Below, one piece after another: positions 1 through 46,883 of a stretch of DNA of 46,883 bases. The DNA lies in assembly GCA_017616445.1 (NCBI GenBank), contig JAFZYE010000032.1, forward strand, positions 1 to 46,883. The letters run 5' to 3'. This DNA comes from Bacteroidaceae bacterium. GTDB taxonomy: Bacteria; Bacteroidota; Bacteroidia; Bacteroidales; Bacteroidaceae. The notes under the pieces are model-generated. The model was given only the letters and a program-made list of their open reading frames with translations, was not told where the DNA came from and ran no database searches. The position numbers were made by a program, and so were the translations under genes. Each line of letters starts with the position of its first letter. Position 1 is the stretch's first letter.

Positions 1-12
1 AATTACAAAAAA

Positions 13-122
13 GTTAAGAATTAAGAGTTAAGAAGTAAGAAAAATACTATCATTAAGGTGTTATGATAATTATTTTGGCCGAAAAACATTATTTCTTAAC
101 TCTTAATTCTTAATTCTTAATT
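13..122. repeat. paired inverted heptamer arrays upstream of the rRNA methyltransferase gene
   Basis: Positions 13-40 are four 7-bp units of the type GTTAAGA and 95-122 are four units of the type CTTAATT. Positions 14-34 are the exact reverse complement of 93-113, so the two arrays can pair around a spacer of about 58 bp. The right array abuts the promoter of the next gene. Seen directly; function unknown. Confidence 0.85.
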
Positions 123-131
123 AAAAATGTT

Positions 132-139
132 TATCTTTG
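132..139 (+). promoter_or_regulatory. Bacteroidota -7 element TATCTTTG, nearly leaderless
   Basis: TATCTTTG matches the TAnnTTTG consensus and ends only 4 nt before the ATG at 144. The transcript would start at or within a few bases of the start codon. No good -33 TTG is visible at the usual distance because a heptamer array fills that position. Confidence 0.6.
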
Positions 140-143
140 CATT

Positions 144-1355
144 ATGAATTGTGAATTAAGTAAGGATTTCATCGCTCAGATGCGTAACCTCATAGGCGAG
201 GACGAACTGCATCAGTTGCTCGACGCACTCGAAGGACCGTCGCCCACCACCATCCGCATCAATCCAGCCAAAGCCGATCGCGACTTCTTGGGTTGTGCTG
301 AGGCTCCCGCTGTTCCTTGGTGTGCAGAAGGAGTCTATCTGGCCGACCGCCCTTCGTTCACCCTCGATCCGCTGTTTCATGCAGGAGCCTATTATGTTCA
401 GGAAGCCTCTTCGATGTTTATTGCCCATCTGCTACGCGAGTATGTGGGCGATACCGACATAACTGCATTGGATCTCTGTGCGGCTCCAGGTGGGAAATCC
501 ACCCTCCTTCAGTCGTGTCTCTCTGCCGGTTCTACCCTTATCGCCAACGAAATCATGCCCAAGCGGGCATGGATTCTGCGCGAGAACATCTCGAAGTGGG
601 GTGGGGACAATGTCATCGTGACCAACAATCGTCCAGAGGACTTCCGTCGCATGCGTGAGGCGTTCGACCTCATCCTCTGCGATGTGCCTTGTTCGGGCGA
701 GGGTATGTTCCGAAAGGACGAAGGAGCCATCCGCGATTGGTCCCTTCAGAATGTCGAGATGTGTGCCGAGCGTCAACGTGACATCGTAGAAACCATCTGG
801 CCATGTCTGCGTCCAGGTGGACTGATGATTTACAGCACCTGTACCTACAACACCCTTGAGGATGAGGAAAATGTTCGTTGGATCAGTCAGGAGTTGGGAG
901 CAGACATCCTGCCTTGTCGTGCGAAGTCTGAATGGAACGTGGTAGGCAATCTGCTCGACGACACCTTCGATTGCTGTCATTTCTTCCCACATCGCATCCA
1001 AGGCGAAGGCTTCTTCTGCGCCATCCTCCGCAAACACGGTGAGCCCACGAACCGCAAAACCTCTTCGCTCCCCCTAAAGGGGGCTGGGGGGTCCCTCCGC
1101 CTCCTCCCCGACCCACTATTCTCAAGTCTCCCCCATGGGGGAGATTTAGAGGGGGCTCTGGTCCCTGTCGACCATCCGACTGCTCTTCGCTACCTCCATG
1201 GCGAAGCCCTCGTGTTGCCGCCCGATGTCCCCAAGGGACAAGTCATCATCACCTATCGAGGACTCCCACTGGGACTCGTCAAGAACATAGGCAATCGTGC
1301 TAACAACCTCTATCCGAAAGAATGGCGCATTCGAAAACAAGTTGAAAGTTTATAG
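144..1355 (+). CDS. RsmF-like rRNA (cytosine-C5) methyltransferase, NOL1/NOP2/Sun family
   Basis: 403 residues. It probably uses SAM to methylate a cytosine C5 in 16S rRNA in the cytoplasm. The SAM-binding motif LDLCAAPGGKS is near residue 110. The two family cysteines are present: DVPCSGEGMF (C183) and YSTCTYN (C233). The C-terminal RsmF/PUA-like end reads GLVKNIGNRANNLYPKEWRI. Between the methyltransferase domain and this tail, about 30 residues (roughly 308-340) are encoded by a C/G-rich palindromic repeat that also occurs in intergenic DNA. From memory, Bacteroidales homologues are about 60-70 residues longer and have a conserved stretch here, so part of the middle domain appears to be replaced. 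The last residues and the stop codon lie in a heptamer array. Activity of this variant is uncertain. Confidence 0.88.
   Translation: MNCELSKDFIAQMRNLIGEDELHQLLDALEGPSPTTIRINPAKADRDFLGCAEAPAVPWCAEGVYLADRPSFTLDPLFHAGAYYVQEASSMFIAHLLREYVGDTDITALDLCAAPGGKSTLLQSCLSAGSTLIANEIMPKRAWILRENISKWGGDNVIVTNNRPEDFRRMREAFDLILCDVPCSGEGMFRKDEGAIRDWSLQNVEMCAERQRDIVETIWPCLRPGGLMIYSTCTYNTLEDEENVRWISQELGADILPCRAKSEWNVVGNLLDDTFDCCHFFPHRIQGEGFFCAILRKHGEPTNRKTSSLPLKGAGGSLRLLPDPLFSSLPHGGDLEGALVPVDHPTALRYLHGEALVLPPDVPKGQVIITYRGLPLGLVKNIGNRANNLYPKEWRIRKQVESL
1064..1160 (+). repeat. C/G-rich palindromic repeat inside the methyltransferase gene, in frame
   Basis: Two palindromic cores, CCCCCTAAAGGGGG (about 1071-1084) and TCCCCCATGGGGGA (about 1129-1142), are followed by GATTTAGAGGGGG. 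The same core-plus-tail (GGGGGAGTTAGAGGGGG type) occurs between genes at 1412-1443 and 2500-2536. The copy here stays open and encodes a Leu/Gly/Pro-rich segment of the upstream protein. Confidence 0.8.
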
Positions 1356-1445
1356 TTTAAAGTTTATAGTCAGTGGAACGAGTTAATAGTGAAAAGTGAA
1401 TAGTTAAAAGTCCTCCCCCTATTCGGGGGGAGTTAGAGAGGGGCT
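1340..1445 (+). repeat. two heptamer arrays plus palindromic repeat between two genes
   Basis: 1340-1367 holds four units of the AGTTTAT type and contains the TAG stop of the preceding gene (1353-1355). 1381-1408 holds four units of the AGTGAAA/AGTTAAT type. 1412-1443 is a C/G-rich palindromic repeat with a CCTCCCCCTATTCGGGGGGAG core. It ends 4 nt before the next ATG, so its purine-rich tail probably serves as the ribosome-binding region of the radical SAM gene. Confidence 0.8.
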
Positions 1446-1447
1446 AT

Positions 1448-2335
1448 ATGTATAACGATTTTGGAACTTGGCTCACAGGCCAGTTGGGATTCAAGGCTCA
1501 GAAGATATCCATCAATGCAGGCTTCACCTGCCCCAATCGTGACGGACGAGTAGGGACGGGTGGATGTACCTATTGCAACAACCAGACCTTCAATCCCGAC
1601 TATTGCCAGACCGATAAGTCCGTCCGTCAGCAGTTAGAGGAAGGCAAGCTGTTCTTTGCACGCAAATACCCTGAGATGAAATATCTTGCCTACTTCCAGG
1701 CCTATACCAATACCTATGGCGAACTTGATGAGTTGAAACGCAAATACGAGGAAGCCCTCCGTGTGGACGATGTGGTGGGATTGGTCATCGGAACTCGTCC
1801 TGACTGCATGCCCGATGCCCTCTTGGACTACCTCACGGAACTCAATCGTCGCACCTTCCTCATCGTAGAGTATGGCATTGAGAGCATCTACGACCGCACT
1901 CTGCAACGTATCAATCGTGGTCATGATTATGCATGTACCCGTCAAGCCATCGAGGCGACAGCAGCACGAGGCATCCGAGTTGGAGGACACATCATCCTTG
2001 GGCTCCCAGGCGAGAGCCGTGAGGAGATGATTCATGAGGCCGAAGTCCTCTCGCAGCTACCCCTCACCACACTCAAGCTCCATCAACTGCAGCTCATCAA
2101 GGGCACTCGCATGGCAGACGAATATGCCGCACACCCAGAGGATTTCCTGCGCTTCACCCCAGAGGAGTATGCCGACCTCGTCGTGGAGTTCATCCACCAC
2201 TCACGCCCCGATCTCGTCTTCGAACGTTTCGTCAGTCAGTCTCCAGCATCCCTCCTTGCCCAGCCAGGGTGGGGCCTCAAAAACTATGAATTCGTGGAAC
2301 TCGTCCGCAAGCGGTTATTAGACTCTAAACTCTAG
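1448..2335 (+). CDS. TIGR01212-family radical SAM protein (YhcC-like)
   Basis: 295 residues. The 4Fe-4S ligands are C28, C40 and C43, in the C-x11-C-x2-C spacing of this family (GFTCPNRDG...GGCTYCNNQ) rather than the classic CxxxCxxC. The motifs GTRPDC, EYGIES and GGHIILGLPGE follow as expected. The substrate of this widespread family is, to my knowledge, not settled, and tRNA or protein modification has been suggested. The start MYNDFG matches the usual N-terminus of the family. The gene lies 92 bp after the methyltransferase gene on the same strand and may be cotranscribed. Its last codons and stop lie in an eight-unit 7-bp tandem array. Confidence 0.88.
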   Translation: MYNDFGTWLTGQLGFKAQKISINAGFTCPNRDGRVGTGGCTYCNNQTFNPDYCQTDKSVRQQLEEGKLFFARKYPEMKYLAYFQAYTNTYGELDELKRKYEEALRVDDVVGLVIGTRPDCMPDALLDYLTELNRRTFLIVEYGIESIYDRTLQRINRGHDYACTRQAIEATAARGIRVGGHIILGLPGESREEMIHEAEVLSQLPLTTLKLHQLQLIKGTRMADEYAAHPEDFLRFTPEEYADLVVEFIHHSRPDLVFERFVSQSPASLLAQPGWGLKNYEFVELVRKRLLDSKL

Positions 2336-2376
2336 ACTTTAGACTCTAGACTTTAGACCTTAGACTTTAGACCTTA
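2321..2376 (+). repeat. eight-unit heptamer array (GACTTTA type) covering a stop codon
   Basis: Eight consecutive 7-bp units: GACTCTA, AACTCTA, GACTTTA, GACTCTA, GACTTTA, GACCTTA, GACTTTA, GACCTTA. The stop codon of the radical SAM gene (TAG, 2333-2335) lies in the second and third units. Confidence 0.9.
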
Positions 2377-2426
2377 GCAAGTATCGTCTGTAACTCCTGA
2401 ACTCCAGCCACTCCTGCCACTCCTTA
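2376..2426 (-). repeat. dispersed GGAGT repeat, copy A
   Basis: On the minus strand this copy reads as tandem GGAGT-containing units ending in GAGTTACAGACGATACTTGC. Positions 2376-2404 are the exact reverse complement of 20882-20910. A third copy sharing the GGAGTTACAGACGA end lies at 7434-7474. Confidence 0.85.
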
Positions 2427-2936
2427 TTTCAATTTTTTCATTTTTACATTCAACATTTTACATTTTACATCTTACATCTTACATCCCCTCAGCTCCTCCC
2501 CATGTTCTCCCCATAGAGGGGGAGTTAGAGGGGGTCTTGCGGAGGGGAACCGCAAAGCGGTGGAGGAGTATGATTAGAAGGGTAACCCTTTCTGGGTTAT
2601 TTCGCTCCCTTTTGGTTTAGGCACTTAGAGGCTAAAGGGAAGAAACCTAGGTGTAACAGGAAAAACTATTAGGTAGAAAAAGGAGAGATACTATGTGTAA
2701 CAAGTTTGCCCCGCCCGTGCGAATATCTTGCAGCGGGCGGGGCAATATCTTGCAGCGGGCGTGCGAATATCTTGCGGCGGGCGCCAAAAGACGAAGAAGA
2801 TCCTCTCCCCGCTCCCCTTGAAAGGGGAGAGCTTAAGACTAAAGTCTAGCGTCTAAGGTCTAACGTCTTTTATCTTTCTGACTACAAAGATACGAAATTA
2901 TTTGCAGAAAAGCAAGGATTTTTGCAAAAAAAATCG
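2427..2936. repeat. repeat-filled gene-free stretch
   Basis: No credible gene is seen between the radical SAM gene and the convergent gene at 2937. The stretch holds six heptamers of TTTACAT/CTTACAT type (2443-2484), a C/G-rich palindromic repeat (2500-2536), and three exact-length 22-bp units with the core AATATCTTGC(A/G)GCGGGC (2717-2738, 2739-2760, 2761-2782). It also holds a second palindromic repeat with the CCCCTTGAAAGGGG core (about 2803-2832) and five heptamers of AAGTCTA type (2835-2869). The CAAAGATA at 2883-2890 is a minus-strand -7 look-alike with no gene behind it. Confidence 0.8.
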
Positions 2937-3500
2937 TTAGTCGTTGGGGTTGTCGCCCAGGAAGGTGTATTCGAAATTGGAACTCTTGGCTGACGGATAC
3001 TGGCTGCGGGGGTCGACATCCTGACGGTTGCGCAGGTGGTTGACGATACGCTCGTAGCAGTCGAGGGCGCTTTGTGCCTTGAGCTTTGCATGGAAGCGTG
3101 TGTCGAGATACTGGAACTTGTTGGTGTCCTTGATGGGTACCACGCGTTTGAACACGAGTACGGCATCGTACCATCCTGGATTCTCTTCGGCCATGAGTTC
3201 GAGTACGGACTTCTTCTTCTCTGGAATGTAGGTCCCTGATGCTTTCTGCTCATTACGGATGCGCTCCATCTCCTTGAACTCTTCGAGGGTGTTGGCCTCG
3301 GTCTTCAGGAAGAGGATGTAGTTGGAATAGCCTACCTTGAGGCGGTAGGGGTATTGGTTGTTGGAGGTGTAGAAGCTGTTCACGCGATTGATGACATCGC
3401 CGGTAAGCTTCAGGTCTTTCACTGTTTCAAGAAATGCCACGACCTCGTCCATCGTGGTTGCTAATGCATCTTGCTCAAAATATCGAATGTATAAGTTCAT
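2937..3500 (-). CDS. conserved hypothetical protein, 187 residues
   Basis: A soluble-looking protein without signal peptide or membrane segment (MNLYIRYFEQDALATTMDEV...). It is rich in charged and aromatic residues, has a KKKSVLELMAEENPGWYDAVL segment near the middle, and ends in FLGDNPND. I do not recognise a catalytic motif. It runs convergent to the radical SAM gene. A -7 element lies about 133 nt upstream, across two heptamer arrays. Real coding is supported by sustained composition and absence of a better frame; function unknown. Confidence 0.75.
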   Translation of the reverse strand: MNLYIRYFEQDALATTMDEVVAFLETVKDLKLTGDVINRVNSFYTSNNQYPYRLKVGYSNYILFLKTEANTLEEFKEMERIRNEQKASGTYIPEKKKSVLELMAEENPGWYDAVLVFKRVVPIKDTNKFQYLDTRFHAKLKAQSALDCYERIVNHLRNRQDVDPRSQYPSAKSSNFEYTFLGDNPND

Positions 3501-3518
3501 AAAAATGTAAAATGTATA

Positions 3519-3595
3519 GTGGTGAGAGGTGAGTGGAGAGAGGTGAGAGAAGTGTTTTACTGGTGTCCTCTTACCCCTTACTTCTGACCTCTTAC
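3519..3595. repeat. purine/pyrimidine heptamer array pair
   Basis: 3519-3546 is four units of GAGGTGA type and 3568-3595 is four units of CTCTTAC type, with a 21-nt spacer. The second array read in reverse (GTAAGAG) is nearly the same word as the first. The same first array plus GAGAArTGTT junction recurs inside the broken lipoprotein gene at 29561. Confidence 0.85.
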
Positions 3596-3632
3596 CTCTG
3601 GTTAAAAACTAAGTTAGTCATAATTACCGTCG

Positions 3633-3640
3633 CAAAGATA
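3633..3640 (-). promoter_or_regulatory. -7 element TATCTTTG on the minus strand
   Basis: CAAAGATA on the plus strand reads TATCTTTG on the minus strand, 133 nt upstream of the gene ending at 2937. The predicted leader would carry both heptamer arrays of 3519-3595. Confidence 0.5.
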
Positions 3641-3650
3641 ATAAATAATT

Positions 3651-3751
3651 CATAATTTATAATGCATAATGCATAATAAAATGAAGATTTGACTGAAAAA
3701 TTAAGAGAATCGATATGAAAATTGTCATTTATCAATTGTCAATTATCAATT
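3651..3751 (+). repeat. two heptamer arrays upstream of the cell-wall operon
   Basis: 3651-3678 is four units of CATAATG type. 3724-3751 is four units (GTCATTT, ATCAATT, GTCAATT, ATCAATT). The second array contains the -33 TTG of the operon promoter. Confidence 0.85.
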
Positions 3752-3765
3752 ATTTTGTACCTTTG
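3736..3765 (+). promoter_or_regulatory. promoter TTG-N19-TACCTTTG
   Basis: TTG at 3736-3738, 19 bp, then TACCTTTG at 3758-3765, a full match to the Bacteroidota promoter. It lies 23 bp upstream of the ATG at 3789 and drives the glycosyltransferase/SpoIID/permease genes. Confidence 0.75.
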
Positions 3766-3788
3766 CCACGATTGAAAAATATGAACGG

Positions 3789-6080
3789 ATGAAGACGATA
3801 GATTGTTTTATTCCTTATAACGATGTCGATACGGTGAAGCGGAATGTGGAGCAGTTCAAGGCATCGGACAATGTAAAACAGATTTTCTTGTTGGCTCATG
3901 ATGCTTCGTTGCCTCAGATTGAGGGCTGCAGCATGTTGTTTGTAGATACCTTGGAGAGTTCGGCTACGATGCGTCAGATGGCGCTGGTGGCGAAGTCGGA
4001 CTATGTGGCCATCTATGGTAAGTTCCTGCCTATCAAGGTGGGGTATGGCGCAGTGGACCGTGTGTTGCAGATTGCAGAGACGATGAATGCTGGTATGTTG
4101 TACAGCGACCATTATGCGATGAAAGAGGGGAAGCTGACCAAGGCACCTGTGATTGTGTACCAGAAGGGTAGTGTGCGTAATGACTTTGACTTCGGCTCGT
4201 TGCGGTTTGTGAAGACTTCGCTGCTAAAGGCATGTGAGGAGCAGTATCGAGAGAACCAATGGAAGGCTGCGGGGATGTATGAGCTGACCTTGTTCGTGAG
4301 TCGTCAGACGGAGCCTATCTATTATATCAACGAATATCTCTTTACAGAGGACGAGACGGATCTGAGGAAGAGTGGCGACAAGCAGTTTGACTATGTAGAC
4401 CCTCGCAACCGTGAGGTGCAGATTGAGATGGAGCAGGTGTGTACGGAGCATCTGAAGCAGATTGACGCCTATGTGGCAGCTGAGGATGTGACGGATCTGG
4501 CTGTAGGAGGCGGTTCGTTCCCAACGGAGGCTTCTGTGATTATCCCTGTGAAGAACAGGGCAAGGACGGTGGAGGATGCCATCATGTCGGCGATGTCGCA
4601 GAAGACGACGTTTGACTATAACATCATCGTGGTGGACAATCACTCAACGGACGGAACGACTCAGATTGTGGAGCGATTGGCGAACTACGACCCGCGTGTT
4701 GTACATATCGTCCCTGAACGTGATGACCTGGGAATCGGCGGCTGTTGGAACCTGGCCATTCAGGACAAGCGCTGCGGACGGTTTGCCATCCAGTTGGATT
4801 CGGACGACCTGTATTCGAGAGAATCGACCTTGCAGATGATTGTCGATAAGTTCTACAACGAACATTGTGCGATGGTGATAGGTTCGTATCGTATGTGTGA
4901 CTTCAATTTGCGAACCCTTCCACCTGGCACCATCGACCACAAGGAATGGACGGATGAGAATGGACGGAATAATGCGTTGCGTATCAATGGCTTAGGTGCT
5001 CCACGAGCTTTCTATACTCCGCTGCTGCGACAGATAGGGGTGCCAAACACCAGTTATGGTGAAGACTATGCGTTGGGATTGGCTTTCTCGCGTAAATATA
5101 AAATAGGTAGGATATTCGACGTGGTGTATCTTTGCCGCCGCTGGGAAGGCAACTCGGATGCCGCCCTCTCGCCTGAACGGGTGAACCAGAACAACTATTA
5201 TAAGGATATGCTCCGCTCGTTGGAAATCACCACGCGTCAGCAGATGAACCAGTATTGGAAGGGTAGGGCCACGCAAGAGGACGTGAACTTGTTCTTTGAA
5301 CGTCAGCTGGCTGCTTGGGAAGATGTGGAGGAGCGCTATCGTAACCTTGTGGTGCAGACGAAGACCTTTGCTGTAGATGGCAAGATGCTGACGATTCAGC
5401 ATAATCCTGCCAGAATTGTTTCGACGGGTGCAAAGATTGACAAGGACAGCATCCGCCATCGCCCTTGTTTCCTGTGCGACATGAACCGTCCGGCAGAACA
5501 ATATGGGTTGGCGATGAACGAACGATTCCAACTGCTGATCAACCCCTTCCCAATTCTGAAGCGTCATTTCACCATTGCATTGCGTCAGCATCAGCTGCAG
5601 CAGATACGGCCTTATTATGCGGATATGCTCGACTTCGCTGAGAGGCTCGACGAACTGTTTGTGTTCTATAACGGTCCGCTTTGTGGTGCCTCCGCTCCTG
5701 ATCACATGCATTTCCAGGCAGGTCCGAAGGAACAGTTACCGACAACTTGCCTAAGCAAGCACTATGAAATCCGTGCTAAGACGAAGCAGGAGATGGTGGA
5801 ACGTTTTAACGAAGTGTATGATGGTTTACCCATCGAACGCGATGAACTGGAACCGCGCATGAACGTCCTGACGTGGAAAGAGGCTGATGAGTTTGTAACG
5901 CTTGTCATTCCTCGCACGAAGCACCGTCCGGCATGTTATGAGGCCAAGGGAGATGAACAGATGCTGGTGAGTCCAGGTGCGCTGGATATGGCAGGACTGA
6001 TGATTGTGCCCAGAGCAGAAGACTTTAACCGCATCACAGCTGAGATTGCAACGGACATCATAAAGGAATGTGGCGTATGA
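3789..6080 (+). CDS. glycosyltransferase family 2 fused to a DUF4922 HIT/GalT-like domain
   Basis: 763 residues, no signal peptide. Residues about 1-240 resemble a degenerate nucleotide-sugar-binding region. About 245-480 is a GT-A glycosyltransferase ([28 protein letters not shown], and the DxD motif QLDSDDLY). About 515-763 resembles DUF4922, a relative of Ap4A phosphorylase and GDP-galactose phosphorylase. It has [13 protein letters not shown], a candidate metal or structural Cys pair, and the active-site-like [10 protein letters not shown] (H639, H641, Q643). The HIT-type His probably forms a nucleotidyl intermediate. The stop overlaps the ATG of the SpoIID gene (ATGA), so the two are translationally coupled. 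The substrate is unknown; the neighbours suggest peptidoglycan-derived sugars. The domain calls are by motif recognition. Confidence 0.8.
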
Positions 6081-7381
6081 TGGAACCTGAAGTGAAAGTA
6101 GGAATCGTACATGCCCAGAAGATACGTCTCACGCTCAATGGCAGCTATGTGGCCAAGGGGGAGACGGTCGAGGGGGCGCAGGACGTAGCGTACGAGGATG
6201 GAGGCATTCTCTGGAACGGGAACGTGTATCAGCGTCTGACTTTCAAACCACAGAGCGATGATGTTTCGTTTTCGCTTTATGAAGTGACCATCGGAAAGGA
6301 TTTTCATTGGGAGCGGAAAGAAACGCAGACCTTCAAGGGATTGCTGCAGTTCATTGTGGATGAGGGACAACTCTGTGCACTCAATATCCTACCCGTAGAA
6401 GAATATCTGGAAAGTGTGATCTCGTCGGAGATGAAAGCCACAGCATCGTTGGAGTTCCTGAAGGCACATGCCGTGATTTCGCGTAGCTGGTTGATGGCAC
6501 AGATAGAGAAACGTAGGAAAGCCGAGCAGGAGGAGCGTGATGCCTTCTTCTCGTTTCGAAAGACAGACGCAGAATTGGTAAGATGGTACGACCGTGAAGA
6601 CCATACGTTGTATGATGTCTGTGCAGACGACCATTGTCAGCGCTATCAGGGAATCACGAAAGCAACGAGTCAGCAGGTGAAACAGGCTGTGGATGCCACA
6701 AGGGGCATCGTGCTGTATCATCAGGGACAGATTTGTGACGCCAGATTCTCGAAATGCTGCGGAGGTGTGTCGGAAGAGTTCGGTACGTGCTGGGAAGATG
6801 TCGACAAGCCCTATCTGAAAGCTGTGCGTGACGGGGCAGACGAGGCTGGCATGCCCGACCTGACAAACGAGGAGAATGCCCGTAAGTGGATTATGAGTAC
6901 TCCAGATGCCTTCTGCAACACGCAGAACAAGAAGATATTGTCGCTGATACTCAATAACTACGACCAAGAAACAGACGATTTCTATCGATGGGCTGTTGAG
7001 TACACCCCAGAGGAGCTGAGTCGGCTCGTAGCCCACAACCTGAAGGAAGATGTGGGTGAGGTGCTCGACCTCATTCCGCTCGCAAGAGGGAAGTCAGGAC
7101 GAATCTACCGGCTTCAGATTGTCGGAACTAAGAAAAGTTATATCATCGGAAAGGAACTGGAGATACGACGTGTGCTCTCAGACAGCCACCTCTTCTCGTC
7201 AGCCTTTGTGGTGGACAAGCATTACGACCATTTCGTGTTGCACGGAGCAGGGTGGGGACATGGAGTCGGACTCTGTCAGATTGGTGCGGCTGTGATGGGC
7301 GAGCAAGGCTATAGTTATAAGCAGATACTCCAACACTACTATCCAGGCTCGTATCTGGCATCTGCGTTGATGGTTGAATAA
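6077..7381 (+). CDS. SpoIID/LytB domain protein
   Basis: About 434 residues. The ATG at 6077 overlaps the upstream stop as ATGA and is preferred to the ATG at 6068. The SpoIID core is seen in [20 protein letters not shown] followed by [15 protein letters not shown], then [16 protein letters not shown] and the C-terminal [19 protein letters not shown]. SpoIID is a lytic transglycosylase acting on glycan strands lacking stem peptides, and LytB enhances an amidase. No signal peptide is evident at this start, which is odd for a wall enzyme and leaves open an intracellular role on recycled fragments. It lies between the glycosyltransferase-DUF4922 gene and an AmpG-like permease gene. Confidence 0.85.
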
Positions 7382-7384
7382 AAG

Positions 7385-7474
7385 ATCCACCCCAGCCCTC
7401 CTTGAAAGGAGGGAGCTTTTAAGACGCAAGAGGAGGAGTGACAGGAGTGGCAGGAGTACAGGAGTTACAGACGA
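7385..7474 (+). repeat. palindromic repeat and dispersed GGAGT repeat, copy C
   Basis: CCCTCCTTGAAAGGAGGG (about 7396-7413) with an AGCTT tail resembles the repeat at 2803-2832. It is followed by GGAGT units ending in CAGGAGTTACAGACGA (7459-7474). Both lie within the 145-bp gap between the SpoIID and permease genes. Confidence 0.8.
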
Positions 7475-7526
7475 ATGACTGCTGATTTAAACATCTTTGG
7501 TATTTTGATAAAATTAAGCAATTTAT

Positions 7527-8801
7527 ATGAGATTAGAAACACTACATAAACCATTCGCTTGGGTACCAACACTTTATTTAGGCGAATCGCTTCCTTTTTC
7601 AGCTGTGATGCTGATATCGGTCATCATGTTCAAGGACTTCGGACTGACGGACGGGCAGATAACCGTCTATACAGGTTGGCTGGGTCTGCCTTGGGTGGTG
7701 AAACCTCTGTGGAGTCCGTTTATCGACAACTTCAAAACCAAACGCTGGTGGATTCTGTCGATGCAGTTCGTCTTAGGAATCGCTTTGGCGATGGTGGCTT
7801 TCACGATTCCTACTGCCTACTGGTTGCAGGGCTCGCTGGCCATCTTCATGCTTATCGCATTTGCGAGTGCCACACATGATGTGTCAGCTGACGGGTTCTA
7901 TATCATCGGCTTGAAGGAGAAGGATCAGGAGCTGTATGTGGGCGTGAGAAATACCTTCTATCGAATAGGAATGGTGATAGGACAGGGAGGATTGGTGTTG
8001 CTGGCCGGTTATCTGCAGGACGGAAAGCTGGGGTCGGCATTTCAGTCAGCATCTGCATCATGGATGGTGGTGTTCCTGATTTTAGGCATACTGATGGTGT
8101 TGCTCGGCATCTATCATAGTTTTGCGTTACCCAAGGTGGAAGCATCACTGCACGATGACTTCAACCTGAAGACGCAACTGATAGAGTTCTGGAATACATT
8201 GAAGGTGTTTGCCACAAAGCCCCATGTCATCACCGCTTTGTTGTTTATCCTGTTGTTCCGTTTGCCTGAAGGACTGTTGACGAAGGTTGTGCCGCTGTTC
8301 CTCACTCGTGATGTGGCAGAAGGCGGACTGGGTATGAGTAACGTGGATTTCGGACTGATCTACGGAACGCTGGGTGTGATAGGACTCTTGGCTGGAGGAA
8401 TCGTAGGTGGTTGGGCTGTGTCGAAATGGGGACTGAAACGATGCCTGTGGCCACTTGTGCTGTGTATCACTTTACCTGATTTGGTCTATGTGTACCTGAG
8501 TTATTTCCCTACAGACCAATTATGGCTGACAGGAACCTGTGTCTGCATTGAGCAGATTGGTTATGGTTTGGGATTTGCTGCATACACACTCTTCCTTGTT
8601 ACGTTCTCACGAGGCGAACGCAGCACGGCAGTATTTGCTATCTGTACGGCAGGACAGTATCTGGGCGGTGTGATGTTGCCTGGAATGGTATCTGGACTGA
8701 TATCCGAGAATGTGGGCTATCAGACTTTCTTCCTGATAGTGATGGCGTTTTGCCTGATCACTTTTACCGTCACAGCTTTAGTAAAGGTGAAAAACGATTA
8801 G
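7527..8801 (+). CDS. AmpG-like MFS permease
   Basis: 424 residues, about 12 hydrophobic segments. The N-terminus WVPTLYLGESLPFSAVMLIS and the following GLTDGQITVYTGWLGLPWVVKPLWSPFID match AmpG-type transporters, which bring anhydro-muropeptides from the periplasm into the cytoplasm. The short hydrophilic loop KVEASLHDDFNLKTQLIEFWNT separates the two halves. It follows the SpoIID gene on the same strand after a 145-bp repeat-containing gap. The context (SpoIID, sugar-nucleotide-type enzyme) fits wall recycling. The stop overlaps that of the convergent lipoprotein gene by 4 bp. An unrelated MFS substrate cannot be excluded. Confidence 0.8.
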   Translation: MRLETLHKPFAWVPTLYLGESLPFSAVMLISVIMFKDFGLTDGQITVYTGWLGLPWVVKPLWSPFIDNFKTKRWWILSMQFVLGIALAMVAFTIPTAYWLQGSLAIFMLIAFASATHDVSADGFYIIGLKEKDQELYVGVRNTFYRIGMVIGQGGLVLLAGYLQDGKLGSAFQSASASWMVVFLILGILMVLLGIYHSFALPKVEASLHDDFNLKTQLIEFWNTLKVFATKPHVITALLFILLFRLPEGLLTKVVPLFLTRDVAEGGLGMSNVDFGLIYGTLGVIGLLAGGIVGGWAVSKWGLKRCLWPLVLCITLPDLVYVYLSYFPTDQLWLTGTCVCIEQIGYGLGFAAYTLFLVTFSRGERSTAVFAICTAGQYLGGVMLPGMVSGLISENVGYQTFFLIVMAFCLITFTVTALVKVKND

Positions 8802-9109
8802 CGTAGGCTTTTACGCTTTTCCATCAACTTTTTGTTATAGACCTTTTCGACTCTGGTCACTTCTTTCGAAGTCATGATTTTGTTCTGTTGAACAGGATCA
8901 AGGCCTTTGAGAGATTTGTTGATGTCGCCAATCAGCAGCTGAGAGGCTGTTTTCAGCGCATTCTGAGATTTGGCGTTGTCAACACGTTCGATGGCGTCGT
9001 TGAAACTCTTTACCACTTTTTCCTGAGGGGTAGATGGACCACAAGCCGTCAGCATCAGTGCCAGCGCGATGGTGGCACAGAACGATAGAAGGTGTCTGTA
9101 AGTCTTCAT
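8798..9109 (-). CDS. small lipoprotein, 103 residues
   Basis: A signal peptide with lipobox LTAC (Cys23) predicts an acylated envelope protein of about 80 residues. The mature part is helical and basic (STPQEKVVKSFNDAIERV...KRKSLR). It resembles short DUF4878-like envelope lipoproteins, but the match is loose. Its stop overlaps that of the permease gene by 4 bp in convergent orientation. Confidence 0.75.
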   Translation of the reverse strand: MKTYRHLLSFCATIALALMLTACGPSTPQEKVVKSFNDAIERVDNAKSQNALKTASQLLIGDINKSLKGLDPVQQNKIMTSKEVTRVEKVYNKKLMEKRKSLR

Positions 9110-9169
9110 AAGCAGTTGTTTTTAAGTAAGGTTGTTTATATTGTTTAGTAGTAATTGCAACTTTGGGTG

Positions 9170-9177
9170 CAAATTTA
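9170..9177 (-). promoter_or_regulatory. -7 element TAAATTTG for the small lipoprotein
   Basis: CAAATTTA on the plus strand reads TAAATTTG on the minus strand, about 60 nt upstream of the ATG at 9109. Confidence 0.5.
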
Positions 9178-9282
9178 GAAATAAAAAGATGTATTTGCAA
9201 GACAAAATGCAAAAAAGTTGCAAAAAAAGTTAAATTAGTTGGTGAAAATCCTCAAATTGTATGATGAAAAGGCAATAAAACA

Positions 9283-9320
9283 AAAAGGGAAGGTCCGAAC
9301 TGAACTCCTCCCTTTTGTTG
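9283..9320 (-). terminator. rho-independent terminator
   Basis: On the minus strand AAAAGGGAGG pairs with CCTTCCCTTTT (one bulge) and is followed by a T-run. It sits just downstream of the gene ending at 9341 and before the promoter of the next minus-strand gene. Confidence 0.65.
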
Positions 9321-9340
9321 TAAACAGATAGTAAAATCGG

Positions 9341-9955
9341 TTAGAGACCGAGCGATTTCTTTACGTCATCGGCTGCTTTATCGATGGCTTCGTTAGCCTT
9401 TTGCTTCTGAGCATCGATTGCCTCGTTTGCTTTCTGCTTCTGTGTCTCTACTGCTTCGTTTGCTTTGTTCTCAACATCTGTCTTTGCGGCTTCGGCTGCA
9501 GATGCTGCTGCATCGACAACTCCTTCTGCTGCCTCTGTTGCGTTCTCTGCTACATCCAAAGGCAGAGCTGCCATTTTCTGGATGAGGTCAGCGATAGATG
9601 CATCAGCTGATTCTGCAACAGTGGAACTGACTGCTTCAACTTCTTCCTTGTTGGTCACAAGAAACTCCTGGAGGGACTCTAAGTACTTCTGTGCAACTTC
9701 AACGTTGCCTGCATTGATCAATGCTTGGATGCGAGCCTTAAATGCTTCGATAGAACTCTGGAGAGCAGGAGCGTCTTTTGCCTCGACGTCAGCTGTGATT
9801 TCACCCATCAGCTCGTTGAGGTCCTCATCTACGATTGCCTCCACATCTGTTGAAGTAGAGTCTTGATCCGTGTTGGCAGATGTGCTACCATTGCATGCGC
9901 AGTAAGTTGCAGAAATTGCGATTGTTACAGCAACCATTACAATAATTCTCTTCAT
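9341..9955 (-). CDS. exported Ala/Glu-rich coiled protein with QKQKANEAID repeats
   Basis: 204 residues. The N-terminal signal ends in a possible but weak lipobox (YCAC, Cys21). The mature part is acidic and helical. The C-terminal third carries near-perfect 11-residue repeats (QKQKANEAIDA, QKQKANEAIDK), giving an apolipophorin/LEA-like amphipathic helix. There is no catalytic motif. Its own promoter and terminator indicate a monocistron. It is probably a periplasmic or outer-membrane-attached structural or stress protein; this is inference. Confidence 0.75.
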   Translation of the reverse strand: MKRIIVMVAVTIAISATYCACNGSTSANTDQDSTSTDVEAIVDEDLNELMGEITADVEAKDAPALQSSIEAFKARIQALINAGNVEVAQKYLESLQEFLVTNKEEVEAVSSTVAESADASIADLIQKMAALPLDVAENATEAAEGVVDAAASAAEAAKTDVENKANEAVETQKQKANEAIDAQKQKANEAIDKAADDVKKSLGL

Positions 9956-10012
9956 AATGCTTTTGTTTTATGGGTTAATGAATTTTAGGCTGTTTATGCA
10001 TAAACGCCGATG

Positions 10013-10043
10013 CAAAAATAGTACTTTTCTACAGGATTACAAA
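10013..10043 (-). promoter_or_regulatory. promoter TTTG-N19-TATTTTTG, minus strand
   Basis: On the minus strand TTTG (10040-10043), 19 bp and TATTTTTG (10013-10020) match the Bacteroidota consensus, 57 nt upstream of the ATG at 9955. Confidence 0.75.
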
Positions 10044-10073
10044 CAAAAACCCATTCTTTTTTGAAAAAAACAA

Positions 10074-10103
10074 TTGTTGAATCACATAAAATTACTATTT
10101 TTG
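10074..10103 (+). promoter_or_regulatory. promoter of the four-kinase cluster, TTG-N19-TATTTTTG
   Basis: TTG at 10074-10076, 19 bp, TATTTTTG at 10096-10103, 21 bp before the ATG at 10125. It is divergent from the preceding promoter with only about 30 bp between the two. The later kinase genes are tightly packed, so this is the likely single promoter of the cluster. Confidence 0.75.
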
Positions 10104-10124
10104 CAAGTGAATTGATAATTTAAG

Positions 10125-12062
10125 ATGAGAGTATTGCATATAAATAATAGGTGGATTATTGTAGCGGTCGCGTTGATGGCCATTGTCCTCAGCGGATGTG
10201 AAGACGATAGAAAATACGTGAGTAAGATGCACAGCATCGTGGTCTTTCACTCATGGTCAAACCAAGGAGAAGAGGGTGAACCATTTTCTGAGGAGATGGA
10301 CGAAGCATTGGAGTTCTATAACATGTATGCGAACGTACACCATATTTATATGGATATGCTCTGCCATACTCCCGAAGACTTTGACAAAACACTTTGGCCT
10401 GCGTATGCTGATTCCTTTAAAGTGTGGAAGCCTGAACTGATATTAATCAATGATGACCCTGCTTTGCAATGGATGTTGAAATGCAAGCACGATGAAGTGT
10501 TCCGAGAACTGCCTGTTGTCTTTGCGGGTATCAACCGCCTGGATATAGAAGTGTTGCAGGATTACATGAATCTCACGGGATTCGTGGACAGAATAGAGGT
10601 TACCAAGACTTGTGAGATGATTGCCGATTTGACGGACGTAAGGACAATCATCATAGAATTGGATAACTATGAACATGACAGTTTCCTGCGTGAACTGATT
10701 AAAGAGGATTTGGATGAGAATCCGAAGTTTATTGATAACAGCGATTTCCATTTGGAGTTAGGTTCGCCCGAATACGAGAAGGCAACCAAGGATAAGATAT
10801 GTGTGATGATGGTATCATGTCAGAATCCTTTGTTGTTTATTGATCCTTCGCGAAAGGAGAAAACAATCGAGACGATGAAGAACCTGATGAGAAACGCACA
10901 GGATTATACGTTCCTGCAAGTGAAGTATGATGTCTACAGCAACACCTTGCAGACACGTGGCAGACGACCGATGTTCACCTGTATCCGCGAACAGTTTAAC
11001 AATCCGGATGATCCAGTCATCATCGGTGGCTACTTTACAGACCTCCATACCCAGGTGTTCGAGCAGATACAGTATGCTGCGGCCATCTTGGAGGATGGAC
11101 AGCAACCGGACGTCATGCCTGTTTCGTTGCATTCCAAGCAACATCTGATTGACCATAATGCGATTGGTAGATTCAATAAGGAATCACGCCATCTGGATAT
11201 GTTTACAGGCCTCAGGGAAGTCCTCGTGGAAGGATGGGGCGAAGAGTATAATATCGTCAACTCGCCCTTCTACATGAAGAGCCGCAGATACTGGATTGTC
11301 GGTGTGGTTCTGTTCCTTATTGCCGCTATCGTTATCGGTTCTTGGTTGGTGAAAATCGTCAACAGACGACTCAAGGCTTATCGTGAGCAGCTCGCAGAGG
11401 AAATGGACGAGGCGTTGAACTTCCGTCGCAACATCCTGTCAGATGCAGATTCTGCCGTTTGGAAGTTTACGCATAATACCGTGCAGTTTACGAACGATTT
11501 CTCCAAGCAACATGGAATCAAACGCAAAATGAAGTTCACGGAATTCGAGAAGCATATCCATCCCGATTACTTGACCGAATGGAACAAACTGAAGAATTTC
11601 CGAACCGACTTAGGCCGTCGTCGAGTTCGACTGCAGATGGAGTTCCAACCAGGTTCGGGCTGGCATTGGTATGATTTTATATATAATGTGACGACAGAGG
11701 CCAGCTTCCGTTGGGAGTTGAGCGGACTGATTATCAGTGCCGATGAGGTGATGAGTCAGCAGCAGCAGTTGAGGGATGCCGTAAAAGATGCGAAGGAAGT
11801 AGAATTGAAGGAGAAGTTCCTTGCCAATTTCCGACATATTCTGCAAGAACCGTTGCAGACAGTCTTGAAGAATGCACGTGAAATCATTTCGAACACAGAG
11901 CAACAGACTGCAGAGCAACAGGAACAGTTCAACCAAGAACTGCATCAAGGTGCAACAGAGTTGATTGCAAACATCGATGCGTTAGTTGCTGAAGTTCAGC
12001 CGATTGTGGACACAGCTCCCGTAACTCCTGAGCAAGAGCCGGAAACGAACGACTCCATTTAA
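10125..12062 (+). CDS. sensor kinase paralogue 1: periplasmic sensor with His-containing DHp-like helix, no ATPase domain
   Basis: 645 residues. The signal has lipobox LSGC. A periplasmic domain of the ABC substrate-binding type (HSIVVFHSWSNQGEE..., VVFAGINRLD, IIIELDNYEHDS) leads to the conserved NIVNSPFY and one membrane segment at about 389-412. A cytosolic PAS-like part follows, then a helix NFRHILQEPLQTV that aligns with the HEIRTPLN H-box and keeps a His at 571. The protein stops about 75 residues later without N, G1 or G2 boxes, so it cannot bind ATP as a kinase. It begins the four-gene cluster. It could be a receptor or phosphoacceptor partner of the following kinases, or a decayed copy; the reading frame is clean. 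Confidence 0.8.
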   Translation: MRVLHINNRWIIVAVALMAIVLSGCEDDRKYVSKMHSIVVFHSWSNQGEEGEPFSEEMDEALEFYNMYANVHHIYMDMLCHTPEDFDKTLWPAYADSFKVWKPELILINDDPALQWMLKCKHDEVFRELPVVFAGINRLDIEVLQDYMNLTGFVDRIEVTKTCEMIADLTDVRTIIIELDNYEHDSFLRELIKEDLDENPKFIDNSDFHLELGSPEYEKATKDKICVMMVSCQNPLLFIDPSRKEKTIETMKNLMRNAQDYTFLQVKYDVYSNTLQTRGRRPMFTCIREQFNNPDDPVIIGGYFTDLHTQVFEQIQYAAAILEDGQQPDVMPVSLHSKQHLIDHNAIGRFNKESRHLDMFTGLREVLVEGWGEEYNIVNSPFYMKSRRYWIVGVVLFLIAAIVIGSWLVKIVNRRLKAYREQLAEEMDEALNFRRNILSDADSAVWKFTHNTVQFTNDFSKQHGIKRKMKFTEFEKHIHPDYLTEWNKLKNFRTDLGRRRVRLQMEFQPGSGWHWYDFIYNVTTEASFRWELSGLIISADEVMSQQQQLRDAVKDAKEVELKEKFLANFRHILQEPLQTVLKNAREIISNTEQQTAEQQEQFNQELHQGATELIANIDALVAEVQPIVDTAPVTPEQEPETNDSI

Positions 12063-12104
12063 AATAAACCGGGATTGTAGTATTGACTAATTGAAGAAAG
12101 AAAA

Positions 12105-14399
12105 TTGAAGAAGAATTTCTACATATTGCAGAGAGTGATGGTGCTGGTGGGCATTATCGGATTGTTGTATGGATGTAAACCAAGTACTCCGATAAGGGTG
12201 CTGGTTGTGCATCAGTATAATGAAGATTTAGTGACGTATGATGCATTCGATGATGCCATCATTGACGAATTCAGGAATCATGGTTATGAGCCTACAATCG
12301 TGAACTATTACATGAATCTGGAGGATCAGGCCAATTTGGATAGTCACCAGGTGTTGGCTGAAATGCGCGATTCGCTTGAAAGGCGAAACTGGACTCCCAA
12401 TGTGATTCTTGCAGAGGGCGACCGTACCTTGTTCCAATGGAACAGGCCCGACAACCAATCAACCCTTTCCTGGAGTAAAGAGGTGCCAATTGTATATGGC
12501 GGTATTCGTTTCTACAAAATACCTTCTTTTGTTAAACGTAAGAACACGTATGTCATCTATGAGCAGATGAATATACGCAGGAATCTGGATATCATCAACC
12601 GACTGACACACAACAGGATTGTAGCCATAGAGTTGGACAATTACCACGAGGATTCATTGATTTATGCCCAAATCAACCATCAGGTGGGTACATCGCCTTA
12701 TGCCGTAAAGAAAGACAGTGTAGGCTATGTTCAAGGCCGATTGAATCCTGTGATTCATTGTAACGATACCTTATCTATTTATTTCTATTCTGCTGAATGG
12801 AATGAAGAGAGTACTGGTGTGTACACCTCTTCTGCCGACAATGTTGAGACCGATTCGCTGATTACTCCTAATTCCATGAATCGTCAGGCGCTGTTGGACA
12901 ATATGTATCAGAATGCCTGGAGATATCCCGTACTTGTTCCAAAGAAGGATGTGTGGAGCGAGGCCATTGCTTCAAAGACCTATCGACCACAGTTTACCAC
13001 CTGTCATGAGTTGTTCAAGGATGGCAGAGGTTCTTATTTGGCGGGTTACTTTGCCGGTTATCCATCAATGGCCAAGGATATGGTCAAGTTGGCTGTTGGT
13101 GTTTATGAGGGAAAAACGATGCCTACAAAGAGCATGCATATCCAGAATGCCTACATGGATTATGTAGCGATGGATAAGCTGGGCATGAAATACAGTGATT
13201 ATAAGGATGAGTTCATCATCGACAATGCTCCGATGAAGGTGACGAATCCGTTGCTTTATAGTATTGTGACGGTTGGAAACTTCCTCTGGATAACCCTTAT
13301 CATTTTAACGATTACGCTCATCTGGTTGAAGAACCGTAAGGATTCAATCCGTAACTTGTCGGCCATGCTCGATGAGGAAAGGGAAATGAACCAGTTGGCG
13401 ATTGATGCCTCAGGTAACTTCTATATTTCCAGTTTGAAAGGCTTGGAGCGCGTGTTGGATAGTATGGGACCTGATCAGGAAAGATGTAAGGAGGACATCA
13501 ACCATTCTTTGGGTGAGACGGGTACGCATACCCATTCCTACAGAATCAGGGCAGCGATGGACGAAGAGAAGAATATGGCATGGTGGAATTTACGTTATCA
13601 GGTTAATTACAACACCTCTGTTGGGTTTAATATCGAGGGGTATCTGCTCAACGTGAATGATGATGTGAACTATGCTAATGAGATGAAGCAGATTCAGAAG
13701 ATTGCCGACGAGACCAAGCGCACGGAAGGATTCCTCTGGACGATGGCCCATGAGATACGTACTCCTCTTAATTCAATCGTGGGCTTCTGCGATGTGATTA
13801 AGATGATGGGAAATGAGATGAGCGAGCAGGAACGCACACAGATTGTTCAGGGTATCGAGTCGAATAATGAGTTGCTTGAAAAGATTGTGGACGACATGGA
13901 CGGATACTCACGTGCCGTCGCAAACGAGGTGGTCTACGAAAAAGAACTCATCAATGTCGGCGAGTTGGTTGAAGAGGTCTATGCCGAGAATACGGCTCGT
14001 TTCGAAAAACAGGGATTGAAGTTCCTGCTGATGAAGGGACGTTCCGATGTCTTTGTGAAGGCCGACCGTGGTAGGTTGAAGGAATCATTGTGCCAGCTGG
14101 TCGATAATGCATTTAAGTTCACACCGCAAGGTAATGTCGCTCTGGGGTGGGAGTACAATCTGGATCATGGAAATGTGGAGTTGTTTGTCGAAGACACGGG
14201 AATCGGTATTTCTGAGGAAGACCTGCCACTCATCTATGATATGTTCTGGAAGAAAGACACCTTTGTTCCTGGAGTAGGTATCGGACTTGCTCTTGCTAAG
14301 ACCTATATCGAAGCAATGGGAGGAAAGTTAACCGTGATGAGCGAAAAAGAGCTCGGAAGCCGTTTTATGATTACATTTAAAGTGATTGAGTCAGCATGA
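12105..14399 (+). CDS. sensor kinase paralogue 2: complete histidine kinase
   Basis: 764 residues from a TTG start. The TTG gives a normal basic N-region (MKKNFYILQR) and follows a GAAGAAAG sequence, whereas the next ATG would leave a signal without positive charge. Lipobox LYGC is followed by a periplasmic solute-binding-type domain (IRVLVVHQYNEDL, VAIELDNYHEDS), IIDNAPMK, and a membrane segment at about 382-408. The H-box MAHEIRTPLNSIVGF has His549. The N-box LVDNAFKFT, G1 DTGIGI and G2 GVGIGLALAK are all intact. It is the only full kinase of the four. It lies 42 bp after paralogue 1 and overlaps paralogue 3 by ATGA. No receiver domain is fused. Confidence 0.88.
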   Translation: MKKNFYILQRVMVLVGIIGLLYGCKPSTPIRVLVVHQYNEDLVTYDAFDDAIIDEFRNHGYEPTIVNYYMNLEDQANLDSHQVLAEMRDSLERRNWTPNVILAEGDRTLFQWNRPDNQSTLSWSKEVPIVYGGIRFYKIPSFVKRKNTYVIYEQMNIRRNLDIINRLTHNRIVAIELDNYHEDSLIYAQINHQVGTSPYAVKKDSVGYVQGRLNPVIHCNDTLSIYFYSAEWNEESTGVYTSSADNVETDSLITPNSMNRQALLDNMYQNAWRYPVLVPKKDVWSEAIASKTYRPQFTTCHELFKDGRGSYLAGYFAGYPSMAKDMVKLAVGVYEGKTMPTKSMHIQNAYMDYVAMDKLGMKYSDYKDEFIIDNAPMKVTNPLLYSIVTVGNFLWITLIILTITLIWLKNRKDSIRNLSAMLDEEREMNQLAIDASGNFYISSLKGLERVLDSMGPDQERCKEDINHSLGETGTHTHSYRIRAAMDEEKNMAWWNLRYQVNYNTSVGFNIEGYLLNVNDDVNYANEMKQIQKIADETKRTEGFLWTMAHEIRTPLNSIVGFCDVIKMMGNEMSEQERTQIVQGIESNNELLEKIVDDMDGYSRAVANEVVYEKELINVGELVEEVYAENTARFEKQGLKFLLMKGRSDVFVKADRGRLKESLCQLVDNAFKFTPQGNVALGWEYNLDHGNVELFVEDTGIGISEEDLPLIYDMFWKKDTFVPGVGIGLALAKTYIEAMGGKLTVMSEKELGSRFMITFKVIESA

Positions 14400-16786
14400 A
14401 ATTCATGAAATACATATTATTCGTTATTGCTACAGCCTTTCTGTTGATTGGGTGCGGTAAAGGCGCTGGTGAAGGTGCCGATTATCGCATTCTTGTGATT
14501 CACTCAAACGATAGCATCGGAGAGGATGGCGCTCCATATCAGCAGTATATGGCAGAGCGGTTCCAGGACGAAGGAATCAACGCCCAGATTTTCCACTTCT
14601 ATGCCGACTATATTCACTCGACCCCGCAAAACGTGATCGATGATGGTTTGGGCCATTTGGAAAGAGTGAAAAAGTTCAACCCGAACTTGATTATTGTTGA
14701 CGGAGACGGTATGACAAATATGATCATCAACGATGTCAGCCGCTTGTCTCCTGAGGTTGAGGCGGCAAAGAGGGCTGTCTTCGATAAGATACCGGTTGTA
14801 TTCGCGGGTGTCAACAACCTCAATCGGGATGCTTTGGCTCGCCATAAGAACATGACTGGATTTGTGGACGAGATCGACCTCAAGCGCAATCTGGAAATCG
14901 TCAACCAGATTACCGGTAGCCACAATGTCTTGATAGAACTTGATCACTTCGAGAGCGATTCCCAATTGCAGAGCGATTTGAAGCGCCAGATCCGGGATGG
15001 CAGGTTTGTCGACAACTCTGATTTCCATGTGAACAGCTTGGATGCGAAGTCCTTGGCGAAACAGTATCCTGATAAGATTGTGGTAAGTTTCATCTCTTCT
15101 GCCGAGCCCGAGACCAATACCTACTTCGATGAGAACGATTCTTCATTGATGACTTTCGGCAAGGAGCGTGCCCTGTTGCGCGGATTGTTGCGTACCCTGA
15201 AAGGCAATTGGCTCCTACAGGTCAAGAACGATATCTTCAGCACCAGTTTCCTGCGTCACTCAGAGCATCCCCAGTTTACGGCCATACGTGCACATTTCAA
15301 CAACCCCGAAGAGGTGCGTTTGCTGGGTGGATATTTCTCTCTCATGCAGACACAGGTCGATGATGTCGTCGATTATGCCGTACAGATCCTGCATGGAACC
15401 AACCCGCAGAGTCTCCCCGTTAAGATTCATCACGCAGACTACTACATGGATTATAATGCGATGACCAAATGGACAGCTACACCGATGGACTATGATGACT
15501 ATCGTGATAGTTTCACCATCCTCAATGCACCGTTTAAGGTACGTCATCCGTTCCTCTTCTGGATTATCGTTTCAGTCCTCGCATTGATGGTGCTGGGTCT
15601 TATCGGCTATCTCGGCTACTATGTCATGAACTATAAGTCGCAGAACGAACGTATGATGACAACCATCATGCGACGCGAGAAAATACGACGACTCATGTTG
15701 ATTCATTCCCAGAACCTGATATATTGGTTCATCGATAACGGCTACATCCGTTTGCAAAAGGGATTTGCCGATAAGTACGGTCTGCCACAGGAGATGCCTC
15801 TTGCCGACTTCGGCAAGATGGTTTTGAAGGATAGCACCTATTCCTGGAAACTCATCACCGAGTATGGCGACGAGACCGGCTCCAACAAGGTACGCATACA
15901 CCTGCAGCTGACCCCCGACGAAGTTCATTGGATTGAATTCCGCTTCAATTCCACCCACGAGTCAAGCCGTAAGCGTCAGCTCAACGGTACAGCCGTCATC
16001 TGCGACGAGGAAGTCGAGGAAGAAGAGAATATCGGCCGCCTGAACACCATCGCAAACGAAAGCGTGCTCCGACAGTCGTTCCTCAGCGAAATGAGTCAGA
16101 GCCTCCGAAACCCCCTGAATGGAGTGTTGGGATTCTCGCAGCTCATTGCTGCAGGCAGCGAGATGCAGTTCACCAACGACGAGCTGAAAGACTTCAACCG
16201 GCAGCTCAAGGAAAGTGCAGACGGCATCATCAAGGCAATCGACGACAAGCTCCACGAGTCACGGCTCGAAATCCGAGACATCAACCTGCAACTCATAGCC
16301 ACACCCGCTCGCGATTTCCTCACATCCATCTATCAGGCCAGCCAACTCATCATACCCTCCCACCTTCAGTTGCGACTCACGTGCGACACCCACGATGCCT
16401 TCGTCATGATGGCACCAGCCTACACACGTACCGTCATGAATGCATTCATCAGCAATGCCATCAAGTACACCGTAACAGGATATATCGAAATCGGATACAC
16501 ACTCATGCCCCAACTCGACCTCGTCAAGTTCTATTGCAAGGATACAGGCATCGGAGTCAGCCAGGAAAATCTCCAACGAGTCTTCGAAAGCCATTTCCAG
16601 GTCTTCGACTACGATAAAGGACAGGGACAGGGACTCTCCGATGCGAAGGCAGTCATCGAAAAGGAAAATGGAGAAATCGGTGCAGAAAGCCAGGAAGGCG
16701 TAGGCAGCACCTTCTGGTTCACACTCAAACGAGTCGATGCAACCATCGTCGAACAATTGGAAGAGAAAGATAAAATGCAAGTATAA
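14396..16786 (+). CDS. sensor kinase paralogue 3: ATPase domain intact, H-box His replaced by Gln
   Basis: 796 residues. Lipobox LIGC; a periplasmic sensor domain (YRILVIHSNDSIGEDG, VVFAGVNNLNRD, LIELDHFESDS); TILNAPFK; a membrane segment at about 384-411; a PAS-like part. The H-box reads MSQSLRNPLNGVLGF with Gln568 where the phosphoacceptor His should be. The N-box FISNAIKYT, G1 DTGIGV and G2 KGQGQGLSDAK are preserved. It starts in the ATGA overlap with paralogue 2. The His loss with a conserved ATP site suggests a partner that phosphorylates another subunit or regulates it, which is inference. Confidence 0.87.
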   Translation: MKFMKYILFVIATAFLLIGCGKGAGEGADYRILVIHSNDSIGEDGAPYQQYMAERFQDEGINAQIFHFYADYIHSTPQNVIDDGLGHLERVKKFNPNLIIVDGDGMTNMIINDVSRLSPEVEAAKRAVFDKIPVVFAGVNNLNRDALARHKNMTGFVDEIDLKRNLEIVNQITGSHNVLIELDHFESDSQLQSDLKRQIRDGRFVDNSDFHVNSLDAKSLAKQYPDKIVVSFISSAEPETNTYFDENDSSLMTFGKERALLRGLLRTLKGNWLLQVKNDIFSTSFLRHSEHPQFTAIRAHFNNPEEVRLLGGYFSLMQTQVDDVVDYAVQILHGTNPQSLPVKIHHADYYMDYNAMTKWTATPMDYDDYRDSFTILNAPFKVRHPFLFWIIVSVLALMVLGLIGYLGYYVMNYKSQNERMMTTIMRREKIRRLMLIHSQNLIYWFIDNGYIRLQKGFADKYGLPQEMPLADFGKMVLKDSTYSWKLITEYGDETGSNKVRIHLQLTPDEVHWIEFRFNSTHESSRKRQLNGTAVICDEEVEEEENIGRLNTIANESVLRQSFLSEMSQSLRNPLNGVLGFSQLIAAGSEMQFTNDELKDFNRQLKESADGIIKAIDDKLHESRLEIRDINLQLIATPARDFLTSIYQASQLIIPSHLQLRLTCDTHDAFVMMAPAYTRTVMNAFISNAIKYTVTGYIEIGYTLMPQLDLVKFYCKDTGIGVSQENLQRVFESHFQVFDYDKGQGQGLSDAKAVIEKENGEIGAESQEGVGSTFWFTLKRVDATIVEQLEEKDKMQV

Positions 16787-16789
16787 CCA

Positions 16790-19066
16790 ATGAGAAAACA
16801 CATCACATACATCACCCCCCTCATCCTCACAGCACTCCTGCTGGGAGCAATCCAGGCGTGTCGCAACCAGCCAACACAGCGTAAGCATGTCCTTATCATC
16901 CTCACCAACGACAGTCAGCATAGCCAGTATCCACCATTCATCAAGGAAATACAGCAAACCATCGAACTCAGCGGCTATGTCACCGATTGCAGGGTCTTAT
17001 ACATGGATCTTGAGTATTCGCCCGATGCTGCCTTCAATGTCTTGCATCAGTTGAACGACACATTGAGTAAGGCACAATGGAAGCCAGATGTCATCATCAC
17101 TGAGGACGACCGTTCGGCACGTATTCTGCTCGCCGACACATCCGATAAGTTCCTGAATGTGAAGAGGACACCAATCGTGCTTGGTTCTATTTCCTTCCCC
17201 GAGGAGATAAATCTGAAAGGTACGACCAACATCTGTATGTGGACCAACAAGATTGATTTCTACGAAAATATCAAGCTTGCATACGAGTTATCGGGCAAAA
17301 ACCAAGTGCAGATTGAACTTGATAATTATATTTACGATGTTCTCATACGTCGTGAACTGAACGAGGCCATCAGTCGTCCTCCCTTTGTCCGGAATTTCGA
17401 TGGAGCGCTGGGCGTCATCAGCGATCAGCAGCTCGCAGGAAAATACAAAGACAGTATCGTGGTCACTACTCAGAGAATCGATTATGGCTGGTACGATACC
17501 CGTAATCCTAACGATACCATCTTGAGACGTAGGGAGCTGATGCGTTCGTTCTTTAAACAATCGAGCAAGTATCCTTCGCTTGTCGTGAAGAAAGATGTCT
17601 ATTGTGATGCGATTGCCAATAAATCCAATCTGCCTCAGTACACAGCCATCACGACTGATTTCGCAGACGGAATGGGTAGTTATCTGGCTGGTTATTTCGC
17701 AAGCTATAGTACCATTGCACACGATTGTGGTCTCTCTACGGCTCGTATCTTCAATGGTGCCAATCCGCGTAGCATAGGTGGACAGGCCCATAAGAAGTAT
17801 TTCTGGATGGACTACGATGCCATGCAGAAAATGGGAATGAAATACGATGATTATATTGATAAATTCCGCATTGTAAACGCGCCGTTCGAAATCGAACACC
17901 CGACTCTGTATGTGGTTTTGGTGGTTGCTGCCATCTTGCTCATATTGTTGATTCTGTTCGGTCTTTGGGTCATCTTCGTCAGAATGCGTGGGCGTTTGCA
18001 GGAGGAGAAGCTGGAGGTGATAGGACGTTCGCGCAACATCAGCCGATTGTGTCTCAACAGTATAGAGAATATGCCTATTGAGACAGTCGATGATATCAAG
18101 AAATATATCTCATTAGCCCATCCTAAGAGTAAGAAGGAGATAGAAAAGGTGCGTGACAGTCTTGACAAACCTGGATCATATAGTTTCCTGATCTATTGTG
18201 CTCCAAAGGATGATGACAAGTATCAGTGGTGGGAATTCCGCTATGATATTACCTCTTCGGACGTTATTGGTTTGATTATCAACAAGCAAGAGGCCATCAA
18301 ACTGAAGGAACGTCTCGATAGTGCTACACGAAACAGTCGGGAGGCAAGCCGTAAGGAGGCCTTCTTCAATAACCTCAGCAACGAGATGAAGAAACCGCTG
18401 GATGTGATGTGTAACGCTTGTGACAGGCTCATCAACGAAAAGCTCTCGAAAGCGGAGCGTGAAAAGGTCGTGACCGAAATGCAGGAAAGTAGTGAGGCCG
18501 TTTCTCAAAGCTTGGGTGACATCCTCCTTTTCTCGAAAATCGAGTCTGGACGTCTGCGCTATATGATTACCGAGAAAGATGCCGGCGAGTTCTTGACTGG
18601 GTTCTATAACGAAATGGCACCCAAAGTTCCGTCACATCTTAACTTTGTCCTCGTTTCCGGACGCTCAAGAGTATATGCTCAGGCCGATTTCGACCGACTC
18701 CGTAATGTGATGACTCAGTTCATGCTCAATGCCATCAAATTCACACGCGAGGGATCTATTGAGATTGGCTGGCGTTATTATCTTGACAGCCATGAGTGCG
18801 AGTTTTTCGTCGAGGATACAGGAATCGGTATTCCAGCTGAAGCAAAAGACAGGTTGTTCGATCTCTTCTGGAAGGGTGAGGAAACGTCTGAGGGTGTCGG
18901 AGTGGGACTCAATATCTGTCGTAGCCTGGCCGAAGCCATGCAGGGACATATCAGCGTAGGCAGTATCGTCGGAAGAGGTAGCCGATTCAGTATCTGGCTA
19001 CCCGCAAGAGCCCTCTCACAGAATCAGGAGTTGCCAGAGCAGCAAGGGACAACCAAGATTCTGTAG
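16790..19066 (+). CDS. sensor kinase paralogue 4: ATPase domain intact, H-box His replaced by Asn
   Basis: 758 residues, starting 3 bp after paralogue 3. Signal with lipobox-like IQAC; a periplasmic domain (KHVLIILTNDSQHSQY, QIELDNYIYDV); RIVNAPFE; a membrane segment at about 370-397. The H-box reads LSNEMKKPLDVMCN with Asn531 in the His position. The N-box FMLNAIKFT, G1 DTGIGI and G2 GVGVGLNIC are intact. It ends the cluster before a bidirectional terminator. There is no receiver domain. It is the second member with ATP-binding motifs but no acceptor His. Confidence 0.87.
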   Translation: MRKHITYITPLILTALLLGAIQACRNQPTQRKHVLIILTNDSQHSQYPPFIKEIQQTIELSGYVTDCRVLYMDLEYSPDAAFNVLHQLNDTLSKAQWKPDVIITEDDRSARILLADTSDKFLNVKRTPIVLGSISFPEEINLKGTTNICMWTNKIDFYENIKLAYELSGKNQVQIELDNYIYDVLIRRELNEAISRPPFVRNFDGALGVISDQQLAGKYKDSIVVTTQRIDYGWYDTRNPNDTILRRRELMRSFFKQSSKYPSLVVKKDVYCDAIANKSNLPQYTAITTDFADGMGSYLAGYFASYSTIAHDCGLSTARIFNGANPRSIGGQAHKKYFWMDYDAMQKMGMKYDDYIDKFRIVNAPFEIEHPTLYVVLVVAAILLILLILFGLWVIFVRMRGRLQEEKLEVIGRSRNISRLCLNSIENMPIETVDDIKKYISLAHPKSKKEIEKVRDSLDKPGSYSFLIYCAPKDDDKYQWWEFRYDITSSDVIGLIINKQEAIKLKERLDSATRNSREASRKEAFFNNLSNEMKKPLDVMCNACDRLINEKLSKAEREKVVTEMQESSEAVSQSLGDILLFSKIESGRLRYMITEKDAGEFLTGFYNEMAPKVPSHLNFVLVSGRSRVYAQADFDRLRNVMTQFMLNAIKFTREGSIEIGWRYYLDSHECEFFVEDTGIGIPAEAKDRLFDLFWKGEETSEGVGVGLNICRSLAEAMQGHISVGSIVGRGSRFSIWLPARALSQNQELPEQQGTTKIL

Positions 19067-19088
19067 CCTTTACGCAAGAATGCATCAT

Positions 19089-19118
19089 AAAAGCCGAAAG
19101 CATTGCTTCCGGCTTTTT
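19089..19118. terminator. terminator between the kinase cluster and the Hsp20 gene
   Basis: AAAGCCGAAAGC and GCTTCCGGCTTTTT form a stem with loop ATT and one mismatch, with T-runs on both strands. It is suited to ending the convergent kinase and Hsp20 transcripts. Confidence 0.8.
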
Positions 19119-19145
19119 ATGTTATTTATGTGGTCATGTGTTGTG

Positions 19146-19580
19146 TTAGCTGACGGTAATCTGCTGTGATACCTTTGCCTCTTCTTTCGCTTTGATTTTC
19201 GGCAGGGTGACGGTCAGTATACCATTCTCCACTTTTGCTGCAATCTTCTTCTTATCTACATCCTCAGGCAGAATCAGGGTCTGCATGAACTTGCAGTATG
19301 AGAATTCGCGACGCAGGTAGCGAGTGGTAGCAGCCTTCTTGTCTTCGTTGGCCTCGTTCTTCTTCTCCATCTTGATGACAAGGTCGTTGTCTTCGTTGAT
19401 TTGGATGTTAAAGTCCTCTTTTGCCATGCCTGGTGCAGCCATTTCCACGATGTACTCCTTCTCGCTTTCTGCTACGTTGATAGCTGGTGCAGTGGTTTTT
19501 GTCTTAGGCATCCAAGTGTTGTCGATGAAGTCGTTGAAAATCTCAGGAAGCCAATAGTTGTTTCTTGTAATCTGTCTCAT
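19146..19580 (-). CDS. small heat shock protein, Hsp20/IbpA family
   Basis: 144 residues with an alpha-crystallin domain: APAINVAESEKEYIVEMAAPGM, then DFNIQINEDNDLVIKMEKK, FSYCKFMQTLILPEDVD and the conserved VENGILTVTLPKIK (GIL motif region). It is an ATP-independent holdase that binds unfolding proteins in the cytoplasm. AGGAG lies just upstream of the ATG at 19578-19580. Length and domain order are normal. Confidence 0.92.
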   Translation of the reverse strand: MRQITRNNYWLPEIFNDFIDNTWMPKTKTTAPAINVAESEKEYIVEMAAPGMAKEDFNIQINEDNDLVIKMEKKNEANEDKKAATTRYLRREFSYCKFMQTLILPEDVDKKKIAAKVENGILTVTLPKIKAKEEAKVSQQITVS

Positions 19581-19733
19581 AATCTAATCTCCTATTTTTT
19601 TATTGTTAAACATTTTGTTCTTTTTTCTCGTTTTCACTGTGATAAATGCAAATGCTTGTGCCAAACGAGATGATGCAAATTATTATGTCAATTTGGCTGA
19701 AAGTTGTGACGATATGGCTGATTGTCTGTATTT

Positions 19734-19768
19734 GTTATGCATTTTACATTGTACATTATATATTATTT
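19734..19768 (+). repeat. five-unit heptamer array carrying a -33 element
   Basis: Units GTTATGC, ATTTTAC, ATTGTAC, ATTATAT, ATTATTT. The TTG used as -33 of the metX promoter is in the third unit. Confidence 0.8.
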
Positions 19769-19778
19769 ACTACCTTTG
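19749..19778 (+). promoter_or_regulatory. promoter of metX, TTG-N19-TACCTTTG
   Basis: TTG 19749-19751, 19 bp, TACCTTTG 19771-19778. The start codon at 19808 lies 29 bp downstream. Because this promoter lies inside the longer open frame that begins at 19646, the upstream extension cannot be part of the protein. Confidence 0.8.
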
Positions 19779-19807
19779 CACCCTCAAACGAAGGAACGTT
19801 ATTTAGG

Positions 19808-20821
19808 ATGTTACGAAAAAGCTTGCATGTTACTTCTCCATTTCAGTTCGAGGCAGGAGGAGAATTGTCAGAAATAGATATTACCTATCATGTATCGGGC
19901 GAGTACACACCCGATAAGAAAGTGGTGTGGATTTGTCATGCACTCACCGCTAATTCGGACGCAGAAGAATGGTGGCCCGACTTGGTGGGTGCAGCGAATG
20001 TAATCGACACAGAGAAGTATTTTGTCTGTTGCGTCAACATGTTGGGTTCGTGCTACGGGTCGAGCGGTCCTTCGTCTATCAATCCTCATACAGGAAAGCC
20101 CTATATGTTGTCTTTCCCGCCTGTTACCGTTCGTGACATCATCAACGCTACGATATTAGTGCGTAAACATCTGGGTGTTCCTGCGGTAGATCTGTTGATT
20201 GGGGCAAGTATTGGTGGTTTTCAGGCTTTGGAATGGAGCATCATGGAACCCAAGGTGATTCGTAATGCTGTGTATATCGCTACGTGCGCCAGAATGAACG
20301 CATGGTGTGGAGCCACCCTGGCTGCTCAGCGTATGGCTCTTGAAGCCGATCCTACCTTCTTGGCGGAGCATTCACTTAAAGGAGGAAAGCAAGGACTGAA
20401 ATGTGCGAGGGCACAAGGACTCATCAGCTATCGAACCTACGACAGTTTCGTGCTCACTCAGTCTGAGCGTGATGTCGATAGTATCTTCCCCGAGCGGGTC
20501 GATTCGTATGAGCATTATCAGGGAGAAAAGCTGGTGAAGCGGTTTGATGCCTATTCCTACTATAGTGTAGCACGTTCGGCTGAGAGCCATAACGTGGGAC
20601 GTTTCCGTGGGGGAGTGGAGAAGGCGCTTGGACTTATCAAGGCTCACACGATGGTGGTCAGCATCAGCACCGACCTCCTTTTCCCGCCTAAGGAGATGGA
20701 AGAGTGGGCTCGTTTCATTCCCGATGTGGAGTACCATGAGATTTCCTCACTTTATGGACACGATGGTTTCCTCCTGGAATGGCAGCAACTCAAGGACCTC
20801 ATGACCCCCTTCCTTCCGTAG
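19808..20821 (+). CDS. metX: homoserine O-acetyltransferase (MetX-type alpha/beta hydrolase)
   Basis: 337 residues from the ATG at 19808. It acylates L-homoserine with an acyl-CoA in methionine synthesis. The catalytic triad is Ser134 in the elbow GASIGGFQALEW, Asp289 in ISTDLLFPP and His318 in YGHDGFLLE. Family motifs HALTANSDAEEWW, LGSCYGSSGPSS and SFPPVTVRDI are present. Acetyl versus succinyl specificity is assigned by general family resemblance only. It is probably a monocistron with its own promoter; the downstream gap is repeat DNA. Confidence 0.9.
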   Translation: MLRKSLHVTSPFQFEAGGELSEIDITYHVSGEYTPDKKVVWICHALTANSDAEEWWPDLVGAANVIDTEKYFVCCVNMLGSCYGSSGPSSINPHTGKPYMLSFPPVTVRDIINATILVRKHLGVPAVDLLIGASIGGFQALEWSIMEPKVIRNAVYIATCARMNAWCGATLAAQRMALEADPTFLAEHSLKGGKQGLKCARAQGLISYRTYDSFVLTQSERDVDSIFPERVDSYEHYQGEKLVKRFDAYSYYSVARSAESHNVGRFRGGVEKALGLIKAHTMVVSISTDLLFPPKEMEEWARFIPDVEYHEISSLYGHDGFLLEWQQLKDLMTPFLP

Positions 20822-20860
20822 GAAAATGTAAAAATTCAAGCGAGCGTCTAAGCCTCTAAT

Positions 20861-21016
20861 TTGGGAGTTCAGGAGTTTCAGGAGTTCAGGAGTTACAGAC
20901 GATACTTGCTAACATCTAAAGTCTATTTTTCTTAACTCTTAACTCTTAACCTACTAACCTATTAAACAGACTTTGAACTCTTGAACTTTGAACTAATTAT
21001 GCATTATGCATTATCC
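20861..21016 (+). repeat. dispersed GGAGT repeat, copy B, and heptamer arrays
   Basis: 20864-20910 holds GGAGT units of 8-9 bp ending in GAGTTACAGACGATACTTGC. 20882-20910 matches copy A (2376-2404) exactly in reverse complement. Further on are three CTTAACT-type heptamers (20931-20951), a TTTGAACTCTTGAAC unit (about 20972-20986) and three ATTATGC-type heptamers (20996-21016), which reach the stop of the hybrid regulator gene. Confidence 0.85.
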
Positions 21017-21018
21017 CT

Positions 21019-24000
21019 TCATTCCAGCATTTTCTGCAACGCTTCATCGTTTCCATTATCTGCATAGTATGCCACAAATTCCTTGGGTGACATACCGAAG
21101 TACTCACGGAATACGTTACTGAAATATGGGTGCGACGAGAATCCCATGCGGTATGCTACGTCCGAAATGCTGACTTTATTGTTGACAAGCAGGTAAGCCG
21201 ACTGCTTCAGGCGGTATGACCGGATGAAGTTGACGGGCGACATGCCATAACGTTCCTTCATCTTACGGTTCAAGTGTACGCGACTCACACCCACCTCGCT
21301 GGCCAGTTCGTTCACGCCGAACGTCGAGTCGTCGATATGTGCCTTGATGGCCTGAATCACTTTCCCGAACATCTTGTCTTCCGGATTGTCAATCGTCGTT
21401 TCGTTGTAGTCGAATCCCACTTCCGTACGGCGCAGACGGCTCATCATTCGTTCTCTGACACGCATGCTGTGTGCTACTGCTCCTTGCAGCATGAGCGGGT
21501 TGAACGGTTTGTTGATGAAGTGGTCCACGTCGAGGTTCAGACTGTATATCATGTTTTTGTCGCTGCTCTCGCTCGTGAGGATAATGATTGGCAGGTTGTC
21601 TGTATCTGGGTTGCTCCTGATGCGTTTACACAGTTCTATACCGTCGCATACAGGCATACGTATATCCGTTACGACTGCGTCAGGACGTTGCGTCAGGATC
21701 TGCTGCCAAGCGCTGTTGCCGTCGTAGGCCATCATGATGTTATAGCGTTCCTTCAGGATGTCTCTGATGTAGTCACACAGGGTCGCGTCGTCATCTACCA
21801 CGAGAACCGTCCGGACTTTCTTCTCGCCCGTCTCGTCCTCCTCCTCCGAGTCGTCTATGTCGATATCGGGCACGTCCATCAGTTCTTTCACCGTTGGCTC
21901 TGCGTTCTCTGTTTCGTCTCTCGTCTCCAGTTCGTCCGTACTGAGGTGGGTACGTCCCAATGGGAATTGCATCGTGAATTCCACACCGTCAGGGTTTACG
22001 TTGTTCACGGAGAGCGTACCATGATGCAGGTTCACCAGTTCTGTTGCCAGGTTCAGTCCTATTCCAGATCCTCCGGTATTGAGCGCCTCCTGGTTGCGTG
22101 CCTGATAGAATCGTTCGAAGATATGAGGCAAGTCACGAGGGTCAATCGACGAGCCGCTGTTGTACACGCGAATCTCGAACCAGTCCTTCGCGTCCTTGAT
22201 GATGCTACGTGTTCTCACAATCACCCTTCCGCCCTCAGGCGTGAACTTGAATGCGTTCGACAGCAGGTTGGTCAGGATTTTCTCGAAATGTACCTTGTCA
22301 ATCCAGATGTTGACGTTGTTGTTTGCATGTTCAATCACGAACGAGATGCGTTTTGATATGGCATATCCGGTGAACGTCTTGAATATCTCGTCGGCATACG
22401 ACGCAAAGTTGGTCTCCGAGAAGTGCAGCTCAAATTGTCCGCTATCAATCTTACGGATATCCGTCACCTGTTTCACGATGTCCAGCAGGCGGTCGCAGTT
22501 CATGCTCATCACCTTGTACAGACTCTGGCGCTGTTCCTCATCCTTCTTCAGTTTTTCATCTTTCACTTTTTCACCCTTCCCTTCTTTCTGGGTGGTCTTC
22601 ACCTTTTCTGTCTCTTCTTGTTCGCTCATGAGCTGCCTGAGGGGCGACATAATCATCGTCAGCGGTGATTTCATCTCGTGGGCGATGCTGGCAAACATCC
22701 TCAGTTTCGCCTCCTTGATTTGTTCGTTGTGGCTCACCTGAGCGAGCAGGTGTTTCTGCCGCTCACGTTCCTTGTAGGTGATGTAGAGATAGTAGCCAAT
22801 CAGTGCGGCAAGTGCCAGATAGATGAGCCACGCCCACCAAGAGGCGTACCAGGGATAGCCCACGTAGATGTCCAGCGATTTCTCCACCACAGCGTTCTCG
22901 TTGTTCTCGTAGTACGCACGTACCGTCAGCGTGTACGACCCCGATGGGAGGCTCGAATAGTAGGCCTCGTGGTTCGAACCTGCCAAGTGCCAGTTCTTGT
23001 CGTAGCCCTCCAGCTTGTAGTTGTAGAAGATGCGGTTAGGCGATGAGTAGTTAGGCACACTGAACTCAAAATCCAGCGTGTTCTGGTCGTAGGGCACGTT
23101 CAGCTTCGTAGCAAACTGCAACGCCTGATCCAGCACGTTATCGTCGCTTCCCTCTTCGTAGTAGCGTTCGTAGCCGTTCACCTTCAGACGGGTGAATAGC
23201 AGTGAGTTGTTCAGCTGCCGTTGCTGTTTCAGGTTCATCGCGTTGAATCCGATGACACCGTTGTCGGCTCCGTAGTATATCATGTGTGAGGCTGTCTGAT
23301 ATGATGTATTTCTGTGGAAGTCGCCTATGTAGTAACCACCGAACGACGTATAGGTGTGCGCCATGTTCGTCTTCTTGTCGATACGGACAATGCCGCTCGT
23401 GGTAGCCAGCCAGATGTCAGAGTCGGTCGTCTCCATCGACATCACATTACGGCCGGGCAGAATCAGACGCGCCTTGCCTTTGCGGATGTCGTACTTGAAC
23501 AGACCTGCGTTCGTACCGATCAGCAGGTCATGACCGTCTGTTCCGAAACACTGGGCTGACAGATTCCCGTTTTCCTCAAAGCTGAATACCTTCAGCCGCA
23601 GGGTCGTGGGGTTGAACATGAACGACTCGCTTACCGTTCCACACCATACCATACCCATCGGGTCGCAATACAGCGAGCTCACCCATGCGTTGAAGTCGCC
23701 GTATTTCGTGAGCGGTGTGATTTCGTGGGCTGTCAGATCCAGCATCTGCACACCGCCTCCGTTTGTTGCGGCATACAGCCTGTGGAGTTGTGGGTCGTAG
23801 GCAATCGACATCACCATCAGTTTCGAGAGCGGCTCCAACCAGCTCGGTGTGACAAACCGTCCGCCTTGCAGACATTGAACGCCGCCGCCGAACGAGCACA
23901 CCCATACCACACCGTCCTTGTCCACATCGATGTCCTGCACCAGCAGCGACGACAGACCTTCGTTCATCAGCACCGCATTGCTCAGGTCGGCATTCGGGCT

Positions 24001-25137
24001 TTTCAGCACACCGCATCCGTCGGCACAGATCCAGAAATTACCCTCGTGGTCGGCTGTGATGGCAGAGATACAAGCTACGTTCGTTTTGGCCGAGGTAGGC
24101 GATATGGGCAGGTAGGCAAAGTTGTCGCGACTGTTTGACACCACCAGCACACCTTTTTGGTACATGCTGATAATCAGGTTGCCCTCGTCGTCCTCGTCAA
24201 TCGACCTCACCTTTGCATACGTCATGTCGATATTGTGGTCGGCAATAGGGTAGGGCACCACATTCTCATCCTCATCCATCTCCCACAGTCCGTGACTGTC
24301 TGTACCCAGCAACACCCTGCCGCTCTTCGTCTCTTTCACACACAACACCATCATCTGCGTATCCTCCCTACCTTTCAGTTTGCGTATCAGTTTTTCCTTT
24401 CGGTCATATATCAGCAGACCGCCACCTGTGGCAATCACGACGTTCTTCGATTTCTTCAGCTCGTATATGTCCGTCACGCTATGGTTGTCAAGCATCGTCT
24501 GCGCTTCTGCAGTCATGCTGGGCATCACGTTCTTCATCCGTTTCAGGTCGATACAGAACAGGCTCTGGTTGATTCCGCTGCCCCACAGACAACTGTCTGC
24601 GCTGATCATGACATCCCTGAAAAAACCGGTTATGATGTGGCTTCCGATGGCTTCTGTCAGTTTCTTGTCCACCTTCTTGGCTGCCATGTCAAACACAAAC
24701 AGACCGTAGCCCGAGGTGGTGATGAGCGCATAGTCCTCCTTCGGATAGCGAATCATGCGGTGGATGGGCAGGTCGTGTTCGGCCTCTTCGTCCGAGATGA
24801 CCACATGCTCCACACTGTTCGTCCTTAGGTTCATCAGTCGCAGTCCGCGGCTTGTGGCCAGCCAGTACATGTCGTTCTTGTATTCCATCACGTTGAGAAA
24901 CACCGCATGCTCCAGTTCCTTGTTCCCCTTCAGCACATCCCTGAAGGTCGTGCCGTCAAACAGTTGCAGCATATCCACACCCATCACCCACGTCATTCCG
25001 TTCGAGTCGAACCGTGCGGTGTACAACGAGCTCGATTTCAGCCCGTTCTGAGTCGTATAGAGCCGTGCATACTGAGCCCTGCCCGACAAGGCCGTCAGCA
25101 GCAATCCCACGATAAAGATGATATGTATTCTTCTCAT
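21019..25137 (-). CDS. hybrid two-component system regulator (HTCS), sensor-kinase-receiver-AraC
   Basis: 1372 residues from the ATG at 25135-25137. Signal peptide; Reg_prop beta-propeller repeats to about residue 690 (VWVCSFGGGV, WLATTSGIVRIDKK); a Y_Y_Y domain near 690-770; a membrane helix at about 775-795. HisKA has SIAHEMKSPLTMI (His820). HATPase has LLSNAFKFT, FERFYQ and GGSGIGLNLA. The receiver has TDIRMP (Asp1158). The AraC-type DNA-binding end is GFSSHPYFSNVFREYFGMSP. In this class a glycan fragment is sensed in the periplasm and the nearby degradation genes are switched on. An unusual Lys/Glu insertion of about 30 residues (about 838-869) separates the two HisKA helices. The neighbours GH30 and CE1 suggest a xylan-type ligand, which is inference. 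Confidence 0.93.
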   Translation of the reverse strand: MRRIHIIFIVGLLLTALSGRAQYARLYTTQNGLKSSSLYTARFDSNGMTWVMGVDMLQLFDGTTFRDVLKGNKELEHAVFLNVMEYKNDMYWLATSRGLRLMNLRTNSVEHVVISDEEAEHDLPIHRMIRYPKEDYALITTSGYGLFVFDMAAKKVDKKLTEAIGSHIITGFFRDVMISADSCLWGSGINQSLFCIDLKRMKNVMPSMTAEAQTMLDNHSVTDIYELKKSKNVVIATGGGLLIYDRKEKLIRKLKGREDTQMMVLCVKETKSGRVLLGTDSHGLWEMDEDENVVPYPIADHNIDMTYAKVRSIDEDDEGNLIISMYQKGVLVVSNSRDNFAYLPISPTSAKTNVACISAITADHEGNFWICADGCGVLKSPNADLSNAVLMNEGLSSLLVQDIDVDKDGVVWVCSFGGGVQCLQGGRFVTPSWLEPLSKLMVMSIAYDPQLHRLYAATNGGGVQMLDLTAHEITPLTKYGDFNAWVSSLYCDPMGMVWCGTVSESFMFNPTTLRLKVFSFEENGNLSAQCFGTDGHDLLIGTNAGLFKYDIRKGKARLILPGRNVMSMETTDSDIWLATTSGIVRIDKKTNMAHTYTSFGGYYIGDFHRNTSYQTASHMIYYGADNGVIGFNAMNLKQQRQLNNSLLFTRLKVNGYERYYEEGSDDNVLDQALQFATKLNVPYDQNTLDFEFSVPNYSSPNRIFYNYKLEGYDKNWHLAGSNHEAYYSSLPSGSYTLTVRAYYENNENAVVEKSLDIYVGYPWYASWWAWLIYLALAALIGYYLYITYKERERQKHLLAQVSHNEQIKEAKLRMFASIAHEMKSPLTMIMSPLRQLMSEQEETEKVKTTQKEGKGEKVKDEKLKKDEEQRQSLYKVMSMNCDRLLDIVKQVTDIRKIDSGQFELHFSETNFASYADEIFKTFTGYAISKRISFVIEHANNNVNIWIDKVHFEKILTNLLSNAFKFTPEGGRVIVRTRSIIKDAKDWFEIRVYNSGSSIDPRDLPHIFERFYQARNQEALNTGGSGIGLNLATELVNLHHGTLSVNNVNPDGVEFTMQFPLGRTHLSTDELETRDETENAEPTVKELMDVPDIDIDDSEEEDETGEKKVRTVLVVDDDATLCDYIRDILKERYNIMMAYDGNSAWQQILTQRPDAVVTDIRMPVCDGIELCKRIRSNPDTDNLPIIILTSESSDKNMIYSLNLDVDHFINKPFNPLMLQGAVAHSMRVRERMMSRLRRTEVGFDYNETTIDNPEDKMFGKVIQAIKAHIDDSTFGVNELASEVGVSRVHLNRKMKERYGMSPVNFIRSYRLKQSAYLLVNNKVSISDVAYRMGFSSHPYFSNVFREYFGMSPKEFVAYYADNGNDEALQKMLE
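22535..22628 (-). repeat. in-frame low-complexity insertion in the HTCS kinase helix pair
   Basis: On the coding strand this segment contains GTGAAAAAGTGAAAGATG and related words with a 7-8 bp period. It resembles the AGTGAAA heptamer array at 1381-1408. It encodes a highly charged EETEKVKTTQKEGKGEKVKD segment not expected between HisKA helices. The relation to the arrays is inferred. Confidence 0.5.
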
Positions 25138-25157
25138 AAGCAAAGGATTTGATGGTG

Positions 25158-25165
25158 CAAAGATA
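25158..25165 (-). promoter_or_regulatory. -7 element TATCTTTG for the HTCS gene
   Basis: CAAAGATA on the plus strand reads TATCTTTG on the minus strand, 20 nt upstream of the ATG at 25137. A four-unit AGTTAGG-type heptamer array (25172-25199) occupies the -33 region. Confidence 0.65.
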
Positions 25166-25171
25166 CGAAAA

Positions 25172-25199
25172 AGTTAGGAGTTAGAAGTTAGGAGTTAGG
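25172..25199 (+). repeat. four-unit heptamer array AGTTAGG between divergent promoters
   Basis: Units AGTTAGG, AGTTAGA, AGTTAGG, AGTTAGG, directly upstream of the HTCS -7 element and followed by a T-run. Confidence 0.9.
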
Positions 25200-25274
25200 A
25201 GTTTTTTTGCATAAAATTCTAGTGCACGACAATAAAAACTGACTTTTATTGTACTCACTTAACCGATTTTTTAT

Positions 25275-25282
25275 TAACTTTG
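25275..25282 (+). promoter_or_regulatory. -7 element TAACTTTG for the secreted HExxH protein
   Basis: TAACTTTG matches the consensus, 60 bp upstream of the ATG at 25343. The nearest TTG (25249-25251) is 23 bp away, longer than usual. The element overlaps a possible TTG start at 25280, which therefore is not the translation start. Confidence 0.65.
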
Positions 25283-25342
25283 CACCGACTAATCATTTTG
25301 AATCCACCAAAAACGGGTAATAACTATTTAAATAACTTCAAC

Positions 25343-28030
25343 ATGAGACAAAATCTACTTACTCGATTCCTTATGGTTTCCGCTGCAATGATGGTTGCTG
25401 CTATCGCAGCTGCTGGAAGCCGCTTCACTTACAACTTCTTCATCAACCGACCCATCGATGCTCAGACCGCTTCCGTCTGTCAGGCGAAGCCTGTCGTCGT
25501 AAAAAACGCCATCGGGCTGTCGGCTGCACAAATGTCAACTGCCCAGCTGAAGGCCACATGGATCAACTCGGCAGGCAAGGAGTCGTTCTACGACCAGTCC
25601 ACCACAGGGGTCAGTTCGGAGAAGGGACATTGGTTCACAAAGACAGGCCTTTCGACCACCAAAGAGAAGAACTACTGCATCAAGGTGGTGTGGAATGCAC
25701 CTGCTTTCTATGTCACTCACAACACCGTGGCTAATGCAGAGGCTGGCACCACCTACATCGTGAAGGAGGCGCTGCTGGCCAACAACGACACCCTGGTCTA
25801 TGTGTTCAACGTGACCATCGGGGAAGCTGGAAGCGAGGCATCGGTCACGACCGATCAGCCCAACATGATAGGCCGTAAGAGCACGACCGACGGATGGGTC
25901 GTGCGACCAATGGTGCAGCAGAACGAGCAGAATCCAAAATACGAGAACTTCATATCGGTGAACGCAGGCGACCGCATCACGCTCGGATGCCGTGTGATTG
26001 ATGCTGAGATCTATCCGTCGGTCAAGTACCAATGGTCGAAGTGCTACTGGGATGCCCGTCAGAAGAAGGATGTCACCAAGAGTCTGCGTAGCTATAACTC
26101 TGCCGACTTCGTGCTGACCGAAAGCGCTGCCTACTCGGACGGAGGCATGTACCGTGTGGCTGTCAGACTGACGGATGCGAACGATAAGGTGACGGTAAAG
26201 AGCTATAACTTCTATGTCGATGTGCAGGAGCATGCTGGCGAGTTCAAGGAGTGGCCTACTTACAACCTTACCTATGACTTCCATCGTGAGTACCCGAAAC
26301 TCGACACACCGCAGAAGGTGCATAACGTCAAGAAGAAGAACGGCCAGCCGGCCAATCAGTATGTTGGCGAGTGGTGGTCGGTCTTCTGGGGCGACAATCT
26401 CAACTCGGAGGTGGGAACCGATGAGGAAACCGTGATGAAAGCAGCGAAGAACCTTGTGGATAAATACGACTACGACTTTGCTTATATACGCGACTATATG
26501 GGATGGCCTCCCGACCTCAGCGCACGTGAGGGCTATAAGTCGTTCGTCTATATCTTCGGCTCAGGATTGTCGAACGACAACGAGTCGAACACCACCCAAG
26601 GTGGCTATCAGAGCAGCACATACGTCGATGGTAAGAACTATGCCTGTGTATGGGCTTCCTACTATCCGTTCAGCCGTTTCCGTGATGATGCCGACAAGCT
26701 CTGGAGCGATGGGGACTACCAGCGCGAGGCGATGATTCACGAGGGCATCCACGCCACCTTTGCCGACCTCAACGCTTGTCGGGGGTCATCGTGGTTCCAC
26801 GAAGGGGGTAACACCTGGCTGCAAGGACAGGTCTATGCACGTCGTGATGGACGGTATGGTGAAGCGGGATTCCTCGACGGAGGACCCTTCCTCGCACCTC
26901 ACATGCCGATTGAGTGCTACTCTGGCTGGTTGCAGGACGGTTCGTACGGAGGTCCTGCGGCACAAGGTGTGAACATGTACGACGGCGGTAAGCAGGTTTG
27001 TACGTGGCGTAACTACCTCGGAGGTGTTCAGTATGCTAATGCGTTCCCGACCGTGGTGGCCAACGTATGTGGCGACGGAAGCATCCCTTGGATCTGGCGT
27101 TACTGCAAGAACCGTGTGCTCGAAACCATGGGCGACACCCTCGGCGATGAGGCGATGAGGGGTGTCATCGTGCAGTATCGTGCCCGTCAGGCGCTCTTCG
27201 ACCTCGGCGGATGGGACAACAGCTACCGTTCGGTCACCAGCTCGTACTTCGGTACAACGGTCAAGTCTGAGTGGGAACCTTATTGGATCAACGTGGCTCC
27301 TTATAAGTTGACTCCTTATCAGACCGTCGAACTCAACGACTCGGCTGGTTGGATGGCTCCGGACACCCTCACCAACCCTGGTTGGAGCGGAGCTAACATC
27401 ATACCGATACACGTGATGGGCGACCGTGCCAACGTGGAGTTCCGACCTGAGGACACCAACATGCAGGCTCTCCTCTGCTACCGTACGGCCGACGGTGCCT
27501 GCTACTACAGCCAGACCGTCAATTGCGGCAACATGAGCATCGACCTCACCAAGAAACCTGCCAACGGGGTCATCTTCTGTGTGGTGGTCAACACTGACTA
27601 CGTCTATACAGGCGATGCTCAGCGCAAGCACCATTGGGATTATCGTCTGCGAATGGGGCAGGGTGCTATTGCGGTAGCCGACCCGTACATCAAATGGTTC
27701 TATTACGAGCGTAAGCTGACCGATCCGGCATACGAGGAACTGATTTCGGGCATCAAAGCTCCTACCGTGGACAACGGTTCCGATGTGGATGAGATACGCA
27801 TCATGTCGACCCGCTTTGCACAGGGAAGTACTGTCAGCATGGATCTCAACGGTGTGAATCCGACGGATGTCCGACTCCGTATCGTAGGTGCCACAGGTGT
27901 CGTATGTGCAGATGGACGTCTCAACCCTGATGGTTCGTTCCAGATGCCTACCAACATCCCCAACGGCCTCTACATCATCCGACTCGATTACAACCGCCAA
28001 CACAAAGTGTTTAAGGTGGTAGTGAGATAA
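25343..28030 (+). CDS. large secreted protein with HExxH zinc-protease-like motif and C-terminal sorting-like tail
   Basis: 895 residues. The signal peptide is LLTRFLMVSAAMMVAAIAAA. An Ig/PKD-like region at about 200-290 (VNAGDRITLGCRV...DGGMYRVAVRLTD) precedes a domain with MIHEGIHATF (H466, E467, H470) and SSWFHEGGNTWLQG (H486, E487), a plausible zinc site with a second HE pair. The fold resembles DUF6055-type proteins, but I am not certain. The end GLYIIRLDYNRQHKVFKVVV looks like a type IX secretion sorting tail. It is transcribed divergently from the HTCS gene, so it may belong to its regulon. Protease activity is a motif-based inference; a carbohydrate role is equally possible. Confidence 0.8.
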   Translation: MRQNLLTRFLMVSAAMMVAAIAAAGSRFTYNFFINRPIDAQTASVCQAKPVVVKNAIGLSAAQMSTAQLKATWINSAGKESFYDQSTTGVSSEKGHWFTKTGLSTTKEKNYCIKVVWNAPAFYVTHNTVANAEAGTTYIVKEALLANNDTLVYVFNVTIGEAGSEASVTTDQPNMIGRKSTTDGWVVRPMVQQNEQNPKYENFISVNAGDRITLGCRVIDAEIYPSVKYQWSKCYWDARQKKDVTKSLRSYNSADFVLTESAAYSDGGMYRVAVRLTDANDKVTVKSYNFYVDVQEHAGEFKEWPTYNLTYDFHREYPKLDTPQKVHNVKKKNGQPANQYVGEWWSVFWGDNLNSEVGTDEETVMKAAKNLVDKYDYDFAYIRDYMGWPPDLSAREGYKSFVYIFGSGLSNDNESNTTQGGYQSSTYVDGKNYACVWASYYPFSRFRDDADKLWSDGDYQREAMIHEGIHATFADLNACRGSSWFHEGGNTWLQGQVYARRDGRYGEAGFLDGGPFLAPHMPIECYSGWLQDGSYGGPAAQGVNMYDGGKQVCTWRNYLGGVQYANAFPTVVANVCGDGSIPWIWRYCKNRVLETMGDTLGDEAMRGVIVQYRARQALFDLGGWDNSYRSVTSSYFGTTVKSEWEPYWINVAPYKLTPYQTVELNDSAGWMAPDTLTNPGWSGANIIPIHVMGDRANVEFRPEDTNMQALLCYRTADGACYYSQTVNCGNMSIDLTKKPANGVIFCVVVNTDYVYTGDAQRKHHWDYRLRMGQGAIAVADPYIKWFYYERKLTDPAYEELISGIKAPTVDNGSDVDEIRIMSTRFAQGSTVSMDLNGVNPTDVRLRIVGATGVVCADGRLNPDGSFQMPTNIPNGLYIIRLDYNRQHKVFKVVVR

Positions 28031-28033
28031 ATT

Positions 28034-28142
28034 CATAATTCATAATGCATAATGCATAATTGATGTAGAATGTAAAATGTAAAAAACGCTAGACCACTTT
28101 GAACTCTTGAACTTTGAACTCTTGAACTTTGAACTCTTGAAC
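28034..28142 (+). repeat. heptamer arrays and 15-bp triple repeat
   Basis: 28034-28061 is four units of CATAATG type. 28063-28083 is three units of ATGTAAA type. 28098-28142 is three perfect copies of TTTGAACTCTTGAAC, a 7+8 bp word also present once near 20972. The arrays fill the gap before the lipoprotein gene. Confidence 0.9.
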
Positions 28143-28161
28143 CAATAAATATCAAAGCCTT

Positions 28162-30111
28162 ATGAAAAAATGCCTTAAGTTTGCAGCCGTAATGTGTTGT
28201 ACATTACTGACAGTCTTATTCGCCTCCTGCGAGGAAGACGTTCTTGACAACCCTGTAAATCCAGGAACAGTCAAGCCCTATATTTCCTTTCATACGGGAA
28301 GCCTGTATGAAGAGCTGGGAACCCTGGAGTTAATGAGAGCCAATGTGTCTCAAGATGGAGATTTTGTCATTACAGATAGCGTACTGGTTTACAACTCAGA
28401 AGGAACGTTAGTCACCAAATCAGGCGTGGAGAGCAACGCATTTGAGAAGAAGACGCTTGAACTAAGCGGAATACCTGCAGGGACATACACCCTGATTCTA
28501 TGGCAATCTGCCTATAATAAATCTAGCGGTCTCAAAGCTTGGATTGTAGAAGATGAAGCCTCTCTGTCCAGCGTGAGCATCTCCATTCCAAGCGCTTGCT
28601 TCGGATACAGATGGGCCTTGGGATATGCGACAACTACCGTGACGATTGATGATAAGACCGAGGCTGTAGAGATGACTCCCAAGTCACTCGGCTGCATAAT
28701 GGATGTAACCATCGAAAACCTTACGGATGATTTGGGATATGAGTGCGTAGCCATGGTTGGCGGTCAAGCATATAAAGGTATGTATCTGGATCCTTCACGT
28801 CAGGAAGACCGTTGGATTCCTTACGGCAATTATCTCGACGTTCCGTTCAGAATCTATCCTGATAGTGACGGAAAGGGCAAGTTCTTCACCTTTCTCACTG
28901 GGGATGACCTGAAATTGGAGCTTCGTGGCGATAAGGAAGGGGGGCATGACAAACTGAGTAAATGTCCGCCTAAGAAATTGACTGCAGGCGGCATCTACAC
29001 CGTTTACTTCGATGTGGCCCGTAGCTCTTGGCAGCCGCCCTTCATCGGTTCCGCTGAGGACTTCACCGCTTGGAAGGCTGAGCGTGATGCTGGCCTCGTG
29101 GTACTCGACCCTTGTCTAAACTGGGGATGCAGCATCTCGGATGTCGAAGCATACGTACATCAGAAACCGTGGTGGATGGATGAAGAAGGTGAACTGAGCC
29201 CCGAAGACAACTTGTGGAGCAGGGTGTTCAAAGTGGCCAACTCTCTCACCGAACAATATGTATTTGATACGGAAGACGGCCAAAGACTTCTATACGCTTT
29301 TTGCTGGAGCTATGATCCTGCCGTTCCGGTTGAAATGGCCTACAAGCTGGTTCGTCAGCAGGGATATGTCTATGCTGGTAAGTACGTGACTGCTGACGGC
29401 AATGCGGCTTATGATATTTTCTTCTCGGCTGATAACGAGATGGAGGTACTCATAGCATCCTTCAAAAAAGGAGTCTGGTCTATTGCCTATCAGCCCACAG
29501 ATCCCGAAGACCTGAAGTATGTCGTAAATGCCGTGGACCTTGGACTTTCCGTCAAATGGAGGTGAGAGGAGAGAGGTGAGAGGTGAGAGAAATGTTCGCA
29601 GATGCACTCCTAACTCCTAACTCCTAACTTATATCTCCGATGGTGTGACGGCACCGATCAGGGGTACACCAAATACCTCCATCCGAACTATTCCCTTTAT
29701 TGGAAAGGTGAAGGAGATCCAGATGGAAAGATGGTCTTGGACCTGGAGGATGACGCAGCACACGTAATCCTGAGAGGAACATGGCGAATGCCTACCGATG
29801 ATGAATGGGTGGAATTGAAGTCGAACTGCACCTTTGAGTGGAGCAGTGAAAACGGTGTTGCAGGCATGAGGGTGACCAGTAAGATCAATGGAAACTCCAT
29901 TTTCTTCCCTGCTGCTGGTGGTATCGACGGCACGACACCTGGTTATTCTCAGGGCTACTATAATGGCGACATGGCCCTCTACTGGTCTAGTTCTACCGAT
30001 GTGAGCGATGAGCCGAACAGGGCTCGCTCCATGACCATGAGTGTCAGTATGACCCGTCCAAACGTGTCTATGCGCAACAGGGGATTTCCCATCCGTCCTG
30101 TCACGAAATAG
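28162..30111 (+). pseudogene. lipoprotein with C-terminal Fib_succ_major (TIGR02145) domain, interrupted by repeat DNA
   Basis: The first part (28162-29565) encodes a signal with lipobox FASC, beta-rich FimB/Mfa-like domains and the start of a Fib_succ_major domain, AVDLGLSVKW, then stops. The second part, from about 29630 to 30111 in the same frame, continues the domain: WCDGTDQGYTKYLHPN, VLDLEDDAAHV, GTWRMPTDDEW, YWSSSTD and a typical end FPIRPVTK. The roughly 30 codons normally between VKW and the Trp-Cys segment (NVGA...DYGDYFAWGE type) are missing. In their place are about 70 bp of two heptamer arrays (29561-29588 and 29606-29626), which bring stop codons. Protein from the first frame could still be made and exported without its last domain. 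Confidence 0.85.
29561..29626 (+). repeat. paired heptamer arrays inside a coding sequence
   Basis: Four GGTGAGA-type units (29561-29588), a 17-nt spacer, then three exact ACTCCTA units (29606-29626). The arrangement and the junction GAGAGAAATGTT resemble the intergenic pair at 3519-3595 (junction GAGAGAAGTGTT). Confidence 0.9.
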
Positions 30112-30155
30112 ACCTTTTGCGGTTAAGAGTTATAAACAAAAACAGGAAAACACAG

Positions 30156-30278
30156 CTTAGTCAAGGCTGTAGCTCTTCGAACTTTGCATCTGAGGCTGGA
30201 TTTCTGAGCTTATGAGCGAGCTCCTATCTCAGTCTTCCATCCTCATCTGCATCCCTACGGGAAACAGCCTTGACTAAG
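30156..30278. repeat. long imperfect hairpin element in a gene-free stretch
   Basis: CTTAGTCAAGGCTGT (30156-30170) is the exact reverse complement of 30264-30278. Inside, GGCTGGATTTCTGAG and CTCAGTCTTCCATCC pair at 12 of 15 positions, so the whole 123-bp block can fold into one hairpin. It could be a structured RNA or a small non-autonomous mobile element. No open frame is seen. Confidence 0.6.
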
Positions 30279-30290
30279 TAAAAAACAACA

Positions 30291-30420
30291 GACCCCCTCC
30301 ATCTCCCCCCCGTCATCCCCCATGGGGGACAGAGCCCCATAGGGAGCTGAGGGGGGACGATAAGATTTTCTCCCCCTTCGCACTCCCCCCAAGGGGAGAG
30401 AAGGGGAGGGCTAAAACAGA
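30291..30420 (+). repeat. cluster of C/G-rich palindromic repeats
   Basis: At least three palindromic C-run/G-run units (cores CCCCCATGGGGG and CCCCCCAAGGGG) in 130 bp, belonging to the same family as the copies at 1064, 1412, 2500, 2803 and 7396. Confidence 0.8.
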
Positions 30421-30923
30421 ATGTTCATCCCGCATGGTGTTTTTGAGCGCAGCGACTGTTTTTTAATTTTGAAGATGTTGACATCCGTAGGATGGATGGT
30501 GAGATGATAGGATTTCTTTGGGAACTCGTTCACAAAAGGAATCCTATCAGATTGCCATTAAGGGCTTCTTGCCTAACATCTACAAAATCTGTTTTTATTG
30601 TTTTTGTTTAAAATCGACAATGAAATATTCTGGTAAATGCCTTAATTTCTTCGATGTTACAAAATCATAATTTTTTTTATGGAATAGTGTAAAGACAAGT
30701 GGTAGAAAATGCCGAACTTTGCACCCGAAATCAAATTCAACGAGAGACGTGCGTGTCTTGGTCGCAACAACTGGCATACCTGAAAAAATGATGAACTAGA
30801 TGATACAACAGGTCTATGAAACTAACTGACTATCATAACGGATGGTTTTCAACCTGGAAAAGAATTTGTTTGTATAGGTATTAAAATTAGGTTAAATAAA
30901 AGGTATTATAGTTGTTTATGATA
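30421..30923. repeat. gene-free stretch with a second hairpin
   Basis: TGATAGGATTTCTTT (30505-30519) pairs with 30535-30549 with one mismatch. An outer AGATGTT/AACATCT pair near 30473 and 30575 encloses it. The rest, to 30923, is AT-rich with a GAACTTTGC sequence near 30715 that is one base off a -7 element. No gene is recognised in it. Confidence 0.5.
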
Positions 30924-30958
30924 GGAACAGCACATCGTGATGATGTGCTGTCCTTTTT
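30924..30958 (+). terminator. rho-independent terminator upstream of the GH30 gene
   Basis: ACAGCACATC (30927-30936) and GATGTGCTGT (30942-30951) form a perfect 10-bp stem, extended by GG/CC around a small bulge and followed by CTTTTT. No coding gene precedes it for about 800 bp, so it may end a non-coding transcript from the stretch before it or act as an attenuator for the GH30 gene. Confidence 0.7.
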
Positions 30959-30995
30959 AAAATGAGGATACTAAACTAAAAAATATAGAATAAAC

Positions 30996-32537
30996 ATGAA
31001 ACGAATCGCACTTTTACATGGTATCATTATTACATTGTGCTTGTCATGGTGTATGTCAATCTCGGCTGCATCGGTCATCTTAAATGTGAATAAGACCCAG
31101 AAGCAGACCATCACTGGCTTCGGTGCTGCTTGTTGTGATGGAGCTATGTGCCCGTATGGTACAGATACCAATCCTGTGAAGCTGTTGTACGGTCCACAAT
31201 CAAAGATAGGACTGAACATCATGCGTATGGAGATATCTCCCAGCTTCAAGGGCGATGATAACGCAAGCTGGAGCAACTACAACTGGCAGGGATGTGTGCC
31301 GTCTGCCAAGATTGTAAAGGCACGTGGAGGCATCGTATTCGGTACTCCTTGGTCGCCTCCAGGTGATTACAAGACGAACGGAACGGCACAAGGAGGAAGA
31401 GTGAACGATAAGGATGATAATGACCCTAAAAACACAAGGGGTAAGTTGCGTGAGGATTGCTACGAGAAGTTCTTCCCATGGCTCAACTCCTACCTGAAGT
31501 ATATGAAGACAAAGGGCGTGAAGGTCGATGCGGTGTCCATTCAGAATGAGCCCGACTGGTGGGTGAACTACTCCGGCTGCCTCTATGACCCTCAGGATCT
31601 GGTGAAACTGGTTAAGAACCATGCCTGGATGCTCGACCGTGAGACCTATCCTGGTGTACGCCTCATCAGTGGCGAGAGCTTGGGCTTCACCCAGAACTAT
31701 ACCGATCCGCTCATGAGGGATACCACTTGCCGCAAGCATATCGACATCGTGGCTGGGCACATGTATGGGCATGCTCCGCTCCAGTATATGAAACAATCGG
31801 CTGTCCTTGCTACCAAGTACGGAAAGGAAGTCTGGATGACGGAACACTCGGTGACCGACAATTTGAAGGACCGTCTGCCCAGCTGGCATGAGCAGCTGTT
31901 GTTTGCCGAGGAACTCAACGAGTGTATGCTGGCAGGATGTACAGGATACATCTATTGGTATATGCGCGCACATTGGGCTTTCGTGGGTACGGGTGAGTCC
32001 AAGTACGGCACAGGGAACAAGAAAAATGCGTTGCTGCCTCGCGCCTACATCATCGCTCACTTCGCCAAGCATGTCACAGGTTCTACTCGCCTGACGACCT
32101 CACGCGATATGACCTCAGGACAGGAAGCTCCACAGGAGTATTCTGCATACATCAAAGGCGACTCGCTCATCGTGATGGCAATCGACACCACGAAGACTGC
32201 CTACGACCTGAAGATTCGTCTGCCTTACGAAGTGAAAAGCGGTGTGCATTTCATTTCGACAGGCAACGAAACAGCGAACCTCTATCAGCAGAAGGCTATC
32301 GACATCGAAGAACCTACATCCTTGGTTACCGTCGAGATGCCAGCCCGCAGTTTCAACACCTATGTCTTTATGATTCAACGCGAAGACACAGGCATCGAAG
32401 AGATGGAAGCTGAGGTGCAATCGACGAGCAGCAAAGGACTCTACGACCTGAACGGTCGCCGATATGACCGTAGCAACTCTCTGCAACCTGGTATCTACAT
32501 CAAAGACGGAAAGAAGATATTGATTAAAAATGTATAA
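30996..32537 (+). CDS. GH30-family glycoside hydrolase, probable xylanase
   Basis: 513 residues. Signal peptide ending near SISA. A (beta/alpha)8 catalytic domain with GFGAACCDG, FGTPWSPPGDYK, the acid/base Glu185 in SIQNEPDWW and the nucleophile Glu283 in VWMTEHS. A small beta domain follows. The end (GLYDLNGRR...GIYIKDGKKILIK) is a Bacteroidota C-terminal tail. The sequence style is nearest to glucuronoxylanase subfamily 8, but beta-1,6-glucanase or glucosidase activity is possible. The esterase gene begins 33 bp downstream, so the two are probably cotranscribed and act on the same feruloylated or acetylated xylan. Confidence 0.85.
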   Translation: MKRIALLHGIIITLCLSWCMSISAASVILNVNKTQKQTITGFGAACCDGAMCPYGTDTNPVKLLYGPQSKIGLNIMRMEISPSFKGDDNASWSNYNWQGCVPSAKIVKARGGIVFGTPWSPPGDYKTNGTAQGGRVNDKDDNDPKNTRGKLREDCYEKFFPWLNSYLKYMKTKGVKVDAVSIQNEPDWWVNYSGCLYDPQDLVKLVKNHAWMLDRETYPGVRLISGESLGFTQNYTDPLMRDTTCRKHIDIVAGHMYGHAPLQYMKQSAVLATKYGKEVWMTEHSVTDNLKDRLPSWHEQLLFAEELNECMLAGCTGYIYWYMRAHWAFVGTGESKYGTGNKKNALLPRAYIIAHFAKHVTGSTRLTTSRDMTSGQEAPQEYSAYIKGDSLIVMAIDTTKTAYDLKIRLPYEVKSGVHFISTGNETANLYQQKAIDIEEPTSLVTVEMPARSFNTYVFMIQREDTGIEEMEAEVQSTSSKGLYDLNGRRYDRSNSLQPGIYIKDGKKILIKNV

Positions 32538-32570
32538 CAGCCTTCTTGTGAGGAGGTATTTCCTGATAAC

Positions 32571-34391
32571 ATGAAAAGATTCACTTTAAAATCATTGCTC
32601 TCACTGGCCCTGCTCATCGCAGGCGTGGTAACAGCAGATGCTGCCGGTGAGACTAAACAGTATCTGACGTTTAAGACAGAATCCTATTGTGCAGCCACAT
32701 GGGAGGCAAGTACAAACACATTCACATGGGGATTGGGCGGTTCCAATTCGGATTGGACTTTTATGGCTGCTGACGGAATCAGCGGTGACCTCAGCGGTTG
32801 GACAAGGCTGCACCTGCATGTCAGCGATTTCAAGAATGCAAGTGCGCGGCAGTTGAGGATTGTGTTTAAGAAAAACGACGGGTCGTATCCACCTAACGGT
32901 CCGACGAAGGAGTTTGTGGTCAGTCCGGATGCTTCGGGCGATATCGACATCCAGTTAACAGACGTGAAATGGGGCAACTGCGACATTAAGAATATTCAAG
33001 ATCTGACCATCTATGGTTGCGCACGCGACGACAAGTCCAAGAATGCCTCTGTGAAGGTGACGGATGCGTATTACATCAGTCAGGGTGGCACGATTAACCA
33101 GACGGCTGAAATCATCGTCAACGGAGAGACGCGCTCTTATAGGCTTTATGTGCCGAAGGGTTGTCAGCCTGGTGCTCCCTTGGTGGTAGCTATGCATGGA
33201 GCCAGCGGTAGCATGAACGACCAGAGTCCCCATTTCAACGAGATTGCCGATACGGCAAAGTTCATCATCGCCTATCCACAGGGCAAAATGATCTACTTCC
33301 CTGTGTTCGGAGGTACGGTGACGGGTTGGGATGCATCGGGTGAGGATAATGCCGATGCAGCTTTCCTCAGGGCCATCGTCGACAACCTGGCCGAGGAGTA
33401 CCAGATAGACCGCAAGCGCGTTTATTGCTGCGGGTTCTCGAATGGCGGCATGAATACCTACGCGATGTCAAACGCATGCAGCGATGTCTTTGCAGCCTTT
33501 GCTGCTATCAGCGGCTTCCCGCTCAACGAATTCCATCTGCGACACGTTGGCAAGCGTCCTGTGCCTTTCTTACATATTCACGGAAAGAACGATGACTTTG
33601 TGCGCTATAAACTGATGCCTACCATTGTCGATGAGATGGTGGCACGCATGGGTGCGAACCCTGTGCCTGTGAAGAAAACGGTCAAGGGAAAGTACGACAA
33701 GAGCGTGTACCAGGCCACCGAAGGCAGCTTCCCTTACATCTATTACGAAATCGACGGCATGGGACATAACGACTTCACCTCGAACACCGAGGATGGCAAT
33801 TCGTCCCTCACCATGTGGCGTTTCTTCCGACAATACACGCTTGACACCCCTTGCGACACTACGCTCAAGTGGATGCCACGTATCGAAACCGAGGGCTTCA
33901 CACCGAAGGAACACGGATGGACGGTCAACTTAGGTAAGACGTTGCTGGCTTTCGGACAGGGGGCCAAGACCGATGCCAATCAGAATGTCTATCCCTCATT
34001 GCAGTTTACGAATGGTCGCTATAAACTCTGCTTTAAGTCGCAAGGCGAGGCAGGTAAAACAATTACAGTAAGGCTGCAGCAGATCCAGCCATCCAAGGTT
34101 GTGTTCACTACGAATGTGGCGGTGGGTGAAGATGCTACAATCTACTTCAGCATCAAGAACAGCGATTTCGGACAGTACAAGCTTACTTTTATCCGCGAGA
34201 ACACCACTGATGACATCTCCATCAGCAACATCTGCATCTTTTCATTAAAAGAAGGTGAGGCCGCAAGTATCGGTAACGTAACCTATTCACAGAGTACTGA
34301 CAACAAGTATTACACGCTTGGAGGTTTCCAGACAGACCTGCCAGTAAACGGAATCTACATCCAGAATGGTAGGAAAGTGTTTGTCAGATGA
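32571..34391 (+). CDS. secreted CE1-type esterase with N- and C-terminal accessory domains
   Basis: 606 residues. Signal peptide SLLSLALLIAGVVTADA. Residues about 25-175 form a beta-rich carbohydrate-binding-like region. About 180-420 is an alpha/beta-hydrolase of the feruloyl/PHB-depolymerase type: LVVAMHGASGS, a Ser290 elbow CGFSNGGMN, LHIHGKNDDFV with the likely Asp, and GMGHND with His399. About 440-575 is a second beta-sandwich. The tail GIYIQNGRKVFVR matches that of the GH30. It probably removes feruloyl or acetyl groups from xylan outside the cell. It is 33 bp from the GH30 gene. Confidence 0.85.
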   Translation: MKRFTLKSLLSLALLIAGVVTADAAGETKQYLTFKTESYCAATWEASTNTFTWGLGGSNSDWTFMAADGISGDLSGWTRLHLHVSDFKNASARQLRIVFKKNDGSYPPNGPTKEFVVSPDASGDIDIQLTDVKWGNCDIKNIQDLTIYGCARDDKSKNASVKVTDAYYISQGGTINQTAEIIVNGETRSYRLYVPKGCQPGAPLVVAMHGASGSMNDQSPHFNEIADTAKFIIAYPQGKMIYFPVFGGTVTGWDASGEDNADAAFLRAIVDNLAEEYQIDRKRVYCCGFSNGGMNTYAMSNACSDVFAAFAAISGFPLNEFHLRHVGKRPVPFLHIHGKNDDFVRYKLMPTIVDEMVARMGANPVPVKKTVKGKYDKSVYQATEGSFPYIYYEIDGMGHNDFTSNTEDGNSSLTMWRFFRQYTLDTPCDTTLKWMPRIETEGFTPKEHGWTVNLGKTLLAFGQGAKTDANQNVYPSLQFTNGRYKLCFKSQGEAGKTITVRLQQIQPSKVVFTTNVAVGEDATIYFSIKNSDFGQYKLTFIRENTTDDISISNICIFSLKEGEAASIGNVTYSQSTDNKYYTLGGFQTDLPVNGIYIQNGRKVFVR

Positions 34392-34400
34392 TGCCATCAG

Positions 34401-34838
34401 ATGGAAATCATAAGAGCCACAAAGACAGCAGAGCAGGCTGGAGCCTATTACGTCCGCATTCAGGCGATGGCCCGAAAGCATCGGATTACTTTATATGCAG
34501 AGTTTGACGAGCACGATACGCCAGAAACCAAGTATATCGTAGTTGTTGATGACTATCTCCCTGTAGCTACCTGTCGACTGTATGCGATTGATTGTGAACG
34601 GGTGATGCTCGGTCGCATTGTAGTGCTGCCAGAGTATCGGCACCAAGGGCTTGGAACGCTTGTAGTCCAGGAAGCAGAGAAGTGGGCAAAAGAATTGGGC
34701 TATACGACAGCTGTCGTGGAGAGCCGTGATAACAAGACCCATTTCTATGAAACGATGGGCTACGTGGCCGACTACTCGCAGAAGATCGTAGGTGATACCT
34801 TCACATGCTATCGGATGGAGAAAAGATTGAATGAGTAG
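34401..34838 (+). CDS. GNAT-family N-acetyltransferase
   Basis: 145 residues. Acetyl-CoA-binding motif A is RIVVLPEYRHQGLGTLVVQE and the C-terminal motif is HFYETMGY. It transfers an acetyl group from acetyl-CoA to an unknown amine or protein substrate. The start is 9 bp after the esterase gene. The stop overlaps the start of a second, truncated GNAT gene. Confidence 0.88.
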   Translation: MEIIRATKTAEQAGAYYVRIQAMARKHRITLYAEFDEHDTPETKYIVVVDDYLPVATCRLYAIDCERVMLGRIVVLPEYRHQGLGTLVVQEAEKWAKELGYTTAVVESRDNKTHFYETMGYVADYSQKIVGDTFTCYRMEKRLNE

Positions 34839-34920
34839 GACAATCAGAGAGGCGAAATCTGCGGACATGCCTGAAATCATGCAAGTGATGGAGGCCGCCA
34901 AGAAGATTGTTGCTGATTAG
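34831..34920 (+). pseudogene. N-terminal remnant of a second GNAT acetyltransferase gene
   Basis: ATG at 34831 overlaps the end of the preceding GNAT gene and opens 29 codons, including TIREAKSADMPEIMQVMEAA, a typical GNAT beginning. It then stops at 34918-34920, where the AT-rich minus-strand gene ends (its stop is 34917-34919). The rest of the acetyltransferase is not seen in the window, so this is likely the left boundary of an insertion. Confidence 0.7.
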
Positions 34921-36464
34921 TTCTTTTCCAAAGTCACATAACTGGCTGTTAATTCTCCTTTGGAATCTATAGAATATGTTTTCAACACTTTCAGCTTTCT
35001 GTCATCTGAAACTAACATGAATTGTATTCCGTTTAAGCGCTCAACATGGGTTTTAGAGAAAAGTTTTGACTTATTGTAATCGCTCTCTAATTGATTCACG
35101 AACTTCTCAGCTCTCTCCATTTCTTCTTTTGAAGGATATTTCTTTAAAGCAGCATCGTTCTTCTTACCTGTTGTTTTTGCTTTTGCATTCAATTCAGACA
35201 TTTTCCTGTTGTATTCACCTTTTGTAATTTGACGATAAGCATATAGTCTGTTCAAGACTTCCATTTCGTGAGCAATGCTACCTATCCCCAGCATCATACC
35301 CATCGCATCCTTTTCAAAATTTGGCTCTGTATTCTTTCCAAGTTTTTTGTTTATCAGATAATAAGCCCATCTTTGAACGCCACTACTTTCAGACTTGATG
35401 TTGTACACATTATGTTCAAAATCATATAGCATAGTTGCCCCTTCTGCGGCAAAACTATCGTCAACAGAAATCCCAATAAGGTTTCCATCTTTATCTACAG
35501 CGTACGGATGCCTATTGTCATTATAATAGAATCTGTAATCGGGGTATTTTGCTGACTTATAATAATTCTCTTCCTTTGGGAAAGACGTTACTATATGCTC
35601 CAAACCTCCCTTTCTGTCAATGTCCTGCAACCATCTCCATTCTTCTGCCCCAACACCTTCGTACCAAGGATTAAAAATTGTTACTGGTATGTCGGCCAGA
35701 AGAGGATTTTTGAAAGTTATATCTATCTTTTTCGTGTATAACTCTCCTGTATATCGTGCATAGTTATATGCTATATCAGTATTTGCCATGCTATATGGAG
35801 CGAGGATTCCTAAACCGTGGGCTAATTCTGCACCATCCTTTGTTACTTTATCACGAGGAATCGTAGTATTTAATATTTCGGCTCTATCTGTTAGGTTCAA
35901 GAACTTTTCCAGAAAACTCTCTTCTTGTTCCAAATCTTTAAGATAATAAGTGCTTCCCTCTAAACATTTTTTGTTAACTTTCAGTTTCTTTAAATCCTTC
36001 TCATCGCCATACCTTTTCATCAGTATATTATAAATGAAAATATCTTTCTCGTCTGTCAATGTCTGTCCTTTCTTAGCTCTTATTGCCTCAATCTGTTTTT
36101 TGACAGCCTGTACCACATTTAGTCGGAATTGTACATAGCTACGTTTCTCGTCAATTTGTTTTTGCATTCTCGCAGTGTCCTCAACCTCAACATCCTTAAT
36201 TGTGAGATAAGGGTCTGTGATGTATCGTGGATCAAATACTTTCCAATCCTTATGATAGTTAGGATTAGAAACTGGAACGTGAATCGAGCCTGCTTGAACT
36301 CCTCCTGCTGCGGTTACTTTTGCTTCGTCAACAGGAAAAAAACTTAATACAGAATCCTGAATGGTACATGCGCTTTTATGGTAATAGCGCCCATTATACT
36401 CTATAACCTGAGCATGTACTGATTGTATTAAAAGAACACTAATAATAAAGACTACTTTTTTCAT
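34917..36464 (-). CDS. exported protein of unknown function, 515 residues
   Basis: Signal peptide MKKVVFIISVLLIQSVHAQ. The mature part is hydrophilic and Lys/Tyr-rich, with helical stretches (MQKQIDEKRSYVQFRLNV, NAKAKTTGKKNDAALKKYPS) and a beta part with FNPWYEGVGAEEWRWLQDI and DGNLIGISVDD. No known catalytic motif is recognised. Base composition is clearly more AT-rich than its left neighbours, suggesting acquisition. It starts 2 bp after the lipoprotein gene at 36467, so the two form an operon and probably work together in the envelope. Confidence 0.8.
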   Translation of the reverse strand: MKKVVFIISVLLIQSVHAQVIEYNGRYYHKSACTIQDSVLSFFPVDEAKVTAAGGVQAGSIHVPVSNPNYHKDWKVFDPRYITDPYLTIKDVEVEDTARMQKQIDEKRSYVQFRLNVVQAVKKQIEAIRAKKGQTLTDEKDIFIYNILMKRYGDEKDLKKLKVNKKCLEGSTYYLKDLEQEESFLEKFLNLTDRAEILNTTIPRDKVTKDGAELAHGLGILAPYSMANTDIAYNYARYTGELYTKKIDITFKNPLLADIPVTIFNPWYEGVGAEEWRWLQDIDRKGGLEHIVTSFPKEENYYKSAKYPDYRFYYNDNRHPYAVDKDGNLIGISVDDSFAAEGATMLYDFEHNVYNIKSESSGVQRWAYYLINKKLGKNTEPNFEKDAMGMMLGIGSIAHEMEVLNRLYAYRQITKGEYNRKMSELNAKAKTTGKKNDAALKKYPSKEEMERAEKFVNQLESDYNKSKLFSKTHVERLNGIQFMLVSDDRKLKVLKTYSIDSKGELTASYVTLEKN

Positions 36465-36466
36465 AT

Positions 36467-37327
36467 CTACTGCTGTTTATATTGTCTGCCATCCCATCTG
36501 TAAGTAACTCCTTTCTGACCGTTGGTTAAATCATTTACCCCATTTGTCTTGGTTGACAGTACATTCATTTCAAGCCAATACTCTTCGCCTGTCAAGTCCG
36601 AAGCGGATCCCTTACTCCAATAGATTGTAATATGCATTGTCGGCTTGCGGTCTCTCTCCGGGTCACCCCACAAAATGCCATGCATGTATTCGCATTCAAT
36701 GATTTCATTCTTGCCGTCACCGTCAAGGTCATAACTTGTAGTTTTCTTGTCACCAGTTTCAGCTTCCATTTCGGAACCAAACATTTTGGAGGGAGATAGT
36801 GTAAGCAAAGTCTCTGCTCCCTCTGGCTTGGGACGCGTATAGCTCTCGACTTTCATTATTCGACCTCCTTCAAAGATGAAGCGCTCATTATGTGATTCGT
36901 TGCCCCCAGTAAAGGACCATTTCCCGTTCCATTCTTCTACAGAATCGTTAAGACTTACGTCAAGATTCCGAAACTCGACCTTCCGAAAAGTATTAGATTC
37001 TTTATCATAAAATACGATGGACGACCAACTAGCACTTCCACCTGATGATTCACCTATAAAAGCTTCCTCTAATCCATCACCATCATAGTCTCGTTGGTCT
37101 ATTATCCAGCAGACCACGTCACCAATCCCAGTGTTCTGAAATTGGCCATCTTTCGTTGCCCAGAGTTCTTCGCCATCAATGTCTCCACTTGCCGACTCAA
37201 CCACTCGATATTCAATAGCGTAACCTTTGTTTTCTTCACTCTTTTTATCATTGCTTGCACATGAAATCAAGTTCAACGACATAAGCAAAAGAACCATCCC
37301 CTTGTTTATTTTGTTCCGTATCATCAT
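36467..37327 (-). CDS. lipoprotein with two EF-hand-like/FG-GAP calcium motifs
   Basis: 286 residues. Lipobox LISC near residue 23. Two acidic loops, DYDGDGLEEAF and DLDGDGKNEII, are typical of calcium-binding FG-GAP or dockerin-like sequences. The rest is beta-rich (WSSIVFYDKESNTFRKVEF). ATG codons at 37325-37327 and 37322-37324 are both possible. It is upstream of and nearly touching the exported protein gene. Low-GC, in the same acquired block. Confidence 0.8.
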   Translation of the reverse strand: MMIRNKINKGMVLLLMSLNLISCASNDKKSEENKGYAIEYRVVESASGDIDGEELWATKDGQFQNTGIGDVVCWIIDQRDYDGDGLEEAFIGESSGGSASWSSIVFYDKESNTFRKVEFRNLDVSLNDSVEEWNGKWSFTGGNESHNERFIFEGGRIMKVESYTRPKPEGAETLLTLSPSKMFGSEMEAETGDKKTTSYDLDGDGKNEIIECEYMHGILWGDPERDRKPTMHITIYWSKGSASDLTGEEYWLEMNVLSTKTNGVNDLTNGQKGVTYRWDGRQYKQQ

Positions 37328-37414
37328 TATAGTTAATTTAGTTAAATAATTCTTCTGAACGGGAAGTCTGCACTAACTAACGGGTAAATAGAATAGCGCA
37401 GCTTCTGCCATATT

Positions 37415-37530
37415 CTCTTCCAGGCCTTGCACCGCCTCAAATACGCTATGGAGAAGTCTGCGCTATAGTGCGCGACTCCTTGCGTATTTGTTTTTGCTCG
37501 TTTCTGGTCTGAGGTGCAAGTTCGGAAGAG
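37415..37530 (-). other. long nested hairpin behind a minus-strand promoter, candidate non-coding RNA
   Basis: Paired segments: CTCTTCC (37415-37421) with GGAAGAG (37524-37530), CTTGCACC (37426-37433) with GGTGCAAG (37513-37520), CAAATACGC (37438-37446) with GCGTATTTG (37482-37490), plus a short GCGC...GCGC tip. A minus-strand promoter in the left direct repeat (37574-37604) ends about 44 nt before the right arm. An open frame crosses the hairpin but encodes nothing recognisable. The ncRNA role is inferred. Confidence 0.45.
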
Positions 37531-37571
37531 AAATTGAGCCAACAAAGTTTTGTGTCTCTTTCGAAACACGT

Positions 37572-37690
37572 TGCAAATATATGAATAAACTTCCAAATCC
37601 CAAAGGAAAAGGGCAAAAAAATAATGAGATACTGTGGTTTTTGGTCTGTTGCAGTATGATATTGACGATTACAGTCCGTAGGAGAAAGGG
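37572..37690 (-). repeat. direct repeat, left copy, flanking the PIN toxin-antitoxin module
   Basis: 119 bp, about 93% identical by eye to 38360-38477 in the same orientation. It ends at the base before the toxin stop codon. It carries on the minus strand TTTG (37601-37604), 19 bp and TATATTTG (37574-37581), a complete promoter pointing away from the module toward the 37415-37530 hairpin. Confidence 0.88.
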
Positions 37691-38097
37691 TTACACATTA
37701 CTATCTATTTCATTAACGTAGTCTTGAATTGTCACAAGTTGAAGTTTGGGCCAGTCTATATCGTTGAGAATACGGAAATGTGAATCGTTAGACACTATGT
37801 ACTCAGCATTCCCACAGACGGCACAATCAACAAACTTATTGTCATCAGGGTTTGCTTGAATCAAATCGAAAAAGAATGAGGGGGCAACCCTAATGGTGTT
37901 CTCGTTATTGACTATTGCGTTTACGATGACTTCGGCAAACCATGCATTGGTCTTCTGTTCTAGTATTTCCATGTACTCAGAGAGAATTTCCGTTGTGACA
38001 CACCACTCTCCACAAACTCCGTCCAAACTTTGTGGTACGGGCTCTTGGAGGAAACGCACATCAGCAGGCAGTTGGTGTCCAGGACAATCCGTCTCAT
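37691..38097 (-). pseudogene. PIN-domain toxin, frameshifted
   Basis: From the ATG at 38095-38097 the protein begins MRRIVLDTNCLLMCVSS, the classic PIN start with an acidic metal ligand, and continues to about WTEFVES. Near 37991-38010 the homology moves to another frame: EWCVTTEILSEYMEILEQ, then NPDDNKFVDCAVCGNAEYIVSND and a normal end. A one-base change therefore splits a PIN endoribonuclease of about 135 residues. The toxin ATG overlaps the antitoxin TGA by 4 bp. Unless recoding occurs, the toxin is inactive. A base error in the assembly is an alternative. Confidence 0.8.
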
Positions 38098-38351
38098 TTT
38101 GCATGGATGTAGGGAGTGCGCATGTGTTCTTTACCCCACTCCTCTATTTTATTTTCATCGATTACTCCCTCTTCCCATAAACGGTCGGCCTCAGCAACAG
38201 CCTCCTTGGCATAGAAATCAAACAGAAGTTTCTTCAGTTGCTTGAGAGACTCTTCTGTTCTGCATCTGTTCATCATCTCCAGAATATGAAGTTGGCCGAT
38301 GCTTAAAGTAGTGTGTTGTGATGTTGTTACCATACTCATCTCTATTACCAT
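38094..38351 (-). CDS. antitoxin partner of the PIN toxin
   Basis: 85 residues from the ATG at 38349-38351; internal Met codons at residues 5 and 7 are alternatives. The sequence SIGQLHILEMMNRCRTEESLKQLKKLL followed by a helical acidic end (EADRLWEEGVIDENKIEEW) resembles the small proteins encoded before PIN toxins in Bacteroidales. It lies 10 nt behind a promoter in the right direct repeat. Antitoxin function is inferred from position and overlap. Confidence 0.75.
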   Translation of the reverse strand: MVIEMSMVTTSQHTTLSIGQLHILEMMNRCRTEESLKQLKKLLFDFYAKEAVAEADRLWEEGVIDENKIEEWGKEHMRTPYIHAK

Positions 38352-38359
38352 TATACGGG

Positions 38360-38477
38360 TGCAAATATATGAATAAACTTCCAAATCCCAAAGGAAAAGG
38401 GCAAAAAATATTGAGATATTGTGGTTTTTGGTCTGTTGCAGTACGATATTGATGATTACAGTTCGTAGGAAAAAGGG
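38360..38477 (-). repeat. direct repeat, right copy, flanking the PIN toxin-antitoxin module
   Basis: 118 bp matching 37572-37690 with about eight differences and one shorter A-run. Its left end supplies the promoter of the antitoxin gene. The arrangement repeat-antitoxin-toxin-repeat suggests a tandem or mobile unit. Confidence 0.88.
38362..38392 (-). promoter_or_regulatory. antitoxin promoter TTTG-N19-TATATTTG
   Basis: On the minus strand TTTG (38389-38392), 19 bp and TATATTTG (38362-38369); the start codon follows after 10 nt. The leader would be very short. Confidence 0.75.
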
Positions 38478-38761
38478 AAAAAGATACGGGCAAACAGGGA
38501 GAAAGACGGCATGTAACAGGGAGCAAGTAGGGTTCTTTCTGATTGGCAGCATACGTCGCCATCATTGGCAGCGCCCGCTGCCAATAATGGCAACGGGCGC
38601 GAAACTTGATGGCAGCAACCGCTGCCGACTTGTTTTTATATAGTGGGAGTATTCCTTAAAACGGTATAGTGTAGAATACGACCTTCACGATAGCATCGCA
38701 GGGCTTCGTCCGTTAATTTGGAATCGTGCCTCTTACGAAATACTTACTTTCTCCGTATTCC
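38478..38761. other. gene-free stretch with a GC-rich palindrome
   Basis: ATTGGCAGCG and CGCTGCCAAT (38564-38573 and 38576-38585) form a perfect 10-bp stem with a 2-nt centre, next to further GGCAGC/GGCAAC words (to 38635). There is no gene and no T-run, so it is not a normal terminator. It may mark the right edge of the acquired block. Confidence 0.5.
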
Positions 38762-38793
38762 TTTGGTGGTTTGCCAAATTGTTTGTAACTTTG
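38762..38793 (+). promoter_or_regulatory. promoter TTTG-N20-TAACTTTG
   Basis: TTTG at 38762-38765, 20 bp, TAACTTTG at 38786-38793. It precedes the small protein gene at 38855 and the metallo-hydrolase gene. Confidence 0.75.
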
Positions 38794-38854
38794 CAGTCAG
38801 TTAATGTCTTTTCAGTGTTGATAGCAGATAAAAAATTCAGAATCAAGTGTAACT

Positions 38855-39004
38855 ATGGATTTCTCTAAGAAATATGACTTCTCTGACGAGAACCGCAGGG
38901 AAGAGCTAATCAAGAAAATTGAAGCGGCAGTGAATAACCTCACGCTCGAAGAGCTGGAGTCGTTGCACTATGATATGATAACCAAAAACTATATAAACGA
39001 TTAG
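38855..39004 (+). CDS. small acidic protein, 49 residues
   Basis: MDFSKKYDFSDENRREELIK... is a short, helical, charged protein containing NNLTLEELESLHYDMITKNY. No known family is recognised. It sits behind a full promoter and ends 6 bp before the metallo-hydrolase ATG, so the two are probably cotranscribed. It is too small for strong statistical support; the promoter and spacing are the main evidence. Confidence 0.55.
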   Translation: MDFSKKYDFSDENRREELIKKIEAAVNNLTLEELESLHYDMITKNYIND

Positions 39005-39010
39005 TAAACA

Positions 39011-39799
39011 ATGACGTGGACGGTGTTATCAGATAATCGAACGAATGATTGCAATGTTCAATCGGAGCATGGCCTGTCCATCCTGTTAGAGACGGAGAAG
39101 CACCGTATCCTGCTCGATACGGGTGCAAGCGATGTGTTTATCCGTAATGCGGAGCGGATGGGTATCGACCTCAGTACGGTTGATTATGTGTTTATTTCCC
39201 ATGGGCACAGCGATCATGCAGGAGGGCTCATACACCTTATGGGTATGAACCGAAAGGCACAAATCATCGTTTCGCCTCGTGCCGTCAGTGGGAAGTTCTT
39301 CTCGAAGCGGCGATACCTGCATAGCATTACAGCAGAGTGGCCGGAGGGTAGGGAAGAGAGGTTCTTGATGGTTAATAAGACCTGTGTGATTGCTGATAAT
39401 CTCTACGTCATAGCACATATCCCTCAAAACCACCCGATGCCACAAGGAAACGAGCATCTGTTCGTCGAGAATACTGATGGAAGCTATCAGAACGATGATT
39501 TCCGTCACGAACTGGCGCTTTATACAGACGGATTGCTCTTCACGGGTTGTGCTCACAGCGGTCTGGAGAATATCTTGGCTGCTTGTCCTTATCCCGTCCA
39601 TACTGTCGTGGGCGGATTCCATCTGTTGGATGACCACGAGACGACGGAGGAACTCTCCGAACTGGCGAAGAGACTGGTAAAGGCTTATCCCAATACGCAC
39701 TTCTACACCAGCCATTGTACTGGCGACAAAGTCTTTGCTACACTGAAAGGGGTTATGGGCGAACAGCTTCACACTTTCTCATGTGGAGTTGTGTATTAG
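39011..39799 (+). CDS. metallo-beta-lactamase-fold hydrolase
   Basis: 262 residues. The zinc motif is ISHGHSDHAGG, with further ligands likely in the TGCAHSG segment and the late GGFHLL. The N-terminus (TVLSDNRTNDCNVQSEHGLSI, LLDTGASDVFIRNAERMGID) matches the family that includes the methanopterin-type dihydropterin synthase homologues. There is no signal peptide. The substrate is unknown. The stop codon begins a GTTTCAA heptamer array. Confidence 0.85.
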   Translation: MTWTVLSDNRTNDCNVQSEHGLSILLETEKHRILLDTGASDVFIRNAERMGIDLSTVDYVFISHGHSDHAGGLIHLMGMNRKAQIIVSPRAVSGKFFSKRRYLHSITAEWPEGREERFLMVNKTCVIADNLYVIAHIPQNHPMPQGNEHLFVENTDGSYQNDDFRHELALYTDGLLFTGCAHSGLENILAACPYPVHTVVGGFHLLDDHETTEELSELAKRLVKAYPNTHFYTSHCTGDKVFATLKGVMGEQLHTFSCGVVY

Positions 39800-39900
39800 T
39801 TTCAAGTTTCAAGTTCCAAGAGTTCAAGGAGTTTCAACTATCAATTGTCAACTTTCTAAGGTCTAGAGTCTATTTTCTTAACTTCGTTGTGCTCGCTTAA
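39799..39900 (+). repeat. GTTTCAA heptamer array and related words
   Basis: 39799-39819 is three heptamers (GTTTCAA, GTTTCAA, GTTCCAA) followed by 8-bp variants. Then come ATCAATTGTCAA and AGGTCTAGAGTCTA words like those at 3724 and 2835. No gene is seen. Confidence 0.75.
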
Positions 39901-39912
39901 CCAAATTTTTTG

Positions 39913-39920
39913 TACCTTTG
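39913..39920 (+). promoter_or_regulatory. -7 element TACCTTTG
   Basis: TACCTTTG lies 9 bp before the ATG at 39930, giving a very short leader for the Cys/His-rich protein and TonB receptor genes. Confidence 0.65.
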
Positions 39921-39929
39921 CAGTCAATT

Positions 39930-40277
39930 ATGAACATCAAGACGAGAAGACGCATATCTGCATGGTTGTTGCTGTCGGTATTTCTGCCGATGCTGCTGCT
40001 CTCATCGCTTCATGTTCATGACGAAGCCCTCGGAAGTTGTGGTTGCGATAAGTGTGTCAACCACCTCCTTCACTCAGGGCATATAGCGCCCGACAATGTT
40101 CATCAGCATGATTGTGTGCTGTGTCTCTTCGCATCGCTGACCTTCGTTGCAGCTGTTGGGGTAGGGATAGCCTCCATCGTGAGCCGACATGTCGCAGCGA
40201 TTGTTCCTCCTTCGGTCAGACTCCAGTTTGCTGTCTGCCGCCATCATTCTCCCCGTGCACCTCCTTTTCTTATCTGA
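39930..40277 (+). CDS. Cys/His-rich membrane-anchored small protein
   Basis: 115 residues. An N-terminal hydrophobic segment is followed by a metal-site-like stretch: SLHVHDEALGSCGCDKCVNH, LLHSGHI and VHQHDCVLC. A second hydrophobic segment (FASLTFVAAVGVGIASIV) and a basic end follow. It resembles DUF2946-like proteins found before metal-related TonB receptors. It probably binds or senses a transition metal in the envelope (inference). The receptor gene starts 52 bp downstream. Confidence 0.75.
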   Translation: MNIKTRRRISAWLLLSVFLPMLLLSSLHVHDEALGSCGCDKCVNHLLHSGHIAPDNVHQHDCVLCLFASLTFVAAVGVGIASIVSRHVAAIVPPSVRLQFAVCRHHSPRAPPFLI

Positions 40278-40329
40278 ATACCCCGTTTTAGTATTATAGT
40301 ATTACAACATTCAGATAATAAAAGACAAC

Positions 40330-42591
40330 ATGAAGACAATATTCTCAGTATTGCTGATGTTGGTATGCGTGTGTGTACCGGCTTCAGCAGATATTACAAC
40401 CAACAAGGTTGTGTTGCGTGGTCGGGTGACCGACGCTATCGACGGGCAGCCCGTGGTGGGTGCATCAATCTATTTCCCACAGTTGAAGCAAGGGGCTGCT
40501 ACTGACGAAAAGGGACAGTACATCGTAAAGGGATTACCTGCCATTAAGACAACTATTCAGGTGACATACGTGGGGCACCTGACCATCATACAAACCATCG
40601 ACCTGCGAACAGCAACTACATGCGACTTCGTGATGCAGGAAAACAACGCCATGCTGAAGGAGGTCGTGGTGACGGGACTGACCGGTTCCATCCGAGCTGA
40701 CCACTCGCCTGCTCCTATATCTGTTGTACCACCTCAGGAACTCCAAGTGGTGGCTTCGTCAAACATCATCGATGCTGTAGCTCATCAACCAGGCGTGTCG
40801 CAAATCACGACGGGTGGAGGCATCTCAAAACCCGTAATCCGTGGACTGGGCTATAACCGAATTGTGACGGTGAACGATGATGTCCGTCAGGAAGGGCAGC
40901 AATGGGGTGATGAACACGGCATAGAGGTAGATGCTCAGGCAGTTCATTCTGTCGAGATATTGAAAGGTCCAGCCACGCTGATGTATGGTAGCGATGCGAT
41001 GGCAGGTGTGTTGGTGCTACACGAGTCTCCTGTCATGCCGCAAGGTACGATGGCGCTGAACGTGGGAACGGAATATCAGTCGAACAACCGTCTCTTCGAC
41101 TACACCGTTAACTTTGCCGGCAACCAGAAGGGATGGGTGTGGAACTGGCGATGGAGCGAGAAGGATGCGGGCGAGTACAAGAATAGGGTAGATGGACGTG
41201 TGCCAGGTTCACAGTTCCATGAACGGGCGCTGACTGCTATGCTGGGCATGAACCGCAGTTGGGGTTACTCGCACCTGAAGTTATCGTACTACAACCTGAA
41301 ACCTGGACTGATAGAGGGTGAGCGTGATGAGGATACAGGATTGTTGGAGCCTTCGGAAGCCTTTCAGAAGATAGGGCATTACAAGGCTGTGCTCGACAAC
41401 TCGTTCTTGATTGGAGGTGGAGCGTTGAAGGCAGTCGTGGGTTATCAGCAGAACCGTCGAAGGGAATTTGAGGCGGCTGATGAACCAGGACTGGACTTCC
41501 GCCTGCATACCGTCAACTATGATGTTCACTACTTGCAGTCGGCTGATTCCGACTGGCAGTATGCCGCTGGGCTGTCGGGCATGTGGCAGTATTCCGAGAA
41601 TCTGGGCGACGAGTATCTGATACCATCCTATCGATTGTTCGATGCTGGTCTGTTTGCTTCCGTCACCCGCCAGTTCGATCAGCTGACGCTGAGTGGAGGT
41701 CTGCGTTATGACATTCGTCATCTGCATAGCTACGAACAGGAGGACGAGGGTGAGATGCGCTTTACCGACTTCTCTCATAATTACCAAGGACTGACGGGCT
41801 CTGTGGGAGTTATCTATAACATCAACCCCCAATGGAATGCACGAATGAACCTCTCGAAAGGGTTCCGTGCGCCCAATCTCAGCGAACTGGGCTCGAATGG
41901 TGAGCATGAGGGCACGTTCCGCTACGAGATAGGTAACCAACAACTGTCGCCAGAACATAGTTGGCAGTTGGATCTCGGTATAGACTACTCATCGGAGATT
42001 ATCTCCACTCAAATCTCGCTCTTTGCCAACCATATCTCAAACTATATCTTCTTGGAGCGACTGACATCCCCTTCTGCAGGCTTCTATCAATACCGTCAGG
42101 GTACTGCGCGTCTTTTAGGGTTCGAGGCGACGGTTGACATCCATCCCATAGAACAACTACACTTCGAGAACTCGTTCTCGTATGTGAATGCTCGTCAACT
42201 GCATCAGCCAGAGGAAAGCAGCTGGCTGCCATTTACGCCTGCACCTCGTTGGAACTGCGACCTGAGATACGACATCATCCGCGACGGACATGCACTGACC
42301 AACACCTTCCTGTCTTTAGGACTGGAGTGCTATCTGCGTCAGAATCATGCCCATACAGCATACGGAACGGAAACACCCACGCCCTCCTACACACTGCTCA
42401 ATCTGACGGCAGGCTCTGACCTGCGTTGGCACAACCGTACCGTAGCTTCTGTCTATCTCTCTGCTACCAACCTCACCAACCGTGCCTATCAGTCGCACCT
42501 GAGCCGACTGAAATATGCCGAAGGTCCCGGCATCTGCAACATGGGACGCTCGTTTGGCGTGAAGGTGCTGATTCCTCTTACTTTTAGATAA
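40330..42591 (+). CDS. TonB-dependent receptor with carboxypeptidase-regulatory-like domain
   Basis: 753 residues. Signal peptide MKTIFSVLLMLVCVCVPASA. About 30-110 is a CarboxypepD_reg-like domain (RGRVTDAIDGQPVVGASIYF). About 115-230 is the plug (EVVVTGLTGS, VIRGLGYNRIVTVNDDV, VEILKGPATLMYGSDAMAGV). The remainder is a 22-strand barrel ending in an aromatic-rich strand (SFGVKVLIPLTFR). It imports a substrate across the outer membrane using TonB energy. No SusD gene follows, so it is not a typical glycan transporter. The Cys/His-rich neighbour suggests metal or metal-complex uptake. Confidence 0.9.
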   Translation: MKTIFSVLLMLVCVCVPASADITTNKVVLRGRVTDAIDGQPVVGASIYFPQLKQGAATDEKGQYIVKGLPAIKTTIQVTYVGHLTIIQTIDLRTATTCDFVMQENNAMLKEVVVTGLTGSIRADHSPAPISVVPPQELQVVASSNIIDAVAHQPGVSQITTGGGISKPVIRGLGYNRIVTVNDDVRQEGQQWGDEHGIEVDAQAVHSVEILKGPATLMYGSDAMAGVLVLHESPVMPQGTMALNVGTEYQSNNRLFDYTVNFAGNQKGWVWNWRWSEKDAGEYKNRVDGRVPGSQFHERALTAMLGMNRSWGYSHLKLSYYNLKPGLIEGERDEDTGLLEPSEAFQKIGHYKAVLDNSFLIGGGALKAVVGYQQNRRREFEAADEPGLDFRLHTVNYDVHYLQSADSDWQYAAGLSGMWQYSENLGDEYLIPSYRLFDAGLFASVTRQFDQLTLSGGLRYDIRHLHSYEQEDEGEMRFTDFSHNYQGLTGSVGVIYNINPQWNARMNLSKGFRAPNLSELGSNGEHEGTFRYEIGNQQLSPEHSWQLDLGIDYSSEIISTQISLFANHISNYIFLERLTSPSAGFYQYRQGTARLLGFEATVDIHPIEQLHFENSFSYVNARQLHQPEESSWLPFTPAPRWNCDLRYDIIRDGHALTNTFLSLGLECYLRQNHAHTAYGTETPTPSYTLLNLTAGSDLRWHNRTVASVYLSATNLTNRAYQSHLSRLKYAEGPGICNMGRSFGVKVLIPLTFR

Positions 42592-42630
42592 GAAAAAAAC
42601 AAAAAGAGCTCTTTAATGCTCGTAATCTTC

Positions 42631-42670
42631 AAAAAGTCTCCCAACTACAACGTTGTGTGGGAGATTTTTT
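42631..42670 (+). terminator. terminator after the TonB receptor gene
   Basis: TCTCCC (42637-42642) pairs with GGGAGA (42659-42664) and inner ACAAC pairs with GTTGT, followed by TTTTTT. It lies inside the longer open frame beginning at 42616, which supports the later start of the next gene. Confidence 0.8.
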
Positions 42671-42671
42671 G

Positions 42672-42679
42672 TATTTTTG
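42672..42679 (+). promoter_or_regulatory. -7 element TATTTTTG for the DUF554 gene
   Basis: TATTTTTG directly after the terminator T-run, 23 bp before the ATG at 42703. The only TTG upstream (42653-42655) is inside the terminator stem and only 16 bp away. Confidence 0.6.
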
Positions 42680-42702
42680 CAGACGAAATAGAAAAGAAAC
42701 GG

Positions 42703-43410
42703 ATGTTAGGAACAATCGTAAATACTTCGACCATCGTTCTCGGTAGTCTGATAGGGGCTACGCTGAAGAAGGGTATCAAGCCGCAGTACCAGAATGTGGT
42801 GTTCGTGGCACTGGGTCTCTGTTCTGTGGCTTTGGGACTGAACGCCTTCGTGCAGTTCATGCCGAAGAGCCATTATCCCGTGTTGTTCATCCTCGCTATG
42901 GCGGTGGGTGGAGTCATCGGAGTGGCACTGAAGCTCTCGCAGCGGTTCGATAAGTTGGTGAACCGTAAGCGCAAGACCGACGACAACTCGCCCAAGCTGT
43001 CCGAGGGCCTCTCGACAGGTATCCTGCTCTACTGCATCGGTACCTTCTCCATGCTGGGACCAGTCAATAGTGCGCTGTTGGGCGACAATACCTATCTCTA
43101 CACCAACGCTACACTCGATTTCGTGACCTCGATGGTGCTGTCGGCCACTTATGGCTACGGTATGGTGCTGGCGGCTCCTGTCCTGTTCTGCTGGCAAAGT
43201 GCGTTCTACCTCACAGCAAAGGTGTCGGCTTCGGCCATCAGCAACGACCTCATCACAGAACTCTCGTTGGTGGGAGGACTACTGATTATGGCGAGCGGAC
43301 TTACCATCCTGAAGGTGAAGGACTGCAAGACACTCAACCTGTTGCCTGCCTTGTTCGTCCCAATCATCTTCTTCCTGTTCCGTTCCCTTTTCATCAAACT
43401 CCTCTTCTGA
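42703..43410 (+). CDS. DUF554 family membrane protein
   Basis: 235 residues from the ATG at 42703, with 6-7 hydrophobic segments. MLGTIVNTSTIVLGSLIGATLKKG is the standard N-terminus of DUF554 (YdfK/YqgA) proteins. CIGTFSMLGPVNSALLGD and LDFVTSMVLSATYGYGM follow as expected. The family is a possible transporter of unknown substrate. It has its own promoter. Confidence 0.88.
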   Translation: MLGTIVNTSTIVLGSLIGATLKKGIKPQYQNVVFVALGLCSVALGLNAFVQFMPKSHYPVLFILAMAVGGVIGVALKLSQRFDKLVNRKRKTDDNSPKLSEGLSTGILLYCIGTFSMLGPVNSALLGDNTYLYTNATLDFVTSMVLSATYGYGMVLAAPVLFCWQSAFYLTAKVSASAISNDLITELSLVGGLLIMASGLTILKVKDCKTLNLLPALFVPIIFFLFRSLFIKLLF

Positions 43411-43420
43411 ACTATTCTAC

Positions 43421-43448
43421 ATTATAAATTATAAATTATATATTATTT
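43421..43448 (+). repeat. four-unit heptamer array ATTATAA
   Basis: Units ATTATAA, ATTATAA, ATTATAT, ATTATTT, ending 4 bp before the zinc-ribbon gene. It occupies the leader or promoter region of that gene. Confidence 0.88.
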
Positions 43449-43452
43449 CTCA

Positions 43453-43575
43453 ATGGCTGAACAAAAAGAAGAAAGAGTGTTCCATTGCGGTGAATGCGGT
43501 GGAGTCATCGAAAAGCGACAGATTTTCTGTCCTACATGCGGAAAGAAACTCGACCATTATGATTTCGAGGATTAG
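43453..43575 (+). CDS. zinc-ribbon small protein, 40 residues
   Basis: MAEQKEERVFHCGECGGVIE, then a second pair FCPTCGKKLD: two CxxC knuckles forming a zinc ribbon, with an acidic tail. Function unknown; it may bind nucleic acid or protein. Its end overlaps the likely start of the GH28 gene by 17 bp in a different frame, an unexpected pairing of a cytosolic metal-binding peptide with a secreted pectinase. Confidence 0.75.
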   Translation: MAEQKEERVFHCGECGGVIEKRQIFCPTCGKKLDHYDFED

Positions 43576-44965
43576 AACCCTCATGTTGTTGATGGGCTTG
43601 ACGACTGCTACAGCGGGCTACGCACAGCGTAGTGATGCTTGGACAACAGAATGCCTGCGGATTGAGCAATCAATCCGTAAGCCTAAGTTTGCTGATCATT
43701 CCGTGCTCATCACGAACTATGGAGCTGCCCCCAACTACGATGCTGCAACGAATCAGACGGCCATCAACCGTGCCATCGAAACATGTTCCAGACAGGGTGG
43801 GGGACAGGTGGTCATTCCTGCCGGAGAGTGGCACACGGGTGCCATCCGATTGCAAAGTGGGGTAAACCTCGTGGTGGAGAAAGGTGCACGGGTTTGTTTC
43901 TCGTCCGACACGTCGCTCTATCCCTTGGTACTTACCGCATGGGAAGGGCTGGACATGTACAACTACTCACCACTGATTTATGCCTATCAGGCGAAAGATA
44001 TTGCGGTAACAGGTGAAGGTGTGCTCGACGGATGTGCCTCCAACACAGCTTGGTGGCCTATGTGTGGAGCTGCCCGATACGGATGGACACAGGATACACC
44101 TGAGGCGCAGAGCTACGGCAGTCGTAATGCTCTGCTGAAGATGAGCGATGATGCTGTTCCCATAGAGCAGCGTATCTTCGGAGCAGGTAAGGGTATGCGT
44201 CCGCAGATGATTCAGCTGTACGAATGCGATGGGGTGTTGCTTGAGGGTGTCACCATCCTCAACTCACCTTTCTGGGTGATTCATCCGCTGAAGAGCACGA
44301 ACGTCACGTTACGTGGACTCACCATCGAGAACGCAGGTCCGAATGGTGACGGGTGCGACCCAGAGTCGTGCGACGGTGTTCTTATTGAGAACTGTTATTT
44401 CAATACGGGTGATGACTGCATCGCCATCAAGAGTGGACGTAATGCCGACGGACGGCGTCGTAATATGCCGAGTCAGAATATCATCGTTCGCAACTGCAAG
44501 ATGGCAAACGGACATGGGGGAGTGGTGATAGGGAGCGAGGTGAGCGGAGGTGCCCGTAATATCTTCGTGGAGAACTGCGAGATGGACAGCCCTAACCTTG
44601 AACGTGTCATCCGTCTGAAGACCAACACCTGCCGTGGAGGCGTGACGGAGAATGTATATGTACGTAACGTCAAAGTAGGACAATGCCGCGAGGCGGTATT
44701 GAAAATCAACCTCGTTTACGAACCCCGTGAGCAATCACAACGTGGATTCTACCCTGTGGTGCGCAACATCCATCTTGAGAATGTCAATTGCGAATCGAGC
44801 CGATACGGAGCCTTCATCGACGGCCTGACCGACTCAACGAACGTATATGGTATTCATGTGAAGAACTGCACGTGGAATGGCGTAAAGGAGGACGGAAACC
44901 TCCTGCGTGGACTGATGCGTGACGTGGAGTTTGATCATGTCAAGATAAATGAAAAAGAAATATAG
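43559..44965 (+). CDS. GH28 polygalacturonase-family enzyme
   Basis: 468 residues from the ATG at 43559, which gives the signal peptide MISRIRTLMLLMGLTTATAG; a longer frame starting at 43490 lacks a signal. A right-handed beta-helix with the four GH28 signatures: NGDGCDPESCD, the catalytic TGDDCIAIKS (D285, D286), NGHGGVVIG (H319) and VIRLKTN. It hydrolyses pectic galacturonan, exo or endo, in the periplasm. It overlaps the zinc-ribbon gene and is followed after 17 bp by the HD/nucleotidase gene. Confidence 0.9.
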   Translation: MISRIRTLMLLMGLTTATAGYAQRSDAWTTECLRIEQSIRKPKFADHSVLITNYGAAPNYDAATNQTAINRAIETCSRQGGGQVVIPAGEWHTGAIRLQSGVNLVVEKGARVCFSSDTSLYPLVLTAWEGLDMYNYSPLIYAYQAKDIAVTGEGVLDGCASNTAWWPMCGAARYGWTQDTPEAQSYGSRNALLKMSDDAVPIEQRIFGAGKGMRPQMIQLYECDGVLLEGVTILNSPFWVIHPLKSTNVTLRGLTIENAGPNGDGCDPESCDGVLIENCYFNTGDDCIAIKSGRNADGRRRNMPSQNIIVRNCKMANGHGGVVIGSEVSGGARNIFVENCEMDSPNLERVIRLKTNTCRGGVTENVYVRNVKVGQCREAVLKINLVYEPREQSQRGFYPVVRNIHLENVNCESSRYGAFIDGLTDSTNVYGIHVKNCTWNGVKEDGNLLRGLMRDVEFDHVKINEKEI

Positions 44966-44982
44966 GTAGAAAAAACTTTCCG

Positions 44983-45981
44983 ATGGTGAACATAGAAACA
45001 TTAAGAGAATTTGCTGAATCCAGATGGATGTTGGACGATATGCATGGATTGCCCCATTGGGACCGTGTATACCAGAATGGTCAGCGTCTGCAGGTACCAG
45101 GTGTAGATATGACGGTCGTGAATTGTTTTGCCTACTTACACGATTTGGGTAGGGAAGACAACGGATACGATGTGGAACACGGCCCACGTTCGGCTGAGAT
45201 TGCCAAACCACTTCGTCATACGCTGCTGAAAGAGCTGACAGATGAGCAGTTCGACAAACTCATCAAGGCCTGCCGTCTGCATACCACCTCACGCCGCACA
45301 GGCGATATCACCATTGATACATGCTTCGATGCCGACCGCCTCGACCTACCTCGAGTACATATCATTCCCCATCCCGACAAGATGGCGACATGGAAGGGAA
45401 AACTATTGGCACAGGAGGCTCAGGAGGCACACCTGAGGAAGACGTCGAATCGACCTCGGAAGATTATCTATGTGGATATGGATAATGTCCTCGTCGATTT
45501 CCAGTCTGGTATTGATGCCATGTCGCCTGACCTGCTTCGTGACTATGGCAAAGGAGGAAAATATGGAAAAGTCGATAAAGAAGGGAATCCCATTGGTGAC
45601 AACTACGATGAGATTCCAGGTATCTTTGATGTGATGCGTCCTCTGGGGCAGGGTGTTGAGGCTGTACGGTTCCTTGCTCAGCGGTTCGATGTCTACATCC
45701 TGTCGACCGCTCCTTGGAAGAATCCCTCTGCCTGGGCGGCCAAGGTGAAGTGGGTTGACAAATATCTGGGCGATGTATGCCATAAACGACTGATCATCTC
45801 CCACCATAAGAATCTCTGTCGGGGCGACTATCTGATTGACGACCGTCCCAATAACGGGGCACGTGAGTTCGGCGAGCGTCCTGGGAGTGAATGGATACAG
45901 ATGGGCAGTTCCCGTTTCCCCGATTGGAACGCCATCCTCGAATACATCATGCGAAAAGAAACACAAAATGGCCAGCAGTAA
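44983..45981 (+). CDS. HD-domain phosphohydrolase fused to NT5C-type 5'-nucleotidase
   Basis: 332 residues, cytoplasmic. Residues about 1-150 form an HD domain: HWDRV, YLHDLGRED (H53, D54), HGPRSAEIA, ACRLHT and CFDADRLDL. Residues about 160-332 form a HAD-type 5'(3')-deoxyribonucleotidase: the nucleophile motif IIYVDMDNVLVDF, then ILSTAPWKNPSAW, KRLIISHHKNL and YLIDDRPNNG. Both halves act on phosphate esters, so the fusion probably works in nucleotide salvage or clean-up. It follows GH28 closely, but no functional link is evident. Confidence 0.85.
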   Translation: MVNIETLREFAESRWMLDDMHGLPHWDRVYQNGQRLQVPGVDMTVVNCFAYLHDLGREDNGYDVEHGPRSAEIAKPLRHTLLKELTDEQFDKLIKACRLHTTSRRTGDITIDTCFDADRLDLPRVHIIPHPDKMATWKGKLLAQEAQEAHLRKTSNRPRKIIYVDMDNVLVDFQSGIDAMSPDLLRDYGKGGKYGKVDKEGNPIGDNYDEIPGIFDVMRPLGQGVEAVRFLAQRFDVYILSTAPWKNPSAWAAKVKWVDKYLGDVCHKRLIISHHKNLCRGDYLIDDRPNNGAREFGERPGSEWIQMGSSRFPDWNAILEYIMRKETQNGQQ

Positions 45982-45996
45982 TGCTGACCATTTTTG
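45965..45996. terminator. bidirectional terminator
   Basis: AAATGG-C-CAGCA and TGCTG-A-CCATTTTT form a stem with a short loop and one internal mismatch. It overlaps the end of the HD/nucleotidase gene and can also end the convergent gene at 46021. Confidence 0.65.
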
Positions 45997-46020
45997 TTCC
46001 TCTTATGTGCAAAGCTGGGA

Positions 46021-46545
46021 TTAGAACATCATCATCATGCCGCCCATTCCCATGCCGCCACCCATGCCACGGCCTAAGTTACGGAATATTGATGACATAC
46101 CAGCTGCGGAGCTACGCTGCTGAATGACCATCTGAGCTGCGTGTCCAGGTGAGATGTACTGCTGGAACTTGCGGTAGTATTCCTCATCCGTCTCAGCCTG
46201 CTTCTTCTGACGTGCAAAGTCGTCTGCTATCAGTTTCTCTGCTTCCTCAGCGGTGATTTTCTTGAAGTTGATATCTTCGCCGGCTTTCTGCTCGTAACCG
46301 TTCTTGTCAACGATGTTGCCACGGTTGTTCTGCCATTCCATGTACAATTCGATGAACTTCTCTTTACCCTCTTCGTTAAGCTCAAAGGTAGTTGCCCATG
46401 ATTCTGCCTGCTGCTTATACACTTCCTGTGCATTCATCTCAGACTTCTCGGCATCCTTGTTCTTCTTGCTTTTACTGCTGCTCTGAGCCTGTGCTCCAGC
46501 AACTGCTACAAGTGCGATACAAAGTGTTAATATAATTTTCTTCAT
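46021..46545 (-). CDS. exported helical protein with Gly/Met-rich tail
   Basis: 174 residues from the ATG at 46543-46545, preceded by no useful signal in the longer frame. Signal peptide KKIILTLCIALVAVAGAQA. The mature part is Lys/Glu-rich and helical (EVYKQQAESWATTFELNEEG, FARQKKQAETDEEYYRKFQQ), reminiscent of Spy/LTxxQ-like periplasmic proteins. The end is GRGMGGGMGMGGMMMMF. The Met/Gly tail might bind metal or a membrane; this is a guess. A similar Gly/Met-rich protein lies upstream. Confidence 0.75.
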   Translation of the reverse strand: MKKIILTLCIALVAVAGAQAQSSSKSKKNKDAEKSEMNAQEVYKQQAESWATTFELNEEGKEKFIELYMEWQNNRGNIVDKNGYEQKAGEDINFKKITAEEAEKLIADDFARQKKQAETDEEYYRKFQQYISPGHAAQMVIQQRSSAAGMSSIFRNLGRGMGGGMGMGGMMMMF

Positions 46546-46678
46546 AATCTTATTTAATTTACATTCAATCTTGTCACGACTCGGCAAAACTCAAACACGT
46601 TTGGTTCTGCCCTCGCTGCTCCAAGATGTTCCTATTTGACAATTTACATTTTAGCTGTTCTTCTCGCGACTAAAGTCA

Positions 46679-46706
46679 ATTATGCATTATGAATCATACA
46701 TTATGC
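46679..46706 (+). repeat. four-unit heptamer array ATTATGC
   Basis: Units ATTATGC, ATTATGA, ATCATAC, ATTATGC, between the two Gly/Met-rich genes and 6 bp from the stop of the upstream one. Confidence 0.88.
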
Positions 46707-46712
46707 ATTTCC

Positions 46713-46883
46713 TTAGAAGCCTCCGAAGCCTCCGCCACCGAAGCCGCCGCCGCCGAAGCCGCCGCCTCCGCCGAAGCCGCCACCACCGCCACGGTTGCCA
46801 CCTCGGTTGCCACCCCTATTGCCACCGCCTCCGGGCATTCCGCCGCCAAAGCCTCCCATGCCCATTCCCATTCCGTTGCGCAT
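46713..46883 (-). CDS. Gly/Phe/Met-rich protein, cut by the window edge
   Basis: The readable part is 56 residues. It starts RNGMGMGMGGFGGGMPG at the window edge, continues with NRGG repeats and ends in GGGGF repeats before the TAA. The Met at the edge may be internal, so the true N-terminus is probably outside. Composition resembles the tail of the neighbouring protein at 46021. Function unknown. Confidence 0.6.
   Translation of the reverse strand: MRNGMGMGMGGFGGGMPGGGGNRGGNRGGNRGGGGGFGGGGGFGGGGFGGGGFGGF

Follow-up and report, generated by a model that had tools for sequence, protein, structure and literature searches.

The four tandem sensor-kinase genes P1–P4, which span positions 10,125–19,066 of the window (the whole stretch of 46,883 nucleotides that was analysed), are by sequence a duplicated A–B pair, P1–P2 and P3–P4, in which A and B belong to ancient sister clades. 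We give a probability of about 0.6 to the reading that they encode a membrane receptor made of both copies of this pair, in which P2 would be the sole full kinase and the others would modulate it. Under this reading, A and B would dimerise through their DHp helices, ligand on either sensor would bias the A:B dimer, and P2 alone at the locus would run the whole kinase cycle with its ATP, acidic neighbour, His549 and docking face. The probable role of P1, P3 and P4 is to modulate, with P1 contributing sensing and dimerisation and with P3 and P4 acting on P2; neither of the latter would be phosphorylated, and P4, with a working ATP site, is perhaps an ATP-using partner. The phosphate would then go to a CheY-like receiver that stands alone and whose gene is located elsewhere, or near the pair in relatives.

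All four genes lie on the + strand, and their open reading frames match exactly the four tandem lipoprotein sensors proposed in a first-pass annotation of this DNA. P1 (10,125–12,062; the A1 subunit), which has no HATPase domain, is separated by a gap of 42 bp from P2 (12,105–14,399; B1), which begins with a TTG start codon; P2 overlaps P3 (14,396–16,786; A2) by 4 bp, and a further gap of 3 bp precedes P4 (16,790–19,066; B2). These assignments are based on the reading frames, Pfam searches and clade membership, and for P1 also on a structural model. In all four subunits, P1 included, the sequence shows a lipoprotein-type signal, a periplasmic domain of the solute-binding type and a single TM helix, together with a PAS-like region and a DHp hairpin; there are two hydrophobic segments per protein, one at the N terminus and the other after the sensor. 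The sensor domains are located at 10,227–11,297 in P1 (profile and fold matches) and, by profile matches, at 12,189–13,262 in P2, 14,480–15,565 in P3 and 16,883–17,917 in P4, with IELD invariant across P1–P4 and N(A/S)P(F/M) found in 4/4. A lipobox had been claimed for all four proteins; read by eye, it is clear in P1–P3 and marginal in P4 (IQAC). The source genome is 70% complete, and the host is a rumen-type bacterium.

P2, recorded earlier as complete, is from its domains the sole complete kinase of the four: HisKA (41.3 bits) and HATPase_c (68.8 bits; 14,064–14,381) were both matched in Pfam, the N, G1 and G2 boxes are all present, and it is the only HisKA match with the phosphoacceptor His (His549, codon 13,749–13,751, in AHEIRTPL). 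The three boxes are also found in P3 (HisKA 32.6 bits; HATPase_c 53.1 bits, 16,427–16,732) and P4 (HisKA 27.5 bits; HATPase_c 79.7 bits, 18,686–19,009), which have Gln568 (codon 16,097–16,099) and Asn531 (18,380–18,382) at the acceptor position, and are missing from P1, in which neither HisKA nor HATPase_c was matched in Pfam at E up to 1. The His571 of P1 (11,835–11,837) sits in FRHILQEPL, where the residue at H+1 is not acidic. The four acceptor-position residues are thus those given in the first-pass annotation, and the comparison with the HisKA profile that it had suggested matched P2, P3 and P4 and left P1 without a match. Its description of the P3 and P4 N, G1 and G2 boxes as intact holds in that they are present in both; the P4 ATPase domain is fully kept, and that of P3 shows signs of weakening, with an unusual G2 box (GQGQGL). 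A non-His acceptor position combined with a DHp–ATPase fold, the mark of a pseudo-histidine kinase, was found by sequence in P3 and P4 and by fold in the P4 model (mean pLDDT 73, pTM 0.42).

The four-gene set recurs, unbroken and in the same order, in six other genomes from two genera (four further congeners and two genomes of another genus, in one of which P1 and P2 are fused), as the first-pass annotation had suggested checking, and an assembly artefact is ruled out because four further assemblies from this genus show the order too. P1-type proteins have no ATPase domain in 7/7 clusters, and P4-type proteins keep intact N, G1 and G2 boxes in 7/7 and carry N, K, K, K, K, R and R at the acceptor position, never His. 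The P3-type letter is Q, Q, Q, R, H, H and H (His-less in 4/7; the position of Gln568 reads Q, Q, R and H in the four congeners), and the Gln/Asn pattern that the first-pass annotation proposed looking for is not kept letter for letter. In the P3 G2 box, all four His-less cases have GxGQGL, and the His-bearing congener has GTGLGL. Chance loss of His was rejected, as His is kept in 25/25 other kinase loci of the genus, these being the best matches fetched from among its kinases, though a few more non-His kinases turned up in relatives.

The His of P1 is kept in 5/5 congeners; in both clusters from the related genus, Q or S takes its place. A docking signature beyond the H-box, with G followed by F, Y or L, is present in 84/84 units having both His and an ATPase domain; it is found in P3-type proteins (7/7) and in neither P1-type (0/7) nor P4-type proteins (0/7), and the divergence of the helix around the His is 0.040 for P2 and 0.243 for both P1 and P4. 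Because the acidic neighbour, docking motif and helix conservation are all missing, the P1 His, in its non-canonical H-box, is doubtful as an acceptor, and we rejected P1 as the main acceptor and find no support for it as a dedicated one, P1 or P2 being the acceptors suggested earlier.

Mean dN/dS values were 0.037–0.112 across every folded domain, with 0.050, 0.061 and 0.110 for the ATPase domains of P3, P4 and P2, respectively (dS was saturated in 3 to 7 of the 10 pairs per domain, and the means of dS and dN/dS exclude these pairs). The DHp/ATPase divergence is 1.23 for P3 and 1.27 for P4 versus 0.48–0.82 in five groups of complete kinases; the intervals (0.89–1.67 and 0.94–1.74) reach into the top of the range of some complete groups, which extends to 1.15. 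The ATPase/sensor divergence of P4 (0.83) equals that of the complete B types (0.90 and 0.86), and since that of P3 (0.89, interval 0.69–1.12) is above the complete A types (0.49, 0.40–0.59, and 0.59, 0.48–0.73), its ATPase domain looks relaxed. By these measures the P4 ATPase domain is constrained like those of its complete B-type relatives and that of P3 is less so, with a drifting G2 box. The genes are, on the same comparisons, under purifying selection and their degeneration is patterned, with A1 lacking the ATPase domain and B2 the His, and P1, P3 and P4 have the look of specialised proteins retained as partners, not of broken genes.

In a tree of 47 chosen rows the A and B clades were each supported at 100/99, and A1, B1, A2 and B2, to which P1, P2, P3 and P4 belong respectively, formed one clade each, with A and B topologies that were mirrored when judged by eye; a second, quick tree held 107 units. 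The tree rules out four equal paralogues. Rather than as functions divided among four, as the first-pass annotation put it, the locus is better seen as a duplicated A–B pair whose copies are missing different parts. A precedes B in all fetched loci holding both. Histidine kinases are usually regarded as homodimers; because A and B occur elsewhere as adjacent genes or as natural fusions (19 fusions, 17 in one genus plus two others), A:B heteromers are the best reading of the locus. The mixed complexes proposed earlier are likely in view of these fusions, the 4-bp overlaps and the mirrored trees. It should be noted that A–B fusion indicates proximity, not hetero-dimerisation.

It is possible, but rather unlikely, that P2 (or P1) instead receives phosphate on its His in trans from the P3 and P4 ATPase domains, in a mixed dimer or tetramer, as the first-pass annotation had proposed. 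Such a split kinase would be consistent with the boxes kept by P4 in all seven clusters, with a P4 ATPase domain constrained like the complete B types next to a relaxed acceptor helix, and with the P3–P4 pair having no acceptor in 4/7 clusters, which means that any ATPase role for the pair would need an outside His. However, P1 has none of the acceptor features discussed above, P3 has an altered G2 box in the His-less cases and an ATPase domain relaxed relative to the complete A types, and P2 requires no donor. The acceptor-only and ATPase-only proteins of a split kinase, neither active alone, are not what the sequences show, and as P2 carries all the boxes the set needs no splitting. That P3–P4, chiefly P4, would serve as a phosphodonor charging the one well-formed His, that of P2, according to their own ligands, giving a sensor-carrying, membrane-bound split kinase that has a single good acceptor and three ATPase domains, is decidedly unlikely, its probability being reduced by the relaxed P3 ATPase domain.

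The likely output of the A–B kinases is a standalone receiver of a single domain, present in 28 of the 32 genomes with these kinases versus 7 of 269 genomes (counts not corrected for phylogeny) and near the A–B pair in six of the seven g24 loci; none was found in the 70%-complete genome carrying P1–P4, and none beside the clusters of this genus in the fetched stretches except a receiver within a hybrid kinase. We also consider it unlikely that P3 and P4 are DivL-like readers, which would recognise this receiver in its phosphorylated form and relay its state to P2. The association of the receiver with the A–B kinases would suit such readers, and its absence from the finds in the genome of P1–P4 would not. 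The docking signature is kept by P3-type proteins but lost by P4-type proteins in all clusters, and the DHp–ATPase part of the P4 model matches DivL (4q20_B), a fold match that ordinary kinases share and outrank. Caulobacter DivL does provide a precedent, as it has a replaced acceptor His, a DHp–ATPase fold that is kept and a response regulator, DivK, in its circuit (excerpts of PMC4211667), whereas DivL is a single protein with Tyr and PAS inputs and here N, K, R or Q is found together with an adjacent or fused paralogous partner.

Self-pairing of each protein, with P2 signalling and the others just binding ligand as decoys, would fit the sensor domains conserved in all four and the weakening signs in the P3 ATPase domain, but is highly unlikely given the natural A–B fusions, the A–B order, the mirrored trees and the fully kept P4 ATPase domain. 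Decay of duplicates, the contrary outcome named in the first-pass annotation, is extremely improbable and largely refuted, as the reading frames are open in 7/7 clusters, dN/dS is low in every folded domain and two genera share the missing ATPase domain of P1 and the missing His of P4, despite the varying P3-type acceptor letter and the drift of the P3 G2 box and ATPase domain.

HK1/HK2 of Mycobacterium is a split kinase. No described system of the P1–P4 kind was found among the matches listed when open-licence PMC papers were searched with chosen words, which agrees with the earlier statement that none of this composition is known, but split histidine kinases as such are already described, as in CheA3/CheA4 of Rhodobacter sphaeroides, where neither protein autophosphorylates alone (excerpts of PMC3591291). 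The likeness lies in having the acceptor and the ATPase on separate proteins, which have to come together, and in a CheY-like single receiver as the output, whereas those proteins are of the CheA class with a P1 domain and here P2 looks complete, the sensors are membrane solute-binding-type sensors and the pair is duplicated. In RetS–GacS, a complete kinase is modulated through direct contact by one that has no kinase activity itself, but RetS keeps its His while its ATPase domain is degenerate (excerpts of PMC5992135), whereas at this locus a single operon of paralogues shows both types of loss. Within the A–B family, evolution can be followed from pairs of two complete kinases through natural fusions to pairs in which one partner has lost either the acceptor or its ATPase domain, and this makes the duties of each half of a kinase dimer testable through natural sequences.

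The best fold matches of the P1 model (mean pLDDT 75.7) were 3lkv, 3lft and 6hni (E 8e-11 to 2e-9), which we take to be members of Pfam ABC_sub_bind. This family (PF04392) was itself unmatched in P1–P4, with a best score of 11.5 bits (P3) for a cutoff of 25.9, and searching by sequence for a sensor relative of known structure gave only E values of 0.014–0.23. In the structure search, the likeness to 3lkv, 3lft (an L-Trp complex) and CD0873 (6hni) is in the fold of the periplasmic sensor; these are solute-binding proteins, whereas in P1–P4 the domain is fused to kinases. By analogy, the P1–P4 family resembles heterodimeric animal receptors in which the subunits share a solute-binding-type fold and divide the work.

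The four tandem sensor-kinase genes of the window (P1–P4; 10125..19066, + strand) have exactly the open reading frames and spacing that the first-pass annotation gave them, with H571, H549, Q568 and N531 at the acceptor positions of P1 to P4, respectively. Pfam recognises both HisKA and HATPase_c in each of P2, P3 and P4, whereas P1 matches neither, and each protein has one hydrophobic N-terminal segment and one TM segment past the sensor. In the P1 model (mean pLDDT 75.7), the dimerisation/acceptor helices (DHp) form a two-helix hairpin up to residue 629, with no domain thereafter, and the model's best fold matches are solute-binding proteins, including the Trp complex 3lft and CD0873. The DHp–ATPase part of the P4 model (mean pLDDT 73, pTM 0.42) matches the partner kinase DivL and ordinary kinases alike, so the fold does not settle between a donor and a reader role. 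Two small lipoprotein-like genes lie upstream on the opposite strand (8798-9109 and 9341-9955) and are kept beside the cluster in four other genomes of the genus (congeners).

When P4 was used as the query against 17 genomes of the window's genus, the four-gene set was found in five, the window's included, and a sensor profile search at 1e-15 gave no match in the other 12. The congener clusters, on L059, L060, L061 (the same contig as L039) and L062, come from assemblies of uncultured Prevotellaceae, Bacteroidales or Bacteroidaceae, one of which carries the title sheep reticulum. Two genomes of another genus (g2) also carry the set, as four genes in L043 and with P1 and P2 fused (1361 aa) in L040, making seven clusters in all, so that the gene order which had been proposed as a search target in other Bacteroidales is present in six further genomes of two genera. 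Taking the window, L059, L060, L062, L039, L043 and L040 in that order, the acceptor position is H, H, H, H, H, Q, S in P1, H in all seven P2, Q, Q, Q, R, H, H, H in P3, and N, K, K, K, K, R, R in P4; the ATPase domain is absent from P1 in 7/7 and present in P2–P4 in 21/21. This tally indicates that P1 lost its ATPase domain and P4 its His long ago, both losses being common to the clusters, and that Gln568 of P3 is a sublineage trait. Across the clusters, the suggested His/Gln/Asn pattern holds for the P2 His (7/7) and for a non-His residue in P4 (7/7), but the P3 Gln is not fixed and the P4 letter varies. The four His-less P3 proteins have the G2 boxes GQGQGL, GEGQGL, GSGQGL and GAGQGL; the P3 of L039, the His-bearing congener, has GTGLGL, and its His is not followed by an acid.

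An A2 (P3-type) sensor profile had matches in 49 of 301 genomes from the family and in 14 of 295 from the order (cut-off 1e-15, short partial matches counted). We took 107 sensor-to-DHp units from the fetched loci, leaving out those with a sensor match of <250 residues or no DHp match, and constructed two trees, a quick one of the full 107 and a careful one from a selection of 47 rows. Both place the P1 and P3 types with first genes or halves in one clade (A) and the P2 and P4 types with second genes or halves in another (B), each with 100/99 support in the 47-row tree; A1 (P1), B1 (P2), A2 (P3) and B2 (P4) are each a single clade (bootstrap 98–100), and the halves of the tree mirror one another as judged by eye. 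By this topology, P1–P4 are an A–B pair duplicated before the window's genus and g2 split. In the 107-unit tree, some more remote kinases, single or paired, belong to neither clade. A and B form one protein of 1530–1779 aa, with both kinases complete, in all 17 pair-carrying g15 genomes of the draw, and are adjacent genes, mostly with a 4-bp overlap, in genus g24. In all 19 natural A–B fusions (L042, L045–L048, L110–L121, L040 and L053) the two halves are separated by hydrophobic sequence that resembles a lipoprotein signal and ends in Cys (e.g. PSSC, TTSC, CGC, VSC), and cleavage or lipidation of the fused chain may occur at this internal lipobox.

Simple decay of duplicates, with genes often broken, is not what the congeners present: 20/20 genes are open across the five genomes, and dN/dS is 0.037–0.112 in the folded sensor, PAS-like, DHp and ATPase domains and 0.18–0.31 in the TM linkers (Nei-Gojobori; saturated dS took 3–7 of the 10 pairs for each domain out of the dS and dN/dS means). 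Around the His, the helix has an amino-acid divergence of 0.040 in P2, 0.173 in P3 and 0.243 in both P1 and P4. The DHp/ATPase divergence ratio is 0.52 in P2, 1.23 (0.89–1.67) in P3 and 1.27 (0.94–1.74) in P4, and four groups of relatives with complete kinases have 0.64, 0.48, 0.82 and 0.79. ATPase/sensor divergence is 0.95, 0.89 and 0.83 in P2, P3 and P4; complete A types have values of 0.49 and 0.59, and complete B types 0.90 and 0.86. These ratios indicate that P3 and P4 have relaxed acceptor helices and that the P4 ATPase domain is not relaxed when compared with its own type; that of P3 appears no worse than that of P2, yet relaxed against complete A types, which fits its G2 box. No acceptor-type constraint is seen on the P1 His.

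Four B-type units of g2 have D, N, F or Y in place of the His, with ATPase boxes weakened in three (L041, L044 and L053) and intact in L049, and the second member of a pair in another family, f9 (L093:6127-10754), has Pro at this position and no ATPase domain. Counting all types, the acceptor has thus been lost from the second member in at least three lineages and from the first in one (P3). Two divergent receivers are present with the L093 pair. Both His and ATPase domain are kept in 84 of the 107 units, and in 84/84 of these the H-box is followed by G then F, Y or L, residues with a role in regulator docking; the acid after the His is kept in 83/84. The post-H-box signature is found in 0/7 P1-type, 0/7 P4-type and 7/7 P3-type units.

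Within the fetched stretches, the clusters of the window's genus have no receiver gene alongside, hybrid kinase aside. In g24, two standalone receivers lie near the pair in 6/7 pair loci (L051 is the exception), ~1.7–1.8 kb away where measured; the six are L052 and L105–L109, with a membrane AraC-type regulator in L106, the one Pfam-checked. The orthologue of one of these receivers, R, a CheY-like candidate output of the A–B kinases, is encoded elsewhere in three congeners (L129:7482-7895, L128:7576-8055 and L130:7406-7861; 96–100% identical to one another) and in g15 and g2 genomes. By a hand count taking two 301-genome draws as one set, R (≥138 bits) is found in 28/32 genomes with A–B kinases versus 7/269 without (Fisher p ~1e-28, kinship ignored), and within the window's genus in 3/5 versus 1/12 (p 0.05); it was not found in the window's genome, which is 70% complete. 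The receiver nearest to the window's cluster, in a hybrid two-component regulator (21019-25143), has no close similarity to R (33% over 102 residues). By Pfam, R has glycosyltransferase, TPR and DUF4838 genes next to it in L129 (with similar neighbours by eye in the other two congeners), membrane AraC-type regulators in two g2 loci (L131 and L132) and one g24 locus (L106), and a TackOD1 protein in L134 (g15). One guess is a connection with surface polysaccharide.

The sequences establish the anatomy, recurrence, A–B ancestry, fusions, patterned losses and selection of these kinases, and we propose that A and B would dimerise, with P2 probably the only working kinase of the four, P3 and P4 acting as modulators or donors, and R as the putative target of signalling. 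CheA3/CheA4 are described as split kinases and 1556 of 42417 HisKA proteins are reported without HATPase (PMC3591291). Partner kinases devoid of kinase activity have precedents in DivL (PMC4211667) and RetS (PMC5992135). Our search of open-licence PMC papers found no description of a set composed like P1–P4 among the matches listed.

Another pair, beside R in g2 (L131:4391-6720 and L132:1275-3706), consists of two overlapping small kinases without a sensor domain, the second members of which have Thr at the His site by eye (LSTEIRSPL and LGTEIRSPL). Two more kinases (L055:2887-4845 and L055:12617-14602) adjoin complete kinases and have a DHp but lack a usable ATPase match; one of the two has Tyr in place of the His.
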